This document shows, piece after piece, positions 1 through 64,000 of a stretch of DNA of 64,000 nt (position 1 is the first letter of the stretch; each line of letters opens with the position of its first letter). Where the stretch lies: positions 1 to 64,000 of the forward strand of contig NZ_BAEO01000002.1 in NCBI RefSeq assembly GCF_000314995.1, written 5' to 3'. Both the position numbers and the translations under genes were made by a program. Origin of the DNA: Paraglaciecola arctica BSs20135. Lineage in GTDB: Bacteria; Pseudomonadota; Gammaproteobacteria; Enterobacterales; Alteromonadaceae. Under the pieces are notes generated by a model. That model made no database searches. It saw only the letters and a list, made by a program, of their open reading frames with translations, and had not been told where the DNA came from.

Positions 1-540
1 AAAAAAATCGGCCGCAAGCGACCGAGTTTTAAAACAAACCCAACTGCTTGGCGTTCTTTTCTTTACTATCCAGCTCGATTAGTTCGTTTTGAACATACTT
101 CCTAATTGTCTCTTCATTGGCATTACCAATCGTTTCGACGAAATAGCTCTGTGTCCAAAGCTTACCACCCCAGAAGTATCGTTTATTAATCTCTGGATAT
201 AACTTAAAAAACTCTCTCGCTGAGATACTTTTTATAACTTGCATTACATGACTAGGAGCTACTTTGGGTTCGCCTTTGATAACCATGTGAATATGATCTT
301 CTGGAATTTCCAACTCCTGGATATCAAAATCATAGTCATACCCTATTTTACGAATAATCGCCTTCATCGCTTCGCGATACGGCTCTACAAACACTTTGTG
401 TCGATATTTGGGTATCCAAACAAAGTGATACATTAACCGATAAACGTGATGTGTATTTCTCTGAAGTTCCATATGATGAATAGCATAAACTGGAAAAAGA
501 CCCAGTTTACACTATCCAGCACGGGGGCAAGCCCCCGAGA
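1..540 (-). mobile_element. IS200/IS605-family insertion sequence
   Basis: A single-gene element whose transposase is flanked by GC-rich hairpins, as expected for the IS200/IS605 family, which has subterminal palindromes instead of terminal inverted repeats. The 3' (right) end hairpin lies at 8-25, with an 8-bp stem containing one mismatch and an AA loop. The 5' (left) end hairpin is a perfect 7-bp stem at 522-528/531-537, also with an AA loop. Both hairpins share the GC-AA-GC apex. A further 8-bp stem at 486-493/502-509 lies just upstream of the transposase start; in IS200 such upstream structures limit tnpA expression. Exact ends are not resolved, and the right end may extend beyond the window. 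Confidence 0.65.
29..472 (-). CDS. tnpA: IS200/IS605-family transposase (Y1 HUH)
   Basis: A 147-residue single-strand transposase of the Y1 HUH class, the normal size for IS200 TnpA. The metal-binding HUH motif is His60-Ile-His62 within EDHIHMVI. The candidate nucleophile is Tyr126 in IRKYVQNE. The family cuts and joins single-stranded DNA at hairpin-marked ends through a 5'-phosphotyrosine intermediate. No tnpB accessory gene is present in the window, so the element resembles IS200 rather than IS605. The reading frame is intact with all motifs present, so the element may be active. The ATG at 472 starts at the usual family N-terminus. Confidence 0.9.
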   Translation of the reverse strand: MELQRNTHHVYRLMYHFVWIPKYRHKVFVEPYREAMKAIIRKIGYDYDFDIQELEIPEDHIHMVIKGEPKVAPSHVMQVIKSISAREFFKLYPEINKRYFWGGKLWTQSYFVETIGNANEETIRKYVQNELIELDSKEKNAKQLGLF

Positions 541-593
541 TTTACGCTACGCGGTTAAAATAATAGGTTCAATAACTTAGTCTCTAACGCCAT

Positions 594-624
594 AAAAATA
601 TTACAAATATTCTGTAATATTTTT
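594..624. terminator. AT-rich perfect hairpin, possible terminator
   Basis: A 12-bp perfect inverted repeat (594-605 and 613-624) with a 7-base loop, ending in a run of T on the plus strand and of A on the other side. It lies between the insertion element and the next gene and could stop transcription in either direction. The stem is almost entirely A/T, so its terminator strength is doubtful. Confidence 0.35.
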
Positions 625-684
625 GCTCAGCCCAAGACTATGAGATTTAAGGAAGCGTATATACCCATAAATAAGGACAAAAAC

Positions 685-765
685 ATGTATTTGCTGCTGA
701 TGGCCAAGCATATTAAATTGGCACAGGAAATAATCTATAAACAACTGACTAAACAAGATTTATGA
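685..765 (+). CDS. possible 26-residue micro-ORF
   Basis: A short frame starting with ATG at 685, preceded by AAGGA at 673-677 at good spacing, and ending in TGA at 763-765. The predicted peptide is amphipathic, with Leu/Ile and Lys mixed. It ends about 10 bases from the convergent EamA transporter stop. No family is recognised and the size allows chance occurrence. It is listed only because of its ribosome-binding site and otherwise empty surroundings. Confidence 0.2.
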   Translation: MYLLLMAKHIKLAQEIIYKQLTKQDL

Positions 766-777
766 CCCAGTTACCAA

Positions 778-1680
778 TTAGGATTTTTGTGCACGCTTAC
801 TAAATGGCAGCGGCAATTTCCCCATAGCAACAGCATTACCTAACAATACAACTGCAACACCAATAAAAGCCTCTACATGCCATTGATAACCTTCAAATAT
901 AGTCGATAATATCAAAGCAATAATGGGATAAACCAATACTACATAAGCGGCTTTATCTGAGCCCATTTGTTTAACTAGTTGCATATAGCCACCAAACGCT
1001 AAAACCGAACCAAATACCGACAAATAAAACATCGAATAATAATAATTGGGGTTGGTTGGCAAACTAAACTCAGCACCATTAAACATGGCCGCGGTGAATA
1101 TAAAGATAACCCCGTAACTCATGGCCCAGAAGTTCATTTGAATGACAGGTGTGCCATGATCAAGGATACGCTCAGAGATAACATTGCCCAAAGAAGCAAA
1201 AAAGAACGAAGAAAAAGCTAAACTAATACCCAATAACAGATATTGATTAGCACTGACTTTAGCAAACTCAGGTAAGAATATTAAACCTATGCCGAACATG
1301 CCTAAGGTTGCCCCTATCATGACTTCCTTGCGAATAGGTTTTTTCAATAAAACCCGTCGTAACAATACGTTGATATACACCATACCAGAGCTCATTAAGG
1401 CCACAATCGCACTTATAATGTATTGTTGGCTTTGATATAAAAGCGTGTAATCAAGGGTATATAGACATAAACCAACACCGGCCATTTTGATGTGGATATG
1501 TTTCGGTAAACGTAACGATAACTTTTTTATTTTGCAGTAACTAAATAGAATAATTGCAGCTATCAAAAAACGATAAGCAACTGAAAGCGTCGGATCAACT
1601 TCACCAAACTGAAAAGTGATAGCCAGCCAAGTGGAACCCCAAATAAGCACCACAACAGAAAACAAAACGAGATTAGACAA
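778..1680 (-). CDS. EamA/DMT-family transporter
   Basis: A 300-residue integral membrane protein with about ten hydrophobic segments arranged as two EamA repeats, the drug/metabolite transporter fold. The N-terminal segment with VLIWGSTWLAI is typical of the first EamA repeat. Members export metabolites such as amino acids or purines from the cytoplasm; the substrate here cannot be read from sequence. The only start that gives the complete first helix is TTG at 1680; an in-frame TAG directly precedes it, and a weak AAGAG lies upstream. The gene is divergent from the M20 peptidase gene, with about 70 bases between them that must hold both promoters. Confidence 0.85.
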   Translation of the reverse strand: MSNLVLFSVVVLIWGSTWLAITFQFGEVDPTLSVAYRFLIAAIILFSYCKIKKLSLRLPKHIHIKMAGVGLCLYTLDYTLLYQSQQYIISAIVALMSSGMVYINVLLRRVLLKKPIRKEVMIGATLGMFGIGLIFLPEFAKVSANQYLLLGISLAFSSFFFASLGNVISERILDHGTPVIQMNFWAMSYGVIFIFTAAMFNGAEFSLPTNPNYYYSMFYLSVFGSVLAFGGYMQLVKQMGSDKAAYVVLVYPIIALILSTIFEGYQWHVEAFIGVAVVLLGNAVAMGKLPLPFSKRAQKS

Positions 1681-1753
1681 CTATTTATTACTCTTGATGA
1701 AAGGTTATACTAGCCGCAAGTTTACCCAATAAAATCTATAAGTGACTCATTAC

Positions 1754-3229
1754 ATGAAAAAAATATTGCTATCCATCACTACCATTATTGTTGTGTTATT
1801 GGTTATCGTGGTTTTTCGAGCGACAACTGTTTTTGAAAACAATCAATATCAGGTCACCGAGTCACTCACACCTATTGCTTTAGACAAAGCCGCTGCAATA
1901 GACAGGTTTAGTCTAGCACTACAAATTCCCACAATATCCTATGACGATACCAGCAAGTTCGACCATTCAGCATTTCTGGCGTTTCATCAACATTTGGCAC
2001 AGTCTTTTCCATTAGCACACGCCAAAACACAACTCACTAAGTTCAACGATTACAGCATGGTTTTTCACCTAAAAGGGCAAAACCCTCAACTCAAGCCTGC
2101 ACTTTTTATGGGGCATATGGATGTGGTGCCTGTTGACGAACAAACTAAAGACCAATGGTTACAACCGCCTTTTAGCGGAAAAGTAACAGACGGTGCAATT
2201 TGGGGCAGAGGTGCAATTGACGATAAGGTAAGTGTACTGGCATTAATGGAGTCGTTAGAATGGTTTCTAACGCAAAATAAAGTACCACAAAGAGATGTTT
2301 ATTTTGCCTTTGGTCACGATGAAGAAGTGGGCGGTGAAGGTGCAAAAGCCATAGCTAAATATTTTGCTGAACAAAACATCCAATTTGAATTCGTCTTAGA
2401 CGAAGGCGGCGTAATTACCGAGGGTATTATTCCGGGTGCGACTCAACCATTGGCTCTAGTGGGTGTAGCTGAAAAAGGCATAGTGAATTTTAGATTAACA
2501 GTTAAAGGCGAGGGTGGACATTCATCACAACCACCAGCACATACTGCGGCGGGGATTTTAGCCAGCGCCATAGTAAAAGTAGAAAATAACCCATTTGATG
2601 CACGACTCGAATTTTTTGACTTGATGTTCGATAACATTGGTTATTCAATGCCTTTATCCAAGCGCTTGCCATTAGCCAATTTATGGTTGTTTGAACCATT
2701 AATACTTAACACTTTACTTAACAGCCCCATATCAGCAGCAAGCTCTCGTACCACCACTGCGGTCACCATGTTACAAGGCAGCACTAAGTCAAATGTACTG
2801 CCAACTATTGCCACAGCTGTAGTCAACTTTAGAATTTTACCGGGCGACACTATAAAGAGTATTCAAGCACATCTTGAACGAGTGATTGATGACCCTAGAG
2901 TGACACTTTCTACTGAATTAGCCAATGAAGCATCAGCTGTATCACCTACCGATAATATTGGATTTAAGTTAATTGAAAGTTCCATAAGACGTTTAGACGA
3001 CAATGTTCTAGTTACCCCTTATTTGGTGGTAGCGGCAACAGATTCAAGACATTTTCAAAACCTATCTGACAATATCTATCGCTTTATGATGGTTTCGCTC
3101 AATCCAGAGACCTTAAAACAATTCCACGGGCTAAACGAACAAATAGCCGTTAAGGATTACCTAAATGCAATTCAGTTTTATTATGCAATGTTAGAGCAAA
3201 CTGCAAGTGGCAAGCCACATAGTAGTTAA
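1754..3229 (+). CDS. membrane-anchored M20 family metallopeptidase
   Basis: A zinc aminoacylase/carboxypeptidase of family M20, close in layout to PM20D1 and yeast carboxypeptidase S. From the ATG at 1754 it has 491 residues. An uncleaved signal anchor occupies residues 1-22, so the enzyme probably faces the periplasm. Metal ligands and catalytic residues are visible: His121 and Asp123 in GHMDVVPV, Asp156 in GRGAIDDK, Glu190/Glu191 in GHDEEVGGEG, Asp216 in LDEGG, and a C-terminal His in ATDSRHFQ. The lid/dimerisation domain lies between the two metal-site halves. A GTG start at 1742 would add four residues and is less likely. Substrates are probably N-acyl amino acids or dipeptides. Confidence 0.88.
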   Translation: MKKILLSITTIIVVLLVIVVFRATTVFENNQYQVTESLTPIALDKAAAIDRFSLALQIPTISYDDTSKFDHSAFLAFHQHLAQSFPLAHAKTQLTKFNDYSMVFHLKGQNPQLKPALFMGHMDVVPVDEQTKDQWLQPPFSGKVTDGAIWGRGAIDDKVSVLALMESLEWFLTQNKVPQRDVYFAFGHDEEVGGEGAKAIAKYFAEQNIQFEFVLDEGGVITEGIIPGATQPLALVGVAEKGIVNFRLTVKGEGGHSSQPPAHTAAGILASAIVKVENNPFDARLEFFDLMFDNIGYSMPLSKRLPLANLWLFEPLILNTLLNSPISAASSRTTTAVTMLQGSTKSNVLPTIATAVVNFRILPGDTIKSIQAHLERVIDDPRVTLSTELANEASAVSPTDNIGFKLIESSIRRLDDNVLVTPYLVVAATDSRHFQNLSDNIYRFMMVSLNPETLKQFHGLNEQIAVKDYLNAIQFYYAMLEQTASGKPHSS

Positions 3230-3248
3230 CCTAAACTCAGGTTAACTA
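3223..3248. terminator. hairpin shared by two convergent genes
   Basis: A 10-bp perfect stem (3223-3232/3239-3248) with a 6-base loop spans the junction between the M20 peptidase gene and the GFA gene. The stop codon of each gene lies in a stem arm. There is no U-tract, so it may act as a 3'-end stabiliser or as a weak bidirectional terminator. Confidence 0.5.
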
Positions 3249-3649
3249 GGGAAGCCATCACACTTGTTGGCTTGCTGACCCTCAGCATACCAACTAGCTC
3301 GTTCAGCCCAAAATATATTATCGTTGGGTTGAATGTTCGGCTCGGCGTCTAAACTACCTGCTGGCACAATTAAGGCTTTGCCACTGGTAGTCACAAAAGG
3401 CAAACCAGAGCCACATTCAGAGCAAAACACCACGGTAAAGTCACGTTCTGGATAGTTAAATTGTTTTTTATGCTTTGCGCCTGACAGCCATTTGATCGCC
3501 TCGTGGCGAGTAAATAAATTAGCCGCATGAGCCGAGCCGGTAATTTTTTGACATTGTTTACAATGGCAAAAATAGAATCGTTTAAAGTCATTCTCAACTT
3601 CATAAGTGACCGCACCACAAAGGCAGCCTCCGCTGATTTTGTCGCTCAT
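3242..3649 (-). CDS. GFA family zinc-binding protein
   Basis: A 135-residue protein of the GFA (glutathione-dependent formaldehyde-activating enzyme-like, Mss4-like fold) family. The zinc-binding cysteines are all present: Cys9 and Cys11 in GGCLCGAV, Cys28, Cys30 and Cys33 in FCHCKQC, and Cys76 and Cys79 in VFCSECGSGL. Family members have the size and fold of the Paracoccus Gfa protein, but most are of unknown function, and an actual formaldehyde reaction should not be assumed. It lies 18 bases downstream of the DUF3224 gene on the same strand and is probably cotranscribed with it. Confidence 0.9.
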   Translation of the reverse strand: MSDKISGGCLCGAVTYEVENDFKRFYFCHCKQCQKITGSAHAANLFTRHEAIKWLSGAKHKKQFNYPERDFTVVFCSECGSGLPFVTTSGKALIVPAGSLDAEPNIQPNDNIFWAERASWYAEGQQANKCDGFPS

Positions 3650-3667
3650 ATGGTCTCCAAAGTTATG

Positions 3668-4051
3668 CTAGTTTAGATGGATAGTGTAACCCGCCACTCC
3701 GTTTTCACCAGAGGTAAAGTCACCTTTTAAGCCAATGAGATTGTCGTCAATCGAACTTTGTATTATCTCAAATTGACTGCTGGCAACACCATTAACAAAT
3801 TGACCTAGATGTCTTAAAATCAAGTAGCCTGAAATATCGTTAACACTGGCTTGTATAGTTTCAAACCCAACAAACTCAGCGCTGCCATCGGCTTGATAAC
3901 TCAATAAATACTGTAAGTCGCTGGTACCAACAATATCGCCGCTATACTCAAGTTTGACCTTAGCTAAACTGCGTTTTCCTTCTTCATATTCACTTTGGGT
4001 TGTCTCTTGCCAATCTTTTATTTGAAATTGACCTGTTAAGTTTTGCATCAT
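3668..4051 (-). CDS. DUF3224 domain-containing protein
   Basis: A 127-residue cytoplasmic protein without signal peptide, recognised as DUF3224 by its overall pattern: an N-terminal GQFQIKDW strand, a central SGDIVGTSDLQYLLSY segment, FVGFETI, and a C-terminal LKGDFTSGE region. The family has an allene-oxide-cyclase-like beta-barrel and no established activity. It is the first gene of a likely two-gene operon with the GFA gene. The promoter must lie in the 83 bases shared with the divergent AraC gene, so the AraC protein may control it; that link is inference. Confidence 0.85.
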   Translation of the reverse strand: MMQNLTGQFQIKDWQETTQSEYEEGKRSLAKVKLEYSGDIVGTSDLQYLLSYQADGSAEFVGFETIQASVNDISGYLILRHLGQFVNGVASSQFEIIQSSIDDNLIGLKGDFTSGENGVAGYTIHLN

Positions 4052-4134
4052 TAGTTCCTTTTATTTGCCGAATTCAAAAGCCTAATGCATGATCAACAAT
4101 CAATATTGAACAAACACGACAAATAAGCCGATTA

Positions 4135-4920
4135 ATGAAAACCAGCGACAAAAAAATATCCGGTGTTTTGCATCAAACTCGTAGCGCTGAAAATTTTCAA
4201 TTAAGGCGTTATCAACCTGAACCTGCTCTAGCACCTTTAGTTGAACAATTTTGGTTAGTGGATTGGGATCTTCGAGGAAAACCAGCACACACCCAACAAA
4301 ACTTACCCGATCCTAATATGCATTTAATCATCAGCAAACAAGGTGCAAAAGTGCTGGGGCCAGTAAGTAAAAAATATAGTTACAGCATGCAAGGGCAAGG
4401 CAAAATTATCGGAGTGAAGTTTAACTTAGGCGTATTGGCCAAAAAACTTCATTTCCCTTTAGATAAAGCCCTAGATAGTGAGTTTGAAGTGGCTGATATC
4501 TTCGAAATTGACCAACAAAAACTAATGAAAAATACACTTAACGCTAAGAACGACCAAGCAGCAGTTGCTTATTTAAGCCATGAGTTGCAAAACAATATTA
4601 TTCAATTAGATCCAGCAATTATCAAAGTACAAACCCTTGCAGAGCATATAAAAAATAATAACAACATCAACCGTGTTGAAATCCTTGCAGAACACTGCCA
4701 CACCTCAGTTCGCAATATACAACGCTTGTTTAAAACCTATGTAGGTTTATCACCCAAATGGTTGATCCGAAAATATCGTCTACACCATGCGTTAGAGAGG
4801 TTAGAAAATCAGCAGTTGTCTTTGGCGGAGTTGGCCGCGAGTTTAGATTATGCTGATCAATCCCATCTGACTAGAGACTTTAGTGAGTTTCTGAATATCA
4901 CCCCCAGACAATATAAGTAA
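4135..4920 (+). CDS. AraC family transcriptional regulator (DUF6597-type N-terminus)
   Basis: A 261-residue regulator. Residues 20-140 match the DUF6597 sensor-type domain found at the N-terminus of many AraC proteins (pattern FWLVDW, then NLPDPNMHLII, then GVKFNLGVLAKKL). Residues 165-260 form the double helix-turn-helix AraC DNA-binding domain, with SVRNIQRLFKTYVGLSPK as the first signature and ADQSHLTRDFSEFLNITPRQY as the second. The ligand is unknown. It is divergent from the DUF3224-GFA pair and may control both that operon and itself. Confidence 0.88.
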   Translation: MKTSDKKISGVLHQTRSAENFQLRRYQPEPALAPLVEQFWLVDWDLRGKPAHTQQNLPDPNMHLIISKQGAKVLGPVSKKYSYSMQGQGKIIGVKFNLGVLAKKLHFPLDKALDSEFEVADIFEIDQQKLMKNTLNAKNDQAAVAYLSHELQNNIIQLDPAIIKVQTLAEHIKNNNNINRVEILAEHCHTSVRNIQRLFKTYVGLSPKWLIRKYRLHHALERLENQQLSLAELAASLDYADQSHLTRDFSEFLNITPRQYK

Positions 4921-4970
4921 CGCCAAGTAAACACCTGTTTAGTATTTATCATCCTTGTAAATACAAGAGC

Positions 4971-5030
4971 TGTCTTATTATTGTACATGTTAATAGCTTG
5001 ATGTAGACTTGTCTTATTAGTTGTACAACT
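4971..5030 (+). promoter_or_regulatory. probable YefM-type operator with two TGTACA cores
   Basis: Two direct repeats of the form TGTCTTATTA(G)TTGTACA occur at 4971-4987 and 5010-5027, upstream of the antitoxin gene. Each contains the hexamer TGTACA (4982-4987 and 5022-5027), spaced 40 bp apart. The second lies in a perfect 12-bp palindrome at 5019-5030. In E. coli the YefM operator consists of a long and a short palindrome with TGTACA cores, so this fits autoregulation by the antitoxin and the toxin-antitoxin complex. Confidence 0.7.
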
Positions 5031-5045
5031 TAGAGGTGTAGTGTA

Positions 5046-5300
5046 ATGCGTATTGTATCTTTTACTGAAGCTCGTAATCGGCTTAAGTCAGTGCTGGACA
5101 ATGTTGTAAATGATGTTGATTATACCGTGATAACTCGAAGAGATGCTGAAGATGCAGTTGTCATGTCAATGGAGCACTATAATAGCTTAATGGAAACGGT
5201 TCATTTGCTAAAATCACCGGCTAATGCTGCACATTTATCAAAATCCATTGAGCAATATAATTCCGGTAAAACAAGATTACGAGACATCACCAATGACTAA
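5046..5300 (+). CDS. yefM: YefM/Phd-family antitoxin
   Basis: An 84-residue antitoxin. The N-terminal Phd/YefM fold (residues 1-55) has the typical SFTEARNRLKSVLDNV dimerisation and DNA-binding helix, followed by the YTVITRRDAEDAVVMSMEHYNSL strand-turn region. The C-terminal tail, about residues 60-84, is expected to be unfolded until it wraps the toxin. A good ribosome-binding site (AGAGGTG) precedes the ATG. It ends in an 8-base overlap with the toxin gene. Expected roles are neutralising YoeB and binding the TGTACA-containing operator upstream. Confidence 0.93.
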   Translation: MRIVSFTEARNRLKSVLDNVVNDVDYTVITRRDAEDAVVMSMEHYNSLMETVHLLKSPANAAHLSKSIEQYNSGKTRLRDITND

Positions 5301-5553
5301 GCAACTTGCTTGGACAGATGAGGCTTGGAATGATTATCTTTACTGGCAAGGGCAAGATAAAAGAACATTAAAACGGATTAATAAGTTAATTAGTGACGCC
5401 AAACGTTTACCCTTTGAAGGTATAGGCAAGCCTGAGCCATTAAAAGAAAATTTATCTGGTTTTTGGTCTAGACGAATAGATGAAACAAATCGTTTGGTTT
5501 ACGCAGTATCAGATGTATATTTAACGGTCATATCCTGTCGTTATCATTACTAA
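5293..5553 (+). CDS. yoeB: YoeB/Txe-family mRNA interferase toxin
   Basis: An 86-residue ribosome-dependent endoribonuclease of the RelE fold, nearly the same length as E. coli YoeB (84). Alignment by eye places all catalytic residues: Glu48, Arg67, His85 and the terminal Tyr86, equivalent to E46, R65, H83 and Y84. The block GKPEPLKENLSGFWSRRI is almost identical to E. coli. The ATG at 5293 overlaps the last codons of the antitoxin (ATGACTAA), giving translational coupling; an upstream in-frame start would overlap most of the antitoxin tail and is rejected. The toxin appears intact and should be functional. Confidence 0.93.
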   Translation: MTKQLAWTDEAWNDYLYWQGQDKRTLKRINKLISDAKRLPFEGIGKPEPLKENLSGFWSRRIDETNRLVYAVSDVYLTVISCRYHY

Positions 5554-5633
5554 TGCACGAGGTTGCTAATTGGCTAGTCGATGGATTTTCCCTTTAAACT
5601 AAACATATTCAGTCAATAGAGTTATCCATATTT

Positions 5634-6089
5634 ATGATATACACCATAAATATTAAACTGCCTAACCCATTGGAACAGATTCATTGGGAATGCGTTATTG
5701 AAGTAGATGGCGACGCAAGTTTAGAAGATTTACATTTAATGATCCAAGAAGCAGTTGAGTTTGATAATGATCATATGTATGAATTCTATATTGCTAAAAC
5801 ACTACAAGCATTTGAGCGTAATAGCTTTCAGTGTGATGAGCAAAGAATAGTGGATACAAGTATTGAATATTTTATCCAAACAGCCAAAGATAAAAAGATG
5901 TTTTACTTGTTTGATTACGGCGATAGCTGGCTATTTCAGATAAGTAAAACTCGTAAAAAACCTTTTGCCCCTGTTGAGAATATTGAATATCCGAACATTG
6001 TCTCTAAAAGTGATTTTCTTCCTGAACAATATCCAGATTGGGATGAAGATGATTTTGATGATGACAAGCCTATTATTCACATTCTTTAA
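5634..6089 (+). CDS. plasmid pRiA4b ORF-3-like domain protein
   Basis: A 151-residue acidic protein of the pRiA4b ORF-3 / IS1096 passenger TnpR-like family. The hallmark segment FYLFDYGDSWLFQI is near residues 98-111, and the N-terminus IKLPNPLEQIHWECVIEV is a typical start of the domain. The function of the family is unknown; members often lie on plasmids or near mobile elements, which fits the toxin-antitoxin pair next door. The C-terminus is rich in Asp and Glu. It is convergent with the HAD gene; a 20-bp perfect palindrome overlaps its stop codon. Confidence 0.8.
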   Translation: MIYTINIKLPNPLEQIHWECVIEVDGDASLEDLHLMIQEAVEFDNDHMYEFYIAKTLQAFERNSFQCDEQRIVDTSIEYFIQTAKDKKMFYLFDYGDSWLFQISKTRKKPFAPVENIEYPNIVSKSDFLPEQYPDWDEDDFDDDKPIIHIL

Positions 6090-6103
6090 GATTAATCTTA
6101 AAG
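6084..6103. terminator. 20-bp perfect palindrome at a convergent junction
   Basis: CTTTAAGATTAATCTTAAAG is a perfect palindrome that includes the stop codon (6087-6089) of the pRiA4b-like gene and lies 13 bases from the stop of the convergent HAD gene. It could form a hairpin with a 7-8-bp stem in either transcript. It lacks GC and a U-tract, so a terminator role is only possible. Confidence 0.35.
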
Positions 6104-6116
6104 CAATGTATTAACT

Positions 6117-6581
6117 TCAAACAAACTCACTAAGTTGCTCAACCATTAAGATGTTTTGGCTGGATTTTTGATTTGTAGGGTTAAACCACACCGACTTTAG
6201 TCCGGCGGCCATAGGAGCTAAGACGTCTTTTTCTAGGGAGTCTCCTAGCATGCTCACTTGTGAAGGGCTAGCGCCTAATTGCTGGACGATTTTTAGATAG
6301 TAGCCAGTATCTGTTTTACTCAATCCTAAGTTTTCACGGCAAAAAACCTGTGTGATAAATTCACTTAGCCCGGCGCGTATTAAGGCGTGGCGAATTTGTA
6401 CTTCACTGGAGTCTTCGGCGTTAGTGGCGAGGTGACATTGTGCATTTCGGCTTAAGCGCTTTAAACAGTTTTTTGCCCCCGCCACCACTTGTATTTTTGG
6501 CCAGTCACACATGGGGCCCGTTTGATTGGGTAAGTCCACCATTAAAGTGTCTCCCCAATCAAACAAGTAGTGTTTTATCAC
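6117..6581 (-). CDS. HAD-IA family hydrolase
   Basis: A 154-residue haloacid-dehalogenase superfamily phosphatase-like protein, short for the family. Motif I is FDWGDTL: the nucleophile is Asp8, but the usual +2 aspartate is Gly10, and Asp11 follows one place later. Motif II Thr53 (LATNA), motif III Lys89 (GLSKTD) and motif IV Asp114/Asp119 (GDSLEKD) are present. The cap region is small, about residues 15-45. It starts 5 bases after the proA stop on the same strand, so it is probably the third gene of the proBA operon, but nothing links it to proline synthesis by sequence. Confidence 0.83.
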   Translation of the reverse strand: MIKHYLFDWGDTLMVDLPNQTGPMCDWPKIQVVAGAKNCLKRLSRNAQCHLATNAEDSSEVQIRHALIRAGLSEFITQVFCRENLGLSKTDTGYYLKIVQQLGASPSQVSMLGDSLEKDVLAPMAAGLKSVWFNPTNQKSSQNILMVEQLSEFV

Positions 6582-6586
6582 TATGT

Positions 6587-7837
6587 TTATTCGCGCACTT
6601 CGCCGTCACCCATCACAATAAATTTTTCTGTGGTAAGTGATTCAGCTCCCATAGGCCCATAAGCATGTAACTTGCTGGTGGAGATACCAATTTCAGCACC
6701 TAAACCTAATTGACCGCCATCGGAAAAACGCGACGAAGCATTGGCCATAACAACGGCTGAATTAATCCGGCGTATAAAGGCCTGTGCTGTGGAATAGTCT
6801 TGCGTGGCAATGACTTCAGTATGACCTGAGGCATATTCTTCAATATGTTCAATTGCATGTTCAAAATCTGAAACCACTCTTACCGCAATTTCCATGGCTA
6901 AATATTCAGCGTGCCAGTCATCCTCGGTGGCAGCTTGTGCACCTTTGAAATATTCGATGCTGTTTTCACAGGCATGCACCACAGTGTTGTGCTGCGCTAA
7001 AAGAGCGGCAGCTTTGGGCAAAAAGGTCTTGGCAACATCTTGATGGACTAATAAAGTTTCTAAGGAATTACACACACCGGTGCGCTGAGTTTTACCATTT
7101 TCAAGTAATGCTAATGCCTTGGTTTCATCTGCAGCACTGTCCACATACAAATGACATACACCTTTATAATGTTGGATAACGGGAATACGACTGTTTTCAG
7201 ACACAAAACGGATAAGCCCTTCACCACCTCTTGGAATAATCAGGTCGATCGACTCGTTCAACGTCATTAACTCGTTCATCACAGCGCGGTCAGGGTCAGG
7301 CACCACTACCACAGCAGCAGGATCGATTTGCTGTTTAGAAAGTGAGCTTTTAATACACTCGGCCAGCGCTAAATTAGAATGTATGGCTTCTTTACCACCA
7401 CGTAACACCACAGCATTACCGGCTTTTAAACACAATGCGGCGGCGTCTATTGTTACGTTTGGACGGGATTCGTAAATCATCGCGATCACGCCTAAAGGAA
7501 TACGCATTTTGCCTACTTGGATACCGCTTGGCATACGTTCAATCTTAGAGATTGAACCAACGGGATCAGCTTGAGCTGCAATTTCTAATACGGCATTGGC
7601 TATATCTTGAATACGAGCAGGGTCAAGGGCTAAGCGGTCGAGCATCGCGGCATCTAAGCCATTTTTTTTACCTGCACTTAAATCTTTCTCATTGGCAACT
7701 AAAATAGCGGCGGTGTTTGCCAATAAAGACTCAGCAATATCAGCTAATAATTGATTTTTTTGTTTAGACGTTAAGTTGGCAACTTGGTGCGCTGCTTTTT
7801 TAGCTTGTTTAGCCGCGGCTGTAATAGAAAAAGTCAT
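6587..7837 (-). CDS. proA: gamma-glutamyl phosphate reductase
   Basis: The second enzyme of proline synthesis: NADPH-dependent reduction of glutamyl 5-phosphate to glutamate 5-semialdehyde in the cytoplasm. The 416-residue length is normal. It has the aldehyde-dehydrogenase fold, with catalytic Cys256 in QRTGVCNSLETLL, the PLGVIAMIYESRPNVT segment at 114-129, and the LRGGKEAIHSN cofactor region near 145. An AAGGAT ribosome-binding site precedes the ATG at 7837. It follows proB by 35 bases in the same direction. Confidence 0.97.
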   Translation of the reverse strand: MTFSITAAAKQAKKAAHQVANLTSKQKNQLLADIAESLLANTAAILVANEKDLSAGKKNGLDAAMLDRLALDPARIQDIANAVLEIAAQADPVGSISKIERMPSGIQVGKMRIPLGVIAMIYESRPNVTIDAAALCLKAGNAVVLRGGKEAIHSNLALAECIKSSLSKQQIDPAAVVVVPDPDRAVMNELMTLNESIDLIIPRGGEGLIRFVSENSRIPVIQHYKGVCHLYVDSAADETKALALLENGKTQRTGVCNSLETLLVHQDVAKTFLPKAAALLAQHNTVVHACENSIEYFKGAQAATEDDWHAEYLAMEIAVRVVSDFEHAIEHIEEYASGHTEVIATQDYSTAQAFIRRINSAVVMANASSRFSDGGQLGLGAEIGISTSKLHAYGPMGAESLTTEKFIVMGDGEVRE

Positions 7838-7872
7838 GTTAAATATCCTTGGGTAATTTTGTCTAAATATGT

Positions 7873-8970
7873 CTAAAGCAACACTAAATCATCGCGATGA
7901 ACAACAGCTTCACCGAACGAGTAGCCTAAAGTAGCTTCTATTTTTTGGCTGTTGAGACCCTGAATGGCCTTTAAATCACTGGCACTATACTGCACTAACC
8001 CTTTGGCAATTACTTTGTTTTCAAAATTAATATTCACGGCTTCACCTGATTTAAATTGACCACTGACGCTTGTGATACCAGAGGGCAATAATGATGCACC
8101 TTTTTCTAGTAGTGCTAGTTTGGCACCTTGATCAACTTCAATTAGCCCCGTGACTTTTAAGGTGTGCCTTAACCAATTGTCTCTAGCTTTCACTAAACTC
8201 TTGTTGGGAATAAATAAAGAACCGGGTGACTGCCCTTTAGCCAATGCCTCAAATACAATGGGATCTCGACCATTAACTATCAAGGTTTGAATACCCGAAT
8301 CTACACATTTTTGTGCGGCTTGAATTTTAGTATACATACCACCCGTGCCCATATCACTGCCAGCACCACCAGCTAATTGGTAAATGCTTGCATCTATATT
8401 GGTGATTTCTGGAATCAGTTGCGCATTGGGGTTTACCCTTGGATCGGCATCATAGAGTCCATTAATATCGGAACAAATAATCAAGGTATCTGCCTCTGCG
8501 ACTAACGCCGTATAAGCTGCCAGATTATCGTTATCACCTACTTTTAGTTCATTAATTGCCACAGTGTCATTTTCGTTGACTATGGGTAAGGCATGATTTT
8601 TTAATAGTTCTCGCAAGGTGTTTTTGATGTTTACGTAGCGAGTACGGTTATGTAAATCATCAGCAGTAAGCAAGATTTGCGCACAATCACAATCGAACAG
8701 ACTCGACCAATTAGCCATCATGTGGATTTGCCCTATTGCCGCCATAGCTTGTTTTTCAGCAATAGATGGACGATGTTTAAAGGCAATTTTACCCTTTCCA
8801 GCGGCAACACTGCCTGAAGAGACCAAAACCACCTCTTTTCCTTGTTTACGACTTTCACTTATAAACGTTGCAATATGTCTAAGATACTCTTGACTGCATT
8901 GATTATCATTAGGAGCAATTAGGCTACTACCTACTTTAATTACTGCTCGTTTCCAGCTGATCTTGGTCAT
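7873..8970 (-). CDS. proB: glutamate 5-kinase
   Basis: Catalyses ATP-dependent phosphorylation of L-glutamate, the first and normally proline-inhibited step of proline synthesis. It has 365 residues: an amino-acid-kinase domain (about 1-260) with VIKVGSSLIA at the N-terminus, NENDTVAINELKVGDNDNLAA near 140-160 and GTGGMYTKIQAA near 210, then a C-terminal PUA domain (about 275-360). PUA-containing ProB is the E. coli-type enzyme. First gene of the proB-proA-HAD operon; a PUA domain in ProB is linked in other bacteria to feedback and tetramer control. Confidence 0.97.
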   Translation of the reverse strand: MTKISWKRAVIKVGSSLIAPNDNQCSQEYLRHIATFISESRKQGKEVVLVSSGSVAAGKGKIAFKHRPSIAEKQAMAAIGQIHMMANWSSLFDCDCAQILLTADDLHNRTRYVNIKNTLRELLKNHALPIVNENDTVAINELKVGDNDNLAAYTALVAEADTLIICSDINGLYDADPRVNPNAQLIPEITNIDASIYQLAGGAGSDMGTGGMYTKIQAAQKCVDSGIQTLIVNGRDPIVFEALAKGQSPGSLFIPNKSLVKARDNWLRHTLKVTGLIEVDQGAKLALLEKGASLLPSGITSVSGQFKSGEAVNINFENKVIAKGLVQYSASDLKAIQGLNSQKIEATLGYSFGEAVVHRDDLVLL

Positions 8971-9232
8971 TACTTACCTCATTACATTACAAGGCTAGAG
9001 TACGACAAAACACTGCATAAACAAGCCAATGTAGTTATAAGCTATGATCGAAAATAAGCGCATTAGGATAAATTCATATAAAAATAAGGGTTTTGGGGGT
9101 AAAATCGAAGCCGAACTAGGGTAATTCGATTAGTTAGAGAAAGAATTACCCAATTATTTATAATAAAATGGTTAGCTGAGATAAATAAATAATAAATAGC
9201 TGCAGCTAATATTAAAACAATCAGGGAACATA

Positions 9233-11704
9233 ATGCTTAATAGACTTATAACGATAGCATTGCTGTCACTTGCCGCCTTTGCTTCTGCCAATGCGTCAAT
9301 AAACCAAACTAAAGGTGATTTTGAAGATAAGTTTCGTCAACTAGATGAATCATTGCCTACCCCTAATGTCTACCGCAACGCAGCGGGTGAACCCGGCCAT
9401 GCGTATTGGCAACAGCAGGTAGATTACAAAATCAAAGCTAAGTTAGACGAAGAAAAACGTCGAATTGAAGCCAGCCAAGACATTACCTATCACAATAATT
9501 CGCCTGATACCCTCAAATATCTTTGGATGCAATTGGAGCAGAATAAGTTTCGTAATGACTCTATGTCTGCCATGACAACCACTTTTGGCGGCATCGGTAA
9601 TCGTGGACCAGCAACCTCAACTGCCTCTAGCGGTAAAGCAGCACAACTTAGTTTAGGCGCATTACGCCGCCAACAGTTTACTGACGACAATGTATTGGGT
9701 TTTGACATTCAATCGGTTAAAGACAGTAATGGTAGGATCCTTAAACATACTATAGTCGGTACCAATATGCGCATCGACTTATCTGCTCCTCTTAAGCCAG
9801 GTAAACAAGTCGAATTTTCTATCGATTATGCCTTCAATATTGTAGAAGAAGACGCGGTATCAGCTCGTTCTGGTTACGAACATTTTCCTGATGACGAACG
9901 AGAAGGCGGTAACGACATATTCTTGTTAGCTCAATGGTTCCCACGTTTACATGCCTATACTGATTACGAAGCTTGGACTAACAAAGAGTTTATCGGCCGC
10001 GGTGAATTTACCTTGGAATTCGGTAACTATGACGTTGAATTAACAGTCCCTGCCGACCATATTGTTAGTTCTACTGGTGAATTACAAAACCCAAAAAGCG
10101 TTTTGACATCTACCCAACGTAAACGTTTAAAAGAAGCAGAAAAAGCGGATCGCATCGTATTTGTTGTCACTGAAGAAGAAGCCTTAGAAAACGAAAAAGA
10201 AGGCACCGATAAATCTAAAACATGGAAATTCAGCGCTAAAAACGTACGGGACTTTGCATGGGCTTCATCTCGTAAGTTTATGTGGGATGCTCGAGGACAT
10301 CAACAAGGTGGTAATGATCAACCTTTGGTTATGGCGATGTCTTTTTATCCAAAAGAAGGTGGCGAATTATGGCAGAAGTATTCTACCGAAGCCGTGATCC
10401 AAACATTAGAAGTCTATAGTCGTTTTTCTTTTGACTACCCTTATCCAGTAGCCCAATCAGTCAATGGCCCGGTGGGCGGCATGGAATATCCAATGATCAC
10501 CTTCAATGGTCCTCGCACTGAATTGCAAGACGATGGCAGCCGTACCTATTCACAAGCCGAAAAACGTTTCTTAATTGGTGTGGTTATCCATGAAGTTGGG
10601 CATATTTACTTTCCTATGGTCGTTAACTCAGATGAACGTCAATGGACTTGGATGGATGAAGGCCTAAACAGCTTTTTGGACGGCGTAGCAGGGCGAGAAT
10701 GGGATCCAACTATTCCTTGGGGAGTAGAGCCTCGCGATATCGTTAGTTATATGAAATCCACTAATCAAGTGCCTATTATGACTCAGTCAGATAGCGTATT
10801 ACGTTTAGGCCCAAATGCTTATGGCAAACCTGCTGTTGCATTAAATATATTGCGCGAGACCTTATTAGGTCGTGAATTATTCGACTTTGCCTTTAAAGAA
10901 TACGCACAGCGCTGGAAATTCAAACGCCCAACTCCTTCAGACTTTTTCCGTACTATGGAAGAAGCCTCAGGCGTTGATTTAGATTGGTTTTGGCGCGGTT
11001 GGTTTTACAGCACGGATCACGTGGACATCTCAATAGATAAAATTTCTAAGTTGCGCCTGGATACTAAGGATCCTGATATCGATTTTAACCGTTTACGTCA
11101 GGAAGAATTAGACAAACCTATGTCTTTAACCGACGAACGTAATAAAGCTGAAGGCAAAAAACTATGGGTTGAACGTTTCCCAGATATCACTGACTTCTAC
11201 GACGAAAATGACAGGTTTACTGTTACTAACAAAGAACGTAACTCTTACCAGAAGTTCTTAAAGAAGTTAGACCCATGGGAAAAAATCGCCTTAGAACGCG
11301 CAGTTAAAGAAGATAAAAATTATTACGTATTAGAGTTTTCCAATAAAGGGGGCTTGGTGATGCCAATCATCTTAGAGCTAACTTTTGCTGATGGCACTAA
11401 AGAAAATCAATATATCCCTGCTGAAATTTGGCGCCGTACGCCTAAAGCCGTGAATAAAATGATAATCACTGACAAAGACAAAGAGTTGGTTAGTGTCACT
11501 GTAGATCCTCGCTGGGAAACCGCTGATGTCAATGTGGATAACAACCATTACCCACGTCAAATTATCCCGTCACGTATCGAAGCTTATAAATCCAAAGATA
11601 GCACCAAAAAAGTATCTAGAGATATTATGCAAGACATTAAGACTGAGCTAAAAACAGACGATGACGAAGATGACAAAGAAGGCGACAAAGACAACAATGA
11701 ATAA
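9233..11704 (+). CDS. secreted M1 family metallopeptidase
   Basis: An 823-residue zinc aminopeptidase-like protein with a signal peptide (residues 1-22, cleavage near ASANA-S). The gluzincin site is clear: HEVGH at 453-457, then Glu476 in WMDEGLN, giving HExxH-18-E. GGMEYP at 415-420 replaces the GAMEN exopeptidase motif, so true aminopeptidase activity is uncertain. The N-terminal beta domain spans about 50-330. The C-terminal 200 residues form an uncharacterised beta region. The last 30 residues are very acidic and Lys-rich, a probable disordered tail. A ribosome-binding site (AGGGA) lies 6 bases before the ATG. The gene overlaps the DUF6702 gene by 8 bases. Confidence 0.9.
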   Translation: MLNRLITIALLSLAAFASANASINQTKGDFEDKFRQLDESLPTPNVYRNAAGEPGHAYWQQQVDYKIKAKLDEEKRRIEASQDITYHNNSPDTLKYLWMQLEQNKFRNDSMSAMTTTFGGIGNRGPATSTASSGKAAQLSLGALRRQQFTDDNVLGFDIQSVKDSNGRILKHTIVGTNMRIDLSAPLKPGKQVEFSIDYAFNIVEEDAVSARSGYEHFPDDEREGGNDIFLLAQWFPRLHAYTDYEAWTNKEFIGRGEFTLEFGNYDVELTVPADHIVSSTGELQNPKSVLTSTQRKRLKEAEKADRIVFVVTEEEALENEKEGTDKSKTWKFSAKNVRDFAWASSRKFMWDARGHQQGGNDQPLVMAMSFYPKEGGELWQKYSTEAVIQTLEVYSRFSFDYPYPVAQSVNGPVGGMEYPMITFNGPRTELQDDGSRTYSQAEKRFLIGVVIHEVGHIYFPMVVNSDERQWTWMDEGLNSFLDGVAGREWDPTIPWGVEPRDIVSYMKSTNQVPIMTQSDSVLRLGPNAYGKPAVALNILRETLLGRELFDFAFKEYAQRWKFKRPTPSDFFRTMEEASGVDLDWFWRGWFYSTDHVDISIDKISKLRLDTKDPDIDFNRLRQEELDKPMSLTDERNKAEGKKLWVERFPDITDFYDENDRFTVTNKERNSYQKFLKKLDPWEKIALERAVKEDKNYYVLEFSNKGGLVMPIILELTFADGTKENQYIPAEIWRRTPKAVNKMIITDKDKELVSVTVDPRWETADVNVDNNHYPRQIIPSRIEAYKSKDSTKKVSRDIMQDIKTELKTDDDEDDKEGDKDNNE

Positions 11705-12197
11705 GATTGTTTTCTGGGCAATAGGAACGCTGCTGTTTGCAGCGTTCTCTCTGTCAGCCCACCAACAAAAAACGGCAATTAGCACTGTGTTGTTTAACCC
11801 GCGTACCGAAAATATCGAAATCATGCACCGTTTTAGGGTGCATGATGCGGAACATGCAGTAAAAGAAATATTTGGTAAAGATGCGGATATCATTGACTCA
11901 AAAAAGACCCAACAACAGTTTGGTGACTATGTTAATCAGCGCTTTAATTTGTTTGATAGTGATAAGCAACCACTACCACTAAAAATGGTGGGAGTTGAAC
12001 TAGATGGCAAATTTTTATGGGTATACCAAGAAACCACACAACCTACCAAATTAGACAATATGACAATCCGTCATAACGCCCTACGTGATCTTTGGCCAGA
12101 GCAAATCAATACCATTAACGTTGAAGGTAAAGGCAAATTACAAACACTAACTTTTGCCGATTCAGTTGAACTTCTAACATTAAAATTTGAACACTAA
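11697..12197 (+). CDS. DUF6702 family exported protein
   Basis: A 166-residue protein with a signal peptide (residues 1-21, ending LSAHQ). The mature part matches DUF6702 in pattern: a beta-strand-rich opening (HQQKTAISTVLFNPRTENIE), a middle segment ending FGDYVNQRFNLFD, then KMVGVELDGKFLWVYQE. Its function is unknown. The chosen ATG at 11697 overlaps the final codons of the M1 peptidase gene, so the two are translationally coupled and the protein may serve the peptidase in the periplasm; this is inferred from context. An in-frame upstream start at 11661 would remove the signal peptide from the N-terminus and is rejected. Confidence 0.8.
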   Translation: MNKIVFWAIGTLLFAAFSLSAHQQKTAISTVLFNPRTENIEIMHRFRVHDAEHAVKEIFGKDADIIDSKKTQQQFGDYVNQRFNLFDSDKQPLPLKMVGVELDGKFLWVYQETTQPTKLDNMTIRHNALRDLWPEQINTINVEGKGKLQTLTFADSVELLTLKFEH

Positions 12198-12213
12198 CAA
12201 TCCTCTAACAAAG

Positions 12214-12254
12214 CTGATTTAGATCAATATGTGCTTTTGATAATTGTCTAAAAT
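12214..12254 (+). promoter_or_regulatory. FNR-like site and -10 element
   Basis: CTGATTTAGATCAA at 12214-12227 matches the FNR/Anr consensus TTGAT-N4-ATCAA at nine of ten defined positions. A -10-like TAAAAT lies at 12249-12254. The centre-to-centre distance is about 31 bp, which is the geometry of a class II FNR-dependent promoter, with a start near 12261. This is a prediction from spacing and motif only. Confidence 0.5.
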
Positions 12255-12289
12255 CACCTCTGATAAAAAGTTATTTAACAGAGGTGATT
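12252..12289 (+). promoter_or_regulatory. perfect inverted repeat covering a ribosome-binding site
   Basis: AATCACCTCTG at 12252-12262 and its exact reverse complement at 12279-12289 are separated by 16 A/T-rich bases. The right arm contains AGAGGTGA, the ribosome-binding site of the 40-residue protein starting at 12293. If transcribed in full, the stem would hide that site. If transcription starts near 12261, the repeat would instead be a DNA operator. Confidence 0.6.
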
Positions 12290-12292
12290 CAT

Positions 12293-12415
12293 ATGTGGGA
12301 TCTAATATTACACGACCCGGTCGCTTGGGGCTCCATCCTTGGCATTGGTATAATGGTGGCTATGGCTGCTTATTATGTCTATTTGTTTATCCATAATACT
12401 AAAGATGATCTTTAA
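12293..12415 (+). CDS. 40-residue single-span membrane protein
   Basis: A small gene with a strong ribosome-binding site (AGAGGTGA, 5 bases before the ATG) and no overlap with neighbours. The peptide begins MWDLILHDPVAWGS, has one hydrophobic span (about residues 13-33) and ends with the charged tail HNTKDDL. It resembles the small unnamed inner-membrane proteins common in Alteromonadales and Shewanella, perhaps the DUF3149 group, but I cannot confirm the family. The upstream FNR-like box suggests induction at low oxygen. No respiratory genes are adjacent, so no partner can be named. Confidence 0.7.
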   Translation: MWDLILHDPVAWGSILGIGIMVAMAAYYVYLFIHNTKDDL

Positions 12416-12636
12416 AGGTTAAAGTCTTATCTAGCACAAGCAATTAGCAGGACTGCCAATTAAAAAAAGGCAGTGTACTCACACTTTCACAAATATAGAT
12501 GACTAGGCACGGCCTTTGAGACCTAGCTCTATATAACTCGGTTTGATCAATAAAGAGCTAGATACGTAAGTGACTAAAGCTTGTATTGAAGCCAACTTGC
12601 AACTAATGCACTTCAGTCTATGGCATAAGGAACATA
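12416..12636. other. noncoding gap with two inverted repeats
   Basis: No plausible gene was found. Two stem-forming repeats are visible: ACTGCC/GGCAGT at 12452-12457 and 12469-12474, with an A-rich loop, a possible weak terminator for the 40-residue protein; and a perfect 8-bp repeat CTAGCTCT/AGAGCTAG at 12523-12530 and 12554-12561, 23 bases apart, of unknown role, possibly an operator for the downstream DUF6868 gene. Confidence 0.4.
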
Positions 12637-12888
12637 ATGATGATCACACTTGAGCAACTAACTGAATTACTCGGATGGGCATCAATTTTAAATATTGGAA
12701 TATTACTCTTCGCTAGCATAATGCTAGTTTTAATGAGGTCGTTCATTACCTCCATTCATAGCAAAATGTTCGGTATTCCAGAAAACGAGCTAGCCATTGT
12801 TTACTTTAATTATTTAGCAAATTACAAAACTCTATCTTTTGTATTCACCATTGCACCATACCTAGCGCTTAAAATAATGGGCCAATAA
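12637..12888 (+). CDS. DUF6868 family small membrane protein
   Basis: An 83-residue protein with two hydrophobic segments (about 14-35 and 65-80) joined by a loop containing HSKMFGIPENELAIVYFNYLANYK. The pattern TELLGWASILNIGILLF at the start and FTIAPYLALKIMG at the end matches DUF6868, a family of small inner-membrane proteins of unknown function. AGGA lies 7 bases before the ATG. It stands alone between two short unrelated genes, so the context gives no functional clue. Confidence 0.78.
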   Translation: MMITLEQLTELLGWASILNIGILLFASIMLVLMRSFITSIHSKMFGIPENELAIVYFNYLANYKTLSFVFTIAPYLALKIMGQ

Positions 12889-12941
12889 AGTCCATAATGA
12901 ATAATCAAAGTAACAACAATCTTTAAACTCTACTTCTGTTC

Positions 12942-12970
12942 TTGAGCGCTAATTCTATATTGTCTACAAT
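12942..12970 (+). promoter_or_regulatory. sigma-70 promoter of the DUF3297 gene
   Basis: TTGAGC at 12942-12947 and TACAAT at 12965-12970 are separated by 17 bp, a good sigma-70 match, with a start about 25 bases before the ATG at 13001. The region also holds GCGCTA/TAGCGC and TATTGT/ACAATA inverted repeats that overlap the spacer and -10 box, a possible operator. Confidence 0.55.
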
Positions 12971-13000
12971 AGCGCACTTTTATTAAATCAGGTCATCAAC

Positions 13001-13249
13001 ATGAACGATACTAAGTCGTTACCCGCTTTACCGGATCGCCTTTCGAGTAATCCTCGTAGCCCACATCATGTGGAAGAAATTTTCGAGCATAACATTGGAA
13101 TACGCTTAAACGGCAAAGAACGCATTAATGTAGAGGAATATTGTATCAGTGAAGGTTGGGTGAAAATCCCCTCTCCTAAAGCGTTGGATCGCCGAGGACA
13201 ACCTCTACTGATGACTTTAAAAGGCACCGTTGAAGCCTTTTATAGCTAA
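13001..13249 (+). CDS. DUF3297 family protein
   Basis: An 82-residue soluble protein that matches DUF3297 along its whole length: PDRLSSNPRSPHHVEE, then GIRLNGKERINVEEYCISEGWVKI, then LDRRGQPLLMTLKGTVE near the C-terminus. The family is widespread in proteobacteria, usually as a single small gene, and has no known function; a glutathione peroxidase label found in some databases is not supported by anything visible here. It ends in a strong hairpin. Confidence 0.88.
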   Translation: MNDTKSLPALPDRLSSNPRSPHHVEEIFEHNIGIRLNGKERINVEEYCISEGWVKIPSPKALDRRGQPLLMTLKGTVEAFYS

Positions 13250-13280
13250 CCAGTCAACCTGAATCAGGTTAACTGGTTTT
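13248..13280 (+). terminator. rho-independent terminator after the DUF3297 gene
   Basis: A long stem, AACCAGT then AACCTG paired with CAGGTT then AACTGGTT, with a single C bulge or mismatch and a 4-base loop, followed by TTTT on the plus strand. The left arm begins inside the stop codon of the DUF3297 gene. Confidence 0.75.
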
Positions 13281-13337
13281 GCCCACAGGAAGTTAAATGG
13301 GCATATAACAAATAACAGTGGAGCTATATTCCGGAAT

Positions 13338-13940
13338 TCAGCGATTTATAGCTTCATAACCCCAAGGTTCGGCAGGGGCTGATATTGCCTTAGTCAAATC
13401 AAAGTCGACTCTAAACTCTCTTCCTTCACGCACTAATCGATATGAAAACTTATCTGGGTAGATATAAATTTGCCAAGTATTGGTGATAGATTGCGGTAGA
13501 CCATGCTGAGCAAATAATTCTATTGAGTATTGGTCGACAGGGAAAGATTGAATTTGGTCGTAACCTGCGTCCAGTGTATGTCCACCATACATAGTAACAG
13601 GATCATCGGAGCCATCTTTATGGCGGTGATCATGTTTTAGACTTAAACCACTCCCGGTTTTTTTAATAATCCATGTGCGGGATGCATTGTCTCCCACATA
13701 AAAGGGAATTTGTAATTCAGTTTGGTTGCACTTGCGTAAAAACATAACCAATTTATTATCGAATGCAGCGCTAGGCTGGTTATCTACTGCAACTTTTCCC
13801 TCGAAAGCTTTGCCACAATGCTCTGCAATACTAGAGAAAAAAGCATCATGAGTAGGAATTGAGACTAAAGGAGCCTCCCTAGATAAGGCCGCACTACTAA
13901 GGAAGATAAAGGAAAATATCAGCCCTTTGTTTATATCCAT
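13338..13940 (-). CDS. conserved secreted protein of unknown function
   Basis: A 200-residue protein with a signal peptide (residues 1-20, ALSREA region). The mature part has conserved-looking blocks: HCGKAFEGKV, MFLRKCNQTELQIPFYVGDN, SRTWIIKKTGSGLSLKHDHR, DPVTMYGGHT, and YRLVREGREFRVDFDLT at the end. Two cysteines (about positions 42 and 70) could form a disulfide. The repeated pattern, His-rich KHDHRHKDG and MYGG, is shared by a family of bacterial secreted proteins I recognise but cannot name. No catalytic triad or metal motif is evident. It stands alone, convergent with the DUF3297 gene. Confidence 0.7.
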   Translation of the reverse strand: MDINKGLIFSFIFLSSAALSREAPLVSIPTHDAFFSSIAEHCGKAFEGKVAVDNQPSAAFDNKLVMFLRKCNQTELQIPFYVGDNASRTWIIKKTGSGLSLKHDHRHKDGSDDPVTMYGGHTLDAGYDQIQSFPVDQYSIELFAQHGLPQSITNTWQIYIYPDKFSYRLVREGREFRVDFDLTKAISAPAEPWGYEAINR

Positions 13941-13978
13941 TTAGTCATTCTTCTTATTAGTTTTTGCTTATCAATAGA

Positions 13979-14011
13979 AAGCCTGCCTTTAAAAACAAAA
14001 TAAGCAGGCTT
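13979..14011 (-). terminator. possible terminator of the sterol desaturase-like gene
   Basis: A perfect 8-bp inverted repeat AAGCCTGC/GCAGGCTT (13979-13986/14004-14011) with a 17-base A-rich loop lies 8 bases after the stop of the minus-strand gene and is followed by a short T-rich stretch on that strand. The large loop makes it weaker than a typical intrinsic terminator. Confidence 0.45.
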
Positions 14012-14018
14012 CCACAAG

Positions 14019-15251
14019 CTAATTAAGAGCCTTAATCATAGACTCTGGAGTGTTGATAATGTCTTGCTTCTTGAATAATAAAAACAAACCGTTAATCAAG
14101 ATGCTTATTCCTAATGTCCATTCAATCCATACAGGCAATGGATAAATTATTAGCGTTATTATAATGAGTGCGAATTTTATCCATTCTAAATAAATAGCTA
14201 GCGGGTTATTTTCCAACACTAAACCAGCAGAAATACTGCAATAAAACACAAAGAGCACAACCAAAACTTGCTCTGCTAAAGTAAAGTCTGCAATGTTCAT
14301 AATTAGTAGCAAACCAATAAACACAATCAATGAATACTGTAAAACGCTATATAATTTGTTAGTCATAGTCAGTTGAATATCAAACTTTTTAAATTTAGTC
14401 AGATCAACTTTAGCCAGAGGATAGTTTTGCTCAACATCGGCAGGGCGCCAACCGGTGCGCTTAAACCAAATAAGAAATTTATCTTGCCAACGTTTTGCGT
14501 GCCAACAGTCTTTGCCTAGCTGCGCATAAACATGTACGTTGGCCCACAGCGGATTCCAACTTTTCAAAGCTTTTCGAATACCATATATAGGTGGGTCTTC
14601 ATCTAATTCTTCTTGGAATGAACCAAACAACCTATCCCAAAGTATGAACACTCCACCATAGTTACGATCAATATAGATTTGGTTTTGCGCATGATGAACA
14701 CGATGATTTGACGGAGTAACAAACACCCATTCATACCAACCCAACTTGGGAATATGCCGAGTGTGGACCCAAAATTGATAGATGAGGTTTAATGAGCCTA
14801 CAGTAATTAATACCAAAGGTTCAAACCCCAATATGGCCATAGGTAGGTAAAAAATCCAACTGAAAAAGCTACTGCCACTTTGCCGTAAAGCCGTGGTTAA
14901 GTTATATTCTTCACTTGAATGATGCACCACATGGGCAGCCCACAAAATATTCATTTCGTGGCCTAGACGGTGATTCCAGTAGTAACAAAAATCATAAAGC
15001 ACAAACGCAGTCAGCCACATCCACCAGTTCGATGGCATGTGAAATAAAGCCATCTGCTCATAAGCCACCACATAAATGGTTAGTGGGACTAACAGCTTAA
15101 TTATGCCAGCCATTCTGCTCAACACACCTGCTGTTAGGCTATTAATACTGTCATTTACACGGTAATAATCAGTACCTTTAGCTTTTTCTAACAACACTTC
15201 GATAACAATCAGCAGGAAAAAAAACGGAACTGCATATAAAATAATATTCAC
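14019..15251 (-). CDS. sterol desaturase / fatty acid hydroxylase family protein
   Basis: A 410-residue membrane di-iron enzyme. The eight-His clusters of the fatty acid hydroxylase superfamily are visible: NHRLGHEMN, then HVVHHSSEEYN, and later NHRVHHAQN, all in the first 200 residues between membrane segments. The remaining about 200 residues add a linker and four or five further hydrophobic segments, longer than minimal members. The reaction is probably O2-dependent hydroxylation or desaturation of a lipid in the inner membrane; the exact substrate cannot be told. The gene has its own promoter region, divergent from the DUF3014 gene. Confidence 0.87.
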   Translation of the reverse strand: MNIILYAVPFFFLLIVIEVLLEKAKGTDYYRVNDSINSLTAGVLSRMAGIIKLLVPLTIYVVAYEQMALFHMPSNWWMWLTAFVLYDFCYYWNHRLGHEMNILWAAHVVHHSSEEYNLTTALRQSGSSFFSWIFYLPMAILGFEPLVLITVGSLNLIYQFWVHTRHIPKLGWYEWVFVTPSNHRVHHAQNQIYIDRNYGGVFILWDRLFGSFQEELDEDPPIYGIRKALKSWNPLWANVHVYAQLGKDCWHAKRWQDKFLIWFKRTGWRPADVEQNYPLAKVDLTKFKKFDIQLTMTNKLYSVLQYSLIVFIGLLLIMNIADFTLAEQVLVVLFVFYCSISAGLVLENNPLAIYLEWIKFALIIITLIIYPLPVWIEWTLGISILINGLFLLFKKQDIINTPESMIKALN

Positions 15252-15429
15252 ATTACTTCCACATGTCTTAAGTTAGGTTAACAACACAATCAGTTTAATT
15301 GCCTATTAATGGTCAGTCCAGTTAAGAATACAATTACAGTATTTTACACTCTGCGCGTATCATTTAGATTGAATTTTGAGTAGGCTGAAGTGTCCAAGTA
15401 ATTAAAGACATTTAGTTAATAGGAAAATC

Positions 15430-16230
15430 ATGAGCGAAGAATCAAAAAAATCGTTAGTTCCGCATTTCACTATAGGTGCAATAGTTTTGGCTATAGTTTT
15501 AGCAGTTGTGTTTTGGCCCAGCGAACCTGAGCCTGAACCAGTCATTGTGATGCCTGAACCGCCTGTCATTATCGAGCCAGTTATTGAAGAACAGCCTACT
15601 ATGCTCATTCCAGAGCCTGTAGTAGAACAACCTGAGCCAGAAATTATCCCCGAGCCAGAGCCATTAGATATAAGTGACGGTACGATTAAGACCAAATTAT
15701 TAACTTTATCGGACTATGACACTTTCGCACGTTTACTGATTAATGACGCACTACTAGAGCGCTTCGTTATAATGACCAATACCTTAGCTGAGGATGGAAT
15801 AGCGGCTAACAACAGAATATTAGTTAAGCCAGAAAAACCATTTCGCACTTACAGGCAAGCCGATAAAGAATGGATAGACCCTGCTAGTTTTAAACGTTAT
15901 GCGCCTTACGTTGAAGTGCTTGAGTCTCTCGAAACAGCATCATTATTGCAGCTATATCAAGAATACAAACCGGCCATTGAAAAAATATTTTCTGAAATTG
16001 GTAGCCCTTCTGACAACTTTGAAGAAAAACTTAAAGACGCAATTGACGTTTTGTTAGATACCCCTGAAGTGCCTTTCCCGGTTGAAGTGTATACCGAAAG
16101 CGTAATGTTCAAGTTTAAAGATACTCAACTTGAGTCTTTAACTGCACCTCAAAAGCAATTGTTGCGTACTGGTCCTGAAAACATGCGCCGCATTAAAGCT
16201 AAATTGCGTGAAATAAAAGAAACACTTTAA
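15430..16230 (+). CDS. DUF3014 domain-containing membrane-anchored protein
   Basis: A 266-residue protein with a short cytoplasmic N-terminus, one membrane span (about residues 11-29, HFTIGAIVLAIVLAVVFW), then a 45-residue Pro/Glu-rich periplasmic spacer made of repeated PEP and EPV units, and a DUF3014 domain from about residue 80 to the end (signature FVIMTNTLAEDGIAANNRI and FRTYRQADKEWIDPASFKRY). The rigid spacer suggests reach across the periplasm, but the role is unknown. Its stop codon overlaps the start of the DUF1285 gene, so the two are cotranslated. Confidence 0.88.
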   Translation: MSEESKKSLVPHFTIGAIVLAIVLAVVFWPSEPEPEPVIVMPEPPVIIEPVIEEQPTMLIPEPVVEQPEPEIIPEPEPLDISDGTIKTKLLTLSDYDTFARLLINDALLERFVIMTNTLAEDGIAANNRILVKPEKPFRTYRQADKEWIDPASFKRYAPYVEVLESLETASLLQLYQEYKPAIEKIFSEIGSPSDNFEEKLKDAIDVLLDTPEVPFPVEVYTESVMFKFKDTQLESLTAPQKQLLRTGPENMRRIKAKLREIKETL

Positions 16231-16775
16231 TGGCGACTTTCGACTTAGGGGCTTTTCAGCAGCAAATCAGTTCACAAAATGCTGCATTGCCCCCTGTTGA
16301 TAAATGGAACCCTGATTTTTGTGGTGACATAGATATACAAATAAAACATGACGGCACTTGGTTTTACATGGGCACGCCTATCGGCCGCAAGCCCTTAGTT
16401 AAACTTTTTGCCAGTGTTTTAAAACGTGAAGGCGATAGTTACTTTTTAGTGACCCCAGTAGAAAAGGTAGGCATTCAAGTTGAAGACGTGCCCCTTATCA
16501 TTACTCAATGGCAGAAAGAAGATGGTAAGTTGTTACTTACGACCAACACAGACAATGATTTAATTGTTAGTTCTGAAAATCCTATACAGATATTTGCAGA
16601 CAAAAAAACTGGTGATTATCTACCTTACGTTTTAGTCCGCAGAAACTTATGGGCCCGTTTACATCAAAATGTCTTCTACCAACTTGCTGAGTTGGGAGAA
16701 GAGCAAGAGTTAGATGGGAAGCGCCATCTCATGCTTAGTAGTGGAAATTACAGTTTTAGCCTAGGCGAGTTATAA
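16230..16775 (+). CDS. DUF1285 domain-containing protein
   Basis: A 181-residue cytoplasmic protein that fits DUF1285 over its full length: PPVDKWNPDFCGDIDIQIKHDG, GTPIGRKPLVKLFASVLKRE, YFLVTPVEKVGIQVEDVP, and VRRNLWARLHQNVFYQLAE. The domain has a two-part beta fold and no known activity; proposals of a regulatory role in membrane or lipid metabolism are not settled. The ATG at 16230 uses the last base of the upstream TAA (TAATG), showing tight coupling with the DUF3014 gene. Confidence 0.88.
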   Translation: MATFDLGAFQQQISSQNAALPPVDKWNPDFCGDIDIQIKHDGTWFYMGTPIGRKPLVKLFASVLKREGDSYFLVTPVEKVGIQVEDVPLIITQWQKEDGKLLLTTNTDNDLIVSSENPIQIFADKKTGDYLPYVLVRRNLWARLHQNVFYQLAELGEEQELDGKRHLMLSSGNYSFSLGEL

Positions 16776-16868
16776 CAAGACCTAAAAATATGAAATTAAA
16801 ACCTTATTGCAGAGGTCTTTAATAGTCGCGTATAACCCCTTAAATAAACTAACAATGGAGCTATATTA

Positions 16869-17621
16869 GTGAAAAAATTTCTACCATTATTGTTACTCGC
16901 TGCGAGCATCAGCTCAATAGCCGCAGATAACTTTGACGCTACAGCAGAGAAAATCAAATCGGCACTAAAAGCAGAAATCAGAGCCGAAGCAGAAACCGAC
17001 CGAGATAAAAACCGCAAAGCTCTGCAAACCCTAGAGTTTTTTGGCTTGCGGGATGATATGAAAATTATCGAGCTTATTCCTGGCGGCGGCTGGTACACCA
17101 AAATTTTGGCACCGGTTGTTAGTGAAAAAGGCCAGTATTACGCAGCTATTGGTACAGGACGTATTAATGACTTAACTAAAGAATCTGGGTTCGAAAAAAT
17201 TAAAATTGTTGCCGAAGATGCCAAACTTTACCGTAAAGATGGCGAGCGCTTTTATTCTTTAGATGCTGATTCTCTTGGAGTAAAAGATCTTGATATGGTA
17301 CTGACCTTTCGTAACTATCATAACTTTGCAGAGCAAGGCCGTCGCAACATGAATAAGTTAGCCTTTGAAGCTCTCAAGCCAGGTGGTGTTTATGCCGTAG
17401 TAGACCATACCGCGCGTCATATGGAAGAGCCAAACGCAGCGAACAAACGCCGAGTCGATCCTGTTTTAGCAATAAAAGAAATCCAAGAAGCGGGCTTTGA
17501 ATTGGTTGATTATAGCGACCTACACTATCGTGCTGATGATGAATTACGCTATGAGGTAGGCGTTAAGTCTGTTACTGGCAATACCGATCGCTGGACCATC
17601 AAGTTTCGCAAACCCAATTAA
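16869..17621 (+). CDS. exported class I methyltransferase-like protein
   Basis: A 250-residue protein with a signal peptide (residues 1-19, SSIAA-D) and a Rossmann methyltransferase fold. SAM motif I is IELIPGGGWYTKILAP near residue 63, and the post-I region YYAAIGTGR follows. DMVLTFRNYHN near 140 resembles motif IV, and ALKPGGVYAVVDH near 170 is the typical post-motif strand. An exported SAM enzyme is odd, since the periplasm is not known to contain SAM. The family is common in marine and other proteobacteria but uncharacterised. It starts with GTG at 16869, behind GGAG. A strong terminator follows. Confidence 0.8.
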   Translation: MKKFLPLLLLAASISSIAADNFDATAEKIKSALKAEIRAEAETDRDKNRKALQTLEFFGLRDDMKIIELIPGGGWYTKILAPVVSEKGQYYAAIGTGRINDLTKESGFEKIKIVAEDAKLYRKDGERFYSLDADSLGVKDLDMVLTFRNYHNFAEQGRRNMNKLAFEALKPGGVYAVVDHTARHMEEPNAANKRRVDPVLAIKEIQEAGFELVDYSDLHYRADDELRYEVGVKSVTGNTDRWTIKFRKPN

Positions 17622-17644
17622 ACAATATTCAGTAAGTGAAGATA

Positions 17645-17672
17645 AAAGGTCGCTAAGTTAGCGACCTTTTTT
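17645..17672. terminator. bidirectional terminator between methyltransferase-like gene and tusA
   Basis: AAAGGTCGCTAA and TTAGCGACCTTT form a perfect 12-bp stem with a GT loop, followed by a T-run on the plus strand and preceded by an A-run that serves the minus strand. The stop codon of tusA lies within the stem. Confidence 0.9.
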
Positions 17673-17921
17673 GATCAAAAATTTATAGGGGGAGTTGGCG
17701 CTCTGAAAATCCAGCAACTCATGCTCCATAAATCGGCAAAAGCTGGGGATATCGCGAGTGGTCGAGTGATCGTCGGCGCTCACGGCTAAGGTCTCGCCGA
17801 TTTGCATCTCACGAATTTTTAGGCGTACCATCATCACGGGCTCAGGGCAACGTAAACCAATAGCGTCTAATTGGTAATTTGCCGATTCAAAAGGACAAGA
17901 CTGACTCACCTTAGATCCCAT
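17658..17921 (-). CDS. tusA: sulfurtransferase TusA family protein
   Basis: An 87-residue sulfur-carrier protein. The active-site motif [14 protein letters not shown] carries the catalytic Cys, near residue 24, that holds persulfide sulfur. [16 protein letters not shown] is the second family block. In E. coli TusA passes sulfur from IscS to TusBCD for tRNA 2-thiouridine synthesis. The start is set at ATG 17921, which overlaps the pyrE stop region by 11 bases; a longer in-frame start at 17978 would add 19 residues not seen in the family. It is the last gene of the rph-pyrE-tusA run. Confidence 0.88.
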
Positions 17922-18552
17922 AATCCACACGATATTGTTGGATATTAGCCAAGTGCGCAGCCATATCTGCTTTGTCACTTAGATAATCCACCAAATCAGC
18001 CAAACTAATGATCGAAATCACCTTAGTATCAAAGTCACGTTCAACCTCTTGAATCGCCGACAACTCACCTTGGCCTTTCTCTTGCCTATCTAGAGCAATC
18101 AGAACACCTGCAAGTTGCGCATTATTTGCTGCTATCAATTGCATGGATTCACGAATAGCCGTACCTGCGGTAATCACGTCATCCACCAGCATGATTTTGC
18201 CTTTTAAGGGGCTACCCACTAGATTGCCGCCTTCACCATGAGTTTTGGCTTCTTTGCGGTTAAAACAATAAGGTTTATCGACATTATGTTTATCGGCTAA
18301 CGCCACTGCTGTAGTGGTGGCGATAGGAATGCCTTTGTATGCAGGGCCAAATAACACATCGTAATCAATACCTGATGCTTGCAAGGTTTGTGCATAAAAC
18401 TGTCCAAGCTTGGCTAAATCACCACCAGTATTGAATAATCCTGCATTAAAAAAATACGGGCTAGTACGGCCTGACTTAAGCGTAAACTGACCAAATTTTA
18501 ATACATTGCGAGCTAGAGCAAACTCAATAAAGTTACGTTGATAATCTTGCAT
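17911..18552 (-). CDS. pyrE: orotate phosphoribosyltransferase
   Basis: Transfers ribose 5-phosphate from PRPP to orotate to form orotidine 5'-monophosphate in pyrimidine synthesis. The 213-residue length equals the E. coli enzyme. The PRPP-binding motif [16 protein letters not shown] lies near 120-135, the substrate loop [12 protein letters not shown] near 23-34, and the [10 protein letters not shown] flexible loop near 98-107. It follows rph by 9 bases, the same order as the rph-pyrE operon of E. coli; in that species UTP-sensing attenuation precedes pyrE, but no U-rich attenuator is visible in this 9-base gap. Confidence 0.97.
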
Positions 18553-18561
18553 TATAAAGTC

Positions 18562-19275
18562 CTAGTTCAAAGCCAATTTTTGCTCGTCGAACAATTCACG
18601 AATACCGTTTTTCGCCAATTCCAACATTTCATTTAACTCACCAAGATCAAAAGGTTCGCCTTCAGCTGTGCCTTGTACTTCGATGAACTTGCCTGTGTCT
18701 GTCATCACTACATTCATATCAGTTTCAGCATCAGAATCTTCAAGATATTCTAAATCGGCAATAGCGATACCTTTATAAACACCAACAGATAAGGCCGCAA
18801 TCATATGTTTGATTGGATTAGTTTTTAGAATACCTTTAGCCCGCATCCAACTGAGTGCATCAGCCAAAGCTACACAAGCACCGGTAATCGAAGCAGTACG
18901 TGTACCACCGTCAGCTTGGATAACATCACAATCAACCACAATAGTGTTTTCACCCAATAATTTTAAATCCACTGCAGCCCGCAATGAACGTGCGATTAAA
19001 CGCTGAATTTCAAGAGTACGTCCGCCTTGTTTACCTCGCGCAGCTTCACGATCAGAACGAGTATGAGTCGCTCTTGGCAACATACTATATTCTGCGGTCA
19101 CCCAGCCTTTACCTTTGCCTTTCATAAAACGTGGCACACCTTCGGTCACAGAGGCATTACACAACACTTTAGTGTTGCCAAACTCAATCAATACTGAGCC
19201 TTCAGCATGACAGGTAAAATTGCGGGTAATAGTAACAGGGCGAATTTGACTGGCGGTTCTTCCACTTGGACGCAT
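18562..19275 (-). CDS. rph: ribonuclease PH
   Basis: A phosphorolytic 3'-5' exoribonuclease that trims tRNA 3' ends. It has 237 residues, all the family blocks ([15 protein letters not shown] at the N-terminus, [12 protein letters not shown] with the R-rich substrate region, and the [20 protein letters not shown] phosphate-binding region near 113-132), and, unlike the frameshifted E. coli K-12 gene, an intact C-terminus. A -10 element TATAAT lies on the minus strand at 19304-19309 and AGGAG at 19282-19286 precedes the ATG. It is the first gene before pyrE and tusA and is divergent from yicC. Confidence 0.97.
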
Positions 19276-19589
19276 GATGTTCTCCTAAATAATAGTGCGC
19301 GGAATTATAAAGGCTTCCGTACAAATTATCTTGGGTTTTAAGCTGATCATTTTTAATTAATACTCCAAGACTCTCGTCCCAAGTCACAATAAGGGTTAAT
19401 ACCATCACACATAGAGATTTCCCGAATCGCGAGTTTTAAAGAAATTGACTCTGGGTTACATAAATTTGAAAGGACCCCGATATCTGCAGCATTCGCACTC
19501 CTTGATTAAGGCTCTTTAAAACTCGCTGAGTGCGCAATTCTTAATAGGCAATGGTATAATGTCTGCAACCAAGACTTAGGAAGATTTCA
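19276..19589. promoter_or_regulatory. rph-yicC intergenic region with two interleaved inverted repeats
   Basis: This 314-base gap holds divergent promoters: a minus-strand -10 (TATAAT, 19304-19309) for rph and an extended plus-strand -10 (TGGTATAAT, ending 19560) for yicC. It also has two inverted repeats in pseudoknot order: a perfect 14-bp repeat at 19429-19442/19513-19526, and a 7-bp repeat CGCACTC/GAGTGCG at 19494-19500/19528-19534. Both end just before the yicC -10 box, so they lie upstream of the predicted yicC start. Their role is unknown; an unannotated RNA or a regulator-binding region are options. No gene was found. Confidence 0.5.
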
Positions 19590-20453
19590 ATGATTTACAG
19601 TATGACTGCTTTTGCTCGCCGCGAACTTAAAGCCGATTGGGGCACAGCCGTGTGGGAAGTGCGTTCGGTTAACCAACGATTTCTTGAAACTTATTTCCGT
19701 CTACCTGAGCACTTTAAAAGCATGGAGCCGGTGTTACGTGAACGTTTTCGCAAGCAGTTACAACGAGGCAAAGTAGAATGTTCATTACGTTTTGTAGCTA
19801 ACGATGCAGCCGTTGGCAAACTCAATCTAAACGAAGATCTAGCCAAACAAGTAATGAAGGCCGCAGATTGGGTACAATCACATGGCCAATCAGCCGGAGT
19901 TAACCCTTTAGACGTATTACGTTGGCCTGGGGTCATTTCAGCCGACGAATCTGATATGGATAGTATTCAAGCCGAAGTACTGGCTGAATTCGACCTCACC
20001 CTCAAAGATTTTATCGAGGCACGCGCCACCGAAGGCAGCAACCTCAAAGCCATGATCGAACAACGTTTAGACGGCATAAACGTCGAGGTAGAAAAAGTCA
20101 CTGCCCACATGCCAGACGTCATCAAATGGCAACGTGAAAAAATCCAAGCGCGTTTTGAAGAAGCCAAAATTGAACTTGATCCAGCCCGCGTAGAACAAGA
20201 AATGGTGATGCTGGCACAAAAAGTAGACGTAGCCGAAGAACTAGACCGCTTATTATCCCATATTAGCGAAACCCGAAAAATTCTCAAAAAAGGCGGAGCT
20301 GTTGGTCGCAGACTAGATTTTATGATGCAAGAGTTTAACCGTGAGTCGAATACCCTTGGCTCTAAATCCATCAATACCGACATCACCCAATCAGCGGTAG
20401 AATTAAAAGTATTGATTGAGCAAATGCGCGAGCAGATCGCAAATATCGAGTAA
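19590..20453 (+). CDS. yicC: YicC family endoribonuclease
   Basis: A 287-residue member of the YicC/YloC family, recently shown in E. coli to be an endoribonuclease that takes part in small-RNA turnover. The N-terminal YicC domain begins MIYSMTAFARRE, followed by VRSVNQRFLE and LRERFRKQLQRGKVEC. The C-terminal DUF1732 part has EELDRLLSHI and GRRLDFMMQEFNRESNTLGSKS (two adjacent pieces of the terminal signature). Its position, divergent from rph-pyrE, is conserved among gammaproteobacteria. The promoter has an extended -10 box 30 bases before the start. Confidence 0.95.
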   Translation: MIYSMTAFARRELKADWGTAVWEVRSVNQRFLETYFRLPEHFKSMEPVLRERFRKQLQRGKVECSLRFVANDAAVGKLNLNEDLAKQVMKAADWVQSHGQSAGVNPLDVLRWPGVISADESDMDSIQAEVLAEFDLTLKDFIEARATEGSNLKAMIEQRLDGINVEVEKVTAHMPDVIKWQREKIQARFEEAKIELDPARVEQEMVMLAQKVDVAEELDRLLSHISETRKILKKGGAVGRRLDFMMQEFNRESNTLGSKSINTDITQSAVELKVLIEQMREQIANIE

Positions 20454-20533
20454 AAGCAAGCAGCCACCCCACTTACCTAAACTGGAAAATTTGTTTTTGT
20501 GTTTGGGAGGCGGAACTAAAGGCATTTACATTT

Positions 20534-20578
20534 AAACAGAACGCATTGAACAATAATGTTCAATGCGTTGCTGTTTTT
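20534..20578. terminator. bidirectional terminator between yicC and ridA
   Basis: AACGCATTGAAC and GTTCAATGCGTT form a perfect 12-bp stem with a 6-base loop, extended by AAACAG/CTGTTT with a small bulge; TTTTT follows on the plus strand and AAA precedes for the minus strand. It serves the convergent yicC and ridA genes. Confidence 0.9.
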
Positions 20579-20594
20579 ATACGATGATTCAATA

Positions 20595-20978
20595 TTAGTA
20601 GGCGGCAATGGCTTCTATTTCTACTTTTGAGCCAGGCAACATTAGCTGTGACTGAACAGTTGAACGAGCAGGGCGGTGATCACCTAGAAACTCTGCATAG
20701 GCCTTGTTGAATTCAGCAAAGTCATTTTTATCTGTTAACCAAATACCCAGTTTTACAATGTTATCTTTAGTGAGTCCTTCCTCTGCTAAGATGTTGGCAA
20801 TTTGTTTCAAGCACAGTGTTGTTTGTGTGGCGATATCATCGGTATTTAGTGTGCTATCTGTATTAAAGGCTAATTGCCCGGATACAAATAATAATTCACC
20901 CGCTTTATAAGCTTTTGAAAATGGAGCAACTTGGCCATTAGGTAAAGTAATTTTATCGCCAACTGGTTTAGTGTTCAT
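20595..20978 (-). CDS. ridA: RidA family reactive-imine deaminase
   Basis: A 127-residue RidA/YER057c/UK114 protein, normal length. RidA hydrolyses 2-imino acids, such as 2-aminoacrylate from PLP enzymes and imines from amino-acid oxidases, to 2-oxo acids and ammonia. The carboxylate-binding Arg is in RPARSTVQSQLMLPGSKVEIEAIA near the C-terminus; VSGQLAFN near residue 33 and the terminal Glu of KVEIEAIA fit the active subfamily. It lies 55 bases after the D-aminoacylase-like gene on the same strand, so it is probably the last gene of an operon whose oxidase makes exactly the imino products RidA uses. Confidence 0.9.
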   Translation of the reverse strand: MNTKPVGDKITLPNGQVAPFSKAYKAGELLFVSGQLAFNTDSTLNTDDIATQTTLCLKQIANILAEEGLTKDNIVKLGIWLTDKNDFAEFNKAYAEFLGDHRPARSTVQSQLMLPGSKVEIEAIAAY

Positions 20979-21033
20979 TGTATTTCCTAGTCTATTGTAT
21001 TAATAATTTTTAAGTGTGACTGGTACAGCCGTT

Positions 21034-22677
21034 TTATTTTCTAACGTTAATCTCTATTTGATCTAGTTTTCCAGTTTCTTGCACTGGAAAACGGATAGGT
21101 TTACCAGGGAACACTTTTTGTACTTTCGAATTTTCCACAACAACTGTGCCATTTACTAATACGTAGGGAATACCTGTGGAGGGCAGTGTGCCTTCTCCAG
21201 GGTTGAAAGTAGCGTTATCGGTGACAGTGGCAGGGTCGAATATAACTATGTCGGCATCAGCCCCCTGTTGCATACGACCTTTGTAACGAAAATCACTTAC
21301 ACCAGCAAATTCTTCCATATACTTTGCATGTAAATAACTCATTTTAGAAATGGCTTCCATTAAGGGCATAACGTTTTGTTCACGTACCAAGCGCAACACT
21401 TTAGCTCTAGTACCTGATGCTCTAGGGTGAACAGATTTGCCTTCATAGGGAGAGTCCCAAGGATAATATTCGCCTTTAGCATTTTGAACTGGCATACCAT
21501 CAGAGACGATCACCACACCGGGTGTTGATATCCATTCGCCAACTTGCTCTTCTGGGTTAACTTGGACAATGACAACACTTCCTGGATTATTTTTACGATT
21601 ATAGTCATAACTTTCTTTATCCCATGGTTTACCGCCAACACTGCGGATATCAGAATAAGTGATTCCTATTAATGGCAGTTGATCTTCATTTAGGATGGCA
21701 CTTGCAGCAATAGTAGAAGCAGCGCCGTAAGGATAGACTTCCCCCCATACTTTAGCTCCGCGTTTTTTAGCCGCATTAATTAATGGAATTGAGTATTCCC
21801 AATCTTGAATACTGTTGAGGTGTGCCGCTAAAAATGGCGCATCTAAAATCATCGCATTAGCCAACATCTCTTGAACGCCTAACATGCCTCCAGAAGGTGG
21901 CATAACACCTACAAAACGAGTATGTCCATTTGAAACACGGTTATATTGAGCCGTTAGCTCTTGATATTTGAACATTTCATATTGAGTTATTCCGTCTTTC
22001 ATATAGCCGACTGGAATACCGGTACCAATGGCGCCTTGACGTAACCCTTCATCGATATAAGCTAATATTTTTTCCAATTGCTGTTGTGAAGAAACAATAT
22101 GTGACCAGCCCATTTTGCGGTTTTCTTTTTTTGCTTTAGCTGCGGCAGCATATACCACCCCAGGGCCCAATAAATCGCCGGTATCATTACCGAGTGCTGC
22201 TATTTCTGGACCATCTAACACCGAGAGCCGAGCAAAAGCAGCATTAACAACCATGCCGTAATTGACTTGGGTTTTTCCTTTGGCATCGGCATACCATTTG
22301 CCAACATTGCCCGCTCCAGATTCTAAATCCAAAGAAGTAGTCAGCCCATCACGTAAACTTACCTTGCGACTAAATGGATCGGTTCCATGTTGATGGCCTT
22401 CAATAAACCCTGGTGCAACCACATGATTTTTAGCATTTATTTGTTTAGCACCTTTGATAGTTTCGCTGGTAATTATGGCAATTTTTCCATTTTTGATACC
22501 GACGTTTCTAATCCCATCAAAATTGGATTCGGGATCCATTACACGGCCGCCAACAATAACTAGATCGTATTTTTTGTCGCTAACACTATCGGCAATAGCA
22601 TGAACTGGAAACAATAACGCCGAGGCGACTGTTATCGGAATAGCTAACTTTTGTATTTTTAATTTGAGATGATTCAT
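21034..22677 (-). CDS. periplasmic N-acyl-D-amino-acid deacylase-like amidohydrolase
   Basis: A 547-residue amidohydrolase with a clear signal peptide (residues 1-29, HAIADS), so it acts in the periplasm. It has the D-aminoacylase layout: N-terminal small beta part (YDLVIVGGRVMDPESNFDGIRNVGIKNGKI), metal-binding HQH in GFIEGHQHGTDP, FLAAHLNSI with a further His, SDGMPV with the catalytic Asp, and the closing ADIVIFDPATVTDNATF block. Related enzymes split N-acyl-D-amino acids or D-glutamate derivatives; family members with HQH in place of the usual HTH exist, so exact substrate is open. It sits 32 bases after the YkvI gene. Confidence 0.85.
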   Translation of the reverse strand: MNHLKLKIQKLAIPITVASALLFPVHAIADSVSDKKYDLVIVGGRVMDPESNFDGIRNVGIKNGKIAIITSETIKGAKQINAKNHVVAPGFIEGHQHGTDPFSRKVSLRDGLTTSLDLESGAGNVGKWYADAKGKTQVNYGMVVNAAFARLSVLDGPEIAALGNDTGDLLGPGVVYAAAAKAKKENRKMGWSHIVSSQQQLEKILAYIDEGLRQGAIGTGIPVGYMKDGITQYEMFKYQELTAQYNRVSNGHTRFVGVMPPSGGMLGVQEMLANAMILDAPFLAAHLNSIQDWEYSIPLINAAKKRGAKVWGEVYPYGAASTIAASAILNEDQLPLIGITYSDIRSVGGKPWDKESYDYNRKNNPGSVVIVQVNPEEQVGEWISTPGVVIVSDGMPVQNAKGEYYPWDSPYEGKSVHPRASGTRAKVLRLVREQNVMPLMEAISKMSYLHAKYMEEFAGVSDFRYKGRMQQGADADIVIFDPATVTDNATFNPGEGTLPSTGIPYVLVNGTVVVENSKVQKVFPGKPIRFPVQETGKLDQIEINVRK

Positions 22678-22709
22678 ACTTTAAACCTTGAATAGAAAAA
22701 GAAGTTTTA

Positions 22710-23816
22710 TTAAATAGGTCTGTCTTGTTGAGTCATTAATTTATACACACCAATAGACAACACAGGCACTACAAATAAGGCGATAAAACCGTAAGTTAAC
22801 ACCCCATAACCTTGTGCAATTAAGTTAATCAAACCAAATTCATTACCTAAATAACTGGCTAACAATAAAAAACTTAAGGCGAGTGTGGGACGTAATGATT
22901 TTGGTAAAGGTTTATTCAAGTGCTGATAAGCAGCAGCTACACGCTCATTAACCGCATGTAATAATGCAGTACCTGTTTCAATGAAAGTACCAAAAATAAC
23001 AACATTAAAAACTAAGCTAAACCATGGTGAATCCAGTGCCGCCAAAACAGAGGTAACGGGTACACTTTCGTTTTCAATCGATGGATAAAATGCAACCAGC
23101 AATAGGTAAAAGCAAATACCAGGAATAATAGCCAACAGTCCAGCAAGTAAACCTGCTCCAATGGCTTCTTTGCGGCTAGATAGATGTCGAATACAAAATA
23201 AGATCGAAGGGATCACGGCTAAGTTATAACCCGCGTATTTTACACCACTACTAAACCAATCGGATGTGGCTATATCGTTGAGTGCAGGATCAGTCAATTT
23301 TGAGAATATAATATCTCCCCATTGGCCAAGCCCCCAATATAGAAAAATAAAATAAACCACATAAAGTACAAATGACCATGAAGCTAAAACCTTTTCAATT
23401 AGGTTGCTGCCATAAAAAGTAAGGAGGGTTATAGAAAACATCAAAACAGTAGTACCAACATAACTGGGTACATCGAATTGTGCTGCTACCATTTCACCCG
23501 AAGCTTTAGTGATAATAGCGAGTATCAAAAATAGTAGTGTTAGGTAACAAAGTTCAAATAACACCCAAGCTCGACCGAGCAATACTTGAAAAAAGGAACG
23601 GTAGTCATAACTCTTGAATACTCGTGATAATTCAAAAGTTACGGCGATAACAACACTCCATACAACTGTTGTTACAGCCATAGCAAGTAAACCTGCTAAT
23701 GGACCTAGATGCAGAAAAAACTCGACTAATTCCCTACCGGTTGCATATCCACCAGCTATTACTACGGATTGAAATAACAAACCCGGTAGTAAATATGTTC
23801 GGATAAACTTCATCAT
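22710..23816 (-). CDS. YkvI family membrane transporter
   Basis: A 368-residue integral membrane protein with ten or so hydrophobic segments, recognised as YkvI/COG3949. The N-terminus LLFQSVVIAGGYATGRELVEF is the family signature, with the unwound first helix typical of the APC/LeuT fold. TGTALLHAVNERV near residue 280 is another family block. Its substrate is unknown. Neighbouring genes make an amino-acid cargo likely: it begins 3 bases after the flavin oxidase stop and is followed by the periplasmic deacylase, so it may import the freed amino acid. Confidence 0.83.
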   Translation of the reverse strand: MMKFIRTYLLPGLLFQSVVIAGGYATGRELVEFFLHLGPLAGLLAMAVTTVVWSVVIAVTFELSRVFKSYDYRSFFQVLLGRAWVLFELCYLTLLFLILAIITKASGEMVAAQFDVPSYVGTTVLMFSITLLTFYGSNLIEKVLASWSFVLYVVYFIFLYWGLGQWGDIIFSKLTDPALNDIATSDWFSSGVKYAGYNLAVIPSILFCIRHLSSRKEAIGAGLLAGLLAIIPGICFYLLLVAFYPSIENESVPVTSVLAALDSPWFSLVFNVVIFGTFIETGTALLHAVNERVAAAYQHLNKPLPKSLRPTLALSFLLLASYLGNEFGLINLIAQGYGVLTYGFIALFVVPVLSIGVYKLMTQQDRPI

Positions 23817-23819
23817 CTT

Positions 23820-25004
23820 TTAATCCCCCTTATTAACGCCATCATGGCAACGAGCTGGAGAAGTAAATGTTTTGTCCATACCTAAGTCTGAAATATCTTT
23901 GGGAACATCTTGACCCATGACCAGTGCCGCTGCATACCTTCCAGTTGCTGGGGATGTTTGAATACCATAACCACCCACACCAGCTAACCAAAAGAAACCC
24001 TTTTTCTCGTCTGAATAACCTATGACAGGACTACGGTCTTCGACAAAAGTGCGAAGACCAGCCCAACTATGATTAACCTTTCGAATGGGTATCCCAAATG
24101 CTTGCTCAGCGTAATGCGCCGCATAAGCAACCTCTAACTCGTCTGGTTGAGCATCACAGGGTGGTGATAACGTTTCATCTGCTGCCGAAATGAGTAAACA
24201 ACCTGCATCGGGTTTGATATAAAAATTTTCTTCAAATTCTACCGCCATAGGCCACTCATCAGATTGATAAGTTTGTGCTGCATTTTTAGGCTTTGGGGTG
24301 TCAATTAACATAGCACTGCGGCGTAAAGGTTGAATGCCTAAGGGAGTTAATCCTGCCATTTTTGCAATACTATCTGCCCATGCACCGGCTGCATTGATGA
24401 CTACCGGTGCTTGGAAAGATTCTTGTTCATTAGTACTCGACACAGTAGATACTGTCCAAAGGTTATCCTTTTGAGTTACTTGGTCTACCCTTTGATTCGT
24501 TTTGATGACGGCGCCTTGTTTGCGCATGCTTTTTAAATACCCTTCTTGTAAAGCATGCACGTCAACATCGTAAACATTATCGTCATAGATAGCATTTTGA
24601 TTATATTCATTACAAAGTGCTGGGAGCTTTTCCTTCACGCTTTCTTGGTTAATAAACTTCAGATCTGGCACTAGGGTAAGCAACTTGTTATAGGCTGCTT
24701 TTAACTGTGTCTGCTTATCTTTTTCAGCAATCATTAACACCCCCCGATGCTTCAACAAAGGGTGTTCACAAAAGCCTTGCGGTGGCTGGTGGAAAAAATC
24801 ACTAGAGGCATTCGATAAGGAAAACAACGCTGGTCTATCACAGCCATGAAAAGGTGAAAATACCGCAGCAGAGCGGCCTGTCGCATGATAACCAGGGTGA
24901 CTTTCTTGCTCTAATAACAAAACAGTGGCGTGTTTTGACAATTGATAACCAACGGATAGACCCGTTATCCCACCTCCAATAATTATATAATCATATGCTG
25001 CCAT
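23820..25004 (-). CDS. FAD-dependent amino-acid oxidase/dehydrogenase (DAO family)
   Basis: A 394-residue flavoenzyme of the DAO (D-amino acid/glycine oxidase) superfamily. The N-terminal Rossmann motif YIIIGGGITGLSVGYQL binds FAD ADP; HATGRSAAVFSPFHG near 40-55 is the second FAD contact, and a C-terminal GVGGYGIQTSPATGRYAA closes the flavin site. No signal peptide is present, so it is cytoplasmic or membrane-bound. It would oxidise an amino acid to the imino acid; D-amino acids are suggested by the neighbouring D-aminoacylase-like gene. First gene of the minus-strand operon of four. Confidence 0.87.
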   Translation of the reverse strand: MAAYDYIIIGGGITGLSVGYQLSKHATVLLLEQESHPGYHATGRSAAVFSPFHGCDRPALFSLSNASSDFFHQPPQGFCEHPLLKHRGVLMIAEKDKQTQLKAAYNKLLTLVPDLKFINQESVKEKLPALCNEYNQNAIYDDNVYDVDVHALQEGYLKSMRKQGAVIKTNQRVDQVTQKDNLWTVSTVSSTNEQESFQAPVVINAAGAWADSIAKMAGLTPLGIQPLRRSAMLIDTPKPKNAAQTYQSDEWPMAVEFEENFYIKPDAGCLLISAADETLSPPCDAQPDELEVAYAAHYAEQAFGIPIRKVNHSWAGLRTFVEDRSPVIGYSDEKKGFFWLAGVGGYGIQTSPATGRYAAALVMGQDVPKDISDLGMDKTFTSPARCHDGVNKGD

Positions 25005-25376
25005 GAAAAATCCTCGACGATTGTGATGAGGTCTGGAATATTATGTTGAGGCATAATTAAAATGCCCTAGCAAACGTAAGATACCGACTTAATCAGTCCA
25101 TTAATTTGTAATCTTGATATTGGATGAATTTATAGGGGGTGTTGATGTAAGACACCGAATAAAAATAAATTATTTATCGTAAATGAGTCATTAAGCTCTA
25201 GATATTAATGGGTAAAATCCATTCAATACAAGATTTTAAAACACCCATTTACGATCATAAATTTTCCTATGTACAATTCACAAACAGTAGAAATATTGTC
25301 TGTAAATAACACAGAGAACTCACGTCTTCTTCGTTTATTTGTACTTAGAAGAACGTTTGTTCATACTTTTCTGTGA
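25005..25376. other. promoter region of the flavin oxidase operon
   Basis: A 372-base AT-rich gap between the oxidase gene start and the TonB-dependent receptor stop. It must hold the promoter of the minus-strand operon; GGA at suitable distance precedes the oxidase ATG, but no convincing -35/-10 pair was found. A short hairpin GGTGT/ACACC lies at about 25137-25154. Near the receptor stop there is an imperfect inverted repeat (25322-25330/25347-25356) without a T-run. No gene was seen. Confidence 0.5.
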
Positions 25377-27536
25377 TTACTCAAACATATATTTAAAATT
25401 AACACCGTAAGTAATTGGCTCACCATAGGTTACGCGGCGAGCCCCTAGCAAATTAAGATTGGTGTTACGTAAGTACTCATCATCAGCAATATTTTTCACC
25501 CATGCAGATAGTTGCCAATCTGCATTTTTACTTAGGTAAGTAATACGTGCATTAGCTGTTTTAAACGAATCTATTTCATCTGCCTCGCTGTTATTTGGGG
25601 TAGTGTATTGAGAGCTTGCATAGCTGTAATCAATGTTAATCGTTAACTCTCCGGTTGTTATTGGTACAAAGTATTCAGCACCGAAATAACCTTTAAAGTC
25701 TGGAGCGAATGTAAACTTATTACCTGAGTAGTCCTCATCACCTTGACTTAAAAACGTGTCATATCCAGTTTCTAAAAAAGTGGTATTTAAGGTAAAGGTT
25801 AGGTTGTCAGTTGCAATCCATACTGTTTCAAGTTCAAGACCAGAGGTGTGCGCTTCACCTGCATTTGTCAGTTGTACAGCAGGGTTTCCACTGGCATTAA
25901 AGGCCCGCTGAAATACTTGAAAGTTATCAATATCAGAGTAGAACACTGACGCATTCACTTTTAAGGTGTAATCGAGCATCATTGACTTAATACCAAATTC
26001 GGCATTGTTCATCGATTCAGTATCATAGGCAAAAAAATCTAAACCGTTAGTCATGAAGTCAGTATTCCAGCCACCACTTTTATAAGCACGTGATACTTTA
26101 CCGTATACCATTACATCGTTAGTGGCGAAGTAGTTAAGCCCAACTGTAGGTGACCAATTAGAGTCACTGAAATCATCTTTAAATACAGCATAATCAATTG
26201 CACCTAATGCGCCGCCAGGTAAATTTGCTGGTACATTAGGATCATTTGCAACGTTGTTTTGCTGCCAATTGACATTTTTTTCTTCATTGGTAAATCGTAA
26301 GCCAGCTGTTAGTTCCCAAAGTTCGTTAAAACGATAGTTTCCATGAACATATGCAGCGGTAGACGTATCATCGAGCGTAGTAGGGACTATGATTCTTCCG
26401 GCTACCGGGCCAACGAGATCTGCTCCAAGTTCGACATAACGATCACTTGATAAATTACTGTCAAAGTAATAAACACCAGCTACCCAGTCGTAAACATCAT
26501 TTTTTGGCGAGACTAATCTAAATTCTTGAGAGAGTTGCTCTGAATCTTCGTTAAATAAAACGCTTACTAGGTTTGCCCCACTATAATCATCATCACCCAT
26601 TGTCGCAAATGAGGCTTCTCGGTAGGCCGATATCGAAGTGAAAAGATAGTCATTGCCTAAATCGTAATTGACAGTTAAGGCCGAACCCCAGCTATCACTA
26701 TCGTCCTCTGTATTGAAATTAGCTGCAACATTAAACGCATCAGAACTTTCTGCTTGCGCTAGGGGCACTGCGCTGTGTTTGTCAGTCCAGTCAGCGGATA
26801 AGATAAATTCTAGTTTATCTGATGCGACATAACGTAGTTGTCCACGAGACGCCGAAGTATCCCAGTCTCCCGTGTTATTTTCTAAAAATGTATTCTTATA
26901 ATAGCCATCGGATGATTGATAAGAGCCTGAAATAGAGCCAAATAAGTTATTTGCCAGTTCACCAGAAACAAAAGCTGCAGTTTTGTAAGTTCCGTGATTG
27001 CCGGCTTCTACACTTACCTCACCTTCGAAGAATTCTGAAGGGCTACGAGTATTTAAACTTATCGCACCAGCAACTGTATTTTTACCAAACAGTGTTCCTT
27101 GCGGGCCACGCAAAACTTCTACACTTTCTAAGCCTAAAAGCGGCACATCGGCACTGTAAGAGCGCCCTTGAAATACACCATCGATGTATATGCCCATTCG
27201 AGAGTCGATGCCAGGATTACGTGCAAAATCAACTAAGCCACGAATACCCATTTGTTGTTGGCTACCCTTACCTAACCCCCCTAATTCAATAGAAGGACTC
27301 GATTGGTTTAAATCAGTTAATGTATCTGCACCAAGCTTTTCCATCATATCAGCAGTAAATGCTTGGGTAGAAATAGGTACTTTTTGCATGTTTTGTACAC
27401 GTTTTTGCGATGTTACTTGAATCACTTCAATTTGGCTGCCTTCTTTTTTACCTGAAGTATCTTGCGCTAATAATTGTCCTGAACAAAACAAGGCGCTAGT
27501 AACCGCCAAGCCTAATTTACACTTATAAAATTTCAT
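25377..27536 (-). CDS. TonB-dependent outer-membrane receptor
   Basis: A 719-residue receptor from the ATG at 27536, which has AGAGGA upstream; a longer start at 27578 would place the signal peptide internally and is rejected. Signal peptide 1-24 (GQLLAQ), TonB box IEVIQVTSQ near residues 35-44, plug domain (about 50-165, with VEVLRGPQGTLFGKNTVAGAI), and a 22-strand beta-barrel ending in VNFKYMFE with the terminal Phe-rich strand. The substrate is not readable. The barrel type is that of carbohydrate or siderophore receptors in general, but the adjacent oxidase operon and regulators suggest uptake of acylated or peptide-linked amino acids. Confidence 0.93.
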   Translation of the reverse strand: MKFYKCKLGLAVTSALFCSGQLLAQDTSGKKEGSQIEVIQVTSQKRVQNMQKVPISTQAFTADMMEKLGADTLTDLNQSSPSIELGGLGKGSQQQMGIRGLVDFARNPGIDSRMGIYIDGVFQGRSYSADVPLLGLESVEVLRGPQGTLFGKNTVAGAISLNTRSPSEFFEGEVSVEAGNHGTYKTAAFVSGELANNLFGSISGSYQSSDGYYKNTFLENNTGDWDTSASRGQLRYVASDKLEFILSADWTDKHSAVPLAQAESSDAFNVAANFNTEDDSDSWGSALTVNYDLGNDYLFTSISAYREASFATMGDDDYSGANLVSVLFNEDSEQLSQEFRLVSPKNDVYDWVAGVYYFDSNLSSDRYVELGADLVGPVAGRIIVPTTLDDTSTAAYVHGNYRFNELWELTAGLRFTNEEKNVNWQQNNVANDPNVPANLPGGALGAIDYAVFKDDFSDSNWSPTVGLNYFATNDVMVYGKVSRAYKSGGWNTDFMTNGLDFFAYDTESMNNAEFGIKSMMLDYTLKVNASVFYSDIDNFQVFQRAFNASGNPAVQLTNAGEAHTSGLELETVWIATDNLTFTLNTTFLETGYDTFLSQGDEDYSGNKFTFAPDFKGYFGAEYFVPITTGELTINIDYSYASSQYTTPNNSEADEIDSFKTANARITYLSKNADWQLSAWVKNIADDEYLRNTNLNLLGARRVTYGEPITYGVNFKYMFE

Positions 27537-27648
27537 GTATTCCTCTCGTGATAATTTGGGTGAGCGTTCAATTAACAAATGACTTAGCCATGCAAAGACA
27601 TACTTTGTTCAGACTAATTGATTGAAGATATTCACCCTACAGAATTTG

Positions 27649-27677
27649 TTGACTAGACAACGATACTTCACTAATCT
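27649..27677 (+). promoter_or_regulatory. candidate promoter of the AraC gene
   Basis: TTGACT at 27649-27654 and TAATCT at 27672-27677 with a 17-bp spacer. The -35 box overlaps a TTGT/ACAA inverted repeat. A start near 27684 would give a leader of about 140 bases that contains the short frame at 27738. Confidence 0.45.
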
Positions 27678-27737
27678 TAGTTTTGAAATGACATTTAAAT
27701 ACAAAAAACTGACATATTGCGAAACTTAGGTGAGTTT

Positions 27738-27812
27738 GTGAGCAATTTAGAACAAATACATATAGAAAAAATAGGCTCTCTATCTAACGAAGATATTAGC
27801 GACTTAAAATAA
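27738..27812 (+). CDS. possible 24-residue leader peptide
   Basis: A short frame beginning with GTG at 27738, with AGGTGA (27728-27733) at 4 bases spacing. Its TAA stop (27810-27812) runs directly into AAAGGAG, the ribosome-binding site of the AraC gene at 27826. The peptide is acidic with no membrane segment. The good ribosome-binding site and stop-to-site overlap suggest translational coupling with the regulator, but chance cannot be excluded. Confidence 0.35.
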   Translation: MSNLEQIHIEKIGSLSNEDISDLK

Positions 27813-27825
27813 AGGAGAACCTAAA

Positions 27826-28863
27826 ATGCCCACTAAATGGTTAAGAGCTTCCTTACTAAGTGGGATTGATAAAATACTGCTTGAACAATTTTCTTTATCT
27901 ATTTCACTATTAGAGAACGAAATAAATTTTGATTTCAATTTATTGAAAGATCCTGACTATAAGCTCCCCTTAACGACAGCTCTAAAAGTACTCGATGATT
28001 GTGCAAAGTATACAGGCTGTCAGTATTTTGGTGCATTACTGGCAAATGAACAAAACAATGACCATTTAAGTTTAATGTACTCATTAGCTAAGTCATGTAA
28101 TTCATTTGATGACGCATTATCAGTAGTTTTTGAGCAAAGGCTAAAAAGAACCAATGGATTTGAATGGCAACCTTCTAAAGATGAATTTAATGCCTATATT
28201 AAGTCACATATAGATGATATTTCGGGCATTGATACTACACAAGCCACTCTGTTTGGTATTATCAGGTTGTTTAAGTTTTTTAAAAATATCACTAAAAATA
28301 AATGGTGTCCGTCACAAATTTATTTTACTTTCCCCGCGCCTAACAATATCAAGTATCTTAAGAAAATACTGGGTGCAGACATCTATTTTAATATGAAATT
28401 CAATGGTTTTATCTTCCCAATTAAACAGTTGTCCCTTGAAATGAGTGGCCAGAACAGCAAGCTAAATACTGCGCTCAAGGATTTTTTAACCTTAACAGGT
28501 AAATCTTCTAATACGAATAAATTAACTCAAATTAAGCTATCCATTAGAAGTTTACTCATTTTAAATCAACGATGTACCTTAACTGATATCGCCGAAAGCC
28601 AACATCAAACCACAAGAGCGATTCAGTATTACTTAAAAAAGCATCAGCTGACTTATCAAAATCTACTTGATGGTGTTAGATACAATATAGCCAGAGATAT
28701 GCTGATTGAAACAGAGAATTCAATCTATAAAATATCTTCTTTGATTGGCTTTACTGATAGTACGGTTTTTACCCGCAGTTTTAAAAAACATGTTGGATTG
28801 TCTCCTACCAAATACAGACAGGAGTATCAGGATCTAAAACTTGGAAATAACTATATGCTCTAG
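27826..28863 (+). CDS. AraC family transcriptional regulator (Arabinose_bd type)
   Basis: A 345-residue regulator in the OruR/ArgR-like group: an N-terminal ligand-sensing domain of the Arabinose_bd type (about 15-200) and a C-terminal AraC double helix-turn-helix (about 240-340) with CTLTDIAESQHQTTRAIQYYLKK-type first helix pair (shown in two parts: CTLTDIAESQ, TTRAIQYYLK) and FTDSTVFTRSFKKHVGLSPT. AAAGGAG lies 9 bases before the ATG. It is divergent from the receptor gene, 289 bases away. A regulator of this group next to amino-acid catabolic genes often activates them with a catabolite as ligand; that is inferred here. Confidence 0.88.
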   Translation: MPTKWLRASLLSGIDKILLEQFSLSISLLENEINFDFNLLKDPDYKLPLTTALKVLDDCAKYTGCQYFGALLANEQNNDHLSLMYSLAKSCNSFDDALSVVFEQRLKRTNGFEWQPSKDEFNAYIKSHIDDISGIDTTQATLFGIIRLFKFFKNITKNKWCPSQIYFTFPAPNNIKYLKKILGADIYFNMKFNGFIFPIKQLSLEMSGQNSKLNTALKDFLTLTGKSSNTNKLTQIKLSIRSLLILNQRCTLTDIAESQHQTTRAIQYYLKKHQLTYQNLLDGVRYNIARDMLIETENSIYKISSLIGFTDSTVFTRSFKKHVGLSPTKYRQEYQDLKLGNNYML

Positions 28864-29018
28864 TGTTTAATCGCTGAATATATTCAAGTTACAACTAGTC
28901 CCCAGAGACGGCTTTATGTCCTTTTGTTTCTCTACTAATAAAAATGTTATTCTAGATAGGCTAGGGTTAACAACAGTCAATCGCCAAAATTCAGTCCGTA
29001 AAAGGAGTTATCGATATA

Positions 29019-29537
29019 ATGAGTGATGTGAAAATATTATCAGCAGCGCCAATACCTAAAAAAAGCAAAACTTATGTCACCGAAGATATGCCTACTGCGG
29101 TACATATCAGTTATCAAGTTACTGTTGTTTCAAATTTGATGGCATTTGGAAGTAGCCCTAAAAATGTTGAACAATTTGGTATTAATTTACGAGAATGGCG
29201 AGTAGTTGGGGCTCTAGGGAAAATGGGACCATTAACGGCTAAAAAGTTGGTCGATCTTATTCGTCAAGATAAGGCTAATATTAGTCGAGCTATAACAGAG
29301 CTATCTGCTAAAAATTATATTATTAAAATGCCTAATAATGCACATAAAAAAAGCCCTTTTATATGGTTAACTACAGAAGGACTGGCCTTGTATGACACTA
29401 TTTATCCAACATTTACTCAACAAGCTGAAATGTTTGCCTCTGTGCTTTGTGAACAAGAACAAAGGCTGTTGTGCCAACTATTAGATAGACTAAAAGACAA
29501 CACCGAAAAAGTACGCAAGGAACAAGAGTTAGATTAA
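29019..29537 (+). CDS. MarR family transcriptional regulator
   Basis: A 172-residue winged-helix repressor-like protein. The recognition part has LTAKKLVDLIRQDKANISRAITEL (helix 3-4 region), followed by the wing KNYIIKMPNNAHKKSPFIWLTTEG, typical of MarR proteins. The first 30 residues are an extension not usual in the family. AGGAG precedes the ATG by about 10 bases. It lies downstream of the AraC gene in the same direction, 155 bases away, and may be a second regulator of the amino-acid island, possibly sensing an aromatic or acidic ligand; no operator was identified. Confidence 0.88.
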   Translation: MSDVKILSAAPIPKKSKTYVTEDMPTAVHISYQVTVVSNLMAFGSSPKNVEQFGINLREWRVVGALGKMGPLTAKKLVDLIRQDKANISRAITELSAKNYIIKMPNNAHKKSPFIWLTTEGLALYDTIYPTFTQQAEMFASVLCEQEQRLLCQLLDRLKDNTEKVRKEQELD

Positions 29538-29918
29538 GAAATAAATTTTCATCCTGTAAAACTAAACCTAGCCCTCTTGCTTGAGCAGTTAAAGGGATAT
29601 GAATTGCACAAGCATACGAACTAAACGAATAATTTTGCCTCTTTGATAACTACAGTTGTACAACAAAATGATAGGCTCCTTTGCTTAACTCAAAAATAAT
29701 TAGCAATTTTTTGTCAACTATCTTTACAACTTTCTAACCACAAGATCACAATTTTGGTCTACCTTATTGAATTATAGTATTAAAAAATTGTTGGCTTAGT
29801 TTTTGATTATCTTTTAGAGTGCGGCTATGTAAATGCGTTAAGCATTTTACTTATATTTGCAAGCCTGTCGCGATATGTGTCAGGGTGTTTTTAGCGTATT
29901 ACTGGTTAAGATGTACAG
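29538..29918. other. noncoding gap, 381 bases
   Basis: No gene was found. The stretch is AT-rich. It contains an imperfect hairpin, GTAAATGC/GCATTTTAC, at about 29829-29855, and a weak CCTG/CAGG hairpin followed by GTGTTTTT near 29865-29895, which might be a terminator or attenuator just ahead of the small protein gene. No -35/-10 pair stood out. Confidence 0.4.
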
Positions 29919-30101
29919 ATGTCTTGTTTAACTCGAAAATTGCAGCAGAAACTCACGCGTTACGTACAGAAAAACAGCTCTCGTTTTTTGTCTAATGATC
30001 CTGAATATATTCATGAAGAATTGGTTAATAAGGGGGTGTGTCCCTCGGATGTGACCACTGACCAGATTATAATCATATTAAAAGAAGCAAAGGTTAGTTA
30101 A
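29919..30101 (+). CDS. small hypothetical protein, 60 residues
   Basis: A short gene of unrecognised family. The predicted protein is basic in its first 22 residues (RKLQQKLTRYVQKNSSR) and acidic later, with two cysteines and a C-terminal helix-forming segment DQIIIILKEAKV. There is no membrane span or signal peptide. The start ATG has only a modest upstream AAGATG. It ends 46 bases from the convergent HD-GYP gene. The coding status is likely but not certain; a regulatory or DNA-binding role would be speculation. Confidence 0.5.
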   Translation: MSCLTRKLQQKLTRYVQKNSSRFLSNDPEYIHEELVNKGVCPSDVTTDQIIIILKEAKVS

Positions 30102-30147
30102 AAAGTTTTGCGGAACTTTAAGTTCTTTTGCTTTTTCCAGATTGGTA

Positions 30148-31335
30148 TTAGACCACTATTGATTCATTAAAGTACTTATTGAAATCAAGCTTGAAGTCGC
30201 TTGCGATCACCGCATCTACAATTTTTACGCCATTACTGATTGTAGCTAAGTCCAATTCCTTGGGCTCCAAGTAATGATTACTTCGAATCGAATAAAATAC
30301 TTTAACAACGGGTTTAGTGGCATGCACAGGATGTTGCTTGAGTACCATGGCAATTTTTTCGTTACTGAGTTTGACTAAACTGCCGACAGGGAAAATACCG
30401 ATACATTGCACAAATTGTTTTACTAATCCCTCGTCATATTTTTCAGGTGCATCTTGTAATAAAATTTGTAACGCTTTTTTAGATGACATACCCACCTTGT
30501 AACATCTGTCAGCGGTTATTGCATCATAGGTATCGACTATGGCAATCATCCGACCAAATTGGGTGATTTCGGCGCCACGTAAACCTTCTGGGTAACCATA
30601 ACCATCTAACCTTTCGTGATGTTGGCCAATTGTTTCAACAATTGGTTCGGGAATGCCCATTTCTATTAGCACTTTAGTGCCGTAATACACATGATCCTTC
30701 ATTATGGTCATTTCTTGATCATTCAAACGTCCGGGTTTATGCAATATGTCATCAGGAATTTTAATCTTTCCAATGTCGTGCAAAAATCCTGACAGAGCCA
30801 ATTCTTGTATTTGTTCTTCAGCCAAGCCTACATAGGTACCAAAATTCGCTAGTAAAATAGCCACATTTAATGAGTGTTCTAAAAGGTAAGTGTCCTTTTC
30901 TCGTATTTTTGTCATGCACATTAAGGCATTTGGGTTACGATCTATAGAGGATACAAGATTGTTAGTGAATGCTTCTGGGATGGCAATGTCTACAGGCAAG
31001 TTTTTACCTACACTCTCCAACATTGTTTTTTGTATATATTTCCCTTTAGTATGAAGTTTGCTTGCCACTTCAAGTTCTGATTCAAAAGAGACTTTATGGG
31101 GAGTCTCAGGCACTGCAGCAGGAACTTCTGGTTCTTCCTGTTCAACAACTTTGGGTTTGAGTTGTTTGCTCATATCAACTACAACTGACAAAATTCCTTT
31201 CTTTTTTAGTAGCGTTATGGCGGCAGCAGAAGTGACTCTACCTCGACTGGTTATCCTAAATGTGCCTTGTTGTTTTGCTATAGAGTCAACGAACATGCCT
31301 TCTTCGACATCGTCTATATCAATGGTTTTTAACAC
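30148..31335 (-). CDS. HD-GYP domain protein (cyclic-di-GMP phosphodiesterase)
   Basis: A 395-residue protein. Residues 1-120 form a DUF3391-type N-terminal domain (LKTIDIDDVEEGMFVDSI at the start), followed by an HD-GYP domain (about 140-330). The metal-binding His154 (LLEHSLN), His186-Asp187 (FLHDIGK), a His in the MKDHVYYG segment, and HHERLDGYGYPEG at 239-251 with the GYP triplet are complete, so it should hydrolyse c-di-GMP to GMP. It lacks a receiver domain and membrane segment; the signal is probably sensed by the DUF3391 part. It stands alone. Confidence 0.92.
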   Translation of the reverse strand: MLKTIDIDDVEEGMFVDSIAKQQGTFRITSRGRVTSAAAITLLKKKGILSVVVDMSKQLKPKVVEQEEPEVPAAVPETPHKVSFESELEVASKLHTKGKYIQKTMLESVGKNLPVDIAIPEAFTNNLVSSIDRNPNALMCMTKIREKDTYLLEHSLNVAILLANFGTYVGLAEEQIQELALSGFLHDIGKIKIPDDILHKPGRLNDQEMTIMKDHVYYGTKVLIEMGIPEPIVETIGQHHERLDGYGYPEGLRGAEITQFGRMIAIVDTYDAITADRCYKVGMSSKKALQILLQDAPEKYDEGLVKQFVQCIGIFPVGSLVKLSNEKIAMVLKQHPVHATKPVVKVFYSIRSNHYLEPKELDLATISNGVKIVDAVIASDFKLDFNKYFNESIVV

Positions 31336-31427
31336 AGCTCAAATCCCAACTAAGTATATTTAACAGCAGAAATTTAAAATATACGATTTACCTATTAAGA
31401 GCAAGATTAACTATTCTGTAAACTAGG

Positions 31428-31772
31428 CTAATACTCTAATTTCCAAAGCATTTCTGCCAAATCGGGCTGCCATTGAAAAATACTAAGTTTAACTCGGTTG
31501 TTAAAAACGGCGACGTCTTCTTGTTGTAATAAACCACTTTGTTTTTGTGATTGTTCAGAACCTGTGGGAAATGCAATTTGTCCATTTGAACGCAAAACTC
31601 TATGCCAAGGTACTTCCATATCTTTTGGCACAAAACCTAATGATTTACCCACTAGCCTAGCTCGCCCTGGCAACCCAGCAAGATCAGCAATTTGGCCATA
31701 ACTTGCCACTTTACCCAAAGGAATGAGCTGCACAGTTCGCCAAATTTTGGCGTATTGAGGATGTTCAGACAT
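31428..31772 (-). CDS. atl: alkyltransferase-like protein (Atl)
   Basis: A 114-residue protein with only the DNA-binding domain of O6-alkylguanine alkyltransferases. The PCHRV active-site sequence is replaced by PWHRV (residues 55-59, Trp56), as in E. coli YbaZ and fission yeast Atl1. It therefore cannot remove the alkyl group; known members bind O6-alkylguanine, flip the base, and hand the lesion to nucleotide excision repair. The helix-turn-helix block (YGQIADLAGLPGRARLVGKSL) lies at residues 25-45. No adjacent DNA repair gene is present. Confidence 0.9.
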   Translation of the reverse strand: MSEHPQYAKIWRTVQLIPLGKVASYGQIADLAGLPGRARLVGKSLGFVPKDMEVPWHRVLRSNGQIAFPTGSEQSQKQSGLLQQEDVAVFNNRVKLSIFQWQPDLAEMLWKLEY

Positions 31773-32053
31773 AGCAATAAATCAACTTGTTACTACAAAA
31801 GGATATTGGACTTGAATTTGCTCTAAATCGAGTTGTTTAGTTTGTTGATTTGGCATCTAGTTAACTTTGCTATTAAATGACATGAGATAAACCTAAGATA
31901 TGTAAACCGTTAGTTAATTTAGTCAAACAGTTTCCGGTGAGCATATAATATTAGTAAGAGGCAGTCGATAATTAGCACATTGACTACCAAATTTAACAAG
32001 CCTGCTCAAAAATACTAAGCATAAGTTGCAATGGGTCTAAAAAATTCGCAGAT
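31773..32053. promoter_or_regulatory. divergent promoter region of atl and the DTW-domain gene
   Basis: A 281-base gap with no gene seen. A -10 box TATAAT is present at 31944-31949 on the plus strand, but no good -35 lies 16-18 bp upstream of it. The putative start would be about 100 bases before the DTW-domain gene. Confidence 0.35.
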
Positions 32054-32680
32054 ATGACAACTTTAAAAACCAACAAAAGACAGATATGTGCCAGCTGTAA
32101 CTACCCGCAGAGAACCTGTCTATGTCCGTGGATACATCCCATCACATCACCACTCAATATCATTATTTTACAACATCCTAAAGAAGCAAAACACGCAAAA
32201 AACACAGTTAAGTTGTTAACGTTAGGATTAAAGAATATATCAGTTTTGCAAGGTGAAACACCTGCAGACTGGGAAGAGTTAGCAAAAATGGTGACTGAGA
32301 AACCGCAAAATTATTGTTTATTTTATCCTCACCAACAAAGCATCTCGGTTGAATCGATTTCTTCGCCACAACAAAAGGAAAAATATTTCCCAACAAATCA
32401 ACAGCTGATATTCATTGATGCATCTTGGCGCAAGGCCTTAAAAATCTGGCATCTCAACCCTTGGTTGCAGCTATGCGACAGCTGGCATTTTGCCAATCCA
32501 CCAGACAACCAATATCGCATTAGGCGTACTACTCAGCAAAGTAGCCTATCAACGCTTGAATCGGTAGCTTATGTGCTTGAGCATACTCACAACATTAATT
32601 GTACGCCACTACATACTCTGTTTTCAAAAATGCAGCAGAAGTGTTTTAATGATAACCGCCGTAATATAATAACCTATTGA
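32054..32680 (+). CDS. DTW-domain tRNA-uridine aminocarboxypropyltransferase
   Basis: A 208-residue member of the DTW family (TapT/TuaA type), which transfers the 3-amino-3-carboxypropyl group from SAM to uridine in tRNA (acp3U). A zinc-binding N-terminus is visible, CASCNYPQRTCLCPW, with four Cys in CxxC..CxC form. The catalytic region is FIDASWRKALKIWHLNPWL near 118-136; here the DTW triplet is replaced by ASW, a known variant. YRIRRTTQQSSLSTLESVAYVLE is the typical C-terminal block. It probably modifies tRNA position 47, but the position is inferred from E. coli TapT. Confidence 0.83.
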   Translation: MTTLKTNKRQICASCNYPQRTCLCPWIHPITSPLNIIILQHPKEAKHAKNTVKLLTLGLKNISVLQGETPADWEELAKMVTEKPQNYCLFYPHQQSISVESISSPQQKEKYFPTNQQLIFIDASWRKALKIWHLNPWLQLCDSWHFANPPDNQYRIRRTTQQSSLSTLESVAYVLEHTHNINCTPLHTLFSKMQQKCFNDNRRNIITY

Positions 32681-32795
32681 AATTTTGTGTTTTTTGGGAA
32701 TTATTGATTAAAGTATAACTGTTTTAGGAAAGTGTATTTATTAGACAACGATAGGCCACGGCGGTCTATATTTTGTAAAGTTAAACACCAAATGT

Positions 32796-35700
32796 GTGGT
32801 ATTAAATTTGAAGCAAATCAAATTATTTATAGGTACGCTAACGCTTTGCTTTTGTTTAGTGATGAGTGCACTAGCTGCACCAACTGAAAAGGATATTGTT
32901 AGCTTTAATTTGAGTAACATTAACAATCAGAATATTAGTAACAATGTCAGCTATTTTTCACTAACGAACAATGCATCTTCGCCCCCCCAAAAACTGAATC
33001 AACTGAGAACTTGGTTAAACACCTTGGATCCGCATCAAACAACCAACACATTTGGTGATAAATATGCTGTAGCTTTTGAAATTTACAACGACACACAACT
33101 AAATGAATGGTTCGTTTATCCTTATGGCTCTGTAGTACAAAGCATAGAAATATTATCCTATAGTAGCAAACCCCTCGCTAGCTCAACTAAAACCGGTCAT
33201 GGTTTAAAAAACCAACAAAATTTTCATTACGGTAGCAAAATCGAAATATTACCCGGTCAGCGTAAAATTTTGCTGATGATGTTTGAAAGTGAATATTTTT
33301 TCGCTCCCATTAAGATTTTGATTAAACCTAATGCGCAAGCTGAGCAGCTATTTCAATTAGAAAACATCATATTGCTTGTAAGCTTAGGCATTTGTTTGGC
33401 GTTGGGTATATATAACCTATTCATTTTTTCTAGCACCCGCAATATCCAATATTTAACCTATGCATTTGCCACTTTGGCTTATGCCCTAGGCTGGGCAGCA
33501 GTATTTGGTGTACCAGAATATGCGGGGCTTGATAGCTCAGAACATTGGTTAATGCCCGCGTACATAATAGGCGCGATTTTTACCTGCTTATTTAACATTC
33601 AATTTTTACACCTAAAAGAATCAGCCCCTAAAACGGCTAAAGCATTAAAAATAACCGCCTTATTGGCAGCAATTTCATTGCCCTTTGCTTTCTATAGCCA
33701 AGGTATAGGTTTATATCTCGCCTCTCTTATTACCTCAGTGGTATGTATTTTGGGTATCTATTCCGGCATTCGCCGCTGGAAGGGAGGTTACTCGCCGGCC
33801 AAATATTTTGTTTTCGCTTTATTGTCAGTCGCCCTGCCGAACATGGTAGGGAATTTGATGAACTTTGGGGTGTTACCTGGGTTAAACGTTAATATTTATT
33901 TGTTGGGGCTAATAGGTAATTGTTTAGACAGTTTGTTGTTAGCATTTGCATTGGCAGCCCAGGTAAGGCTATTAGTGATACAAAATAACGAACTGAACGC
34001 CACACTGGAGCATACGGTGCAACAACGCACCACTGAACTCAGAGAGGCTAATTACCTATTGGAGCAAACCAATAGTGACCTAATCGAGGCAAGTAATGCA
34101 AAAGGTCGGTTTTTAGCTACCATGAGTCACGAAATCCGTACTCCTTTAACTTCTATTATTGGTTATGCCGACGGTATTTTACTGGGTGATATTGATAAAG
34201 CTGAACAAGAACGCGTGACAAAAATTATTGCAGAAAATGGCAATCATTTATTAAGGGTAATTAACGATATTTTGGATATTGGCAAAATTGAAGCCAACAA
34301 ACTCGATTTCGAATCAATACCTACACCTTTGTTTTCAGTGTTGGCACAAATTGAGTCAGTTGTAGGTAAACGAGCCAGAGATAAAGGCTTGGCCTTTCAT
34401 TTGGAATACGAGTTTCCACTACCAGCACAAATTAATACCGATCCAACACGTTTGAAACAAATTTTATTTAACCTAACTAATAATGCTATAAAATTTACCG
34501 AGCAAGGTTATGTGGGTTTGTCGGTAAGTGTGCTCAATAATTTATTACAATTAAAAGTAAAAGATTCCGGAGAGGGCATATCAGCACAGCAACAGGAACT
34601 GTTATTTCAACCCTTCACTCAAGCTGACAGTTCAATCAATAGACGTTTTGGAGGCACGGGACTAGGGCTGAGCATATCTCGGCGACTTGCTAATGGCTTA
34701 GGTGGCGATATTAGTGTTGCTAGTGCTCCACGAAAGGGATCTACTTTTACCTTAAGTATTAACTTAGCTGTAGTGCAAGATTCTCCTTGGATAAATAATG
34801 TAACTGAAATATGGCAGTCGACACCCACTAAATCTGTGCTGCCAGTTACTTTGCCCAATTTTATAGGTAATAAAATATTACTAGCAGACGATCATCCTAA
34901 TAACCGCGAATTAATTTCCATATTATTAAAACGTATGAATATTACCGTCATAGAAGTCGAAAACGGTAAGCAAGTGCTGGAAACTGTTTTTTATCAAAAG
35001 TTTGACTTGATTTTGCTCGATATTCATATGCCACAAATGGATGGCACCGAAGCCCTTAAACAAATTAGAGCAGCGGGTAATCACACTCCAGTAATTGCGC
35101 TAACCGCCAATAACATGAAACATGAAATAGAACATTATATGCGCCTTGGATTTTCTGACCATTTATCCAAACCCATTTCGCGGCAAGACTTTATTAGTAA
35201 ATTATCCCTTTATCTTAGCAAACATGGCGAAATTGATAGCCCCCTTCATCAAGGTGATATGGTGAAGTTGATTAGGGATTATCAACAGGATTTGCGTGAC
35301 CAAGTAGATAATCTAGAGAAGGCCTTAGGACAAGGCGATTTAACTATTATTAGCGAAATTGCTCATAAAATAAGAGGCTCTGCAGGCTCTTTTGGTTTTG
35401 ATATTATTGCTCAAAAGTTTGCCGATATAGAACACTGCGCCTTGCAAGATGATGAAATAGCGGTGACCTATGAGTTACCAAAAGTACTAGCATTAAGCAA
35501 ACAGTGCATTGACTTGCCGGGAGTAGATATTCCACAAGGCATAGTAAAACACCACAATAGTGCCGCACAGTTTTTAGGAGCAATTTGTAATCTCATTAAG
35601 CACTCACAGCAAACGCTTGATGACTTAACCTCTGCACTTAATAACAATGAAATTAACAGCGCCTTAGTACATTTATATAAGTTTTTCCCGTCCAGCTATG

Positions 35701-35864
35701 ATTGTGCATTAGTCCGCTCTGAGTCGGCATTTAAAGCCTTGGAAGAAATAATTAAACAAGGCAAACTTGAACCTCAAGAATATTCTCCACAACTCGATAT
35801 TATTGGAGCCCATTTGGCACAATTAAGTGAAGCTTTACAGCCAAGTTTAATAGATGAAATATGA
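32796..35864 (+). CDS. hybrid sensor histidine kinase (7TMR-DISM, REC, HPt)
   Basis: A 1022-residue phosphorelay kinase. Order: signal peptide and periplasmic 7TMR-DISM extracellular domain (about 25-185), seven-transmembrane 7TMR-DISM domain (about 190-390), coiled-coil (395-430), HisKA with His445 in MSHEIRTPLTS, HATPase (550-675; GTGLGLSISRRL is the G2 box), receiver with Asp742 in LLDIHMPQMDG, and HPt with His857 in IAHKIRGSAGSFGF. A second HPt-like helical segment follows (His959 in LVHLYKFF). The start is uncertain: GTG at 32796 or TTG at 32808. No separate response regulator gene is adjacent, so the output partner lies elsewhere. Confidence 0.92.
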   Translation: MVLNLKQIKLFIGTLTLCFCLVMSALAAPTEKDIVSFNLSNINNQNISNNVSYFSLTNNASSPPQKLNQLRTWLNTLDPHQTTNTFGDKYAVAFEIYNDTQLNEWFVYPYGSVVQSIEILSYSSKPLASSTKTGHGLKNQQNFHYGSKIEILPGQRKILLMMFESEYFFAPIKILIKPNAQAEQLFQLENIILLVSLGICLALGIYNLFIFSSTRNIQYLTYAFATLAYALGWAAVFGVPEYAGLDSSEHWLMPAYIIGAIFTCLFNIQFLHLKESAPKTAKALKITALLAAISLPFAFYSQGIGLYLASLITSVVCILGIYSGIRRWKGGYSPAKYFVFALLSVALPNMVGNLMNFGVLPGLNVNIYLLGLIGNCLDSLLLAFALAAQVRLLVIQNNELNATLEHTVQQRTTELREANYLLEQTNSDLIEASNAKGRFLATMSHEIRTPLTSIIGYADGILLGDIDKAEQERVTKIIAENGNHLLRVINDILDIGKIEANKLDFESIPTPLFSVLAQIESVVGKRARDKGLAFHLEYEFPLPAQINTDPTRLKQILFNLTNNAIKFTEQGYVGLSVSVLNNLLQLKVKDSGEGISAQQQELLFQPFTQADSSINRRFGGTGLGLSISRRLANGLGGDISVASAPRKGSTFTLSINLAVVQDSPWINNVTEIWQSTPTKSVLPVTLPNFIGNKILLADDHPNNRELISILLKRMNITVIEVENGKQVLETVFYQKFDLILLDIHMPQMDGTEALKQIRAAGNHTPVIALTANNMKHEIEHYMRLGFSDHLSKPISRQDFISKLSLYLSKHGEIDSPLHQGDMVKLIRDYQQDLRDQVDNLEKALGQGDLTIISEIAHKIRGSAGSFGFDIIAQKFADIEHCALQDDEIAVTYELPKVLALSKQCIDLPGVDIPQGIVKHHNSAAQFLGAICNLIKHSQQTLDDLTSALNNNEINSALVHLYKFFPSSYDCALVRSESAFKALEEIIKQGKLEPQEYSPQLDIIGAHLAQLSEALQPSLIDEI

Positions 35865-35965
35865 TTCTTTTCTAGATTGTTTGCATTTAGTTTCCAGCAA
35901 CTAGTAAAGTTTAGTAAAACGTCATACTGTATCCCGCACTGGATATTTTTTATAAGAATCTAAAT

Positions 35966-37288
35966 ATGTTTTATCGTGTTGCAAATAGAATTTTGTTGTT
36001 GGTTGTATTTACTGGCTTAAGTATCACTAGTTTTGCCGAAAATCGAATTGATACTCAACGGCCCGATGCGCCAGAGTTAGCCGCTTATGGGCAATATGCC
36101 ATAGGTGTAAAAACCTTAAAAATTATTAATCCGCAGCAAATTGATATTATCCAAATTGACCCAGCTAAACCAACAAATTTAGCTAGATATGACCGCCCAT
36201 TAACTTTAGAGGTTTGGTACCCAGCAGTTGCAAACAGTAAAGGAAAAACGACCTTAGGGGTATTCTTACGTGATGGTAAAACCCAAGTTGCTATAGATGG
36301 TAAGGCCGTTCGCGATGCCAAACCTCTAAAAACGCAGCAAAAGTTTCCGCTGATATTGGTTTCCCATGGTTATCCTGGTAACCGCTTTTTACTGTCTCAT
36401 TTAACTGAAAATATTGCTTCAAAAGGTTATGTAGTAGTAGCTATCGACCACACAGACTCAACTTATCGAACCAAAGCCGCTTTTGGCTCGACTTTGCTCA
36501 ATCGGCCACTCGACCAACTATTTACTCTTGATCAAATAGAACTTATGTCAAAGGACAGTTCTTCCTTTTTATATAACTTAGTTAACACCCAAAACTCAGC
36601 TTTGATTGGTTATTCTATGGGTGGCTATGGTGCGGTAATTTCTGCTGGTGGAGGTTTAACCCAACAAGCCGTAGATTACCCATGGGGTTTACCACCCAAC
36701 GTATTAGCTATACATCAAGATAATAATGAAGCGCACAAATCTCCTGATCCAAGACTCAAAACCGTCATAGCTTTTGCTCCTTGGGGAATGAATTACGGAG
36801 TATGGGACCAAACAACATTAAAAGGGGTAAAAATACCTATGTTATTTGCAGCGGGTTCAGTTGATGATGTTTCAGGCTACGAAAAAGGAGTACGTGCTAT
36901 TTGGCAAGGTACAACAGAGGTAGACCGGGCATTGTTGACCTATGAAAATGCAAATCACGGTGCTGCAGCTCCTATGCCAGCCCCTGAGGAATCTTATTTC
37001 TTCGATGAAGAACTAGGTTTTAATGTCAGTGAACACTACACAGATGCCGTATGGGACACGGTACGTATGAATAACATAGCCCAGCACTTTGTTACTGCTT
37101 GGTTAGGAAAATACCTAAAAGACGATAAGAATATGGATGTTTATCTTAACTTAGAAGTCAATTCAAACGATGGTGTTTGGAGCAAGGATGAAAATGGCCA
37201 AGCTAAAGCGGATCATAACCACTGGGCAGGTTTTAAAAACCGCACTGCCAAAGGCTTGAAATTTGAAAAATTAGCTAAGGGCGAGTAA
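35966..37288 (+). CDS. secreted alpha/beta hydrolase
   Basis: A 440-residue esterase/lipase-like protein with a signal peptide (residues 1-24, SFAEN). The nucleophile elbow is GYSMGGYGA with Ser217; LVSHGYPGNRF near 132 gives the oxyanion region, and IDHTDSTYRTKAAF follows. NHGAAAP near 330 supplies the catalytic His. The layout is that of dienelactone-hydrolase or PAF-acetylhydrolase-like bacterial proteins. The substrate is unknown. It is convergent with msrA and ends in a shared hairpin. Confidence 0.85.
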   Translation: MFYRVANRILLLVVFTGLSITSFAENRIDTQRPDAPELAAYGQYAIGVKTLKIINPQQIDIIQIDPAKPTNLARYDRPLTLEVWYPAVANSKGKTTLGVFLRDGKTQVAIDGKAVRDAKPLKTQQKFPLILVSHGYPGNRFLLSHLTENIASKGYVVVAIDHTDSTYRTKAAFGSTLLNRPLDQLFTLDQIELMSKDSSSFLYNLVNTQNSALIGYSMGGYGAVISAGGGLTQQAVDYPWGLPPNVLAIHQDNNEAHKSPDPRLKTVIAFAPWGMNYGVWDQTTLKGVKIPMLFAAGSVDDVSGYEKGVRAIWQGTTEVDRALLTYENANHGAAAPMPAPEESYFFDEELGFNVSEHYTDAVWDTVRMNNIAQHFVTAWLGKYLKDDKNMDVYLNLEVNSNDGVWSKDENGQAKADHNHWAGFKNRTAKGLKFEKLAKGE

Positions 37289-37304
37289 ATATGCCCTTAG
37301 CTAA
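37271..37304. terminator. hairpin at the hydrolase-msrA junction
   Basis: TTAGCTAAGGGC (37271-37282) and GCCCTTAGCTAA (37293-37304) form a perfect 12-bp stem with a 10-base loop that contains the stop codon of the hydrolase gene. The msrA stop is 9 bases away. No U-tract follows on either side. Confidence 0.6.
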
Positions 37305-37312
37305 TCGCCTAA

Positions 37313-37903
37313 TCAGTGTGTTGCTTTATCGCCCCAAATATCTTTTAGGCGTTGATCACGTCCACAGTTCCAACGATACAGTTTGTATCTAACAGGATTG
37401 TTTTTGTAATAATCTTGGTGATAACTTTCATCACCTTTTATGGGATAAAAAGTAGTAGTAGCCAAAATGGGCGTTACTACTTTCTTATCTGGAAACTGGG
37501 TTATCACTTTTTGCTTAGATAATTCAGCAAACTGCCTTTCTTTAGTATTCGCAACAAAAATAGCACTTAGATAACTAGAGCCTTTATCGCAAAATTGTCC
37601 TCTGTTATCAAAAGGGTCAATATTAACCCAATAATGGTCAAGCAAAGCTTGATAGGTTACTTTTTTTGGGTCGTAAGTCACTTCAACAGCCTCATAATGA
37701 CCAGTATGATTACCGTTATAAGTGGGATTTTCTAAACTGCCCCCAGTAAAACCGGAGATAACATCGGTTACTCCTTCTAGTTTTTCAAAATCTGATTCCA
37801 TACACCAAAAACATCCACCTGCAAAAATTGCTTTATCAGCATTCACTTGAGATGCATATAGGATAAAAACTGCGTTAAGTGCTAACAATAATTTCAATTT
37901 CAC
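37313..37903 (-). CDS. msrA: peptide-methionine (S)-S-oxide reductase, periplasmic
   Basis: Reduces methionine S-sulfoxide in oxidised proteins. The 196-residue protein has a signal peptide (residues 1-22, QVNADKA), so it works in the periplasm. The active site is GGCFWCMES with Cys31, and Cys34 close by; GDESYHQDYYKNNP near 160 is the typical substrate block. Resolving Cys residues are present at about 108 (QFCDKG) and the C-terminus (RWNCGRDQ). Exported MsrA needs a dedicated electron donor, which is not encoded nearby. Confidence 0.95.
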   Translation of the reverse strand: MKLKLLLALNAVFILYASQVNADKAIFAGGCFWCMESDFEKLEGVTDVISGFTGGSLENPTYNGNHTGHYEAVEVTYDPKKVTYQALLDHYWVNIDPFDNRGQFCDKGSSYLSAIFVANTKERQFAELSKQKVITQFPDKKVVTPILATTTFYPIKGDESYHQDYYKNNPVRYKLYRWNCGRDQRLKDIWGDKATH

Positions 37904-38012
37904 GATATTTCCTAAATTAGTTAATCAGTATAATTATTAAGGGAGTGTAAATTAAGACCAAAGTTTGGCTACAAACTTTCAAATTTTTGTATTATTCCAA
38001 TCCATATAAAAC

Positions 38013-38040
38013 AAAAAACCCAGCATTTCGCTAGGTTTTT
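38013..38040 (-). terminator. rho-independent terminator of the atp operon
   Basis: On the minus strand, AAAAACC-AGC pairs with GCT-GGTTTTT around a 5-base loop, with one mismatch in the stem, then TTTTTTGTTTT. It lies 39 bases after the atpC stop and serves the atpIBEFHAGDC transcript; the A/T flanks may also serve the opposite strand. Confidence 0.85.
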
Positions 38041-38078
38041 AAATAGTTTCACATGAAACATTTAGTGTATATTTTTAC

Positions 38079-38492
38079 TTACTTGCGCAGTTTGCGGATT
38101 AACCTTAACTGGGCAATAGCTTCTGCAAGCTCAATGGCTGCTTCGGCGTATTCAAAATCGGCAGTAGGATTAGCGATATGCTCTTCTGCGCGTTTTTTCG
38201 CATCAAGAGCCGCTTGTTCATCTAGGTCTTCTGCACGAATAGCGGTATCAGCCAATACAGTTACTGTACCAGGTTGTATTTCTAGCACACCACCGTTGAT
38301 GTAAATATTTTCTTCATCACCGAATTGCTTAACCAAACGTACCATTCCAGGTAACAAAGTAGTCAATAAAGGTGCGTGACCAGGATGGATACCTAGCTCA
38401 CCTTCACTACCTGTTATCTGAATAGCTTCGACTAAACCAGAAAAAATACTGGTTTCAGCGCTTACTACGTCTAGATGTACGGTCATTGCCAT
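38079..38492 (-). CDS. atpC: ATP synthase epsilon subunit
   Basis: The F1 central-stalk subunit that couples rotation and can inhibit ATP hydrolysis. It has 137 residues, a normal length: an N-terminal beta-sandwich ([18 protein letters not shown] and [14 protein letters not shown]), then a C-terminal helical hairpin (from about 90) rich in Ala and Glu. AGGAGG precedes the ATG. It is the last gene of the operon, followed by a terminator. Confidence 0.97.
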
Positions 38493-38565
38493 AAAAACCT
38501 CCTAAATAAATATGCATTCAAGTCCATATGGCCCCAACAAATTGTTAGAACCAAATGGATAGAAA

Positions 38566-39969
<1,404 letters not shown>

Positions 39970-39982
39970 CTAAAACCATTGC

Positions 39983-40843
39983 CTAAACCGCTGCAGCGCC
40001 AGCTACAATTTCACTAATTTCTTGAGTGATTGCTGCTTGACGTGCTTTGTTATATATCAATTGCAAGTCATCAATAATATCACCCGCATTATCAGTAGCC
40101 GCTTTCATGGCCACCATACGAGCTGCTTGCTCAGACGCGCCATTTTCAACTACGCCTTGATATACTTGAGATTCAATAAAACGAACCAATAACATATCTA
40201 GGATAGGTTTTGGATCAGGTTCGTATATGTAGTCCCAACGGTGTTGTAATTCTTTTTCGTCAGATTTAGGCAAAGGCAACAATTGATCGATCTGCGGCTC
40301 TTGCGCCATGGTATTTACAAACTTATTAAATACCAAATATAAACGGTCTATTTTGCCGTCATTAAATGCATCCAACATGATACGTACCAAACCAATGATT
40401 TCACTGATACTTGGCGCATCACCTATTCCCGATTCGGCGGCTAAAACATTGCCACCAAAACGGTTAAAGAACGCAACAGACTTAGCACCTAATGCAGCAA
40501 AATCTATTTGAACATCTTGTTCTTGCCATTTTTTCGCATCTTTCACGACCATTTTGAATTCGTTGGAGTTTAAACCCCCACATAATCCACGGTCAGTAGA
40601 AATTACGATATAACCAACGCGTTTTACTTCGCGGTCTTCCAAATATGGATGGCGATATTCAAGGTTAGCGTTTGCTAGGTGACCGATTACGCTGCGGATA
40701 TTCTCAGCATATGGACGACCTAAAGCCATACGGTTTTGCGCCTTTTTCATTTTGGACGCTGCAACCATTTCCATAGCGCTGGTGATCTTCTGCGTATTTT
40801 TAATACTGCCGATCTTACCTTTTATCTCTTTACCGCTAGCCAT
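39983..40843 (-). CDS. atpG: ATP synthase gamma subunit
   Basis: The rotary shaft of F1. It has 286 residues, with the N-terminal coiled-coil helix [20 protein letters not shown] and the C-terminal helix [19 protein letters not shown], both pairing in the central stalk. Middle residues form the Rossmann-like domain ([16 protein letters not shown]). It is spaced 70 bases after atpA and 31 before atpD, in the conserved order. Confidence 0.98.
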
Positions 40844-40913
40844 AAACTCTATCTCCGATTATTCAACATAGTGACCACCACCTCTTGTACTAAGAGAGTA
40901 GCGGTCCAATTGA

Positions 40914-42455
40914 TTACCACGTTTGTGTTGCTTTAAACTTATCTAAAGCTTCATTTAGGGTGGCTTCAATTTCTTTGTCGAAATTACCTGTAGTATTGAT
41001 AGTGTTCATTAGCTCGCTGTATTCACTGTTCATAAAAGAGTGTAAAGAGGCTTCAAAATCTAGAATTTTATCTAGTGCAATCTCTTTTAAATGCCCTTTC
41101 TCAACAGCAAACAATGAAACACCCATATCTGCAACCGAAAGTGGTGCATATTGGTTTTGCTTCATTAATTCCATAACTCGCTCACCATGCTCAAGTTGAG
41201 CACGTGTTGCGTCATCAAGATCAGACGCAAACTGCGAGAACGCCGCCAATTCACGATACTGAGCTAGGGCTAGACGAATACCGCCACCTAACTTCTTGAT
41301 GATTTTAGTTTGCGCTGCACCACCAACACGAGATACCGAAATACCAGCGTTAACCGCTGGACGGATACCGGCGTTGAACAAATCTGTCTCAAGGAAGATT
41401 TGACCATCGGTAATCGAAATTACGTTAGTAGGTACAAAAGCTGATACGTCACCTGCTTGAGTTTCGATAATAGGTAAGGCAGTCAAAGAGCCTGTTTTAC
41501 CTGTTACTTCACCTTTAGTGTAACGCTCAACATATTTATCATTTACACGTGCAGCACGTTCTAGAAGACGCGAGTGAAGATAGAAAACATCTCCAGGATA
41601 GGCTTCACGACCTGGCGGACGACGTAATAATAGTGAGATTTGACGATATGCAACGGCTTGTTTAGACAAGTCATCGTATACGATCAAAGCATCTTCACCG
41701 CGGTCACGGAAGTACTCACCCATGGTACAACCAGAATAAGGTGCCAAGTATTGTAGTGCTGCAGATTCAGAAGCAGAAGCAGCAACAACAATGGTATGAC
41801 CCATAGCGCCGTGTTCTTCTAATTTGCGTACAACGTTTGCGATAGTAGAGGCCTTTTGGCCAATCGCTACGTATACACATTTAACACCTGAATCTTTTTG
41901 ATTGATGATGGCATCAATCGCTAAAGCAGTTTTACCGGTTTGACGGTCACCGATAACCAATTCACGTTGACCACGACCTACTGGGATCATGGCATCAACT
42001 GATTTATAACCAGTTTGAATAGGTTGGTCGACCGATTGACGTTCAATTACGCCCGGTGCAATTTTTTCTATAGGTTCAAAACCATCTGCATCGATTGCGC
42101 CTTTGCCATCGATAGGAGCACCTAGAGTGTTAACAACACGACCAAGTAGATTACGACCTACTGGTACTTCTAAGATACGACCTGAAGATTTTACTTTTAC
42201 GCCTTCTTGTAAATCAGCGTAAGGACCCATTACTACCGCACCTACAGAGTCACGCTCTAAGTTCAATGCGATAGCGTAACGACTACCTGGAAGCTCAATC
42301 ATTTCGCCTTGCATTACATCTGCAAGGCCATGGATACGGATAATACCGTCGGTTACACCAACAATAGTTCCTTCATTTCGAGCTTCACTTACTACTTCGA
42401 ACTTCTCAATACGTTGTTTGATTAGTTCGGCAATTTCAGTGGAATTCAGTTGCAT
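40914..42455 (-). CDS. atpA: ATP synthase alpha subunit
   Basis: The non-catalytic nucleotide-binding F1 subunit, 513 residues as in E. coli. The P-loop is [15 protein letters not shown] near residue 169; the arginine finger region lies in the conserved [10 protein letters not shown] segment (about 370-380). The N-terminal helix [20 protein letters not shown] binds the delta subunit. It directly follows atpH by 13 bases. Confidence 0.98.
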
Positions 42456-42468
42456 GCTCTTTTCCCCG

Positions 42469-43002
42469 TTATGCTTGTAACGCGTCTGATAGACGGTTTA
42501 ATTTACTACGAAGTGAACCATCAATTACTGTGTCGCCGGCTTTAATAAGCACACCAGCTATCAGTTCAGGATCCACGCTACAATTTAGCTTAACTTTTCG
42601 TGCCAGACGTTTTTCAAGAGATTTACCTAAATCTGTCTGTTGTTGTTTTTTGAGTTTGACTGCTGAAGTAATATCAACATCAATCTCTTTATCAAAATCA
42701 GCTTTAAGCTGATTAAACAAAACAGATATTTCAGGAAACGCTTGTAGACGTCTATTTTCAGCCAAAATCTTCACTAGATTTTGACCCTGTAGGTCGAGTT
42801 GTTCACCGCACACGCCGTTAAAAATTTCGGCTAGTTTTTCTGCTGCCACTGATCCAGTTAAAAGAGACTTAACTGTTTCGTTTTTAGAAACTTCAGCAGT
42901 AAACATCAGCATTTCTTGCCACTGTGTAACGGTTTTATTCTCGACCGCGTAATCGAACGCAGCTTGTGCGTAAGGGCGAGCGATAGTAGTCCATTCAGAC
43001 AT
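42469..43002 (-). CDS. atpH: ATP synthase delta subunit
   Basis: The peripheral-stalk cap that binds the alpha N-termini to the b-subunits. It has 177 residues, typical of the family: an N-terminal six-helix bundle ([17 protein letters not shown], the hallmark) and a C-terminal beta part ([21 protein letters not shown]). It is 13 bases from atpF and from atpA. Confidence 0.97.
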
Positions 43003-43015
43003 AGCTCATACTCCC

Positions 43016-43486
43016 TTATAGCTCAGCGACAAGTTTTGCAACTATGTCACTTTGTGCCGCAGCATCAATTTCACGTTCAAGGATCTTTTCAGCACCGGCA
43101 ATAGCCAAAGCTGCGACTTGTTGACGCAACTCTTCTTTCGTACGGTTTCTTTCTGCTTCGACCTCTGAGTATCCCTGAGCAATGATTTTTTCACGCTCGG
43201 AATGGCCACGTTGCGTTTCTTCGTCAACAATTGTTGAACCACGCTTTTTGGCTTGCTCGATGATATCTGCTGCTTGAGCTTTCGCTTCTTTAAGCTGATC
43301 AGTGGCTTTAACTTGTGCTAGCTCAAGGTCTTTTTCACCTCGTTCAGACGCAGCTAAACCATCAGCAATTTTTTGTTGGCGTTCTTCAATAGCACCTATA
43401 ATAGGGGGCCATACAAACTTCATGCAAAACCACACAAAGAATATAAAGGCTATCAGTTCACCAAGTAGAGTGGCATTGATATTCAA
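43016..43486 (-). CDS. atpF: ATP synthase b subunit
   Basis: The stator arm of Fo: one N-terminal membrane span (about 5-27, [20 protein letters not shown]) and a long charged coiled-coil running to the end (residues 30-156), which dimerises and meets the delta subunit. The length of 156 equals E. coli b. Located between atpE (49 bases upstream) and atpH. Confidence 0.97.
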
Positions 43487-43535
43487 GACCGCTACTCCTC
43501 TTTAATAGTTCGTTGAAAGAAATGGATAACTACTA

Positions 43536-43784
<249 letters not shown>

Positions 43785-43899
43785 TCACCTTGTGTTTAAG
43801 TTAAAGATTAATAAAAAAACGTAATAAAATTGTATATTTAGGCATCCTGCCTCAACTCCTCAGAGCCAGCCTAAGCTGTTGTAATTAGCACCAAACTAA

Positions 43900-44715
<816 letters not shown>

Positions 44716-44755
44716 TTAAAGTTAAAAATCTGTATTCAGTCTCGTTTTCGCATAT

Positions 44756-45145
44756 TCAGCGACTAACGCGACTCATGAAAATTATTATGGGCCATTGAGC
44801 CATTAAGGTTACGACATAGCTGATTAACAGCGCTAAAGGTTGTAAATTTGACCATTTATAAGCCATCACAAACAACACTATCGTAAAAATAAATTTAACT
44901 TTGCTTCCTTTGTTAAAACTCCGCACTACTAACCTATTTTGGCTAGCACCGGCATATTTAAACGCTAAGTAGGCATATACCATTCCTGGCAACACACATA
45001 TCAGTCCACCATAAAGTGCTGATATCCCTGAATATTTCCCATAATAAAGGGTAAAAATAAAGGTTAAAACAATGGCAATTAGGCTTTGATAAAAAAGCAC
45101 TTTTGTAGCCAACTGTCGACCTTCTTGGGCCAAGCTAGTCGCCAA
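44756..45145 (-). CDS. atpI: ATP synthase I (assembly) protein
   Basis: A 129-residue membrane protein, four hydrophobic segments, that assists assembly of the c-ring in other bacteria. Its position at the operon head is the conserved one. The start is TTG at 45145, behind AGAGGG; no ATG gives the full N-terminal helix. A minus-strand sigma-70 promoter lies 40-70 bases upstream. Confidence 0.9.
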   Translation of the reverse strand: MATSLAQEGRQLATKVLFYQSLIAIVLTFIFTLYYGKYSGISALYGGLICVLPGMVYAYLAFKYAGASQNRLVVRSFNKGSKVKFIFTIVLFVMAYKWSNLQPLALLISYVVTLMAQWPIIIFMSRVSR

Positions 45146-45187
45146 TTGAACCCTCTATGTATTTAAACCGTAACAAAAAGCGCCAAA

Positions 45188-45215
45188 AGTATACTTAACT
45201 GACGGTAATTTACAA
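45188..45215 (-). promoter_or_regulatory. promoter of the atp operon
   Basis: On the minus strand TTGTAA (45210-45215) and TATACT (45188-45193) are 16 bp apart. A start near 45181 gives an about 36-base leader to atpI. The remaining gap up to parB (about 190 bases) holds an 8-bp inverted repeat CCTACAAA/TTTGTAGG at 45260-45267/45277-45284 and an imperfect repeat at 45372-45400, perhaps the parB transcript end; no gene was seen. Confidence 0.55.
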
Positions 45216-45405
45216 CACTAAAGTCTAGTTTGGTGCACAAAAGCACTAATATGGACATTCCTACAAACCCTTTGTTTTTGTAGGGATTATTGATTATAGG
45301 TTATTTATAACTCAAGCTGTTGCACTTAAGTTCAACACACTTTATAAAAAAAGCAAAATAGGATGACCTTATGCTTAATATAACCTTTAGTTATTAAGCA
45401 CTAAT

Positions 45406-46275
45406 CTATTTAATATGCCCTAATATTCCATCAAGCTGATCAAGACTGGAAAAGTTAATCACTAACTTACCTTTGCCTTTGGCATTATGGGCAATCACTA
45501 CAGGAGCACCGAGATTTTCGGATAATTCTGTTTGTAGGCGTTGTACATCAGGATCTTCTTTAACCGGTGCTTTTTCTTTAGTAGGCTCTAATAATCTGCG
45601 CACTAAATTTTCTGTGTCTCGTACTGTTAGTCCTTTGCCTGAAACAGTTTGTGCGGCTTCATTTTGGGCGTCTCCTTCGAGGGCTAACAAGGCTCTAGCA
45701 TGACCCATTTCAATATCGCCATGTTCTAGCAGTAATTTCACATCCTCGTTTAAGTTGTTTAAACGTAACAAGTTAGTCACTGTGGTCCTAGATTTACCTA
45801 CAGCAGTCGCCACTTCTTGATGAGTAAGTTCAAATTCGACCATTAGGCGGTCAAGAGCTTGAGCTTCTTCCATTGCATTAAGATCTTCACGTTGAATATT
45901 CTCAATCAAAGCGATAGCCACAGCTGATTCATCAGGCACATCTTTAATTAGGCAAGGAATAACATCTAATTGGGCTATTTGTGATGCCCGCCAACGCCTT
46001 TCACCAGCGATGATTTCATAGTTATCAGCAGAAATTCGACGTACCACTATGGGCTGAATAACCCCTTGTGATCGAATAGATGCGGCGAGATCTTCGAGGG
46101 CTTCAGATGACATATCTTTGCGTGGTTGATATTTACCAGGCTGTAAAAACTCAATAGGAATTTTTTGCAATTCACTTTCTTGTTCAGGTAACTCTGAACC
46201 AGTACTTCTGCCTGTTTGGCTGGTTGCCAATAACGCGTCTAGCCCTCTACCCAAACCTCTTTTTTTCGCCGACAT
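45406..46275 (-). CDS. parB: chromosome-partitioning protein ParB
   Basis: A 289-residue centromere-binding CTPase that loads on parS and spreads. The start is set at ATG 46275 because GAGGACA lies just before it; an ATG 24 bases earlier (46299) lacks a ribosome-binding site. Residues 1-30 are basic (AKKRGLGRGLDALLA, a ParA-contact tail), then ParB N-terminal domain with GERRWRASQIAQLDVIPCLI and RENIQREDLNAMEEA, an HTH (TVTNLLRLNNL) and a C-terminal dimer domain. Follows parA by 44 bases. Confidence 0.96.
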   Translation of the reverse strand: MSAKKRGLGRGLDALLATSQTGRSTGSELPEQESELQKIPIEFLQPGKYQPRKDMSSEALEDLAASIRSQGVIQPIVVRRISADNYEIIAGERRWRASQIAQLDVIPCLIKDVPDESAVAIALIENIQREDLNAMEEAQALDRLMVEFELTHQEVATAVGKSRTTVTNLLRLNNLNEDVKLLLEHGDIEMGHARALLALEGDAQNEAAQTVSGKGLTVRDTENLVRRLLEPTKEKAPVKEDPDVQRLQTELSENLGAPVVIAHNAKGKGKLVINFSSLDQLDGILGHIK

Positions 46276-46319
46276 GTTGTCCTCAGTTTTTTCATTCATT
46301 TTTATTATTTACACTAACT

Positions 46320-47102
46320 TTATTTAGCTACTTGATTCGCTTTACCGCGTCTTAATATTTCACCTGCTAGAGCTAAATAGGCTTTTGCACCTGTAGACGA
46401 TTTATCATAATACATGGCTGGCGTGCCAAAACTAGGTGCTTCTGCCAATCGCACATTTCTGGGAATGACAGTTCTGTATACTTGATCGCCAAAATGCCGT
46501 TTAAGTTGCTCAGATACGTCATTGGCTAGCCTATTTCTAGGATCGTACATAGTGCGCAGTACACCTTCAATTTTTAATTGCGGATTAACCACAGACGCTA
46601 GCTTTTTGATAGTATCCATCAAAGCAGTGAGTCCTTCGAGGGCATAATATTCACACTGCATTGGCACCAGTACCGAATCGGCGGCTGCCATTGCATTGAC
46701 TGTGAGTTGGTTTAACGAAGGTGGGCAATCAATAAAAATATAATCGTAGTAATTTTTAACTGGTGCTAACGCATTGCGTAATCGTACTTCACGAGCAAAC
46801 ACTTCCATCAATTTAATTTCTGCGGCTGTGATATCACTATTGCCTGCAATAAGATGATATTTGCCAGACGTTTCTTTGATTATGACCTCATCAATTGGTT
46901 TTTCTTCAATCAATAATTCATAACAAGTATTGTCAACGTTGTATTTATCAACCCCACTGCCCATGGTTGCATTGCCTTGGGGGTCGAGATCAATAAGTAA
47001 TACTTTGCGTTTTGTGGCCGCCATTGATGCAGCTACATTAACAGCAGTTGTGGTTTTGCCTACTCCACCTTTTTGATTAGCAATTGCAATGATTTTGCCC
47101 AA
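46320..47102 (-). CDS. parA: chromosome-partitioning ATPase ParA
   Basis: A deviant Walker-type ATPase of 260 residues that drives segregation of parS-ParB complexes on the nucleoid. The N-terminal KGGVGKTTTAVNVAAS contains the signature first Lys; YDYIFIDCPPSLNQLT is motif A', and AGNSDITAAEIKLMEVF is in between. It has no N-terminal HTH, so it is of the chromosomal Soj type. Downstream of rsmG with 77 bases between them, and followed by parB: the conserved mnmG-rsmG-parA-parB order. Confidence 0.97.
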   Translation of the reverse strand: MGKIIAIANQKGGVGKTTTAVNVAASMAATKRKVLLIDLDPQGNATMGSGVDKYNVDNTCYELLIEEKPIDEVIIKETSGKYHLIAGNSDITAAEIKLMEVFAREVRLRNALAPVKNYYDYIFIDCPPSLNQLTVNAMAAADSVLVPMQCEYYALEGLTALMDTIKKLASVVNPQLKIEGVLRTMYDPRNRLANDVSEQLKRHFGDQVYRTVIPRNVRLAEAPSFGTPAMYYDKSSTGAKAYLALAGEILRRGKANQVAK

Positions 47103-47179
47103 AATAATCGTCCACTTATTTATTTAGAAGACCAGAGTAGAAATAACATTTAATTTTCTAAATGTCGGGGGAATAGCTC

Positions 47180-47836
47180 CTAGCCAACTGATTGTTTTTT
47201 AATTTTGACAATATGACGCTCGCCTTCAAGACCAGGCACGTCTAACTTAATTGTTTCTTGTAAAATAAATCCCAAAGGTAACTCTTTCAGTTCATCTGTT
47301 GGGAGTTGACCTTTTAATGCAAGAAAAACTCCGTGAGAATCTACCAGATGTTGGCACCAGTGCAACATATCTTTTAGTGAAGCAAAAGCTCTGCTCAATA
47401 CTCCATCAATTTCGACATTAGGTACAAAATCTTCAACCCTTGATTGCACAGGGTCGATATTGTCTATTTTTAATTCATATGCGACTTGTTTCATAAAACG
47501 CACACGTTTTCCTAAACTATCCAACAAAATAAAATGTTTATCAGGGCACATAATTGCCAGAGGAATACCTGGTAATCCTGGACCCGTGCCCACATCAATA
47601 TAGTGAGTTTTATCTAAAAATGGCGCAACCACAATGGAATCAACAATATGTTTGATCACCATTTGTTGAGGATCTCGCACTGAAGTTAAATTGTAAGCTT
47701 TGTTCCATTTATGCATCAATAATACATAACGGATCAGTTGCTGTTGCTGCTCTTCAGTGACAACTAATTGACAATTTTTTAGGCTGCTTTTTAAAACAGT
47801 TAATAAATCATTTTCAAGGGCCTGTTGATCACTCAT
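47180..47836 (-). CDS. rsmG: 16S rRNA (guanine527-N7)-methyltransferase
   Basis: Uses SAM to methylate N7 of G527 in 16S rRNA; loss gives mild streptomycin resistance in other bacteria. It has 218 residues, with the SAM motif [17 protein letters not shown] near 71-87 and the [12 protein letters not shown] motif near 105. The start ATG overlaps the mnmG stop by one base (TGATG), so it is coupled to mnmG, as in E. coli and other gammaproteobacteria. Confidence 0.97.
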
Positions 47837-49749
47837 CAGGCAGATACTTTCTTTTGATCATTACTTGATCCTACTAACAACCCATGTTTTTTCAAATATA
47901 CCAATAACAGAGACACAGCTGCTGGAGTAATACCTGATATTCTGCCGGCTTTACCAATAGTTTCTGGACGGGTATCAGTTAATTTGGCGACAACTTCGTT
48001 GCTCAATCCTGAAATCTGACTGAAATCGAAATCCATAGGTATTAAAGTATTTTCATTACGTAATGTTTTAGCAATTTCATCTTTTTGACGTTCTATGTAT
48101 CCAGCATATTTAATTTGGATCTCAACTTGTTCGGCTGCCTGTTTGTTCTGTAATTCTGGCCCAAATGCTTCAATTTGCATCAAAGTTTGATAAGTCATTT
48201 CTGGTCGACGGATCAGATCCTCTAAAGTATTTTCCTTGGTTACTGGATTTTTCAATAAAACATTTAAGGCTTTGGTTGATTCGTGACTAGGATAAACCCA
48301 AGTCGACTTGAGCCTTTGTCTTTCCAATTCAATAGCTTCTAATTTTTGATTGAAAGCTTTCCATCGTGATTCATTAACTAAACCTATTTCGTGTCCCTTG
48401 GCAGTTAAACGAATATCGGCATTGTCTTCACGCAATAACAAACGATATTCAGCTCGACTGGTAAACATACGGTAGGGTTCTTTAGTACCCATAGTAGATA
48501 AATCGTCAATTAACACGCCCATATAAGCTTCATCACGACGTAATATAAATGGGTCTTTTTGTTGTACTTGTAAGGCTGCATTTGCACCCGCGATCAAACC
48601 TTGAGCACCGGCTTCTTCATAGCCAGTTGTTCCATTAATTTGACCAGCAAAAAATAAACCACTGATAAATTTTGTTTCTAAGGTTTGTTTGAGATCGCGA
48701 GGATCGAAAAAATCATATTCGATCGCATAACCGGGACGCACAATATGCGCATTTTCAAAACCAATTATTGATCGTACAAAATTCATTTGTACGTCAAAAG
48801 GTAAGCTCGTTGATATACCATTTGGGTAAACCTCGATGCTGTTTAAGCCTTCAGGTTCAACAAATATTTGATGTGAATTTTTATCTGCAAAACGATGAAT
48901 TTTATCTTCTATAGATGGGCAATATCTTGGCCCAATTCCTTCTATAACACCTGTGTACATAGGCGATCTGTCTAATCCTCCACGAATAATTTCATGGGTT
49001 TTTTCATTAGTGTGGGTGATGTAACAAGGGATCTGTTGTGGATGATCGCTAGCTTGTCCCATGTATGAAAATACTGGAACTGGTGTATCACCATGTTGCT
49101 TTTGCATCACATCAAAATTAAGGGTACGGGCATCGAGCCTGGCCGGTGTACCTGTTTTTAAGCGATCAACTCGAAAAGGTAATGCACGAAGTCGATCTGC
49201 CAATGCGATCGAAGGAGGATCGCCAGCACGGCCCCCTTTGTAGTTTTCCATACCAATATGTATGGTACCGCCTAAAAACGTGCCTACGGTGATAACAACG
49301 CTCTTAGCATGGAATTTAAGACCCATTTGTGTAACTACACCAACAACACGATCATTTTCAACGATCAGATCATCACAAGATTGTTGAAATAAGGTTAAAT
49401 TTTCTTGGTTTTCTACTATTTTACGAATTTCATTACGGTACAAGGATCTATCTGCTTGTGCTCGTGTGGCACGAACCGCAGGACCTTTACTCGAATTTAA
49501 GGTTCTAAATTGAATGCCAGCTTTGTCGGTTGCCATAGCCATAGCACCGCCTAAAGCGTCTATTTCCTTAACCAGATGACCTTTGCCAATCCCGCCAATT
49601 GCCGGGTTACAAGACATTTGACCTAGGGTTTCAATATTGTGTGTTAGCAAAAGAGTATTTGCGCCCATGCGTGCAGAGGCTAATGCGGCTTCTGTTCCTG
49701 CGTGACCACCACCGACAACGATGACATCAAAATGTTGCTGATAAAACAT
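47836..49749 (-). CDS. mnmG: tRNA uridine 5-carboxymethylaminomethyl modification enzyme MnmG
   Basis: A FAD-dependent protein, partner of MnmE, that forms cmnm5U at wobble U34 of tRNAs. It has 637 residues. The N-terminal FAD motif [21 protein letters not shown] and [21 protein letters not shown] (here [14 protein letters not shown]) are the standard blocks; the two catalytic cysteines of the family lie near residues 47 and 277. Its start is 49749, with a sigma-70-like promoter on the minus strand (TTTACT at 49825-49830, TAGAAT at 49803-49808, 16 bp apart). It flanks oriC on one side, as in E. coli, where its transcription aids initiation. Confidence 0.97.
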
Positions 49750-49802
49750 GATTTTCCTCTAAAGCTAAAATGATCATTTCCCCTGAGTAAAATGGGGCGC
49801 AC

Positions 49803-49830
49803 ATTCTATCTGGAAATGAGCTTAAGTAAA
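49803..49830 (-). promoter_or_regulatory. promoter of mnmG
   Basis: TTTACT (49825-49830) and TAGAAT (49803-49808) on the minus strand, 16 bp apart, with a start about 50 bases before mnmG. Its location between mnmG and the AT-rich unwinding region is like the gid promoter of E. coli. Confidence 0.45.
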
Positions 49831-49849
49831 ATGCTTAAAATCTATTCAA

Positions 49850-50310
49850 TTATTGTTTTATGATCTCTGTAATCTTTATAAGATCTTTTAGATCTTTGTT
49901 TATTATTACTATTATTAAGCAGCCACTTTTCTGTTGGTAAGTCACTATTTCTTATTATTATCAATAGTTTATAGGCAAGCTAAGTATGTGAATAAAGTTT
50001 GATCAAACTGGTATAAGGTGGGTATAACTAGTGCTTTTATCCACAGGGGGTATTTCTTGAAATTGTATACAGTGGATATAACGTGGTTTTACATGACTTA
50101 TACATAAAACTATCCACAGTGAATAACATCTTTTGATCTAACTGTGTGTAACTTGTGATCAAAAATTCGTTAATACTCAGTTAGATCCTGATTTATAAAG
50201 GAAAGATCAAAAGAAACTAAATTTTGTTGATCTTGATACTGTTACCGTTGGTTTTTAATATTTATTTTGGGCCAGCAGCGTTTATTGATCCTCGAATCGA
50301 TCTTTTTTTA
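49850..50310. other. oriC: chromosomal replication origin oriC
   Basis: The gap between mnmG and the mioC cluster has the parts of a gammaproteobacterial origin. An AT-rich unwinding region at 49862-49920 contains three GATCT-led 13-mer-like repeats (49862, 49882, 49891). One exact DnaA box TTATCCACA is at 50037-50045, and near-matches are TGTGAATAA (49987-49995), TTATACATA (50098-50106), CTATCCACA (50110-50118) and TGTGTGTAA (50143-50151). Twelve GATC sites occur in the 570-base gap, about five times the random expectation, as expected for Dam/SeqA control. Orientation (mnmG, unwinding region, boxes) equals E. coli. Confidence 0.88.
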
Positions 50311-50319
50311 CTTTATCCT

Positions 50320-50607
50320 CTATTTTGAAGTCACTTTCACTCGTCCACCACTAGTTGATGCATCAATATCTATTTGAATATCAGTAATGAGATAAGCGGT
50401 AATTGAGCCATCTGAAGTAGTCAGATTGGCATCTTCTGTTAACTGTTTATTGATTGAATCCGTGTCGGTTTGAATGGTTAATAGACCACCCAAATTAACA
50501 TTAAATGTTTCGGAGAAGGTTTTGGAAAAAAGTGAGGTTGAGTAAAACAGGATAAGATAAACCAATACTGCATTTAAGTAGGTAATCAGTTTGATCGTTC
50601 TTTTCAT
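50320..50607 (-). pseudogene. shortened DUF4097-like exported protein
   Basis: A frame of 95 residues from ATG 50607, which has AAGGAT upstream, with a hydrophobic signal segment (residues 5-29). The part SETFNVNLGGLLTIQTDTDS resembles the first beta-strands of DUF4097 putative-adhesin proteins, and DGSITAYLITDIQIDIDA followed by STSGGRVKV resembles a late repeat of the same fold. The middle repeats and C-terminus, usually another 150 or more residues, are missing, which suggests an internal deletion and truncation. It may be a decayed gene or a small functional derivative. It is last in the mioC-dnaT-dnaC direction, touching oriC. Confidence 0.55.
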
Positions 50608-50706
50608 TTTAATATCCTTTGTGTAATTTTTGATTAACAAAGGATGAGTCGTGACTAGTTATTGAAAAGTTTAAATAAGTTGATTTTTATATATATCAAG
50701 TAGCAT

Positions 50707-51534
50707 CTATTTTACTTGATTTGGACGGTAGCCTGATGTGGTTTGTGGTTGCTGCTGAGGCTCAGGTTGAGTAGGAATAATTTCGTTACGTCTGCTAGGA
50801 CCTGAGAATTTTACTTTGTAGGTGTCGTATTCTTTGATGGACTCAAAACAATAACGACCTAGGGCGTTTTCTAACTCAGCAAGGTTGTGGTTGGTGATCA
50901 TAATACAGTTTTTATGATGAGCCAGCCTTTGTCTTAATACATTGCCTAACCAGCTTTGGGCATTTTTCTTTAACACGCTTTCGTTAACACATACTTCATC
51001 GAGTATTAGTAAATCAACATCAAGTAATTCTTGGTTAATTTCACGAAATTTCTGTCCAACATTATCTTGGGCATTGTAATCATAAGAAAAGAAGCGCATT
51101 TCCAAAATAGTTGATAGTTGTCTATATAGAACTGAAATTTCATATTTTTCAATGAGTTCATGGGCTATAGCACCGGCTGTGTGAGATTTTCCACGACCAT
51201 AGTCACCATAAAAAATCATCATATGAGCACCACTTTTACGCCAATTCATATCGTCATGAGCGGCGATAAAAGACTTAGCAATACTGACTGCTTCAATAAC
51301 ATCATTACTGTCTTCAATGAGGTTAGCGAAGGTCCATTTAGGATTCAATTCAGAGCGACCTTGAATATCTTGGATGCGTTGCTTTTTGCCTTCTCGTTGT
51401 AATTGTTTTACATCACGATTGGCTAATGCTTCATACTCAGATCTTAAGTCGGCATAGTTGGTATATTTTTCAGGAACATATTGGCGACCTAATGCTTTAC
51501 CTAATCTTTGAATTTTGTCTTTAATACTGTCCAC
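50707..51534 (-). CDS. dnaC: DnaC-like replicative helicase loader
   Basis: A 275-residue AAA+ ATPase of the DnaC/IstB group. Walker A is GDYGRGKSHT near 110-119, Walker B LLILDEVCV near 174-182, and a sensor-1 Asn is in MITNHNLAELE. The N-terminal about 65 residues (helicase-contact region) differ from IstB, and no transposase is nearby, which favours a DnaC-type loader. The C-terminal tail is Pro/Gln-rich. It lies 37 bases after the dnaT-like gene. With oriC next door it probably delivers DnaB helicase; this is inference from fold and position. Confidence 0.8.
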   Translation of the reverse strand: MDSIKDKIQRLGKALGRQYVPEKYTNYADLRSEYEALANRDVKQLQREGKKQRIQDIQGRSELNPKWTFANLIEDSNDVIEAVSIAKSFIAAHDDMNWRKSGAHMMIFYGDYGRGKSHTAGAIAHELIEKYEISVLYRQLSTILEMRFFSYDYNAQDNVGQKFREINQELLDVDLLILDEVCVNESVLKKNAQSWLGNVLRQRLAHHKNCIMITNHNLAELENALGRYCFESIKEYDTYKVKFSGPSRRNEIIPTQPEPQQQPQTTSGYRPNQVK

Positions 51535-51571
51535 GAGTTCTATTATTCCGAATGATAAATATGAAAATTTA

Positions 51572-52225
51572 TTAAGTGTTAGTTTTACTATATTTGGCCA
51601 CTAAATTTTTAGCATTGTCGTCAGCGAGAATACCAGCCTTAGTTTGGACTATTTGCTGACCTACTTTTTGTACATTTTTAAATCCATGAGCTAAACGCAT
51701 TTTTTTCAAGTTAAATACAAACTTTTGAGTCCATTGGTATTCGCTAAATTGTGACTCTGGCCTACCTAACCAATAAGCAATAAAATCACCTAATTCACTA
51801 GTAGTGTAATCATAATCAATAATGCCAACTAGTTTCGCTAAATCGCTGATTAATTTTTGATTAGGCAACCAATCAAGATGCATTGTATGCCAATTTAGAT
51901 GTAACTTTGAATACTCATCTACTTTCATTGTAGTTAAAGGTAGAACAAGGGTTTTACCGTTAAAACTATGGTTAAGTTCGACTTCGTTTTGAAAATTGAC
52001 TAAACCAACACTTATCAGCTCTTTTATTAAACTATTAACTTGTCGACCTAAAGTAAATTTTTCTTCTCTGGCATTTAAAATGGATAACAACGATTTGTAG
52101 TTTAAAGGTGACGTTGTACCACTAGATTCATCAGCAGTAGGTTTTATCCCAAGAATATACAGTATACGGGCGTCATTACTCAAAGACTGAAGTAGGGCTG
52201 TTTGTTCTGCTTTATTAAATTGCAT
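51572..52225 (-). CDS. dnaT: DnaT-like primosomal protein
   Basis: A 217-residue protein. The C-terminal segment GDFIAYWLGRPESQFSEYQW then TQKFVFNLKKM is the DnaT DNA-binding-domain pattern (tryptophan-rich segment before a Q-x-KF helix), and the N-terminal about 100 residues form a winged-helix-like part with FNKAEQTALLQSLSNDARIL. E. coli DnaT is 179 residues and helps load helicase with PriA/PriB and DnaC. Pairing with the dnaC-like gene, 37 bases away, repeats the E. coli dnaTC operon, but here it is next to mioC and oriC. Confidence 0.75.
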   Translation of the reverse strand: MQFNKAEQTALLQSLSNDARILYILGIKPTADESSGTTSPLNYKSLLSILNAREEKFTLGRQVNSLIKELISVGLVNFQNEVELNHSFNGKTLVLPLTTMKVDEYSKLHLNWHTMHLDWLPNQKLISDLAKLVGIIDYDYTTSELGDFIAYWLGRPESQFSEYQWTQKFVFNLKKMRLAHGFKNVQKVGQQIVQTKAGILADDNAKNLVAKYSKTNT

Positions 52226-52242
52226 AAAAATTCATTGGGTGA

Positions 52243-52689
52243 TTATGCTGATTGTTCATTAGTTTCTAGCCAGCTTTGAAGCCATTTAACAGCAGCATCT
52301 TCAGGGATTGGGTGATTAAGTACGTCAATATGTAGGGCTGGGCACAATAGTTTAGCGCCACCAGTTTGCATAATATTTTCCATTTGCACGGATCCGTGGC
52401 AGTAAGTGTCATAACTGCTATCACCTAAACCCACCACTAAAAACTCATGTTTGTTCAAATTTTGAGTTTTTAATTGTTCAGCAAAAGGTTGGATGTTGTC
52501 TGGCAAGTCACCGGCGCCATGAGTCGAAGTACAAATTAACCATATGGCACTTTGGTCTAAGTCCAACAACTGCGGTGTTAAATGGATTTGTGCACTATGT
52601 GTATGACTTAACAAAACTTCTTGTAATGCATCGGCGACATATTCACTTGCACCTAAGACACTGCCTACTATGATTTCAAACTTTGCCAT
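52243..52689 (-). CDS. mioC: flavodoxin-like protein MioC
   Basis: A 148-residue FMN-binding flavodoxin. GSVLGASEYVADAL near the start is the FMN phosphate loop (T/S-x-T/S-G-x-T variant), ICTSTHGAGDLPDN near 52-65 and VVGLGDSSYDTYCHG near 84-98 are FMN isoalloxazine loops. In E. coli mioC is next to oriC and its product supports biotin synthase. Here it starts the mioC-dnaT-dnaC run, with an 17-base gap to the dnaT-like gene, and is divergent from the acyltransferase gene. Confidence 0.93.
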   Translation of the reverse strand: MAKFEIIVGSVLGASEYVADALQEVLLSHTHSAQIHLTPQLLDLDQSAIWLICTSTHGAGDLPDNIQPFAEQLKTQNLNKHEFLVVGLGDSSYDTYCHGSVQMENIMQTGGAKLLCPALHIDVLNHPIPEDAAVKWLQSWLETNEQSA

Positions 52690-52858
52690 TTATTTACTAT
52701 GTAGATTGATTAATTTTAGCATTGTACATTGTGACTAATACCATCCCTATATTCCACCTAATATCACTATTTTATGGTTGTTGAGCACTTAACTATTCCA
52801 GTCCAGTTAGTTTTAACCAATATTTCGACTGTATTAAATATTGATAAATAGGCTTTTT

Positions 52859-54082
52859 ATGGAACGTCGTTATGATTTGGATTGGTTAAGAGTATTTGCA
52901 TTTGCTGTATTAATTTTTTATCACATTGGCATGTTGTACGTTGCTGATTGGGGATTTCACTATAAAAGCCAATATCAAAGTGAAGTACTGCAAAATTTAA
53001 TGTTGTTAGTCAATAGATGGCGGTTACCTCTTTTATTTTTTATTTCTGGTATTGCTTCTCGTTATTTATTGCAAAAATATTCATTAATTCATTTTGCTAA
53101 AACACGAACTTGGCGTTTGTTGTTGCCATTATTATTTGGTGTATTAGTTATAGTTCCACCGCAACTTTATGTGGAAATGACGGAAAAAGGGGATCTCAAT
53201 CTTAGTTATTGGGATTTTTATAGGGCTTTTTTTGATCTACATAATCCCCTATTTGCTGAATATCAATCGGGAATATTGCCGCATATTGATGTTAACCACC
53301 TTTGGTATTTACGGGAATTGTGGTGCTTCTCATTAATATTGTTATTACTTCATCCGATTTTGTCTTTAGCTAAATTAGATAAAGTACTTGATTGTATCGG
53401 GAGTCGACTGGGTATTGGAGCAATCTTTATGTTACCTGTCATGTGTTTGTCAGTTGCTGAACTATTGATATTTCCAGAGTCTGACGAAGGTATAAGAATA
53501 GCTCGTGGATTTTGTTTCTTTTTGTTGGGTTATCTTATTTGGCAAAGAGAAAGTTGCTGGCAACCCATTCTGATGTATCGACGCTTAACCCTGGGTCTAT
53601 CTTTAACAAGTTATGGGGGATTATTAGCCTATTACCACTTTATTTGGAAATTGCGGTCAGAGCCATTAACGGGTGTTTATGCTGCAATAGAAACAACTTT
53701 GTTATTAGCCAACCGTTGGGTATGGATCTTAGCTATTTTAGGTTATGGCTACGCTTACTTAAATAAGCCAAGCTCTGCGTTAAAGTATTTTTCGCGGATG
53801 GTTTATCCCAGCTATTTGTTGCATCAAAGTGTACTAATAGTGGCGGCTTTTTACCTAAGTACATTTAAGTTGGGATTTTTCTTGGAGGCGTTTTGCGTAG
53901 TAGTGATAACAGTTAGTTTTTGCTTCGCGAATTATGAATTATTAAAAAGGATCAACTTTATGAGACCTCTGGTAGGTATATCGTCGCAAATTTCTGAAGT
54001 AGAATATTCATTATTTAATAAAATATTCGTATTGATGTGTTGGCTACTAATACTACCTTTAGGTTATCTAATCATATTTTGA
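52859..54082 (+). CDS. acyltransferase family membrane protein
   Basis: A 407-residue inner-membrane protein with about ten hydrophobic segments. The N-terminus RRYDLDWLRVFAFAVLIFYHIGM carries the acyltransferase-3 hallmark, an Asp and His (FYHIG) in the first helix; RLPLLFFISGIASRY follows in the usual place. Members of this group acylate sugars or glucans at the membrane, e.g. OpgC-type succinylation. The substrate is unknown. The start is ATG 52859; a TTG 18 bases earlier is possible. It lies between mioC and mnmE without operon partners. Confidence 0.87.
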   Translation: MERRYDLDWLRVFAFAVLIFYHIGMLYVADWGFHYKSQYQSEVLQNLMLLVNRWRLPLLFFISGIASRYLLQKYSLIHFAKTRTWRLLLPLLFGVLVIVPPQLYVEMTEKGDLNLSYWDFYRAFFDLHNPLFAEYQSGILPHIDVNHLWYLRELWCFSLILLLLHPILSLAKLDKVLDCIGSRLGIGAIFMLPVMCLSVAELLIFPESDEGIRIARGFCFFLLGYLIWQRESCWQPILMYRRLTLGLSLTSYGGLLAYYHFIWKLRSEPLTGVYAAIETTLLLANRWVWILAILGYGYAYLNKPSSALKYFSRMVYPSYLLHQSVLIVAAFYLSTFKLGFFLEAFCVVVITVSFCFANYELLKRINFMRPLVGISSQISEVEYSLFNKIFVLMCWLLILPLGYLIIF

Positions 54083-54120
54083 GAATTATGGATTTGCAGG
54101 GTATTTACCTTGAGTTCAGA

Positions 54121-55503
54121 TTATTTACCAATGCAAAAGGAAGAAAATATTTTTGTAAGTAAATCGTCTGAACTGAATTCACCAGTGATTTCATTTAAAT
54201 GTTGTTGGGTTAAGCGCAGCTCTTCTGCAAGTAATTCTCCAGCAAGGTTTTCTTCTAATTGATATTTGCCTAAATATAAATGTTCCGCAGCTCTGTCTAT
54301 AGCATCTAAATGGCGTCTGCGAGCGATAAACTGACCTTCTGAGCTTGCATTAAAGCCCATGCAATCTTTTAGGTGATCAGTTAACAAGGCAAGTCCCTGT
54401 TCGTTACTGGCAGATATTGAAATAACCGGGTAGTCACCGCTATCATCAAAACCAATAGTTTCATTCGAAAGGTCTATTTTATTGCGGATAACACTTAGTC
54501 CGATATTTTTAGGTAGTTGTTGGTAAAACTCTGGCCATATTTTTTGAGGATGTGTTTCTGTCGATTCAGTACTATCCAACATAAACAACACACGATCTGC
54601 TTGATGGATTTCTTGCCAGGCGCGTTCAATACCTATTTTTTCTACCTTGTCTGGGCTATCCCTTAAGCCCGCTGTATCAATAATATGTAAAGGCATTCCA
54701 TCAATGTGTATATGTTCTTTGAGTACATCACGGGTGGTGCCAGCTATATCTGTGACTATGGCTGCATCTCTTCCTGCTAATGCATTAAGTAAACTAGATT
54801 TACCGGCATTAGGTTTACCAGCAATGACAACCCGCATACCTTCTCTGAGTAATGCACCTTGTTTGGTCTGCTGGCGTAGTGTTTCAAAGGACTGGATAAT
54901 TGTTTCTAAGTCTTTTTGAATTTTACCGTCACTTAGAAAATCGATTTCTTCATCGGGAAAATCTATTGCGGCTTCGACGTACATACGCAAGTGGATCACT
55001 TGCTCGACTAAAGTTTGAATATGTTGTGAAAACGCGCCTTGTAAGGAGCGTAATGCGCCTTTTGCTGCTTGTTCAGAGCTGGCATCAATTAGGTCGGCTA
55101 TGGCTTCAGCTTGCGCTAAGTCCAATTTGTCATTTAAAAATGCGCGTTCACTAAATTCGCCTGGTCGAGCAATGCGTAATTTTGGTATTTTCAAAATAGC
55201 ATTGAGCAACATGTCTAAAACTACTTGGCCGCCATGGCCTTGTAATTCAAGTACATCTTCACCGGTAAATGAATTTGGTGCTCTAAAGAATAAGGCTATG
55301 CCCTGATCAATAAGATTATTTTCTGTGTCAGAAAAAGGTAGATATTCTGCTTTCCTGGTTTCAGGTAATTTACCCAATATTGCTTGTGCAGCGGCACTTG
55401 CTAGAGTGCCAGAAATTCGAATTATCCCAACACCACCGCGACCAGGTGCAGTGGCTTGAGCAACAATAGTATCTTGTTGTGATGATAATCCAATAGCAGT
55501 CAT
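54121..55503 (-). CDS. mnmE: tRNA modification GTPase MnmE
   Basis: A GTP- and folate-dependent partner of MnmG. It has 460 residues: an N-terminal formyl-THF-binding domain ([21 protein letters not shown]), a helical domain, and an inserted G domain with [16 protein letters not shown] (G1) near 228, DTAGL (G3), NKID (G4), and the C-terminal cysteine in FCIGK at the end. All parts are complete. It is followed upstream by the YajQ gene, 8 bases from it, and lies in the conserved rpmH-rnpA-yidD-yidC-mnmE order. Confidence 0.97.
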
Positions 55504-55510
55504 GTGTTGT

Positions 55511-55993
55511 TTAGTCTCTGAAGTTAGTAAATTGTAATGGTTGTTCTAAATCAGCTTCTTTTGCCAATGCCATAACTTGTTGTAAATCGTCGCGTTTTTT
55601 TCCGGTGACTCGTACTTGTTCACCTTGTATTTGTGCTTGAACTTTTAGTTTTGCATCTTTGATGAGTTTTATTAGTTTTTTGGCTACTGGTTGTTCGATA
55701 CCTTGTTTAAAGGCAATGGCTTGTTTGTAAATTTTGCCAATGTGCTGTACATCTTTTTCTTCAAAGGCTGCAGTGTCTACATTACGTTTTACACAGGTAC
55801 CTCTTAGGATATCGAGCATTTGTTTGAGTTGGAAATCATTGTCGGCTGTCATAGTCACTATGCTTTCCTTTAACTCGAAACTTGCCTCAACACCTCTAAA
55901 ATCAAAACGTGTGCTTAATTCTCGATTTGCGTTGTCGACAGCATTAAGTAATTCGGGTAAATCAATTTCTGAAACGATATCTAATGATGGCAT
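55511..55993 (-). CDS. YajQ family nucleotide-binding protein
   Basis: A 160-residue protein of the YajQ family, with two ferredoxin-like repeats. The start [21 protein letters not shown] and [15 protein letters not shown] are family blocks, and [27 protein letters not shown] (in two parts: [24 protein letters not shown]) closes it. Some members bind cyclic di-GMP or tRNA; which is true here cannot be told. It is 8 bases upstream of mnmE on the same strand; usually yajQ is elsewhere in gammaproteobacteria, so this placement is a feature of the lineage. Confidence 0.94.
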
Positions 55994-56038
55994 GTGGATC
56001 CCTAAGCTTTATGAGTGATGACTGTTTATTGTAAGCAC

Positions 56039-56075
56039 AAAAAAGCCCGTGTTATAGCATAAAACGGGCTTTTTT
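56039..56075. terminator. terminator after yidC
   Basis: AAAAAAGCCCGT and ACGGGCTTTTTT form a perfect 12-bp stem with a 13-base loop and T/A runs on both sides. It lies 14 bases after the yidC stop and can end transcripts from either strand; on the minus strand it ends the rpmH-rnpA-yidD-yidC unit. Confidence 0.92.
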
Positions 56076-56088
56076 CGAAATTATGAAA

Positions 56089-57726
56089 TTACTTGGTCTT
56101 TAAGCCGCGCTTTTCCATAGATGCGTAAATTATTTTAGCTTGAATCAAAGTAATAATGTTACTTATCAACCAGTAAAGTACTAAACCTGCTGGGAATATA
56201 AAGAAGAACAAACTCATAGCAACAGGCATAAACTGCATGATTTTTTGCTGCATAGGATCTGTCATTGTCATAGGTTGCAGTTTTTGTAGTAAATACATAC
56301 TCAAACCAGTTAATACAGGTAATACAAAGAACGGGTCTTTTGCACTTAAATCAGTGATCCAAAATATAAAATCAGCATGTCTAAGTTCAACACTTTCAAG
56401 TAACACCCAATATAGGGCTAAGAAGATTGGCATTTGTAATAATAGAGGGAAACAGCCACCCATAGGGTTAACTTTGTCCTTCTTATACATTTCCATCATG
56501 GCTTTTTGCATTTTCTGCTTGTCATCGCCATAACGTTCTTTGAGTGCATCCATTTTGGGTTTTAGGGCGCGCATTTTGGCCATAGATTCGTATTGTTTTT
56601 TGGTAAGAGGATACATAGCTCCTTTAACCACTATGGTAATAAGGATGATAGAAAATCCCCAGTTACCAACTAGACTATGAATGAATTGTAAGAATGAGAA
56701 AAGCGGCTGAGATATCATAAACAAGAAGCCGTAATCGACTGTTAAATCTAGGCCACGAGCAATAACTGCTAAGGTATCTTGATCCTTTGGACCTAAGTAT
56801 AAAATATTAGTGATTTTTGTTGTTTCGCCAGGCTGGATAACAACTGTTTCTCCAGTAAAGCCAATTACCGCATTGGTATTTTGTTTGATAACGCTGAATA
56901 ACTTGTTCGTTTGGTCTTGTGGTGGAACCCATGCAGACACGAAGTAGTGTTCTATCATTGCTGCCCAACCAGCTTTGGTCGTTTCTCGAAGGTTGTTATC
57001 AGCCATGTCATCAAAGGAATATTTTTCGTATTTATCATCTTCGATAGAATATGCGCCACCGCGATAAACCGGCATAAACATACTGCCGCCTTCACCTAGT
57101 ATGCTCTGTTTGAGTTGGCCGAAAGGAATGACTCGCTTAGGATTGCTTGTGTTGTTTTTAACGTTATAAATTACGTTAATTTTGTGGCTACCCCGAGTAA
57201 ACACGAAATTTTTAGTAACTTGCATACCTTGTGGAGTTATTAATTCTAAAGGAACGGTGAGTGTATCACCTTCAAGTGTATAACTGTCTTGTGTGGCAGT
57301 GTAAGTAGGGCGTCCTTTGCTATCTGTGCCATCAGGACCAATTAAGCCACTTTGAGCTATATGTAATGTGTCGCCATTCGGTCTTAAAATGCTGTATGAC
57401 TCGGCAGAGTTTTGCTCTACCGGAAATTTAGCAAGATTGGCTGAAACAACGTCACCACCTTTAGTATCAATACTAAGAATAAGAGTGTCGGTTGTTACTG
57501 TTATAATTTTTCCACCTTGAGTGGACATAGGCACTAAGGTTTGCCCATCAATAGAAGCAACAGGCACATCTTCGGCACTAGGTATATCAAGAGCAGTACT
57601 TGTTTGTCCGGTGGAGGTTGTTATAGGTGCGACTGGTTGAGGGCCGTAATCTAATTGCCATTGTTGCCATAATAAAAAGCCGACCATAGCGAGGCCAATT
57701 AATAAAAAACTGCGTTGGGATTCCAT
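56089..57726 (-). CDS. yidC: membrane protein insertase YidC
   Basis: Inserts and folds inner-membrane proteins, alone or with SecYEG. It has 545 residues: an N-terminal signal-anchor helix (MESQRSFLLIGLAMVGFLLW), a large periplasmic beta-domain (about 40-330), then five membrane helices with the conserved Arg in the groove (KGAMYPLTKKQYESMAKMRA segment) and a C-terminal ANIITLIQAKIIYASMEK-like tail. It follows yidD by 122 bases with its own start region and ends in a strong terminator. Confidence 0.97.
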   Translation of the reverse strand: MESQRSFLLIGLAMVGFLLWQQWQLDYGPQPVAPITTSTGQTSTALDIPSAEDVPVASIDGQTLVPMSTQGGKIITVTTDTLILSIDTKGGDVVSANLAKFPVEQNSAESYSILRPNGDTLHIAQSGLIGPDGTDSKGRPTYTATQDSYTLEGDTLTVPLELITPQGMQVTKNFVFTRGSHKINVIYNVKNNTSNPKRVIPFGQLKQSILGEGGSMFMPVYRGGAYSIEDDKYEKYSFDDMADNNLRETTKAGWAAMIEHYFVSAWVPPQDQTNKLFSVIKQNTNAVIGFTGETVVIQPGETTKITNILYLGPKDQDTLAVIARGLDLTVDYGFLFMISQPLFSFLQFIHSLVGNWGFSIILITIVVKGAMYPLTKKQYESMAKMRALKPKMDALKERYGDDKQKMQKAMMEMYKKDKVNPMGGCFPLLLQMPIFLALYWVLLESVELRHADFIFWITDLSAKDPFFVLPVLTGLSMYLLQKLQPMTMTDPMQQKIMQFMPVAMSLFFFIFPAGLVLYWLISNIITLIQAKIIYASMEKRGLKTK

Positions 57727-57848
57727 AAAATACTCTAATTAACTACTTATTATGAGTGTGACTTATTCATGTCAAAACATTAAACCACGGCGACGTTACT
57801 GTTTTATTTATGACCCGATTATTTATGAGGGCATAATTGTAAAAATCA

Positions 57849-58097
57849 TTACTTATTTTGTTTTTTTTCTGGCACTGGATCATAACCACCATCATTGAGT
57901 GGATGGCATTTTAGTATGCGTTTGCCACTTAACCAACAACCTTTTATTAATCCGTGTTTAGTAATAGCGTCAATTGCATAATAAGAGCAACTTGGATGGA
58001 ACCTACATGTAGGTCCTAACATCGGTGAAAGCACTATTTGATAGAGCTTTATTATACCAATTGGGATTTTTCGCAGCGCGACGCTAATTTTTTCCAT
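57849..58097 (-). CDS. yidD: membrane protein insertion efficiency factor YidD
   Basis: An 82-residue, membrane-associated amphipathic protein with the CxxC-like set [20 protein letters not shown] and [18 protein letters not shown], typical of YidD. It helps YidC-dependent insertion. It overlaps the end of rnpA by 46 bases, the usual arrangement, and starts with ATG inside rnpA. Confidence 0.94.
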
Positions 58098-58420
58098 AAT
58101 TTACTCAGTAAATTAAATAATTCCTGATTCGAAAGTTTATCTAAACCACTTTTACCTACCACAACTATATCAATATTCGGAAATGAATGACGTTCTAAAC
58201 GAAAGCTCTCGCGAATAACGCGCTTAAGTCTATTTCTATCGTGTGCATGTTTGACTCTTTTTTTAGCCAAAGTGATGCCCAAACGAGGATTATTCGAAGT
58301 ATTAAATCTGGCTAGAAGAGTAAGTTGGGGTGAAACAGATGGAATTGCATTACTGAAAACAAATTCAAAGTGGGTGGGAGTAAGTAGCCTTAGCTCCCGA
58401 GAAAAGTGATTTTCACCCAC
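58052..58420 (-). CDS. rnpA: ribonuclease P protein component
   Basis: The basic protein cofactor of RNase P, which matures tRNA 5' ends. It has 122 residues with the RNR block near residues 70-80 ([17 protein letters not shown], the RNA-binding helix) and an early [17 protein letters not shown]. The start is GTG at 58420, only 9 bases after the rpmH stop. The 46-base overlap with yidD is conserved. Confidence 0.96.
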
Positions 58421-58429
58421 CTTGGATAA

Positions 58430-58564
58430 TTAAGCTGATAAACGCGCACGGCCTTTAGCACGACGATTGGCAATAACCTTGCGGCCATTTTTAGTCGCCA
58501 TACGGGCACGAAAACCGTGTGAACGCTTACGCTTTAAGTTGCTTGGTTGAAAAGTTCTTTTCAT
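58430..58564 (-). CDS. rpmH: 50S ribosomal protein L34
   Basis: A 44-residue, highly basic ribosomal protein, [18 protein letters not shown] at the start and GRARLSA at the end, almost identical to the family consensus. It is too short for most gene tracks. It begins the rpmH-rnpA-yidD-yidC unit and has a strong promoter upstream. Confidence 0.98.
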
Positions 58565-59117
58565 GACCTAGTCCCGCTATACATAAGGTTTAAACAAAAT
58601 GAGCATTTATATGATAACCATTTGGGGTAATCACCGTGCTCAAAAATGACGCTGAATAATAGAGATCACTTTACTAGTTGTCAATCAATTACTCCAACTA
58701 ATAACATTCTATATGCATATTTTTAAGAGGCTGCAATACCTTAAGATCTGATAAGTGTTGAAAAAATTCATTTTATCCACAGGTTGGGTATAAATTAATG
58801 GTTTGTTTTTATTTTAAGTAAAATACTGGCATTAAATATGCTGGTATTTTGTCTATGATTTTGTTGAGGTTTAAGATTGCTAAAATACTAAAAATTTAGC
58901 TAAAACAATTAGATATAGGAGTTTAAGGAGTTATTGTTAATTAATTTAAAATGTCTGTTGCGTTAGTGAGGTGATTAGCGAGATAATTCACAGCTAGTTT
59001 AAAGTTTGGCTTTTGACTGGTTAATAATAATACAGTTGTTACTTTTCATTTTTGTTTGGTAATTCCTTTTTTATCTCATTATGGCCTTTGTTTGTAAGGG
59101 TGGAGTTGTTTTTTTCG
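58565..59117. promoter_or_regulatory. rpmH-dnaA intergenic region with a DnaA box
   Basis: A 553-base gap with divergent promoters. The rpmH promoter is at 58656-58684. A consensus DnaA box TTATCCACA lies at 58773-58781, about 340 bases before the dnaA start; in E. coli DnaA represses its own gene through such boxes. Two GATC sites are present. No clear -35/-10 pair for dnaA was fixed; TTGGCT/TAATAC near 59006-59033 (16 bp) is a weak candidate. No gene was found in the gap. Confidence 0.6.
58656..58684 (-). promoter_or_regulatory. strong sigma-70 promoter of rpmH
   Basis: On the minus strand TTGACA (58679-58684) and TATTAT (58656-58661) are 17 bp apart, almost the consensus. The start near 58649 gives an 85-base leader. 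A GATC site falls in the spacer. Confidence 0.75.
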
Positions 59118-60524
59118 ATGTCTATATGGAATCAGTGTCTTGATAGGTTGCAGCAGGACTTACCTATACAACAGTTTAGTATGTGGATAAGACCACTTCA
59201 GGCCGAACATGCCGATGCTCACATAACTCTTTTTGCACCTAATCGTTTTGTATTAGATTGGGTCAGGGATAAATATTTTTCGCAAATTAATAATTTGTTG
59301 GCAGAGTTTTGTGGAGATAAAGCTCCTCAGCTACGATTTGAAGTAAAAGTTGCCAATGTTGATGCCAGTAAAATGTTTAGTGCTAGTAGTTATCCACCAG
59401 TAGCAGTAGAGCAAAACAAGCAACATACAAATAGTCATTTACCATCCCCCCCTTCCGTTGCGGTTTCTAATGTTGGCACAACTATACCAATGGCTGCAGG
59501 TCACAAAAGTAATATTAATTTAACTTATAAATTTGATAATTTTGTCGAAGGTAAGTCAAACCAACTTGCAAGAGCAGCCTCTCAGCAAGTCGCAGATAAT
59601 CCTGGTGGTGCTTATAATCCATTGTTTATTTATGGTGGTACGGGATTAGGTAAAACCCATTTATTGCATGCAGTTGGTAATGGCATTATGGATAAGAAGA
59701 AAAATGCCACTGTTGTGTATATGCATTCCGAGCGATTTGTTCAAGATATGGTAAAAGCGTTACAAAACAACGCGATAGAAGAATTTAAACGTTATTACCG
59801 CTCAGTTGATGCATTACTTATTGATGATATTCAGTTTTTTGCAAATAAGGAACGCTCTCAAGAAGAGTTTTTTCATACTTTCAACGCTTTGTTAGAAGGT
59901 AATCAGCAGATAATTCTTACCTCTGATCGTTATCCAAAAGAGATAGTAGGTGTAGAAGATCGTTTGAAATCTAGATTCGGATGGGGATTAACCATTGCCA
60001 TTGAACCACCTGAATTGGAAACACGCGTTGCTATTTTAATGCGTAAGGCTGTCGAGAATAAAATTTTCTTACCCGATGAAGTCGCATTTTTTATCGCTAA
60101 ACGATTACGCTCAAATGTTCGTGAGCTAGAAGGGGCATTAAATCGCGTAATAGCCAATGCGAATTTTACGGGGCGACCTATTACCATAGATTTTGTGCGA
60201 GAAGCACTTCGTGATCTTTTAGCGCTTCAAGAAAAACTGGTCACCATTGATAACATTCAAAAAACAGTGGCAGAATATTACAAGATTAAGATGGCTGATA
60301 TTTTGTCGAAGCGACGTAGTCGTAGTGTTGCCAGACCAAGGCAAATGGCGATGGCCTTGTCTAAAGAACTAACCAACCATAGTTTGCCCGAGATCGGTGA
60401 TGCCTTTGGTGGTCGCGACCACACCACTGTATTGCATGCATGCCGAAAAATAGTGCAGCTAAGGGAAGAAAGTCATGATATAAAAGAAGACTATCAGAAC
60501 TTAATACGCACACTATCTTCATAA
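59118..60524 (+). CDS. dnaA: chromosomal replication initiator DnaA
   Basis: The origin-binding AAA+ initiator, 468 residues from ATG 59118, which aligns with the E. coli N-terminus ([20 protein letters not shown]). An upstream in-frame ATG (59052) would add 22 hydrophobic residues that are not in the family and is rejected. Domains: I (1-85), variable II (about 86-130, Pro-rich), AAA+ III with [18 protein letters not shown] and [20 protein letters not shown], and DNA-binding IV with [15 protein letters not shown] at the end. It is about 9 kb from oriC and heads the dnaA-dnaN-recF-gyrB operon. Confidence 0.98.
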
Positions 60525-60542
60525 AAATTCACGAGTAAAAAG

Positions 60543-61646
60543 ATGAAATTTAGCATCAGTAGGGAAAACTTCTTACAACCACTTCAATTGGTTTCTGGCG
60601 CAGTTGAGCGCCGCCATACATTACCTATATTGTCTAATGTATTGATAAAGGTTAGTGATAACTCACTTTGGTTAACTGGTACGGATTTAGAGGTCGAATT
60701 GATTTCTAATGTCACCCTAAGTGGTGATTTCGTTGAAGGTGAAATTACTGTTCCAGCTAAGAAACTACTAGATATATGTAGGGGATTAAACGAAGGAAGC
60801 AGTATTGATTTCAGTGTTGAAGCCAACAAAGCGTTGCTGAAATCTGGTCGTAGTAAATACAGTTTATCAACTTTGTCAGCTGACGATTATCCTAATCTTG
60901 AAGATTGGCAAGGTGAATTAGAGTTTGAAATACCTCAATCAGATTTAAAGCGGCTTATCGATAGCACTCACTTTTGTATGGCTCAGCAGGATGTGCGTTA
61001 TTACCTCAACGGTATGTCGCTTGAAACAGAGGATAACCTTATTCGTACGGTTGCCACTGATGGGCATAGGTTGGCTTTGTGCCGACTGAACTATACAAAT
61101 GCGACCTTACCTAACCGCCAGGTCATTATTCCACGTAAAGGTGTGTTAGAGATAATTCGTCTTATTGAAGACAATGATAAGTTAGTTAAAGTACAGGTTG
61201 GTTCAAACCACATTAGAATTTTTTCTACTGATTTTATTTTTACCAGTAAATTGGTAGATGGACGTTTTCCAGACTACAGACGTGTGTTACCAAAAGATGG
61301 CGACAAAAAGATTGAATCTAGCAAAGACGTATTGAAACATGCGTTTTCCAGAGCCTCTATTTTATCCAATGAAAAATTTAGAGGTGTGCGTTTAAACTTA
61401 TCAAATGGTGAGCTTAAAATCACCGCCAATAACCCTGAGCAAGAAGAAGCCGAAGAAATTGTAGACGTAGATTATCAAGGAGATAATTTAGAAATCGGTT
61501 TTAATGTTGCTTATTTGATAGATGTTATGAATGGGCTAAGCTGTGAAGATGTACGTATTACTTTAGCGGATTCAAACAGTAGTGCATTGATAGAGGATTC
61601 GAAAGATGACTCTGCTCTTTACGTTATAATGCCAATGAGACTGTAA
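60543..61646 (+). CDS. dnaN: DNA polymerase III beta sliding clamp
   Basis: The ring-shaped processivity factor, 367 residues, made of three similar domains (about 1-120, 121-245, 246-367). MKFSISRENFLQPLQLVSGAVERRHTLPIL (first 30 residues, shown as MKFSISRENFLQPL and SGAVERRHTLPILSN) is the family start, and the C-terminus ALYVIMPMRL forms the polymerase and loader binding pocket. It begins 18 bases after dnaA, in the same operon. Confidence 0.98.
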   Translation: MKFSISRENFLQPLQLVSGAVERRHTLPILSNVLIKVSDNSLWLTGTDLEVELISNVTLSGDFVEGEITVPAKKLLDICRGLNEGSSIDFSVEANKALLKSGRSKYSLSTLSADDYPNLEDWQGELEFEIPQSDLKRLIDSTHFCMAQQDVRYYLNGMSLETEDNLIRTVATDGHRLALCRLNYTNATLPNRQVIIPRKGVLEIIRLIEDNDKLVKVQVGSNHIRIFSTDFIFTSKLVDGRFPDYRRVLPKDGDKKIESSKDVLKHAFSRASILSNEKFRGVRLNLSNGELKITANNPEQEEAEEIVDVDYQGDNLEIGFNVAYLIDVMNGLSCEDVRITLADSNSSALIEDSKDDSALYVIMPMRL

Positions 61647-61674
61647 TTAGGTTTTATAAGAAGCTTCGTTTCTC

Positions 61675-62763
61675 ATGAAACTGGACAAGGTCCAGATCAG
61701 TCACTTTCGAAACATTGATGATTTGTCACTCGTTGCCCATGGAAGTTTAAATGTTTTCTTAGGTGAAAATGGTAGTGGTAAATCATCAATTTTGGAAGCC
61801 TTACATTATCTAGGCTATGCTCGTTCCTTTCGTACCCATAAACATAAAAATGTTATTAGCCACGAAAAACAGGGTTTTACAGTTTTTTGCTCGACTGTTG
61901 CTGAAAATGGAAAACAACAGAAGTTTGGAATAAGTAGGCTGGCAAATGATAGTTGTATCGTTAATATCAATGGCCAAAAGTCTAAACGTGCAACAGATTT
62001 AGCTAGTAATCTACCCATTCAAATATTTACGCCTCAGAGTTCAGATATATTACTTGGCGCGCCAAAGTTGCGTAGACGTTATTTGGATTGGGTATTGTTT
62101 CACGTGGAACAATCTTTCAATTTGGACTTCCAGGTTTTTAATAAAAGCCTAAAACACCTAAACGCTTTATATAAAAGTCATCAACCAGACCAAAGCTTGA
62201 GTTATTGGAACGACTTACTTTGCGAAAAAGGGGAGGCTATTAGCCTAAATAGAGAATCTTTACTAAACGATCATCTAATACAGCTTATTAATGCGAATTT
62301 AAAAGATTTTTTACCTGAGTTTTGCTTCGAAATTTCGTATTATAGGGGATGGGAAAAAGGCTATACACTAGCTGATTCAATATTAAAAAATAGGTCACGA
62401 GATCAAAAATACGGTTTCCTTAGTGTTGGTCCTCATAAAGCAGATCTACGGATAAAGACCCAAGGTGTAAATGCTTATGAAATATTGTCCAGAGGTCAGT
62501 TAAGGATGTTGGTTGCAGGTATGCAACTTGCTCAAACACAATACCTACATGCACAGACTGCAAAGAGCTCAATATTTTTGTTAGATGATGTAGGCGCAGA
62601 ATTAGATGAAGAAAAACGAAAAGTGTTTATATCACGATTGAACACTTCTGATACTCAATTATTTGTTACAGCTATTGATATCAAACAATTAGAGTTCCTA
62701 GAGAACTATACCGATAAAAAAGTGTTTCACGTGGAACATGGCCAGGTGAGAGAGGAGATTTAA
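61675..62763 (+). CDS. recF: DNA replication and repair protein RecF
   Basis: An SMC-like ATPase of 362 residues that loads RecA at gaps with RecO and RecR. Walker A GENGSGKSSILEALHYL is at about 30-46; the ABC signature region YEILSRGQLRMLVAGMQLAQ and Walker B FLLDDVGAELDEEKR are near 270-300. It starts 28 bases after dnaN and ends 4 bases before gyrB. Confidence 0.97.
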   Translation: MKLDKVQISHFRNIDDLSLVAHGSLNVFLGENGSGKSSILEALHYLGYARSFRTHKHKNVISHEKQGFTVFCSTVAENGKQQKFGISRLANDSCIVNINGQKSKRATDLASNLPIQIFTPQSSDILLGAPKLRRRYLDWVLFHVEQSFNLDFQVFNKSLKHLNALYKSHQPDQSLSYWNDLLCEKGEAISLNRESLLNDHLIQLINANLKDFLPEFCFEISYYRGWEKGYTLADSILKNRSRDQKYGFLSVGPHKADLRIKTQGVNAYEILSRGQLRMLVAGMQLAQTQYLHAQTAKSSIFLLDDVGAELDEEKRKVFISRLNTSDTQLFVTAIDIKQLEFLENYTDKKVFHVEHGQVREEI

Positions 62764-62767
62764 TTAA

Positions 62768-64000
<1,233 letters not shown>

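Follow-up and report, generated by a model that had tools for sequence, protein, structure and literature searches.

Layout of the island

The window, i.e. the whole 64,000-nucleotide stretch of Paraglaciecola arctica BSs20135 DNA that was analysed (NZ_BAEO01000002.1, positions 1 to 64,000), contains an island of seven genes, listed here with the matches on which each assignment rests.

20540..20569, plus strand: terminator-like inverted repeat followed by a T-run, between yicC and the RidA gene (weak)
20595..20978, minus strand: RidA, Rid-family imine/enamine deaminase (PF01042, 9e-32)
21034..22677, minus strand: amidohydrolase (AH), D-aminoacylase type (NF006560, profile and Foldseek matches)
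22710..23816, minus strand: predicted inner-membrane carrier (fold model and homologue neighbourhoods; without a Pfam/NCBIfam model)
23820..25004, minus strand: putative DauA-type FAD-dependent D-amino acid dehydrogenase (PF01266, i.e. DAO; phmmer to 3nyc)
25377..27578, minus strand: TonB-dependent outer-membrane receptor (PF00593, 1e-33; PF07715, 3e-17)
27826..28863, plus strand: AraC-family regulator, divergent from the receptor gene (PF12625, PF12833)
29019..29537, plus strand: MarR-family regulator (PF12802)

Four genes form a minus-strand run (20595-25004), with gaps of 55, 32, and 3 bases between RidA and AH, AH and carrier, and carrier and FAD enzyme, respectively. Upstream of the FAD (DAO) gene, 372 bases separate its start from the stop of the receptor gene. 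This layout, with the receptor, AraC, and MarR genes alongside, is where the original prediction had placed it, and its family calls for RidA, amidohydrolase, DAO, TonB receptor, AraC, and MarR were matched by Pfam/NCBIfam profiles. Inspection by eye suggests that AH has an N-terminal signal peptide, and that the true start of the receptor is likely the ATG at 27536. The terminator call is weak because shuffled sequences give more such sites than the region itself (mean of 7.2 versus 5), and neither promoter- nor terminator-like sites are commoner in the region than in shuffles. Since the run is missing at the yicC site in all 18 same-genus genomes fetched, it looks like an inserted cassette.

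The amidohydrolase groups with N-acyl-D-amino-acid deacylases

AH scores 403.1 bits against NF006560 (curated cut-off, 340), and its best profile match is the N-acyl-D-Glu deacylase 3gip (2e-59), with D-aminoacylase next. When its predicted structure (pLDDT 87.6) was searched using Foldseek, the top nine matches were D-aminoacylase-type deacylases, OngB included, with TM-scores by target length of 0.81 to 3gip and 0.80 to 1m7j; the residue D366 appears in a PDB title among the structural matches. Five residues aligned with 1rjp are invariant in 26 sequences: H95 and H97 (HxH), H252, and H286, which we take to be the metal ligands, and D393, presumably the catalytic Asp. The position of the bridging Cys of D-aminoacylase, which we assume to be C96, is occupied by Ser120, and the adjoining Glu119 is invariant in 26 sequences. 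Because of this Ser, AH was filed in NF006560 and is described here as a protein that may work like D-aminoacylase. By profile and predicted fold it groups with N-acyl-D-amino-acid deacylases, which bears out the D-aminoacylase-like identity first proposed, and deacylation of N-acyl-D-amino acids is its putative activity. A dihydroorotase or hydantoinase identity was rejected: in the Foldseek ranking the last deacylase has an E-value of 1e-27 and the first allantoinase one of 2e-18, and NCBIfam dihydroorotase models score far below their cut-offs.

A putative D-amino acid dehydrogenase accompanied by a Rid-family protein

The best solved relative of the FAD enzyme is the D-arginine dehydrogenase DauA (3nyc; phmmer 1.2e-90, residues 5-386). 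The DauA active-site set comprises H48, Y53, E87, R222, E246, Y249, and R305 (PMC11193025); the island enzyme keeps R222, E246, Y249, and R305, and the other three of the seven differ (H48 to V48, Y53 to H53, and E87 to V89). As E87, H48, and Y53 are not conserved, D-Arg is an unlikely cargo, and a D-arginine-specific route was rejected. By kinship, the enzyme is probably a dehydrogenase of DauA type, and it was not filed as a D-Arg dehydrogenase. The earlier label of FAD amino-acid oxidase was therefore right about the DAO family and imprecise about the chemistry, the closest solved relative being a dehydrogenase. A scan of viral contigs with this enzyme as query gave no match. A DauA-like locus on a Variovorax plasmid holds RidA, membrane dipeptidase, serine hydrolase, beta-lactamase-family, and S9 peptidase genes.

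The RidA protein scores 99.3 bits against TIGR00004, below the cut-off of 106.25, so that it may lie outside the RidA subfamily proper. Aligned with Rid-family structures, it keeps the Arg of the PAR motif, presumably the essential Arg of RidA. An Arg has been reported as essential in RidA, and Rid genes cluster with those of FAD amine oxidases (PMC4433059). The imine released by DauA is deaminated by some Rid proteins; in that work, iminoarginine was a substrate of Rid2/Rid3, not of RidA/Rid1 (PMC5619798), which counts against a DauA-RidA pairing.

Many relatives of the carrier lie near D-amino acid genes

The carrier, tentatively labelled YkvI-type (COG3949), gave no match at E<=0.001 in Pfam or NCBIfam. 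Its structure model, built from five sequences (pLDDT 72.4), is predicted to have an APC/LeuT-type fold. MhsT (3e-5) and AdiC (1e-4) were the best of 20 Foldseek matches at E<=0.001, which also included Nramp, CHT1 (choline), LAT1, and BasC, with TM-scores of about 0.44-0.63. Because metal and choline transporters are among these matches, the fold does not fix the substrate. Among the titles returned for the two names of the family, none concerns its function, and to our knowledge the import of D-amino acids by Gram-negative bacteria is poorly mapped.

Neighbourhoods were counted within 10 kb of the carrier homologue in 60 stretches from 56 genomes and 19 genera, many of them near relatives. 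The 20 control stretches, in which a match was counted anywhere, were not random, since we set them ourselves at round coordinates in 20 of the same genomes. The DgcN, dipeptide epimerase, serine hydrolase, and dipeptidase references were taken from carrier loci on plasmids that are not among the 60 stretches. DgcN, described as the key gene in one pathway for acidic D-amino acids (PMC12363236), was found in 38 of the 60 carrier stretches and a DauA-like gene in one, giving 39/60 with either, as compared with 0/20 controls for each. DadA was found in 12/60 (controls, 0/20), using a reference that was added after DadA had been seen beside the carrier in four of the stretches and was taken from one of them (L152). 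Any of the three was present in 48/60 carrier stretches (controls, 0/20) and in 14 of the 19 genera, 12 of which have DgcN. In 11 of the 60 stretches (five of the 11 are on short contigs), no D-amino acid reference matched, and the two plasmid-borne homologues examined from Rhodococcus (L141) and Paraclostridium (L143) likewise lack D-amino acid genes nearby.

Individual loci show how the companions of the carrier vary. The closest homologue (57% identity, in L144) has divergent from it a 44% relative of the island MarR protein. L150 holds a TonB receptor followed by RidA-carrier-DadA, L112 has the order HyuB-HyuA-RidA-carrier, and three sphingomonad plasmids carry TonB receptor-DgcN-carrier plus a dipeptide epimerase.

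The complete gene set is rare around relatives of the amidohydrolase

Named genomes were also searched for the full set using AH as the query. Among 74 named AH loci, 42 of which span at least 18 kb, tblastn found the carrier in four, the FAD enzyme in two, RidA in three, and a receptor match in three (five, two, four, and three, respectively, in an ORF-based count). None of the four lies near the eight named relatives most similar to AH (63-68%), and in the order sample the carrier was near AH in 1/12 other AH-bearing genomes. The expectation that these genes usually occur together thus fails for the deacylase. In this search no other locus had the full five-gene set, and a set of four of these genes was seen again only in L080 and L081, two MAG loci that closely resemble each other, in the order RidA-AH-regulator (XRE/cupin)-DAO-carrier. 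As these loci are near-copies, they represent one independent recurrence. That recurrence, together with the carrier lying near DgcN or DauA-like genes in 39/60 stretches versus 0/20 controls, shows that the grouping is more than chance.

A probable cassette for bound D-amino acids

The island is probably a catabolic cassette, acquired by horizontal transfer, for D-amino acids that reach the cell N-acylated or peptide-bound. The TonB receptor would bring the compound across the outer membrane, and exported AH would then, in the periplasm, remove the N-acyl (or N-aminoacyl) group. The APC/LeuT-fold carrier would then take the free D-amino acid inwards to the cytoplasm, where the DauA-type FAD dehydrogenase would convert it to the imino acid, passing electrons on but not to oxygen. 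RidA would speed up hydrolysis of the imine to 2-keto acid and ammonia, and the AraC and MarR proteins would control the cassette, receptor and run acting as one unit. The originally proposed chain of deacylase, carrier, FAD enzyme, and RidA acting on D-amino acids draws support from fold, homology, and comparative context, and is amended in that the FAD enzyme is a dehydrogenase by kinship and D-Arg is unlikely.

On balance, we lean slightly towards a broader reading, in which carriers of this family, in Gram-negative bacteria as well as in haloarchaea, are inner-membrane proteins dedicated to D-amino acid import and make up the fixed core of scavenging cassettes with interchangeable parts. 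Around this core, an outer receptor, a releasing hydrolase (deacylase, dipeptidase, or hydantoinase), and a consuming enzyme (DgcN/epimerase, DadA, or DauA-type, with or without RidA) would be exchanged according to the cargo, and the version in the window would be that with DauA plus RidA.

It is possible, albeit doubtful, that the cassette scavenges D-residue peptides (peptidoglycan stems or non-ribosomal peptides), AH being a D-specific peptidase-like deacylase and the acyl group that it removes being an amino acid in place of an acetyl or fatty group. Dipeptide epimerases (30/60), serine hydrolases (33/60), and membrane dipeptidases (18/60) are common in the carrier stretches and were found in 0, 0, and 1 of the 20 self-set controls, respectively; several of the relatives closest to AH are part of arrays that also encode beta-lactamase-fold proteins and, in three cases, M81/MlrC proteins; and the peptidase-rich Variovorax DauA-like locus fits the same idea. 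However, genes for a peptidase, dipeptidase, or epimerase are absent from the island itself, and the best structural matches of AH are named for N-acyl-D-amino acids.

The receptor is the weakest-linked part of the proposed cassette, given the 372-base gap and receptor matches in 2/20 controls. We think it unlikely that the receptor is an unrelated neighbour of the run, serving a siderophore or other cargo, with RidA-AH-carrier-DAO alone forming one unit. Besides the gap, this is favoured by the best NCBIfam match of the receptor, a siderophore receptor model (156.3 bits, below its cut-off of 223.5), and by the lack of any match to the island receptor in L080 and L081. On the other hand, relatives of the receptor lie near AH in L048 (48-49%) and, as a fragment, in L077 (37-38%), and 31/60 stretches have a receptor match no more than 10 kb from the carrier, as compared with 2/20 controls. 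Degradation of a peptidic siderophore was considered as well; the accessible text of PMC11800396 lacks the term amidohydrolase and gave no support.

It is very improbable that the island is a relative of the ong cluster for oxidised amino sugars, with AH as an OngB-like deacetylase of N-acetylglucosaminic acid: that cluster has a TonB receptor, a symporter, the D-aminoacylase-like OngB, and the RidA-family OngD (PMC9537276), and OngB structures rank high among the Foldseek matches of AH, but 3gip and 1m7j, two D-amino acid deacylases, outscore OngB, though not by much, the seven island genes include no PLP deaminase, sugar kinase, or hexosaminidase (Pfam), contig 58 of this genome carries another, separate amidohydrolase-Rid pair, and the FAD enzyme would be left without a role.

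Comparison with known systems

The combination with a TonB receptor, originally suggested to be perhaps undescribed, has forerunners in the literature. In 2012, a TonB receptor adjoining a D-aminoacylase gene in the gammaproteobacterium NOR5-3 was proposed as an N-acyl-D-amino acid system (PMC3400609), and the oxidised chitin route combines a TonB receptor, a symporter, a deacetylase, and RidA (PMC9537276). The island combination is therefore a variant of a described kind. It shares with NOR5-3 the receptor beside a D-aminoacylase-type gene and the proposed cargo (PMC3400609). In the NOR5-3 genome we found a locus (L077, which may not be the gene pair of that paper) that combines an AH relative and a carrier homologue with the receptor fragment; unlike the island, it has no DAO or RidA match, and its short receptor fragment follows a transposase-like ORF, as judged by eye. 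The ong cluster of Pseudoalteromonas prydzensis resembles the island in its TonB receptor, inner-membrane symporter, D-aminoacylase-like deacetylase, and RidA-family protein, whereas it differs in its sugar-acid substrate, a PLP deaminase instead of the FAD dehydrogenase, a sodium solute symporter, and cytoplasmic deacetylation (PMC9537276, PMC12017989).

At the level of single proteins, AH shares with 3gip and 1m7j the predicted fold and the aligned HxH, His, His, and Asp, but only 21-22% identity, and it has Ser for the bridging Cys as well as the signal peptide seen by eye. Pseudomonas DauA with its Rid partners likewise pairs an FAD D-amino acid dehydrogenase with a Rid imine deaminase, whereas in the island three of seven active-site residues are changed and a deacylase and carrier are adjacent (PMC5619798, PMC11193025).

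The neighbourhood data suggest a specific and cheaply testable function, D-amino acid import, for an uncharacterised carrier family, and this candidate role is what is new here. D-amino acids are an important part of slowly degraded dissolved organic matter (PMC12363236). In genomes with DUF1611/DgcN, of the D-glutamate pathway named in that paper, we found beside DgcN the carrier family of the island as well as TonB receptors and deacylases. In contrast, the window's genome has no match to DUF1611/DgcN (PF07755) at E<=0.001, and the island would have a dehydrogenase and RidA in its place.

A probable inserted cassette downstream of yicC

The island probably encodes a route in which a TonB receptor would take up N-acyl-D-amino acids, an amidohydrolase (AH) deacylate them, an inner-membrane carrier import the products, an FAD enzyme dehydrogenate the D-amino acids, and RidA clear the imines, under AraC/MarR control. 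It consists of seven genes.

20595-20978, minus strand, RidA
21034-22677, minus strand, AH
22710-23816, minus strand, carrier
23820-25004, minus strand, FAD enzyme
25377-27578, minus strand, TonB receptor
27826-28863, plus strand, AraC regulator
29019-29537, plus strand, MarR regulator

The ORF positions of the four-gene run and its three neighbors, and the gaps within the run (55, 32, and 3 bases from RidA to the FAD enzyme), are as originally predicted. Pfam and NCBIfam scans agree with the predicted families for the run and its neighbors, except that the carrier, putatively of the YkvI type, matched no model in either collection.

The island looks to have been inserted as a cassette at yicC. 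As assessed by tblastn at this site, RidA, AH, carrier, FAD enzyme, AraC, and MarR are all absent downstream of yicC in 18 of 18 same-genus genomes; in three of these stretches, the receptor has a 26% match on the far side of the HD gene. The HD gene, which is next after the island in the window, is present in 16 of the 18. In three stretches (L116, L122, and L126), the yicC-HD interval retained no ORF of at least 90 aa, yicC is followed in L128 by the gene after HD, and the remaining sites hold one to about a dozen other ORFs. Comparison of window positions 20454-30147 with the 18 sites (L113-L130) shows that the post-yicC interval is variable in the genus, with other cargo or none. Among 295 order-level genomes, the FAD enzyme (E ≤ 1e-40) occurs in one, the window's own, and AH in 13, the window's own included.

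The amidohydrolase and its neighborhoods

The AH family profile scored highest with the N-acyl-D-glutamate deacylase 3gip (2e-59), followed by D-aminoacylase and OngB. The predicted kinship with D-aminoacylases was upheld structurally, since the nine best solved matches of an AlphaFold model built from 26 sequences (pLDDT 87.6) comprise 3gip, OngB, a Klebsiella D-acylase, and entries for D-aminoacylase; allantoinases follow only after a gap. All 26 sequences share H95, H97, H252, H286, and D393, which align with D-aminoacylase positions that are presumably the metal ligands and catalytic Asp. Where D-aminoacylase has a bridging Cys, the window AH has Ser120, adjoining an invariant Glu119. By eye, its N terminus looks like a Sec signal peptide.

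The expectation that the five families usually occur together failed for AH as a whole. In 74 named AH loci (42 of them at least 18 kb), tblastn found the carrier in four, the FAD enzyme in two, RidA in three, and a receptor match in three (five, two, four, and three, respectively, in an ORF-based count), and the carrier lies near AH in one of 12 other AH-bearing genomes of the order sample. The eight nearest relatives (63-68%) lack carrier, FAD enzyme, RidA, and receptor, and have two to five AH genes per stretch; the window AH may therefore have been taken from arrays of this kind and may act on a peptide-like substrate. These paralogues are mostly head to tail (L034-L041 and L019, e.g. L038:6239-16605), in Lutibacter, Algoriphagus, Pseudohalioglobus, Alcanivorax, Seongchinamella, Bythopirellula, Roseibium, and Ferrimonas. 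Several array stretches also contain DUF3299 and β-lactamase-fold genes, and three contain M81/MlrC genes. On contig 58 of the window's genome (L032:9241-11160), a second amidohydrolase (23% to the window AH) adjoins a Rid-family gene (31%).

The closest match to the window set is found in two gammaproteobacterial MAGs (L080 and L081), which have in one row RidA (52-53%), AH (37-40%), an XRE/cupin regulator, the FAD enzyme (35-37%), and the carrier (32-33%). Being near-copies, they represent one independent recurrence. The window receptor has no match in either stretch; its relatives lie near AH in L048 (48-49%) and L077 (37-38%), and it is the least certain member of the unit. In L077 (5493-8844), from gammaproteobacterium NOR5-3, the carrier gene adjoins a short piece of a TonB receptor, upstream of which, by eye, there is a transposase-like ORF.

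The FAD enzyme and RidA

Homology to DauA extends along the whole length of the FAD enzyme. DauA is described as a strict dehydrogenase that oxidizes all D-amino acids except D-Asp and D-Glu, with seven active-site residues, H48, Y53, E87, R222, E246, Y249, and R305 (PMC11193025). The last four are kept, and the first three are replaced by V48, H53, and V89. We infer that the enzyme is a dehydrogenase of D-amino acids, rather than the oxidase first proposed, and that its pocket is less polar and not specialized for D-Arg. RidA is a fitting neighbor, because some Rid proteins deaminate the imine released by DauA, although iminoarginine was deaminated by Rid2 and Rid3 and not by RidA and Rid1 (PMC5619798), and because genes for Rid proteins and for FAD amine oxidases are found clustered (PMC4433059). 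Four plasmid loci that encode relatives of the FAD enzyme (43-45%) were inspected. They hold D,D-dipeptide ABC genes and an "amino acid deaminase" (Phyllobacterium), RidA, a dipeptidase, and peptidases (Variovorax), a TRAP transporter, an M81 protein, and an amidohydrolase (Sulfitobacter), or no gene of these kinds (Azospirillum). On the Sulfitobacter alexandrii plasmid (L227:5941-13068), the DauA-like gene comes first in a row that includes the TRAP transporter, M81 metallopeptidase, amidohydrolase, and a CobW GTPase, gene kinds also present around some amidohydrolase arrays.

The carrier and its neighborhoods

A carrier model built from five sequences (pLDDT 72.4) matches APC/LeuT-fold transporters, led by MhsT (E 3e-5) and AdiC (1e-4). 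Nramp, choline, and LAT-type transporters score nearly as well, a mixture that leaves the substrate unfixed. A name search judged by titles, covering few subscription journals, found no published function for YkvI/COG3949. Few genomes of the class and phylum samples have a homologue at E ≤ 1e-20 (3/369 and 3/398, own genome counted in both); homologues are frequent in one other order (66/296). The window's carrier clusters in a tree first with that of L144, where a 44% MarR relative is encoded divergently from the carrier gene, and next with that of L150, where RidA and DadA adjoin the carrier.

Neighbors within 10 kb were counted in 60 stretches holding 61 of 74 places (56 genomes in 19 genera, many near relatives). 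DgcN (DUF1611), key to an acidic D-amino acid pathway (PMC12363236), is near the carrier in 38, a DauA-like gene in one, and either in 39; with DadA (12 stretches), a reference added once DadA had turned up in four of these stretches, the total is 48. By genus, DgcN occurs in 12 of 19, and any of the three in 14. Other neighbors are a serine hydrolase (33), TonB receptor (31), dipeptide epimerase (30), second deacylase type (23), AH (19), membrane dipeptidase (18), and RidA (4). Twenty control stretches gave two TonB receptors, one membrane dipeptidase, one second deacylase, and none of the other references. No D-amino acid reference matched in 11 of the 60 (six full-length, five on short contigs), among which, by eye, L195 has a fold-III D-amino acid enzyme-like ORF and L185 an Asp/Glu-racemase-like ORF. 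DUF1611 has no match in the window's genome.

Individual loci combine receptor, DgcN, epimerase, carrier, and AH (L030); receptor and a deacylase with the carrier (L111); HyuB, HyuA, RidA, and carrier (L112); or receptor-DgcN-carrier (L133 and three sphingomonad plasmids). Haloarchaeal carrier loci have DgcN (L137), HyuA/HyuB and a 26% FAD-enzyme match (L138), or a HyuB (L140), and a maleate isomerase gene adjoins the carrier in L139 and L140. L142 has no match with the reference set, and no such D-amino acid gene lies by the carrier in Rhodococcus (L141) or Paraclostridium (L143). Carrier homologues directly adjoin DadA-type dehydrogenase genes in L149, L150, L152, L153, L156, L161, L162, and L170.

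Comparison with known systems

A D-amino acid route remains the likely reading of the cassette, at a confidence slightly lowered by the fact that L080 and L081 represent a single recurrence and that DadA entered the reference set after inspection of the loci. D-Aminoacylase and RidA are reportedly named in a Paraglaciecola paper (PMC7014002). The suggestion that the combined set with a TonB receptor may be undescribed was too broad. In 2012, N-acyl-D-amino acids were proposed as the cargo of a TonB receptor encoded next to a D-aminoacylase gene (PMC3400609), and a receptor-symporter-deacetylase-RidA route has been worked out for oxidized chitin (PMC9537276, PMC12017989). The new element of the cassette is the carrier, whose putative role with D-amino acids is directly testable.
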